Shown: piece after piece, positions 1-13,321 of the stretch | How positions within the stretch are numbered: the first letter of the stretch is position 1 | Layout: each line of letters starts with the position of its first letter | NCBI GenBank assembly: GCA_031260095.1 | Contig: JAIRKN010000047.1 | Coordinates: 1-13,321 of the forward strand | Length of the DNA: 13,321 nucleotides | DNA from: Tannerella sp. | GTDB lineage: Bacteria > Bacteroidota > Bacteroidia > Bacteroidales > Tannerellaceae | Reading direction: 5' to 3' | Program-made: the position numbers and the translations under genes | Notes under the pieces: generated by a model | Seen by the model: only the letters and a program-made list of their open reading frames with translations | The model's database searches: none | What the model was told of the DNA's origin: nothing

Positions 1-68
1 CAAGGCTCTTCAGCTTCATCAGTAAGATAACTTTTTATCACGTCTCCAAGACGGTCAATAATTCCCAT
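1..68 (-). CDS. N-terminus of a leftward gene, cut by the window edge
   Basis: Read leftward from an ATG whose complement is at 66-68, the frame stays open to the window edge and gives 22 residues beginning MGIIDRLGDVIKSYL and continuing with an acidic stretch (TDEAEE). The start looks like an amphipathic helix, with no signal peptide. I recognise no family from so short a piece. The ribosome binding site is weak: the sequence just upstream on this strand is AT-rich without a clear GGAG. The gene is transcribed away from the seven-gene operon, so it is not part of it. A run of nine T on this strand (complement of 96-104) lies 27 bp upstream, so transcripts arriving from further right may end before this gene. 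Confidence 0.5.
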   Translation of the reverse strand, partial: MGIIDRLGDVIKSYLTDEAEEP

Positions 69-95
69 AAACTTAAGTTTACTCGGTTCAACGAG

Positions 96-137
96 AAAAA
101 AAAAGCACCATACGATGAACAGGCATGTATCCTATGG
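96..137 (-). terminator. Terminator-like hairpin plus T-run, leftward
   Basis: On the minus strand an interrupted stem (CCATA with TATGG, a mismatch, then GAT with ATC; arms near 108-116 and 129-137) is followed three bases later by nine T (complement of 96-104). This has the shape of a Rho-independent terminator for leftward transcripts, but the stem is short and AT-rich. Because it sits just upstream of the leftward gene at 1-68, it could also be a leader attenuator for that gene. Confidence 0.35.
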
Positions 138-204
138 ACAAAACCGCTTCGCTTCACTCAGGACCCATCCCTCGTATAGGGCATAACCAAGGGGATCCCC
201 GGAT

Positions 205-288
205 TGTAGGTACATCTGACCGGGATTTTTACGGATTCGGAAGGGGACCATTCCATTTTTAACTCCAGGATGGCACATTACTCCTACA
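205..288 (-). other. Possible structured RNA segment
   Basis: On the minus strand, TGTAGG (complement of 283-288) can pair with CCTACA (complement of 205-210). They enclose further pairings: CCATCC with GGAATGG, and ATCCCGG with CCGGGGAT reaching just outside. These are hand-found pairings in a segment with no intact gene, followed leftward by a terminator-like hairpin. I do not recognise a known riboswitch or ncRNA. Similar short complementarities can occur by chance, so the call is weak. Confidence 0.2.
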
Positions 289-417
289 CCAAGTGACACA
301 AATACACGTCAGAGGGATAAAAGCCGTAAACCTGTTTGAGTTTGACCGGTTTGCCTGCCGGTACCGGGGAACATACTCACTAGTCAATACCTGTTTTTCT
401 TTTATTGTAAACCCCAT
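262..417 (-). pseudogene. Truncated transposase/integrase-like N-terminus
   Basis: A leftward reading frame starts at an ATG (complement of 415-417) behind a good GGAGGG ribosome binding site and gives 51 residues beginning MGFTIKEKQVLTSEYVPRYR. That beginning resembles the N-terminus of integrase-core transposases, which often open with a 'KEK..L..EYAPRYR' helix followed by a conserved helix and a tyrosine-rich segment. Here the similarity ends after about 25 residues. The rest (rich in C, T and F) does not look like the family, and the frame stops at TAA. I see no continuation of the catalytic core in another frame. I read it as a remnant left by deletion or by another insertion. The family call rests on memory of the N-terminal pattern only. 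Confidence 0.4.
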
Positions 418-531
418 CATGCCCTCCGGTCCCTCTTTCGGATAAGCATATTTGGGTAAGATTTTTTATGCGGCAATGCGCAATGGGGGATTGACACAAA
501 ATGCCCAAAAGGTAGAGGATAGGAGCAAGAA

Positions 532-564
532 GGCAGGGGAGAGACTAAAGTCGTTTTCCCTGCC
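532..564. repeat. Strong inverted repeat (hairpin)
   Basis: GGCAGGGGA (532-540) faces TTCCCTGCC (556-564): seven perfect pairs plus G.T and A-T, with a 15-base loop that itself contains GAC/GTC. It lies directly upstream of the promoter-like sequences of the operon. No T-run follows on either strand, so a plain terminator is unlikely. It could be an operator, an mRNA leader hairpin if transcription starts upstream, or part of an old mobile-element end. Confidence 0.5.
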
Positions 565-567
565 AAT

Positions 568-629
568 TTGACACTTTCTGGCTTTTTGTCAACAATCTGT
601 CGTTAATATGCTGGGTTTCGTTCTATAAT
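568..629 (+). promoter_or_regulatory. Promoter region of the seven-gene operon
   Basis: Two candidates are visible. The downstream one has a perfect TATAAT at 624-629 with only a poor -35 (CGTTAA near 601-606). A start near 636 would leave a leader of about 20 bases before the first gene. The upstream one has a perfect TTGACA at 568-573, a 17-bp spacer and a fair -10 (AACAAT, 591-596). TTGACA and TGTCAA (587-592) form an inverted repeat overlapping this second candidate, which could be an operator. No comparable promoter is visible between the operon genes. Confidence 0.5.
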
Positions 630-646
630 GTACGGAAAGCGTAAAT

Positions 647-653
647 GAGGTGA
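647..653 (+). promoter_or_regulatory. Ribosome binding site fixing the start of gene 1
   Basis: GAGGTGA lies five bases before the ATG at 659. A GTG at 650 is in the same frame but lies inside this Shine-Dalgarno sequence, so the ATG is the likelier start. Confidence 0.7.
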
Positions 654-658
654 TTGCA

Positions 659-1243
659 ATGAAATGCGGTGTCTGCGGTATTAATACTGAAAATAGCAAT
701 ACCTGTGAATTCTGCGGTAATTCAGTCTTAAAAGTCCCTTTGATTTCTGATGTCGATATAGAGCAATACAAACAGAAACTCAATCACTTCCGGCAAAAAC
801 TGTTTGATCCTGGCCAATTTGAGATAGAGGGGGATGTTATAGTAAAGTATAAGGGCAATTCAGAGATTGCTATTGTGCCGAGGAATATCCGTGTGATTGC
901 CAGCCATTGTTTCGCGCGCAGCCAGATAAAAAAAGTATTGATACCTTCTTCTGTTGAATTTATCGGTAATAACCCGGATGAAAGCGAGGACGAAGATAAT
1001 AATGGAGCGTTTTGGGCGTGCCGCGAGTTGGAACAGGTATTTATTGAAAGAAAATCGCGCCTTAGCACAATCGGCAATTATGCTTTTTTTCAATGTATAA
1101 AGTTATGTTCAATAAAAGGAATTCCAGATAAAATAAAAAAAATAAAATCTCATGCTTTTTCTGACTGTAATCTGGATGCTGAAACGATTAAGAACATTAA
1201 ATCAGTAACTTTGGAGATTGCGGACAACTGGAATGATAAATGA
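659..1243 (+). CDS. Zinc-ribbon plus BspA-type leucine-rich-repeat protein (operon gene 1)
   Basis: This 194-residue cytoplasmic protein has no signal peptide or membrane segment. Residues 1-22 form a compact zinc ribbon with two CxxC knuckles (C3/C6 and C16/C19). A helical linker with charged residues (about 30-50) follows, then roughly three or four irregular repeats of the BspA/LRR_5 type (about 55-175), recognisable by 'I..HCF..S.I..V.IPSSV.FIG' and 'IGNYAFFQC..L..I.GIP'. LRR_5 domains are protein-binding surfaces, and the ribbon may bind a partner or nucleic acid. An acidic insertion (ESEDEDNN) interrupts one repeat. It is the first gene of the operon, separated from gene 2 by 12 bp that contain gene 2's ribosome binding site. 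A recognition or adaptor role is inference; no enzymatic motif is visible. Confidence 0.85.
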   Translation: MKCGVCGINTENSNTCEFCGNSVLKVPLISDVDIEQYKQKLNHFRQKLFDPGQFEIEGDVIVKYKGNSEIAIVPRNIRVIASHCFARSQIKKVLIPSSVEFIGNNPDESEDEDNNGAFWACRELEQVFIERKSRLSTIGNYAFFQCIKLCSIKGIPDKIKKIKSHAFSDCNLDAETIKNIKSVTLEIADNWNDK

Positions 1244-1255
1244 AAGAGGTGCCTA

Positions 1256-3181
1256 ATGCTTAATTCTAATGAAATCAATGAAATTCTCAATTATCAAAAG
1301 AAAGAAACGATCAGACTGCATTTTACCCGTAATGATATAACAAATCTGGGACCGGGCATCCGTTATGGTGTCTGGGTACAGGGCTGTAATAAACATTGCG
1401 AAGGCTGCCTGACGCCGAATGCCCAGCCGAGAGACGGAGGCGAACTTGTTGCATGTGATGCTATCATACATGAAATTATTAGTTCGAAGAATATACAAGG
1501 TATAACAATCAGCGGTGGTGAACCGGTTTTACAGTGGAAAGAATTGTACTGTATTATAAGACAAGTAAAACAGAGGAATCATAAAATTAACGTATTACTA
1601 TATACAGGTTACTCATGGGAGGATGATATACAACCAATACTGAAGCATTGTTCCAGCCTTTATAATTTAAAAGAGTTCCAGGATTTTTGGGATTGTCTTG
1701 ATTATTGGATTGACGGTGACTACCAGGCTGACAAAGATGACGAAAAAGGACTGCGAGGTTCTTCAAATCAGCAGTTATACGTGAATCTCCCGGAAGATGA
1801 GACAGGGACAAGAGGTTTATACCGCCAACAAAAAGGAGGTACATGGATAAATTTAATAGATAATAGGGTAAGAAGTTATCCATCCAAAGATAAGGATCCC
1901 ATGTGTGATTTTAACACATCACAGAGAAACGGAATTATCCGCTGTGACCATGACGCTAGGTATCTTATCGGAATTCCTAATAAAGAAGTACTCAAAACTT
2001 TTAACGATATGAACGATATGAATAAAAAAGAAAAAAACAAACCTGGCTCATCGGTAAATACGAACATTACCCAATCAACTTCGGAACCGCAACCAGTAGC
2101 TGAAGCCGAAAAAAATAAGGCTGAATCTGAGTTGCTACAAAATGAGCATAATAAGTCCATTAAATTAATTAATCCAGACCAAAACTCAAAAAAACAACTT
2201 CAGAATATAAACGGAGCGCTTGTTACCGCCCAGCATACCAAGTCTGAATCAACTTCGGAACCGCAGCCGGTAGCTAAAGCCGAAGAAAATAAGGCTGAAG
2301 GTGAGTCGCTGCAAAATAAGGATATTGAATTAGATAAGCAAAACAAAGAATTAAGATTTCAGAATTTAAAAAAAATGTATAAGAACGCCGCTGAAAAACT
2401 AGAAAAGCTGAATGCTGATTTTAAATCGCTGCAAAAAGAATATAATGAATTAGGTACTGAATGCGAAAACTTACAAAAACAACTTGATGATACAAAAAGA
2501 GAGCTTACTACCGTCAAAAATAACCAAACTGAGTTATTTTCGAATAATTTCAGTCTGCAAACGAAAAATAAGGAACTTTCAGCAAATAACCAGCGCTTAT
2601 GTATACAAAATAATGATTTACAGAGTCAGCTTGCTTGCGCCTGGAACACCAATGAAGCGTCACTTTCAAAGAACGCGGGTTTACAGGAACAGATAAACAA
2701 GCTCGATGTAGAATTGCGCCAATACAAGACAGCCCATGATAGTTCACGGAGAGAACAGGAAGAATTAGTAAACTACCGAAAGAAAAATATCGATAATTTA
2801 AAATTTATTATTAATTTTTGCATTAGCCTTAAAAAAATTGCTGAAAAACAATCAACTGAAATTGAAGAACAGTTGCTTTTGTCGAAGAAACAGAAAGAAA
2901 AAGAAAATGAATTAAAGAAGCTTTCCGTTCTATGGGAATCAATCATAATCAAAATTGATGATTTTATAAAAGAATGGGGCTTTACGCCGGTCCGCCCGCA
3001 AAGGGGCGATACATATAACCCCAATGAACATTATATAGATAATCCATCATCTACTACAACAAATGTTATAGAAGAAGTTGTATCCGATGGGTATAAAAAA
3101 GACGGTATTGTTATTAAACCGGCAGTCGTTCGGCTCTTGGAAAGGGACAGAAATCCGGCAGCAAAAAGGACTCAACAATGA
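1256..3181 (+). CDS. Radical-SAM activase fused to a GrpE-like exchange factor (operon gene 2)
   Basis: A 641-residue fusion. The N-terminal part (about 18-190) is a radical-SAM domain of the NrdG/glycyl-radical-activase type: the [4Fe-4S] cysteines are C44-x3-C48-x2-C51, the SAM-binding GGEP is at 87-90, and the NrdG-like 'LLYTGYSW' and 'RGSSNQ' stretches are present. Residues about 255-355 are a low-complexity charged linker with a duplicated 24-residue unit (274-297 and 332-355). Residues about 360-555 form a long coiled coil. The C-terminus (about 573-630) matches the GrpE beta-wing: GFTPVRPQRGDTYNPNEH, then 'SDGYKKDGIVIKPAVV', as in 'G..P..G..FDPN.H' and 'GY..GR.(I/L)RPA.V'. GrpE releases ADP from Hsp70, and the next gene encodes an Hsp70. 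The stop overlaps that gene's start (ATGA), so translation is coupled. No glycyl-radical enzyme is present in the window, so the substrate of the radical domain is unknown. The ribosome binding site AGAGGTG supports this start. Confidence 0.88.
   Translation: MLNSNEINEILNYQKKETIRLHFTRNDITNLGPGIRYGVWVQGCNKHCEGCLTPNAQPRDGGELVACDAIIHEIISSKNIQGITISGGEPVLQWKELYCIIRQVKQRNHKINVLLYTGYSWEDDIQPILKHCSSLYNLKEFQDFWDCLDYWIDGDYQADKDDEKGLRGSSNQQLYVNLPEDETGTRGLYRQQKGGTWINLIDNRVRSYPSKDKDPMCDFNTSQRNGIIRCDHDARYLIGIPNKEVLKTFNDMNDMNKKEKNKPGSSVNTNITQSTSEPQPVAEAEKNKAESELLQNEHNKSIKLINPDQNSKKQLQNINGALVTAQHTKSESTSEPQPVAKAEENKAEGESLQNKDIELDKQNKELRFQNLKKMYKNAAEKLEKLNADFKSLQKEYNELGTECENLQKQLDDTKRELTTVKNNQTELFSNNFSLQTKNKELSANNQRLCIQNNDLQSQLACAWNTNEASLSKNAGLQEQINKLDVELRQYKTAHDSSRREQEELVNYRKKNIDNLKFIINFCISLKKIAEKQSTEIEEQLLLSKKQKEKENELKKLSVLWESIIIKIDDFIKEWGFTPVRPQRGDTYNPNEHYIDNPSSTTTNVIEEVVSDGYKKDGIVIKPAVVRLLERDRNPAAKRTQQ
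2075..2320 (+). repeat. Duplicated 72-bp unit in the radical-SAM/GrpE linker
   Basis: Positions 2075-2146 and 2249-2320 are direct repeats of 72 bp, differing at about ten bases, separated by 102 bp. Both are in frame and encode 24 residues starting STSEPQPVA and ending in LQN plus E/K. The repeat lengthens the flexible linker between the radical-SAM and GrpE-like parts. Unequal recombination could change the copy number without breaking the frame. Confidence 0.85.
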
Positions 3182-4692
3182 ACCTAGGGATTGACTTTGG
3201 TACATGTTTTTCTTTTCCGGCGGCGGTACGCGGCAATGCGCCTGAATCGCTTTTATCAAATGATGATGACTACCGTGACGGGATTCCTTCGATTTTTTAT
3301 TATGAGTCGGAAATCGGGGAGAGGACAGGTGTTGAGGCTAGGAAACGGTGTCAGGCGCATCCGTCTTACGGTGTTAAATATATCAAGAAAGAGATGCGCT
3401 GTGGAAAGCCCATTTCTCAAATTACTTACACCCTTGACGGGCGTAAGTTTTCAGCAAAAGAAATTATCGTAAAGATCATCCGGCATATTATTGATCTTGC
3501 GCAGCAGAAGGCTCCCGATATACCAGTTTCCTCTGAACTTGAAAACATAGTAATAGCCGTCCCGGCGATGTCGGGTTCCAAAATATACCGGGAGACAATT
3601 CTGGAAGCCGCCTGCGAAGCGTCCGGTCTGTCCCGTAAATCAGTTAAGCTCATTGATGAACCGGTTGCCGCTGCGTTAAGTTATTTTTCAACCCGTCAAA
3701 ATATTAACAATGGAACAACGATACTGACTTACGATTTGGGAGGCGGCACCTTCGACACCGCTATTGTCCGCTATGATGCGGCGCTGTCGCAGAAATTTAA
3801 AACCCGTATTCAAAGCGGGGATACAAAAGTCGGCGGGACAAACTGGGATGAGGAACTACGGAAGCATTTTATTCGGGAAAATGATATACGGCTTCAAGGC
3901 AGTATAGATGTGGAACAATTTGATCGAGAAATTATCCAAATTAAACACATGCTTTCTACAGAGGATAAAGTCAGACGGGGCTTTTTTCCAAACAGCGGTG
4001 AGGATGTATATAGACTTGAAATTTCCAGGCAGCAGTTTGAGGAGATGACCCGCTATTTGCTTGATATGACAATCGAAGTGGTTAAAGATGTGATCGCCCG
4101 TTATAAAGAAACCGGGGGAAATGAATCGGACATCAACACGATAGTGTTGGTCGGTGGAGCCAGTAAAATGCCGCAGGTAATAAACAGGCTAAGACAGGAG
4201 TTTCCAACCAAGGAGATAGTGCTGGACAAACCTGAACGGGCGATTGCTTTTGGAGCCGCGATTTATGCGGCTTCCGATTGCCTGATTACTACAGCGCCTC
4301 ATACGTACGGGGTTGATTGCTGCAACCGTGATGACGATATAGAGCAAATTAGCAATATATTATTTCGTGATTCTGAAATGGAGGTTCATGACAGCGGAAA
4401 ATATATTAGTGCACAGAAATATTATGCGCCACGTTATAAGAATCAAACGAAAATTGGTTTTAGTGTTTATGAGACGGATGAGCCCAAGGGCGTTGATTGG
4501 ACGCCTTTTAACGGACGCAAACCGATGTTCGGTGTTACCGTTCCCGTAACGCCCATAGACGGCATTGAGACAAAAATGCGTTCCTTTAGCGCTGAATTCA
4601 GGCTCTTGCAGGACGGAATTTTGGAACTGCATATTTACGACAATGACCGGAACCGTATCGAAGTCGGGTTCGATACAACAAATATTTTTTAG
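3178..4692 (+). CDS. Hsp70-like ATPase with intact motifs (operon gene 3)
   Basis: A 504-residue DnaK-family protein. The nucleotide-binding domain is complete: phosphate-1 GIDFGTCFS (4-12, with C10 where DnaK has Thr), the catalytic lysine equivalent K67 in 'YGVKYIKK', connect-1 DEPVAAALSY (160-169), phosphate-2 DLGGGTFDTA (186-195), adenosine motif VLVGGASKMP (323-332) and connect-2 ERAIAFGAA (353-361). It should bind and hydrolyse ATP. The remaining 120 or so residues are enough for a beta-type substrate domain, but there is no helical lid and no EEVD-like tail; DnaK is usually 600-640 residues. The GrpE-like domain encoded immediately upstream is its probable exchange factor. The start is supported by AAAGGA seven bases upstream and by the overlap with the preceding stop. 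It is unlikely to be the housekeeping DnaK, because of its length and its neighbours. Confidence 0.93.
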   Translation: MNLGIDFGTCFSFPAAVRGNAPESLLSNDDDYRDGIPSIFYYESEIGERTGVEARKRCQAHPSYGVKYIKKEMRCGKPISQITYTLDGRKFSAKEIIVKIIRHIIDLAQQKAPDIPVSSELENIVIAVPAMSGSKIYRETILEAACEASGLSRKSVKLIDEPVAAALSYFSTRQNINNGTTILTYDLGGGTFDTAIVRYDAALSQKFKTRIQSGDTKVGGTNWDEELRKHFIRENDIRLQGSIDVEQFDREIIQIKHMLSTEDKVRRGFFPNSGEDVYRLEISRQQFEEMTRYLLDMTIEVVKDVIARYKETGGNESDINTIVLVGGASKMPQVINRLRQEFPTKEIVLDKPERAIAFGAAIYAASDCLITTAPHTYGVDCCNRDDDIEQISNILFRDSEMEVHDSGKYISAQKYYAPRYKNQTKIGFSVYETDEPKGVDWTPFNGRKPMFGVTVPVTPIDGIETKMRSFSAEFRLLQDGILELHIYDNDRNRIEVGFDTTNIF

Positions 4693-4704
4693 GAGGCAAC
4701 AGCA

Positions 4705-6039
4705 ATGAGTGGCAGGAAAGAATATCCCATATCAATAACCAATGTCCAGTGGGAAAACATGAATCGGGCTGTTCAGACAGCGAGAACCGAGGCACGTGAT
4801 GCTGCCGAGAATCGTCGCAGAGCCGAAGCGGAGGCTCGGCGGCGAATACAGGATATGCAGAACCTCTGCAATGAACAGATTAACGGACTTAACCGTGAAT
4901 TGCAGAATCAAGCTAATCGGCAGGCCGATGCTTTACGGCAGGCCCAAAACGATTTTGCCAGCCGTTTAGAACGGCAGCAGACAGCCCATGAACAAGCCGT
5001 GCGCGAACAGAAGGCAGAGCTTGAACAGCAACTCAGAGTAACGCGCACTGAAATACAGGCAGAGATAAATAATATTAACCGCAAAATGGAAGGGGAGCGT
5101 AAAAACCAGACTGAAATAGCGAACTTTTGGATAACCCAGGCACATATCCTTTTGAATGATATTGATTCAAAATATCGCCATCGTTTGTTTGCAGCCGGCG
5201 AATTTGACGGATTGAACAGCCGTTTAAGGCAAGCTGAAAATGACGTGATTAATCCGGCTAATTTAAGCCAGGCTGCTATTGCCGCTGCGCGTGAAGTATG
5301 CAATAGTGCTATGGAATTACGCGAGCGGGTAATAATTGCCGAAGCCGAATGGACGAATATCTTTGATATTGCCAACAGATCACTTGTTGAATCAAAAAAC
5401 AGGATCGAGAGCCTTGAGCTTCTGGAGTACACGATCCAAGAGGACGGTAAAGATATTAAGGTTGCCGCTGAGATTAATTATTGGTCAAACGGGGCTTTAT
5501 ACGAAGTAAAAAATGAAATAGAAAACTTGCGGGGAATTATCGATAAACCGGACATTTTATCGATTGAACAATTACAAGATATGATTGCCCAAATAAAACA
5601 TCTGGACAATAAAATTACTGATACGGAAAATACTGCGCGAAATAATTTCCTCGCTTCCCAGTTACGGCGTGAAATAGGCGCCGAAATGGAAGAAAAATTA
5701 CCGGGTTGGATCTTAAACGAGGTGCTTTTTGAGAGTGATGATGAACGAAAAGATTTACATTTGATATTCACCCATATAAACGGTTCGGATCAGCTTTCGC
5801 TAATTATACAGGGCGGACAACAGGGCAGAGATTCAGCACGAGTTGTATCAGACTTTTTCTGCAATTCCCACAGAAGCGGGGATACACGAGACGGATGGAT
5901 TAAGGAAATAACAAATGTTATACAAGGGTTTGAATCAAACGCCCGCCCTGTATGTGCGCCGGAATATGCCGACAGCCTGGATGGTAACCGCGCTACGCTT
6001 GATGTGGACTCAATCAAGCGAGGTTCTCTTGCAGGCTAA
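4705..6039 (+). CDS. Long coiled-coil protein of unknown function (operon gene 4)
   Basis: A 444-residue soluble protein with a strong ribosome binding site (AGGAGG, overlapping the stop codon of gene 3). Residues about 20-140 are a continuous A/E/R/Q-rich coiled coil with heptad character. Residues about 145-330 remain mostly helical. Residues about 340-425 look like a small mixed alpha/beta domain with alternating hydrophobics ('LHLIFTHINGSDQLSLII'). There are no Cys/His metal sites, P-loop, HPD J-domain motif or membrane segment. It sits between the Hsp70 and the AAA+/protease genes, so a scaffold, adaptor or substrate-delivery role in the same complex is plausible but unproven. I do not recognise a named family. 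Confidence 0.85.
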   Translation: MSGRKEYPISITNVQWENMNRAVQTARTEARDAAENRRRAEAEARRRIQDMQNLCNEQINGLNRELQNQANRQADALRQAQNDFASRLERQQTAHEQAVREQKAELEQQLRVTRTEIQAEINNINRKMEGERKNQTEIANFWITQAHILLNDIDSKYRHRLFAAGEFDGLNSRLRQAENDVINPANLSQAAIAAAREVCNSAMELRERVIIAEAEWTNIFDIANRSLVESKNRIESLELLEYTIQEDGKDIKVAAEINYWSNGALYEVKNEIENLRGIIDKPDILSIEQLQDMIAQIKHLDNKITDTENTARNNFLASQLRREIGAEMEEKLPGWILNEVLFESDDERKDLHLIFTHINGSDQLSLIIQGGQQGRDSARVVSDFFCNSHRSGDTRDGWIKEITNVIQGFESNARPVCAPEYADSLDGNRATLDVDSIKRGSLAG

Positions 6040-6060
6040 AGACTAATTTAAGGATTTGTT

Positions 6061-9000
6061 ATGAGCAGGCTTAGGCGATTAAACGATCACGGTTTCATCT
6101 ATATTTTTGGAAAAGAAAGTTTGTTTTGCGATGACAAACTCTGTGAAATGAGTCTGGAACAGCATCTGGCGTATATTCTTACCGTTGAAGAAAAATATGA
6201 TCTTGTATTGTTTTATGACAGACTTGGGGGAATCCGCTTTCCATCAAAAGGAATGACCGGTATTTACGCTCAGATAACGGGACTTAAAGCGCCCATTGAA
6301 GAGCGGGGAACAAATATTCCAAAACTAAAAAGACGTGGTATATTGTCGCCGGTAAGTTCCGGAGAATCTGCGAAGAGGGAAACACAAAACAACAATGCGT
6401 TGCTGGTATGGGACAGGGATGTTTTGCCGGTATTTGAAGCGCTGCTTAAACATCCAAGAAAAACCGAAGAACTGGAAAATCTTAGGGTGGCGATAGTTGT
6501 AATAGGAATGGAAAACTGGCTTGATAAAGGGGTGGAAAATCTAAATTCGTTTTTCAGTAAATATGGCTTACGCCAAGGCAAAGATTTAATCATTCTATGC
6601 TTCAACGGCTTTACCCCAAGCGAAGCAAAGAACCAGTATGAAGGATCAAGGGTATTCGGCTATTTAACCGAATGGGTGAAGAGTTTAAATGAAAATTCAA
6701 GTATAAATCCTGGTATATATAAAAACATAATACAGATAGAAGGTCCGTCCCAGGCGGAGATACGAAATTTGCTTAACAGGAAACGCTTGACCGGAGAACT
6801 TATGATTCCGGCCTCCCAGTTAGATATGATTACGGAAGAAGTGTATAAATTTTCTAAATCTAAAAAATTATCCCTCGGTAGCATTTCGGTACAGATAAAC
6901 ACATATTGTACAAATAAAGGGTTACCTGTAACCTTTGATAAAGAAACGTTTATGAATGCCTTTAATACAAAAGTAGAAAAAACAGGTAGACAAATTCTCA
7001 GTGAATTGAAAGGACTGGAATCTATTCATTCAGAACTAAAAATGATTGAAACCATCGTTAAAAATGATAATATTAACAAAGCAGTTCATCCGTACCGGTC
7101 ACGGTTCGCGGATTTATCGGATATTAATAACAAAAATAGAATGGGACACCATTTCGCACTGAAAGGAAATCCTGGCACCGGAAAAACGACAATCGCCAAC
7201 CTTTTAGGAGGTTATCTTTACGAAATCGGTGCCTTGTCAAGCGGTCATGTTATACCTTGCGTCCCCAAAGACCTAATCGCTGGCTTTGTCGGACAGACCG
7301 CATTAAAGACTACCGAAAGAGTGCAGGAAGCTATTGGAGGTGTATTGTTTATTGATGAGATAAGCGGAATTGTCGGCGACAGCAAGAATGATTTAGATGC
7401 AAGAACTCACGGTTTTTCAAAAGAAGTAAACGGGGTTCTGCTTAGCGCAATGACCAGTTATCCCGATCTGTCCGTAATAATCGCGGGGTACCCCCATGAT
7501 GTTGATGCGTTTATTTCAAGCGATGACGGTTTCGGCAGCCGTTTTCTCCATATTATCGAACTACCCGATTATAATGCGGAACAGCTTGCCGGGATTTTCC
7601 GTGACATGGCAAGTAAGGAAGGATATAAGATCGCAGACGAACTAGAATTTATATTAAATGATTTTATAGAAAACTGGCTACAACTAAAACCTTTTGACGG
7701 GAAATGGGGAAACGTCCGTGAAATAGAGAATATTGTTAGACGTATAAAAGGAACTGTTGACCGGGACAGAATTATTAAAATAAAGGATATACCGGAAAAT
7801 ATCGATTCCGGTAAATCTCATTACAATCTGAAAGATTGTATAAAAAACTGCGGTAAAAATAAACCATCTCCACTTGAGGAATTAGAATGTATGATAGGGT
7901 TACAGGAAGTAAAAACAATGGTTAAAAAGGAAATGAATTTTATTGACTATGCCGTTCAAAAAGGCAGCGATATTTCAAATTCAATGAATTTTCTTTTTCT
8001 TGGAAACCCCGGTACGGGCAAAACAACTGTTGCCCGTTTAATGGGCAAAATTCTCACCGGAATAAAAGCACTTCCGTATTCAAATCTAGTAGAAATCCGT
8101 AGCCCAAAAGTACTTATTGACAGAATTTCAGGCGAAAACCGTGCAGGAAAAATATTTAACAGTGCCTTGGGCAGAGTACTGTTTATTGATGAAGCTTACG
8201 GCTTGCTCTTAGAAACCGGCGGAGCAAGCGTTATCACTGAATTGACCGCGTTTTCGGAAAATAACGCGGGAAAACTTTGTATAATACTTGCCGGATATCC
8301 CGATGAAATGGAACAACTGATCAAAACAAATTCCGGACTCGCAAGCAGATTCACGCAACGTATTAATTTTGCAAATTATTCCGCCGAAGAATTAATAGAA
8401 ATATTTGCATCGTTCTGTAAAACAAACAATTGTTCTTATGATGAAGAGTTTTATCATTTACTGCAACATTATACAAAAATACTTTCGGAAAAATCGACCG
8501 GGAAAAAAGATTTTGGTAATGGTCGTGAAATGAGGAATTTATTTATATGCTGCCTGAAAGAACTTGCGAATCGAGTTGGCGGCAAATATACGGTAGATGA
8601 TCTGTTTACCGCATCCGATATTATTTCATGCGTACCCGATTTGGATGCTTACGTCAATGCGAGTAAACCGAAATATGAACTTCCGCCCGTTGAGCACTTG
8701 ATCAAAACAAGTACTGATTGGAGCAAAGACAATTACAATGAACAGGCGTTGAGAGAAGCTCTTATTAGAATAAGTTCAAGCACCGGAATGGGAAGCGGCT
8801 TTTTAGTAACCAACGATGGATATGCCGTTACCTGTAACCATGTTATAAACGGTGCCTGTAATGATATTAAAGCAAGGGTCAGGATAAAAGACAGCAGAGG
8901 CAGCAATCACGACTTTGAATATAGCTGTTCAGTAGTTTCTACAGACGAACGTTTTGATATTGCTGTAATAAAACTTAAAACCAAAGAGAACAATCTGCCG

Positions 9001-9360
9001 TATACGGCTCTGTTGCCCTATGAAAAAGAAATAAAAGAATGGCAAGGTAAAGATATACATCTTTTAAGTTATCCTTTTGGCGGCAGATTTGATGAACCAT
9101 CCCTTTTTAAAGGAAGTATAGCGTCATATCAGGAAATGAAAGGTGTTGAAACACTGTTGCTCGGTATTGAGGGAAAAAGCGGTAGTTCAGGCGGTATGTG
9201 CATTGATCCGCAAAGCGGCTATGTGATAGGCATTTTCCGCGGTTCTTATATCAACAACTCTGATTATAATTTAACGGAAGAAATCAATTATGCCTGTCCC
9301 GTTAAATATTTATGGGATATTTTTAATAAGGAACAAGATTATGAAAAGAATCGGAATTGA
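6061..9360 (+). CDS. Triple AAA-like protein with a C-terminal trypsin-type protease (operon gene 5)
   Basis: A 1099-residue protein with four parts. Residues 1-330 look like a degenerate AAA-type domain: Walker-B-like strand 'LRVAIVVIGMENW', sensor-like strand 'DLIILCFNG', but no GKT. Residues about 340-590 are a CbbX/SpoVK-type AAA+ module: Walker A GNPGTGKT (369-376), Walker B LFIDE with D432/E433, 'VIIAGYP', and arginine R494 in 'GSRF'. Residues about 610-860 are a second module: GNPGTGKT (648-655), D710/E711, 'IILAGYPDEMEQL', and R763 in 'ASRF'. Residues about 895-1090 are a trypsin/HtrA-like serine protease with a full apparent triad: H927 in 'TCNHVI', D966 in 'FDIAVIKL', and S1043 in GSSGG. 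There is no PDZ domain, signal peptide or membrane segment, so the protease is cytoplasmic and physically tied to the motor. AAGGA lies upstream of the start. The last 20 bp overlap the next gene. Confidence 0.93.
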   Translation: MSRLRRLNDHGFIYIFGKESLFCDDKLCEMSLEQHLAYILTVEEKYDLVLFYDRLGGIRFPSKGMTGIYAQITGLKAPIEERGTNIPKLKRRGILSPVSSGESAKRETQNNNALLVWDRDVLPVFEALLKHPRKTEELENLRVAIVVIGMENWLDKGVENLNSFFSKYGLRQGKDLIILCFNGFTPSEAKNQYEGSRVFGYLTEWVKSLNENSSINPGIYKNIIQIEGPSQAEIRNLLNRKRLTGELMIPASQLDMITEEVYKFSKSKKLSLGSISVQINTYCTNKGLPVTFDKETFMNAFNTKVEKTGRQILSELKGLESIHSELKMIETIVKNDNINKAVHPYRSRFADLSDINNKNRMGHHFALKGNPGTGKTTIANLLGGYLYEIGALSSGHVIPCVPKDLIAGFVGQTALKTTERVQEAIGGVLFIDEISGIVGDSKNDLDARTHGFSKEVNGVLLSAMTSYPDLSVIIAGYPHDVDAFISSDDGFGSRFLHIIELPDYNAEQLAGIFRDMASKEGYKIADELEFILNDFIENWLQLKPFDGKWGNVREIENIVRRIKGTVDRDRIIKIKDIPENIDSGKSHYNLKDCIKNCGKNKPSPLEELECMIGLQEVKTMVKKEMNFIDYAVQKGSDISNSMNFLFLGNPGTGKTTVARLMGKILTGIKALPYSNLVEIRSPKVLIDRISGENRAGKIFNSALGRVLFIDEAYGLLLETGGASVITELTAFSENNAGKLCIILAGYPDEMEQLIKTNSGLASRFTQRINFANYSAEELIEIFASFCKTNNCSYDEEFYHLLQHYTKILSEKSTGKKDFGNGREMRNLFICCLKELANRVGGKYTVDDLFTASDIISCVPDLDAYVNASKPKYELPPVEHLIKTSTDWSKDNYNEQALREALIRISSSTGMGSGFLVTNDGYAVTCNHVINGACNDIKARVRIKDSRGSNHDFEYSCSVVSTDERFDIAVIKLKTKENNLPYTALLPYEKEIKEWQGKDIHLLSYPFGGRFDEPSLFKGSIASYQEMKGVETLLLGIEGKSGSSGGMCIDPQSGYVIGIFRGSYINNSDYNLTEEINYACPVKYLWDIFNKEQDYEKNRN
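9328..9333 (+). promoter_or_regulatory. Ribosome binding site fixing the start of gene 6
   Basis: AAGGAA lies seven bases before the ATG at 9341 and inside the end of gene 5. An upstream in-frame ATG at 9290 has no such site and would add 17 residues before the conserved phosphate-1 loop that normally opens Hsp70 proteins, so 9341 is preferred. Confidence 0.7.
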
Positions 9361-10921
9361 TTTTGGAACAACGAACAGCACGGTTGCGTATTTTGACGAA
9401 ACCAGGCAGCAAATTATTGGTCATATATTTAACGGTGTAGGCAGGGAATATTATCCAAGCGCCATAGCCTATCCAAAAAACAAAGGAAGAATTTTGATTG
9501 GATACGAAGCGCAAGGTTCAAATCGTGACAACTATTATTACTATGAATTCTACAAACTGAATCTTTACACTTATTACAAACAAATACTTAACGCCGAACA
9601 CGGCAAACCGGTAATAGATGTGGTAAAAGATTATTTGCATTTACTGATTGAAAAATACAAGCATGAAAATTTTACAAGAGGGGATGAGCGAAAAGCCAGG
9701 CTGGAGTACATTGCTCTTGCCATACCTAACGCAGCTAACGAAGATCAGATTAGCTATGCGAAGGAAATTAAATCGGATCTGAGAGCATTTCTTAACAATG
9801 AGGCGGAGGCCAGTGTATTCTGTGCAGAAGCAGTATGCGCCTGTGAGTTTTATATCAGTAAACCTGAAAATCAAAATTTTCAAGGCAATATCGTAGTTGT
9901 TGATTACGGCGGTGGAACCCTGAATATTTCAAATTGTTATGTTGCCGGAGACCAGACGGGAAAGAAAAATATCAATGTTGTGGCACAGGGCGGAACAGGT
10001 ACAGATGAAAGAAATATTTTTGGATTTGCCGGAGTCGCCTTTGATCGGGGGGTGGTAAGATTAATTCCTGAAATAGCGTCTATGAACCTGCCGGAAAACG
10101 AATTAAATGAATACGCAGTCAGCTTTGAGCAGGAATTTAAAATAAAAAAACATGATGCGATACGGGAGGCCCTTGAAAACTATTACAGAGAAGGTAAAGA
10201 TGTAACACTGACCTGGAAAGTGAGCAACAAAGAGCGGTATGTTTTTAATGTGTCTCTGCTTTATAGTGTCTTTGAAAATGAAAACATGCCTTTGCTTAAA
10301 AAGCATTTTGATTCGGTTGTTCCGCAAGGCGACCGTACAAACGGAGGTGCCGCCTCGCAGGATTCGTTCAGGGTTTTGCCGATAGGAGGTTTTAGCCAAC
10401 TGCTTTGTGTAGAAAAAGCAATTGAAAAATTTCTTTCCATTGATTTGGCCGATTTACATGATAATCGTATTGCGAAAATCAATACGCATGAAAAATTTAT
10501 ATCGGTTGCTTACGGAGCCGCTGTCTACGCCAATAAACGGAATGTTGAATCCGAACCGGTCATTTCTCTATTTGAAATAGGTGTGAAATATTTTGATGGA
10601 CAAAAAATGAATAATGATGTTCTGGTAAAAAAAGACATGGATATAAAATCGATACATAATGTTCAATGGGGAAATAACTATCAAATAATCGATGCCGAAC
10701 ACGCAAATATAAATATATACTGTCGAGCATCTACAAGCGGCGAAACGGAAAAACCTTTTGATATTTCTGATGTATGTACAGATAATTGTATAGTAAGACT
10801 TTGTGTTACTATTCAGGGAAATAAATACAAGTTGCATGTTCAAAACATAAACAACAATAATGAAAGAGAATGGGATTTATCGGCGATGATAGCCGATTAT
10901 AAAAATCGCAGTAGGGGCTAG
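9341..10921 (+). CDS. Divergent second Hsp70-like ATPase (operon gene 6)
   Basis: A 526-residue actin/Hsp70-fold protein. It opens with a canonical phosphate-1 loop, GIDFGTTNS (5-13), but the other motifs have drifted. Connect-1 is CAEAVCACEFY (161-171; E163 is kept but the usual Pro is Ala). Phosphate-2 is DYGGGTLNIS (188-197; N195 replaces the usual Asp). The adenosine loop is VLPIGGFSQ (345-353). Connect-2 is 'SVAYGAAVYA' (388-397). It probably still binds nucleotide, but the hydrolysis rate and the interdomain allostery may differ from gene 3. The C-terminal 125 or so residues contain beta-rich segments and end without a helical lid. It overlaps gene 5 by 20 bp, which suggests translational coupling, and ends 2 bp before gene 7. 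It could be a regulatory or sensor Hsp70 rather than a general chaperone; that is inference. Confidence 0.9.
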   Translation: MKRIGIDFGTTNSTVAYFDETRQQIIGHIFNGVGREYYPSAIAYPKNKGRILIGYEAQGSNRDNYYYYEFYKLNLYTYYKQILNAEHGKPVIDVVKDYLHLLIEKYKHENFTRGDERKARLEYIALAIPNAANEDQISYAKEIKSDLRAFLNNEAEASVFCAEAVCACEFYISKPENQNFQGNIVVVDYGGGTLNISNCYVAGDQTGKKNINVVAQGGTGTDERNIFGFAGVAFDRGVVRLIPEIASMNLPENELNEYAVSFEQEFKIKKHDAIREALENYYREGKDVTLTWKVSNKERYVFNVSLLYSVFENENMPLLKKHFDSVVPQGDRTNGGAASQDSFRVLPIGGFSQLLCVEKAIEKFLSIDLADLHDNRIAKINTHEKFISVAYGAAVYANKRNVESEPVISLFEIGVKYFDGQKMNNDVLVKKDMDIKSIHNVQWGNNYQIIDAEHANINIYCRASTSGETEKPFDISDVCTDNCIVRLCVTIQGNKYKLHVQNINNNNEREWDLSAMIADYKNRSRG

Positions 10922-10923
10922 AA

Positions 10924-11805
10924 ATGTTAAATAGAAATATTATTGAAGGAATTAAAAACGCACTGGACAAGGCTACTACAAGCAAATATTCTGAATTAGA
11001 AGAGCGTTTGAATATCTGCAAAATGACATTGGGTACATACAACCCTGTTGATGCCGATTTCATTCAATTCAAAAACGCATCAATAGAAGATTTTGAAATT
11101 TTTTATAAAAAGTATCTTTACAGAAAAGACGCGATTGTTCCGGAAGGCAGTGGAATAATATTTTCATTAAACAGAATATTGCAAAAAATTGATGAATTTC
11201 GTTCACAATTAAATATAGACCAAAATGAATTGGATACTATTAACAACATGATTAACGATAGTAAAAAAAAGATTGAATCTTTTATTGATTTAAAACTTGC
11301 AATTAAGAAAAGCAGCGATGAACTGTTGCTCTTAAATGAGGAAAAATATAATTTAGATGTGAAGGCTCAGGAATATGAAAAACTGCAAAACCAGATTAAT
11401 GAATTAAAATCACTTGTTGACTTAAAACGGGAAAGCTTATCTAGGGGAAAACTTGATGAAGTTAAAAAACAGATTTATGAATTGAAGATCAATTTCAATA
11501 GCGGCATGGATATTAATAGGGCAGAAGAAATAATCAGACAATGCTGCGGGATTGGCTTATTAGATAAAGTTAATATTGATCTGTTTTGTGAATATATTGA
11601 AGATAAACAGATATGCGAAAAATTAGAGGAAGCATGTTTAATCGAAGGGAAAAAATTAAAAGAAATTGAGAACTATGAAGTCCAATTGAATGTAGTTTTT
11701 AAAAATTATTTGGAATGTCTCAGTTCAATTATTAAAGCCCTTCCACCCAGAAAAGATACCGTTGGAACATCACTTAGGGAGCGAATAGAGTTGTTCAGAA
11801 ACTGA
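10924..11805 (+). CDS. Coiled-coil protein of unknown function (operon gene 7)
   Basis: A 293-residue, lysine- and glutamate-rich protein, helical almost throughout. Coiled coil is strongest at about 85-190 ('IDEFRSQLNIDQNELDTI', 'EYEKLQNQINELKSLV'), followed by a Cys-containing helical segment ('EIIRQCCGIGLLDKV') and more helix to the end. No enzymatic, metal-binding or membrane motif is visible. It starts 2 bp after the stop of gene 6, behind AGGGG, and is the last gene of the operon. Its final codons and stop lie inside a 13-bp-stem hairpin that resembles the end of the neighbouring insertion sequence, so the natural C-terminus may have been replaced. It may pair with the Hsp70 just upstream, as the GrpE-like domain pairs with gene 3, but no GrpE beta-wing is seen. 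Confidence 0.85.
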   Translation: MLNRNIIEGIKNALDKATTSKYSELEERLNICKMTLGTYNPVDADFIQFKNASIEDFEIFYKKYLYRKDAIVPEGSGIIFSLNRILQKIDEFRSQLNIDQNELDTINNMINDSKKKIESFIDLKLAIKKSSDELLLLNEEKYNLDVKAQEYEKLQNQINELKSLVDLKRESLSRGKLDEVKKQIYELKINFNSGMDINRAEEIIRQCCGIGLLDKVNIDLFCEYIEDKQICEKLEEACLIEGKKLKEIENYEVQLNVVFKNYLECLSSIIKALPPRKDTVGTSLRERIELFRN

Positions 11806-11903
11806 AATTTCTGAACAACTTCTGCTAAAAACAGCAATTTCGTAGCACAAAGTGCGAGAAATTGCAAGACTTGTTCGATAACCAAGTAGGTTATTGAACA
11901 AGT
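11789..11903. repeat. Cluster of three hairpins, possibly an IS-derived miniature element
   Basis: Three inverted repeats follow each other. The first is 11789-11801 with 11808-11820 (13 perfect pairs, 6-base loop, containing the stop codon of gene 7). The second is 11834-11865 (GCAATTTC with GAAATTGC, then GCAC with GTGC around AAA). The third is 11869-11883 with 11889-11903 (14 of 15 pairs, 5-base loop). The outer arms (AGTTGTTCAGAAACT at the left, and ACTTGTTCAATAACC reading inward from the right) resemble each other and the IS ends nearby (TAGACTTGTTTA...). No T-run follows any hairpin, so a classical terminator is not obvious, although the stems could slow transcription at the end of the operon. 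Confidence 0.6.
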
Positions 11904-12076
11904 ATAATGGATTCCCAATTCACCTCCAAAATTAAAATACTTGTAGGCGATCGATGAATAGTAGCTCTGTTAAACCCCGCTAAATGTAAGGAGTTTCTTC
12001 CAGACTACACCAAAAAAATTCGAGAATGAAAATCATCTATTATTGCAAGCGATATAAGTGGGGCAACACGAGCAAT
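11904..12076. other. Gene-free spacer before the insertion sequence
   Basis: AT-rich sequence without a credible gene. A short open stretch in the plus strand (about 11968-12028) encodes LNPAKCKEFLPDYTKKIRE before a stop, but it has no start codon with a ribosome binding site and I cannot link it to a family. It may be the remains of a gene interrupted before the IS arrived. Confidence 0.5.
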
Positions 12077-12099
12077 TAATAGACTTGTTTAAGAACCAT

Positions 12100-12495
12100 C
12101 TAAAGTAGCCTGTCATAATTTATAATACCACAAATCAAAGTCATTCTCAGTGAATGCCGATTACCGCAATGTCCCCGGTATGGATATGCCATGCATTTAC
12201 ATGTTTTTATTTTGGCATTTATATGTTCAACAACAACACGCCTCTTCGCAAGCTCTCTATTATACGCCTTTTCTCCTTCTGTCTGTTGATGATTTTTGCT
12301 TGCCTTTATCGGTATGAAACTGTTTGAATGATATGCTTCTATACCTTGGTATCCAAGATCAGCGTCAAGCGCTATCGAATCGCTGACGCCTTTTCCTATG
12401 GTGTCTTTATATATCTTGAAATCATGCTCACTGCCTTTGGCTTCCTGTAGGTCGATGATTTTCAGGCTGTTCCGTTCAATGATGACCTGGGTCAT
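12100..12495 (-). CDS. IS5-family transposase, C-terminal part (second frame)
   Basis: A 131-residue frame holding the second and third catalytic residues of the DDE transposase: Asp in 'ALDADLGYQGIE' and Glu in 'RVVVEHINAKIKT', which is followed by the family's 'R.....RMTLICGIINYD' C-terminus. The first Asp lies in the other frame (12476-12925). The ATG at 12493-12495 is only the first Met in this frame and has no ribosome binding site, so this part would be made only by a frame change. It overlaps the N-terminal frame by 20 bp. The residues needed for catalysis all survive, but split between two frames. Confidence 0.85.
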   Translation of the reverse strand: MTQVIIERNSLKIIDLQEAKGSEHDFKIYKDTIGKGVSDSIALDADLGYQGIEAYHSNSFIPIKASKNHQQTEGEKAYNRELAKRRVVVEHINAKIKTCKCMAYPYRGHCGNRHSLRMTLICGIINYDRLL

Positions 12496-12925
12496 GCCGT
12501 TTTTTTTCTGAATAATACGCTCTTTGGCCCTTTTGAGGGCGGTTTATCGGACTTTCGGTAACATCTACCACGATGTACTGGATTGAGGCTGATGTTCTCT
12601 TGAGAACTTTTTTTCCGGGCAGGGAGAATGTGCCGTCTTTGGCCAGCGTGTCTTCCACCCATTGGATAGACAGGCAGACCGTACCCTTGCAGACACCATA
12701 TTCGGCCGCGATACTATCCATGGTCCGGTACTCCCGCAGGTATTTCAGGGTAATATACAGCTTATCTTTGACCGGCAGTTTTGAGGGTTTACCGCCTTTT
12801 TTATGCAAAGCATCGTATTCTCTTTGGAGAATCGAGAGCATGTTCTCAAATGTACGGGGTTTCACCCCGTACAGCCGCTTAAAAAGAACCGCTTTGGCAT
12901 CAGCCAGCTCTTTTTTCTTTTCCAT
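12476..12925 (-). CDS. IS5-family transposase, N-terminal part (first frame)
   Basis: A 149-residue frame with the helix-turn-helix region typical of IS5 transposases ('LKYLREYRTMDSIAAEYGV', 'GTVCLSIQWVEDTL') and the first catalytic Asp in 'IVVDVTESPI'. It then runs through 'RPQKGQRAYYSEKKRHD' and stops. Family members continue 'KKRHT.KTQVI' without a break, and the continuation here lies in the other frame. Reading into that frame needs +1 (or -2); a -1 shift at the run of eight A meets TGA at once. Compared with my recollection of the family consensus, about 8 bases between the codons for RH and TQVI appear to be missing, which favours an inactivating deletion over programmed frameshifting. 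The start has a -10 only six bases upstream. Confidence 0.85.
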   Translation of the reverse strand: MEKKKELADAKAVLFKRLYGVKPRTFENMLSILQREYDALHKKGGKPSKLPVKDKLYITLKYLREYRTMDSIAAEYGVCKGTVCLSIQWVEDTLAKDGTFSLPGKKVLKRTSASIQYIVVDVTESPINRPQKGQRAYYSEKKRHDPGHH

Positions 12926-12931
12926 GCCGTC

Positions 12932-12960
12932 ATTATAGCATCCTTGTGGTTTCTAAACAA
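12932..12960 (-). promoter_or_regulatory. Transposase promoter inside the IS end
   Basis: On the minus strand TTGTTT (complement of 12955-12960, within the inverted repeat), a 17-bp spacer and a perfect TATAAT (complement of 12932-12937) form a good sigma-70-type promoter. Only GACGGC separates the -10 from the ATG, so transcription would start at or next to the start codon and the message would be nearly leaderless, which would keep transposase levels low. Confidence 0.6.
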
Positions 12961-12968
12961 GTCTATTA

Positions 12969-13198
12969 TCTGAAATATAGAATAAAAGATTATAGGAATA
13001 AAATAATTGTAGCAAAAATCTTTTGCCCTAAAATCAGTCTACGCAGGCGGCGTCCATGCCGCCTGAAATTTACCGCAAAATTTACAAACAGAAAGCATTA
13101 GACAGTGAAAGGATGGGATTGGCAGCACGCCTGGCGGTAGCGCCTTCGGCGCACCCGCCAGCCGAATTGTCTCCGCTGTCAGTTTAACGTTCGCTCTC
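12969..13198. other. Gene-free spacer with two GC-rich hairpins
   Basis: No credible gene is seen between the IS and the leftward gene at the window edge. Two GC-rich hairpins stand out from the AT-rich surroundings. CAGGCGGC (13044-13051) faces GCCGCCTG (13058-13065), with a perfect 8-bp stem. CTGGCGG (13131-13137) faces CCGCCAG (13155-13161), with an inner GCGCC/GGCGC stem and a TTC loop. Neither is followed by a T-run on either strand. The second lies about 40 bases past the stop of the leftward gene and may act as a 3' end structure or be a dispersed palindromic repeat. Confidence 0.5.
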
Positions 13199-13321
13199 CT
13201 ACTCCAAAATCTTGAAACCCGCAAATAAAACCTGCAAACCGCACTCAAACTGTTCGTCAAAAGACATTTTTTCGTAACCGGTTCCAAGGATGGTATCAAT
13301 AAAAGCAGGCTGTCCCGCCGG
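13199..13321 (-). CDS. C-terminus of a leftward gene, resembling a TetR/AcrR-type regulator
   Basis: Read leftward from the window edge, this frame gives 40 residues ending in TAG (complement of 13199-13201): '...FIDTILGTGYEKMSFDEQ', then 'FECGLQVLFAGFKILE'. The pattern 'G.....S.DEQFE.GL..L..G...L' is common at the ends of TetR/AcrR-family repressors, where the last helices form the dimer interface. Only the tail is visible, so neither the DNA-binding domain nor the ligand can be judged, and the family call is tentative. The gene faces the IS and is transcribed toward the operon, so it is not part of the operon. Confidence 0.5.
   Translation of the reverse strand, partial: PAGQPAFIDTILGTGYEKMSFDEQFECGLQVLFAGFKILE

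Follow-up and report, generated by a model that had tools for sequence, protein, structure and literature searches.

Several of the conflict systems described by Kaur et al. (2020; PMC7159879) share parts with the locus analyzed here, as far as the portions of that study on which we draw describe them. The GAP1-N2 GTPase systems, whose hallmark is a TRAFAC GTPase together with GAP1, have as one of their themes an Hsp70/GrpE set, in which an Hsp70 and GrpE are combined with a second Hsp70 without a peptide-binding domain. They also have variable domains, and chloroflexi are among their reported hosts. The FtsH ternary systems contain two AAA+ domains per protein, of which the first FtsH domain is inactive, and extra helical proteins; a subset has a radical-SAM gene, described there as an effector. 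EAD1 and EAD2 are small shared domains, each found with many payloads and in several copies per genome. Furthermore, GUN4 and FGS are effector domains in these conflict systems.

In the present study, we analyzed a stretch of 13,321 nucleotides from contig JAIRKN010000047.1 of Tannerella sp. (the window). The contig is binned as Bacteroidota, its composition departs from that of its bin, and it is probably spirochaete DNA. Judged from its sequence, the seven-gene operon in this window represents a system that seems to be related to predicted bacterial immune systems and not to have been reported before.

Genes of the operon

Seven open reading frames were verified on the + strand, at the coordinates given with each gene below, and the spacing between successive genes from 1 to 7 is 12, -4, 12, 21, -20, and 2 bases. 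These coordinates bear out the close packing claimed in the sequence-only reading (gaps of 21 bp or less, and overlaps at 3178-3181 and 9341-9360); the ATG of gene 6 is at 9341. Pfam and motif searches likewise confirmed the parts that had been named, i.e., two Hsp70-like ATPases, GrpE, tandem AAA+ with a protease, a radical-SAM enzyme, and an LRR protein. An inverted-repeat search found a perfect 13-bp hairpin spanning the stop codon of gene 7 (11789..11820, + strand), a possible transcript end; the terminator scan did not flag it.

Gene 2 (1256..3181, + strand) encodes an NrdG-like radical SAM domain (Fer4_12), a coiled coil, and a C-terminal GrpE domain. Pfam matched Fer4_12/radical SAM at 3.4e-29 and GrpE at 1.5e-8 (residues 466-626), the catalytic motifs CNKHCEGC (CxxxCxxC) and SGGEPV (GGEP) were found by pattern search, and a radical-SAM model trained on other loci only, with the window excluded, matched at 9.1e-42. 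The radical-SAM domain and motif are common to gene 2 and NrdG, the anaerobic ribonucleotide reductase activase. However, gene 2 scores 90.7 bits against the NrdG cut-off of 126.1 and is fused to GrpE, and the window's listed Pfam families (the top 25 of 32 in the case of gene 5) include neither NrdD nor another glycyl-radical enzyme. The GrpE fusion was present in the window and, from precomputed Pfam results, in one close relative (P0002), and GrpE was absent from all three related radical-SAM proteins scanned with Pfam (L009, L046, and L048). The joining of GrpE to radical SAM appears to be specific to the window's branch. To our knowledge, no other radical-SAM enzyme has been described in which an Hsp70 exchange factor is part of the same protein.

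The two Hsp70-like ATPases, both of which contain the DFGT and DxGGGT motifs (pattern search), are of different kinds. Gene 3 (3178..4692, + strand) is nearer to canonical HscA/DnaK and is an extra copy; Pfam HSP70 covers its nucleotide-binding domain (1.4e-41), but it lies under every listed DnaK/HscA cut-off, and it matches the system's Hsp70 model at only 3.2e-16. Gene 6 (9341..10921, + strand) matches Pfam HSP70 at 2.3e-7 and the system's Hsp70 model, trained on other loci only, at 8e-42; it is thus the system's own Hsp70-like ATPase, predicted to have a nucleotide-binding domain and a beta domain without the lid. The best matches of its low-confidence structure model (pLDDT 66.2) are DnaK and a lid-truncated BiP (E ~1e-19). 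Against the prok_dnaK cut-off of 822.55 bits, the Hsp70s of the window score 130.1 and 31.5.

Gene 5 (6061..9360, + strand) consists of an N-terminal region, two AAA+ modules of the CbbX/SpoVK/EccA type, and a C-terminal trypsin-like protease, as assigned by Pfam and structure matches. Two AAA domains and Trypsin_2 (4.2e-18) are among the best 25 of 32 Pfam families, two Walker A/B pairs and the protease H, D, and GSSGG were found by pattern search, and the system's AAA model built without the window matched at 2.9e-108. CbbX and EccA are the closest solved structures, and CbbX, SpoVK, and EccA proteins align best to the AAA+ modules; however, gene 5 is below all three equivalog cut-offs (SpoVK 275 of 423, EccA 246 of 467, and CbbX 222 of 459 bits), and its AAA+ modules are in tandem and fused to a protease. 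The same AAA+-AAA+-trypsin architecture was seen in Chloroploca (L046). At about 840-930 aa, most of the related AAA+ ORFs leave no room for the protease, as Pfam-checked for Calothrix only, and the alignment shows that the protease serine has been lost in one relative (P0007).

Gene 4 (4705..6039, + strand), assigned by family search, encodes a long coiled coil with a compact helical/beta part and has no accepted family in Pfam or NCBIfam. We found 56 relatives, and a model trained on other loci only matched gene 4 at 7.5e-40; we refer to this unnamed family as CC4. A Foldseek search of PDB and BFVD with the AlphaFold2 model of gene 4 (pLDDT 80.0, pTM 0.56) gave no match at E<=0.001. Gene 7 (10924..11805, + strand), a coiled coil right behind the Hsp70, has no accepted Pfam family. 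Elsewhere, a protein of about 300-360 aa, here called E, follows the Hsp70, and gene 7 is its counterpart by position and size; identity by sequence was rejected, as the match to the E model was not significant (E 0.014, with only seven proteins searched).

Gene 1 (659..1243, + strand) contains an N-terminal zinc ribbon (CGVC...CEFC), and BspA-type LRR_5 (Pfam, 1.2e-16) stands behind its two CxxC pairs. It may belong to a group of proteins that have an N-terminal tag in common, a CxxC-CxxC zinc ribbon with a short helix, and different payloads. The match of gene 1 to a tag model built without it was weak (14.8 bits, E 9.8e-4; 5.5e-4 in a second search), with alignment at the cysteines and the stretch after them; position and layout also fit. 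The payloads of 26 tagged proteins run through Pfam were WD40-like in seven, FGE-sulfatase in five, GUN4 in five, and TPR, pentapeptide, beta-helix, and LRR in one each, while five had coiled coil or nothing recognised. The proposal that the LRR protein is a recogniser fits this class of tagged, variable recognition proteins, which accompany the core in 9 of the 13 longest loci and whose repeat or lectin-like domains are interchangeable.

Linkage and distribution of the core

We collected 30 loci by genome search with the gene 4 family; many of the contigs are short, and the loci are partly redundant (e.g., three from Trichodesmium and three from Laspinema). With models partly trained on these same loci, tandem AAA+ was found in 23, Hsp70 in 13, radical SAM in 13, protein E in 14, and a tagged protein in 16. 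When single window proteins were used as queries, gene 5 matched 23 of the 30 loci, and genes 2 and 6 matched 12 each. The controls were 17 stretches of 20 kb, taken at arbitrarily chosen coordinates in six of these genomes, with two G000 stretches reading only N left out. One control contained an Hsp70, and CC4, AAA+, radical SAM, E, and tagged protein were each absent from all 17. In 11 of 12 genomes, no more than 13 kb separates the best matches for radical SAM and AAA+. The window itself contains all four core families according to window-free models (Hsp70 8e-42, radical SAM 9e-42, CC4 7.5e-40, and AAA+ 3e-108). Because these four families recur together in other phyla, the operon is more than chance, and the lid-less Hsp70, radical-SAM enzyme, CC4 coiled coil, and tandem CbbX-type AAA+ form a linked core. 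The core varies: Hsp70 is absent from 17 of the 30 loci, as is radical SAM, adjacency is confined to CC4 and AAA+ in the Laspinema loci and in part of the Oscillatoria/Phormidium ones, and the radical SAM of G504 sits on a separate contig.

The system was seen in filamentous cyanobacteria, Chloroflexota, and, in part, deltaproteobacteria, and its distribution is patchy: in the phylum to which Arthrospira belongs, 10 genomes out of 386 have it. The idea that the genes are a functional set is upheld by the linkage of the four families in other phyla and by the gene 5 architecture in Chloroploca. However, the seven-gene set as such was not upheld: four of the families recur together, whereas the Hsp70 of gene 3 is a surplus copy and the counterpart of gene 7 is matched by position only. 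Of the two distinctive genes to be sought elsewhere, the gene 5 architecture was recovered in L046, whereas the GrpE fusion of gene 2 was recovered only in P0002. Plasmid radical-SAM/AAA pairs in Moellerella, Photobacterium, Polaromonas, and Rhizobium were rejected as the same system; the AAA model matched them at only 1e-5 to 1e-10, and no CC4 was in the fetched stretches, though the radical-SAM model matched (the L014 radical SAM was not picked up).

Possible function

The explanation that we favour, and to which we give an even chance, is that the operon is a branch of a conserved, modular, ATP-driven switch, in which exchangeable sensors and a chaperone/AAA+ machine trigger proteolysis, most likely for immunity or suicide, as in the NTP-dependent conflict class. 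Tagged proteins, such as the LRR protein of gene 1, would recognise a molecule that is foreign or abnormal and use the tag to dock on the core. Together with its GrpE-type exchange factor and the coiled coils, the Hsp70 may keep the complex resting and set a threshold. The radical-SAM enzyme, tethered to GrpE in the window, would then irreversibly modify or license a polypeptide held by the Hsp70, and the AAA+ motor might pull the freed partner and open or feed the trypsin-like protease for a final cut. A bolder form of this proposal, which we regard as unlikely, is a new class of bacterial innate immune machine with swappable zinc-ribbon-tagged sensors feeding a chaperone gate, where the GrpE-joined radical SAM chemically marks the held polypeptide and the CbbX-like AAA+ and fused protease fire; a proteolytic immune switch would thus be set off irreversibly by radical chemistry.

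Some observations count against the immunity- or suicide-type switch. Many of the loci lack Hsp70 or radical SAM, and most related AAA+ ORFs have no space for the protease. What the tagged proteins carry are recognition domains, the system has no fixed toxin or nuclease, and spirochaetes, the likely source of the contig, are not known to be multicellular. The suggested setting in a defence island was not borne out and was rejected by a weak test, which counts models rather than proteins: 163 known-defence PADLOC models (E<=1e-10) were matched in 100 neighbor proteins and 116 in 100 controls, i.e., no clear enrichment around the loci. This test used all 100 eligible neighbor ORFs of 17 of the 30 loci, picked as non-redundant, and a random draw of 100 from 196 eligible control ORFs; many of the models listed are paralogs that match single proteins, and restriction-modification ones are common among the 25 shown. 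In the window, PADLOC 2.0.0, whose database gives no cut-offs, yielded no system-specific strong matches to several components but only domain-level matches (the trypsin of RT-Protease_XI, 3e-14; the AAA of IetA/mad8; the Hsp70 of PDC-M61B, 3.5e-6).

Stress proteostasis seems a rather improbable alternative. Here the Hsp70/GrpE pair and AAA+ would disaggregate damaged proteins, the HtrA-like protease would degrade them, and the Fe-S radical SAM would sense oxygen or repair a radical enzyme. Hsp70, GrpE, AAA+, and an HtrA-like protease are indeed a classical quality-control set, and the host niche, probably anoxic to judge from Treponema, would suit it. However, neither DnaJ nor ClpB appears in the Pfam listing of the window (which gives the top 25 of 32 families in the case of gene 5), general quality control is hard to reconcile with the patchy presence and the varied recognition domains of the tagged proteins, and most related AAA+ ORFs could not contain the protease. 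Quite doubtful is a machine that assembles or activates one large complex, comparable to CbbX for red-type Rubisco or AAA+ in contractile injection systems, with the tagged proteins as client adaptors. The CbbX and EccA matches of gene 5 agree with this, as do a PhageMin_Tail protein in L037 and a Treponema succinifaciens plasmid, where VgrG and baseplate genes flank a related radical SAM and its neighbor, an AAA ATPase; yet that plasmid locus matches only the radical-SAM model out of six, and the Pfam-scanned part of the neighbors holds no recurrent client gene. A chance or lineage-specific cluster held together by recent transfer, as the varying gene content and the unusual contig composition might suggest, is already disfavoured and highly improbable, given that these four families are linked in Cyanobacteria, in Chloroflexota, and partly in deltaproteobacteria, that the control stretches are free of CC4, AAA+, radical SAM, E, and tag, and that radical SAM and AAA+ lie close together.

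If the immunity- or suicide-type switch is correct, predicted conflict systems gain another energy-driven switch, built on Hsp70 and CbbX-like tandem AAA+, many of whose hosts here are filamentous. Furthermore, the new tag domain can be used to uncover hidden sensor proteins in genomes, and CC4 is a conserved coiled-coil family without a Pfam or NCBIfam entry. Because Calothrix PCC 6303 carries a copy on a 56-kb plasmid, the function is directly testable.

Comparison with described conflict systems

The analogy with NTPase/peptidase conflict systems drawn in the sequence-only reading is a good one: the parts list of the window parallels that of the systems in PMC7159879, as far as these are described in the portions used, without their defining features. 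The locus is not a housekeeping DnaK/DnaJ/GrpE operon, as its Hsp70s are below the DnaK equivalog score and no J domain is listed. Genes 3 and 6 and the C-terminus of gene 2 correspond to the Hsp70, second Hsp70, and GrpE of the GAP1-N2 systems, and a GAP1-N2 protein is encoded less than 2 kb from the Hsp70 of the related L046. However, neither a GTPase nor a GAP1 family is listed by Pfam for the seven proteins (with the top 25 of 32 families given for gene 5), gene 6 is modelled with a beta domain, and the window has a CbbX-type AAA+ motor, radical SAM, and the zinc-ribbon tag instead. No vWA or MoxR, the hallmark of MoxR-vWA ternary systems, was seen in the window, where the AAA+ are of the CbbX/SpoVK type. 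The window resembles the FtsH ternary systems in its paired AAA+ domains, radical-SAM gene, and helical proteins, but both of its AAA+ retain Walker motifs. Finally, the tag is comparable to EAD1/EAD2 in its small size, many payloads, and multiple copies, but it is a CxxC-CxxC zinc ribbon with a short helix, and in Arthrospira ten copies lie inside 14.3 kb.

Genes of the operon and origin of the contig

The sequence-only reading described seven tightly packed genes with two overlaps, between genes 2 and 3 and between genes 5 and 6, and this was borne out when the reading frames were checked; gene 6 starts with the ATG at 9341. Scans with Pfam, NCBIfam and PADLOC models assigned a zinc ribbon and LRR_5 to gene 1 (659-1243), radical SAM (Fer4_12), a coiled coil and GrpE to gene 2 (1256-3181), Hsp70 to gene 3 (3178-4692), AAA+-AAA+-Trypsin_2 to gene 5 (6061-9360) and a divergent Hsp70 to gene 6 (9341-10921); genes 4 (4705-6039) and 7 (10924-11805) encode coiled coils without a family. 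For the seven proteins, none of the listed NCBIfam matches reached its cut-off (gene 5: best 25 of 85). A motif search of the operon proteins found the radical-SAM, ATP hydrolysis and serine proteolysis motifs. The AlphaFold2 model of gene 6, built with seven relatives, has a low pLDDT (66.2), with DnaK and a lid-truncated BiP among its best PDB matches; at this low confidence, the protein is modelled as a nucleotide-binding domain and a beta domain with the lid absent. The predicted structure of gene 4 (pLDDT 80.0, pTM 0.56) gave no significant Foldseek match, a second look included.

The genome bin is of Bacteroidota, with 13 SusD matches. The tetranucleotide pattern of the window correlates with that of the bin at r 0.66, versus 0.74-0.93 for ten other contigs against the rest of the bin, and with that of a Treponema plasmid stretch at 0.77. 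Gene 4 was absent at E ≤ 1e-8 from 394 other genomes of the bin's phylum, and the named close relatives are from spirochaetes. Composition and named relatives both indicate a spirochaete, against the Bacteroidota bin, and the contig probably represents either mis-binned spirochaete DNA or DNA acquired recently. An IS5-family element occupies 12077-12968; its terminal inverted repeats are 22 nt long (91%), its transposase is split into two ORFs, and no second copy was found in the bin. Positions 1-650 hold no ORF of at least 80 aa, and their tetranucleotide pattern resembles neither that of the operon (r 0.22) nor that of the bin (r 0.26), weak evidence because the stretch is short.

Linkage of the core families in other genomes

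The protein search with gene 2 found only three relatives besides itself. Two are close (54% and 51% identical to it), and one of these bears the name Treponema sp. The third, P0004, is a 483-aa fusion of the radical SAM and one AAA domain with AAA_lid_6, which hints that the two act together. Over its whole length gene 5 has a close relative, P0006 (86%), which, like the gene 2 relative P0002, comes from a contig of 14,364 bases. When gene 6 was compared by tblastn with 72,556 plasmids, a single record matched, Calothrix PCC 6303 plasmid pCAL6303.02. There, six genes on one strand encode, in order, Hsp70, a TPR protein, a Fer4_12 radical SAM, a 494-aa coiled coil, a tandem AAA+ and a zinc-ribbon coiled coil; pairwise E values with the window were 7e-15 (gene 6), 2e-27 (gene 2), 4e-19 (gene 4) and 2e-72 (gene 5).

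A protein search with an alignment of gene 4 and the Calothrix protein (the CC4 family) returned 56 proteins; the named minority are from Cyanobacteria, spirochaetes, one Thermodesulfobacteriota and one Firmicutes MAG. A scan of a species-genome collection, with a query rich in cyanobacteria and without window-like rows, gave 30 loci: 22 bear names of cyanobacterial genera, families or orders of filamentous habit, and the others are four Chloroflexales, one unspecified cyanobacterium, two Desulfobacteraceae and one deltaproteobacterium. These include near-duplicates (three Trichodesmium, three Laspinema), and many of the contigs end early. Used singly as phmmer queries (E ≤ 1e-3), genes 5, 2 and 6 matched 23, 12 and 12 of the 30 loci. 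Family models trained on some of the loci, never on the window, found tandem AAA+ in 23, Hsp70 in 13, radical SAM in 13, the coiled coil that follows Hsp70 (protein E) in 14 and a zinc-ribbon-tagged protein in 16; when only the 13 loci spanning 20 kb or more are considered, the counts were 12, 7, 9, 8 and 9. When the same models and thresholds were applied to 17 control stretches, each of 20 kb and taken from six of these genomes, the only match was one Hsp70. The best-matching radical SAM and AAA+ lay at most 13 kb apart in 11 of 12 genomes searched whole, several of which have additional weaker radical-SAM matches; in G504 they were on different contigs. A further sample of 386 genomes, drawn separately from the Arthrospira phylum, had CC4 in 10, Arthrospira itself included, and in 8 of these the AAA+ lay no more than about 1.5 kb away; thus the system, though patchy, is coherent.

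The window-free models recovered genes 2 (9e-42), 4 (7.5e-40), 5 (2.9e-108) and 6 (8e-42), and gene 3 matched the system Hsp70 model at only 3.2e-16. Of the seven genes, whose co-occurrence the sequence-only reading proposed to test, the families of genes 2, 4, 5 and 6 are linked elsewhere; the fusion of GrpE to radical SAM, an additional Hsp70 and an LRR payload are special features of the window. Two Hsp70-like ORFs are also present in L025. On a Geminocystis plasmid (L011, 19264-23380), a weak CC4-like protein and an AAA ATPase lie downstream of a radical SAM, possibly as a divergent version of the system; this stretch also carries an annotated anti-phage dCTP deaminase.

Variable payloads, protease and a proposed mechanism

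Of 453 ORFs examined, gene 1 and 30 ORFs of the loci have two CxxC pairs close to the N-terminus. Fifteen of the 30 served to train a tag model, in which CPVC...CxxCGWDLxPYP is joined by a helix, and 28 of the 30 match it. Among 26 tagged proteins run through Pfam, a subset, the payloads were WD40-like (seven, one weak), FGE-sulfatase (five), GUN4 (five, three from Arthrospira), TPR, pentapeptide, beta-helix and LRR (one each), and coiled coil only or none recognised (five). Arthrospira PCC 9108 (L030, G493:C1:5815429-5829691) has ten tagged genes in a row over 14.3 kb, and GUN4 was found in all three run through Pfam. At least one tagged protein occurred in each of 13 genomes searched with a model whose training set drew on tags from most of these genomes and on gene 1; some tagged genes are on contigs separate from the core (e.g. 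G504, G501, G498, G497, G500). Against a model built without it, gene 1 scored 14.8 bits, with E 9.8e-4 in a set of 885 ORFs, so that its membership is only likely.

The gene 5 architecture recurs as AAA+-AAA+-trypsin in Chloroploca L046 (1072 aa, Trypsin_2 1.6e-26). In alignments, the triad residues are kept in L046 and L044, and P0007, a close gene 5 relative with a third AAA module, has lost the serine. Most other AAA+ ORFs of the system are about 840-930 aa, and therefore probably without the protease.

The sequences show that the genes are linked, that the catalytic motifs are present, that one tag precedes differing payloads and that fusions occur. CbbX-type rings remodel a partner by threading its tail through the pore, extended peptides are the substrates on which Hsp70 cycles with GrpE, and NrdG/PFL-activase-type radical-SAM enzymes abstract hydrogen from a peptide glycine. 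By family, the proteins of the system would do likewise: the CbbX-type AAA+ would remodel a partner, its tail passing through the pore, Hsp70 and GrpE would cycle on an extended peptide, and the radical SAM would attack a peptide glycine. The fusion of GrpE to radical SAM suggests that the radical chemistry may target whatever Hsp70 holds. In the window branch, the predicted protease is the sole recognisable executioner.

Neighbouring genes and described systems

PADLOC models matched at E ≤ 1e-10 numbered 163 in 100 neighbours (17 loci) versus 116 in 100 control proteins, no clear difference in a weak test. Pointing towards conflict are a GAP1-N2 gene in L046 (2043-5171, minus strand), less than 2 kb from the Chloroploca Hsp70 with one ORF between, which would place two conflict-type systems side by side; an nSTAND1-WD40 protein in L030; a type I specificity subunit in L049; and the vWA and dynamin genes that the Calothrix plasmid carries. 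Not pointing that way are a ketoacyl-synthase/FabA protein adjoining L022, FeoB in L042 and a histidine kinase in L043.

Plasmids of Polaromonas, Photobacterium and Moellerella (L015, L017, L018) share a repeated five-gene cluster of a large AAA-domain protein, a PIN protein, a hypothetical protein, an AAA ATPase and a Fer4_12 radical SAM; the cluster seems to be another system, whose radical SAM is related. On Treponema succinifaciens plasmid pTRESU01 (L013, 11899-14054), a Fer4_12 radical SAM and an AAA ATPase lie between VgrG-type and baseplate V genes.

Among the listings from the literature covered, which excluded supplements, preprints and most subscription papers, none described these genes as a set. 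The terms 'CbbX' and 'SpoVK' are absent from the main text of Kaur et al. 2020 (PMC7159879), and 'CbbX', 'radical SAM' and 'zinc ribbon' from the examined passages of PMC8195603. According to that main text, the conflict systems of Kaur et al. are enriched in multicellular bacteria; one theme of their GAP1-N2 class has Hsp70, GrpE and a second Hsp70, and their FtsH class has two AAA+ domains, with radical SAM in a subset. By its Pfam families, the window falls outside both classes as defined there. The systems in that text combine a chaperone or GTPase switch and peptidases with variable parts such as GUN4, FGS and repeat domains, and the likeness of the present system to them is one of common logic.
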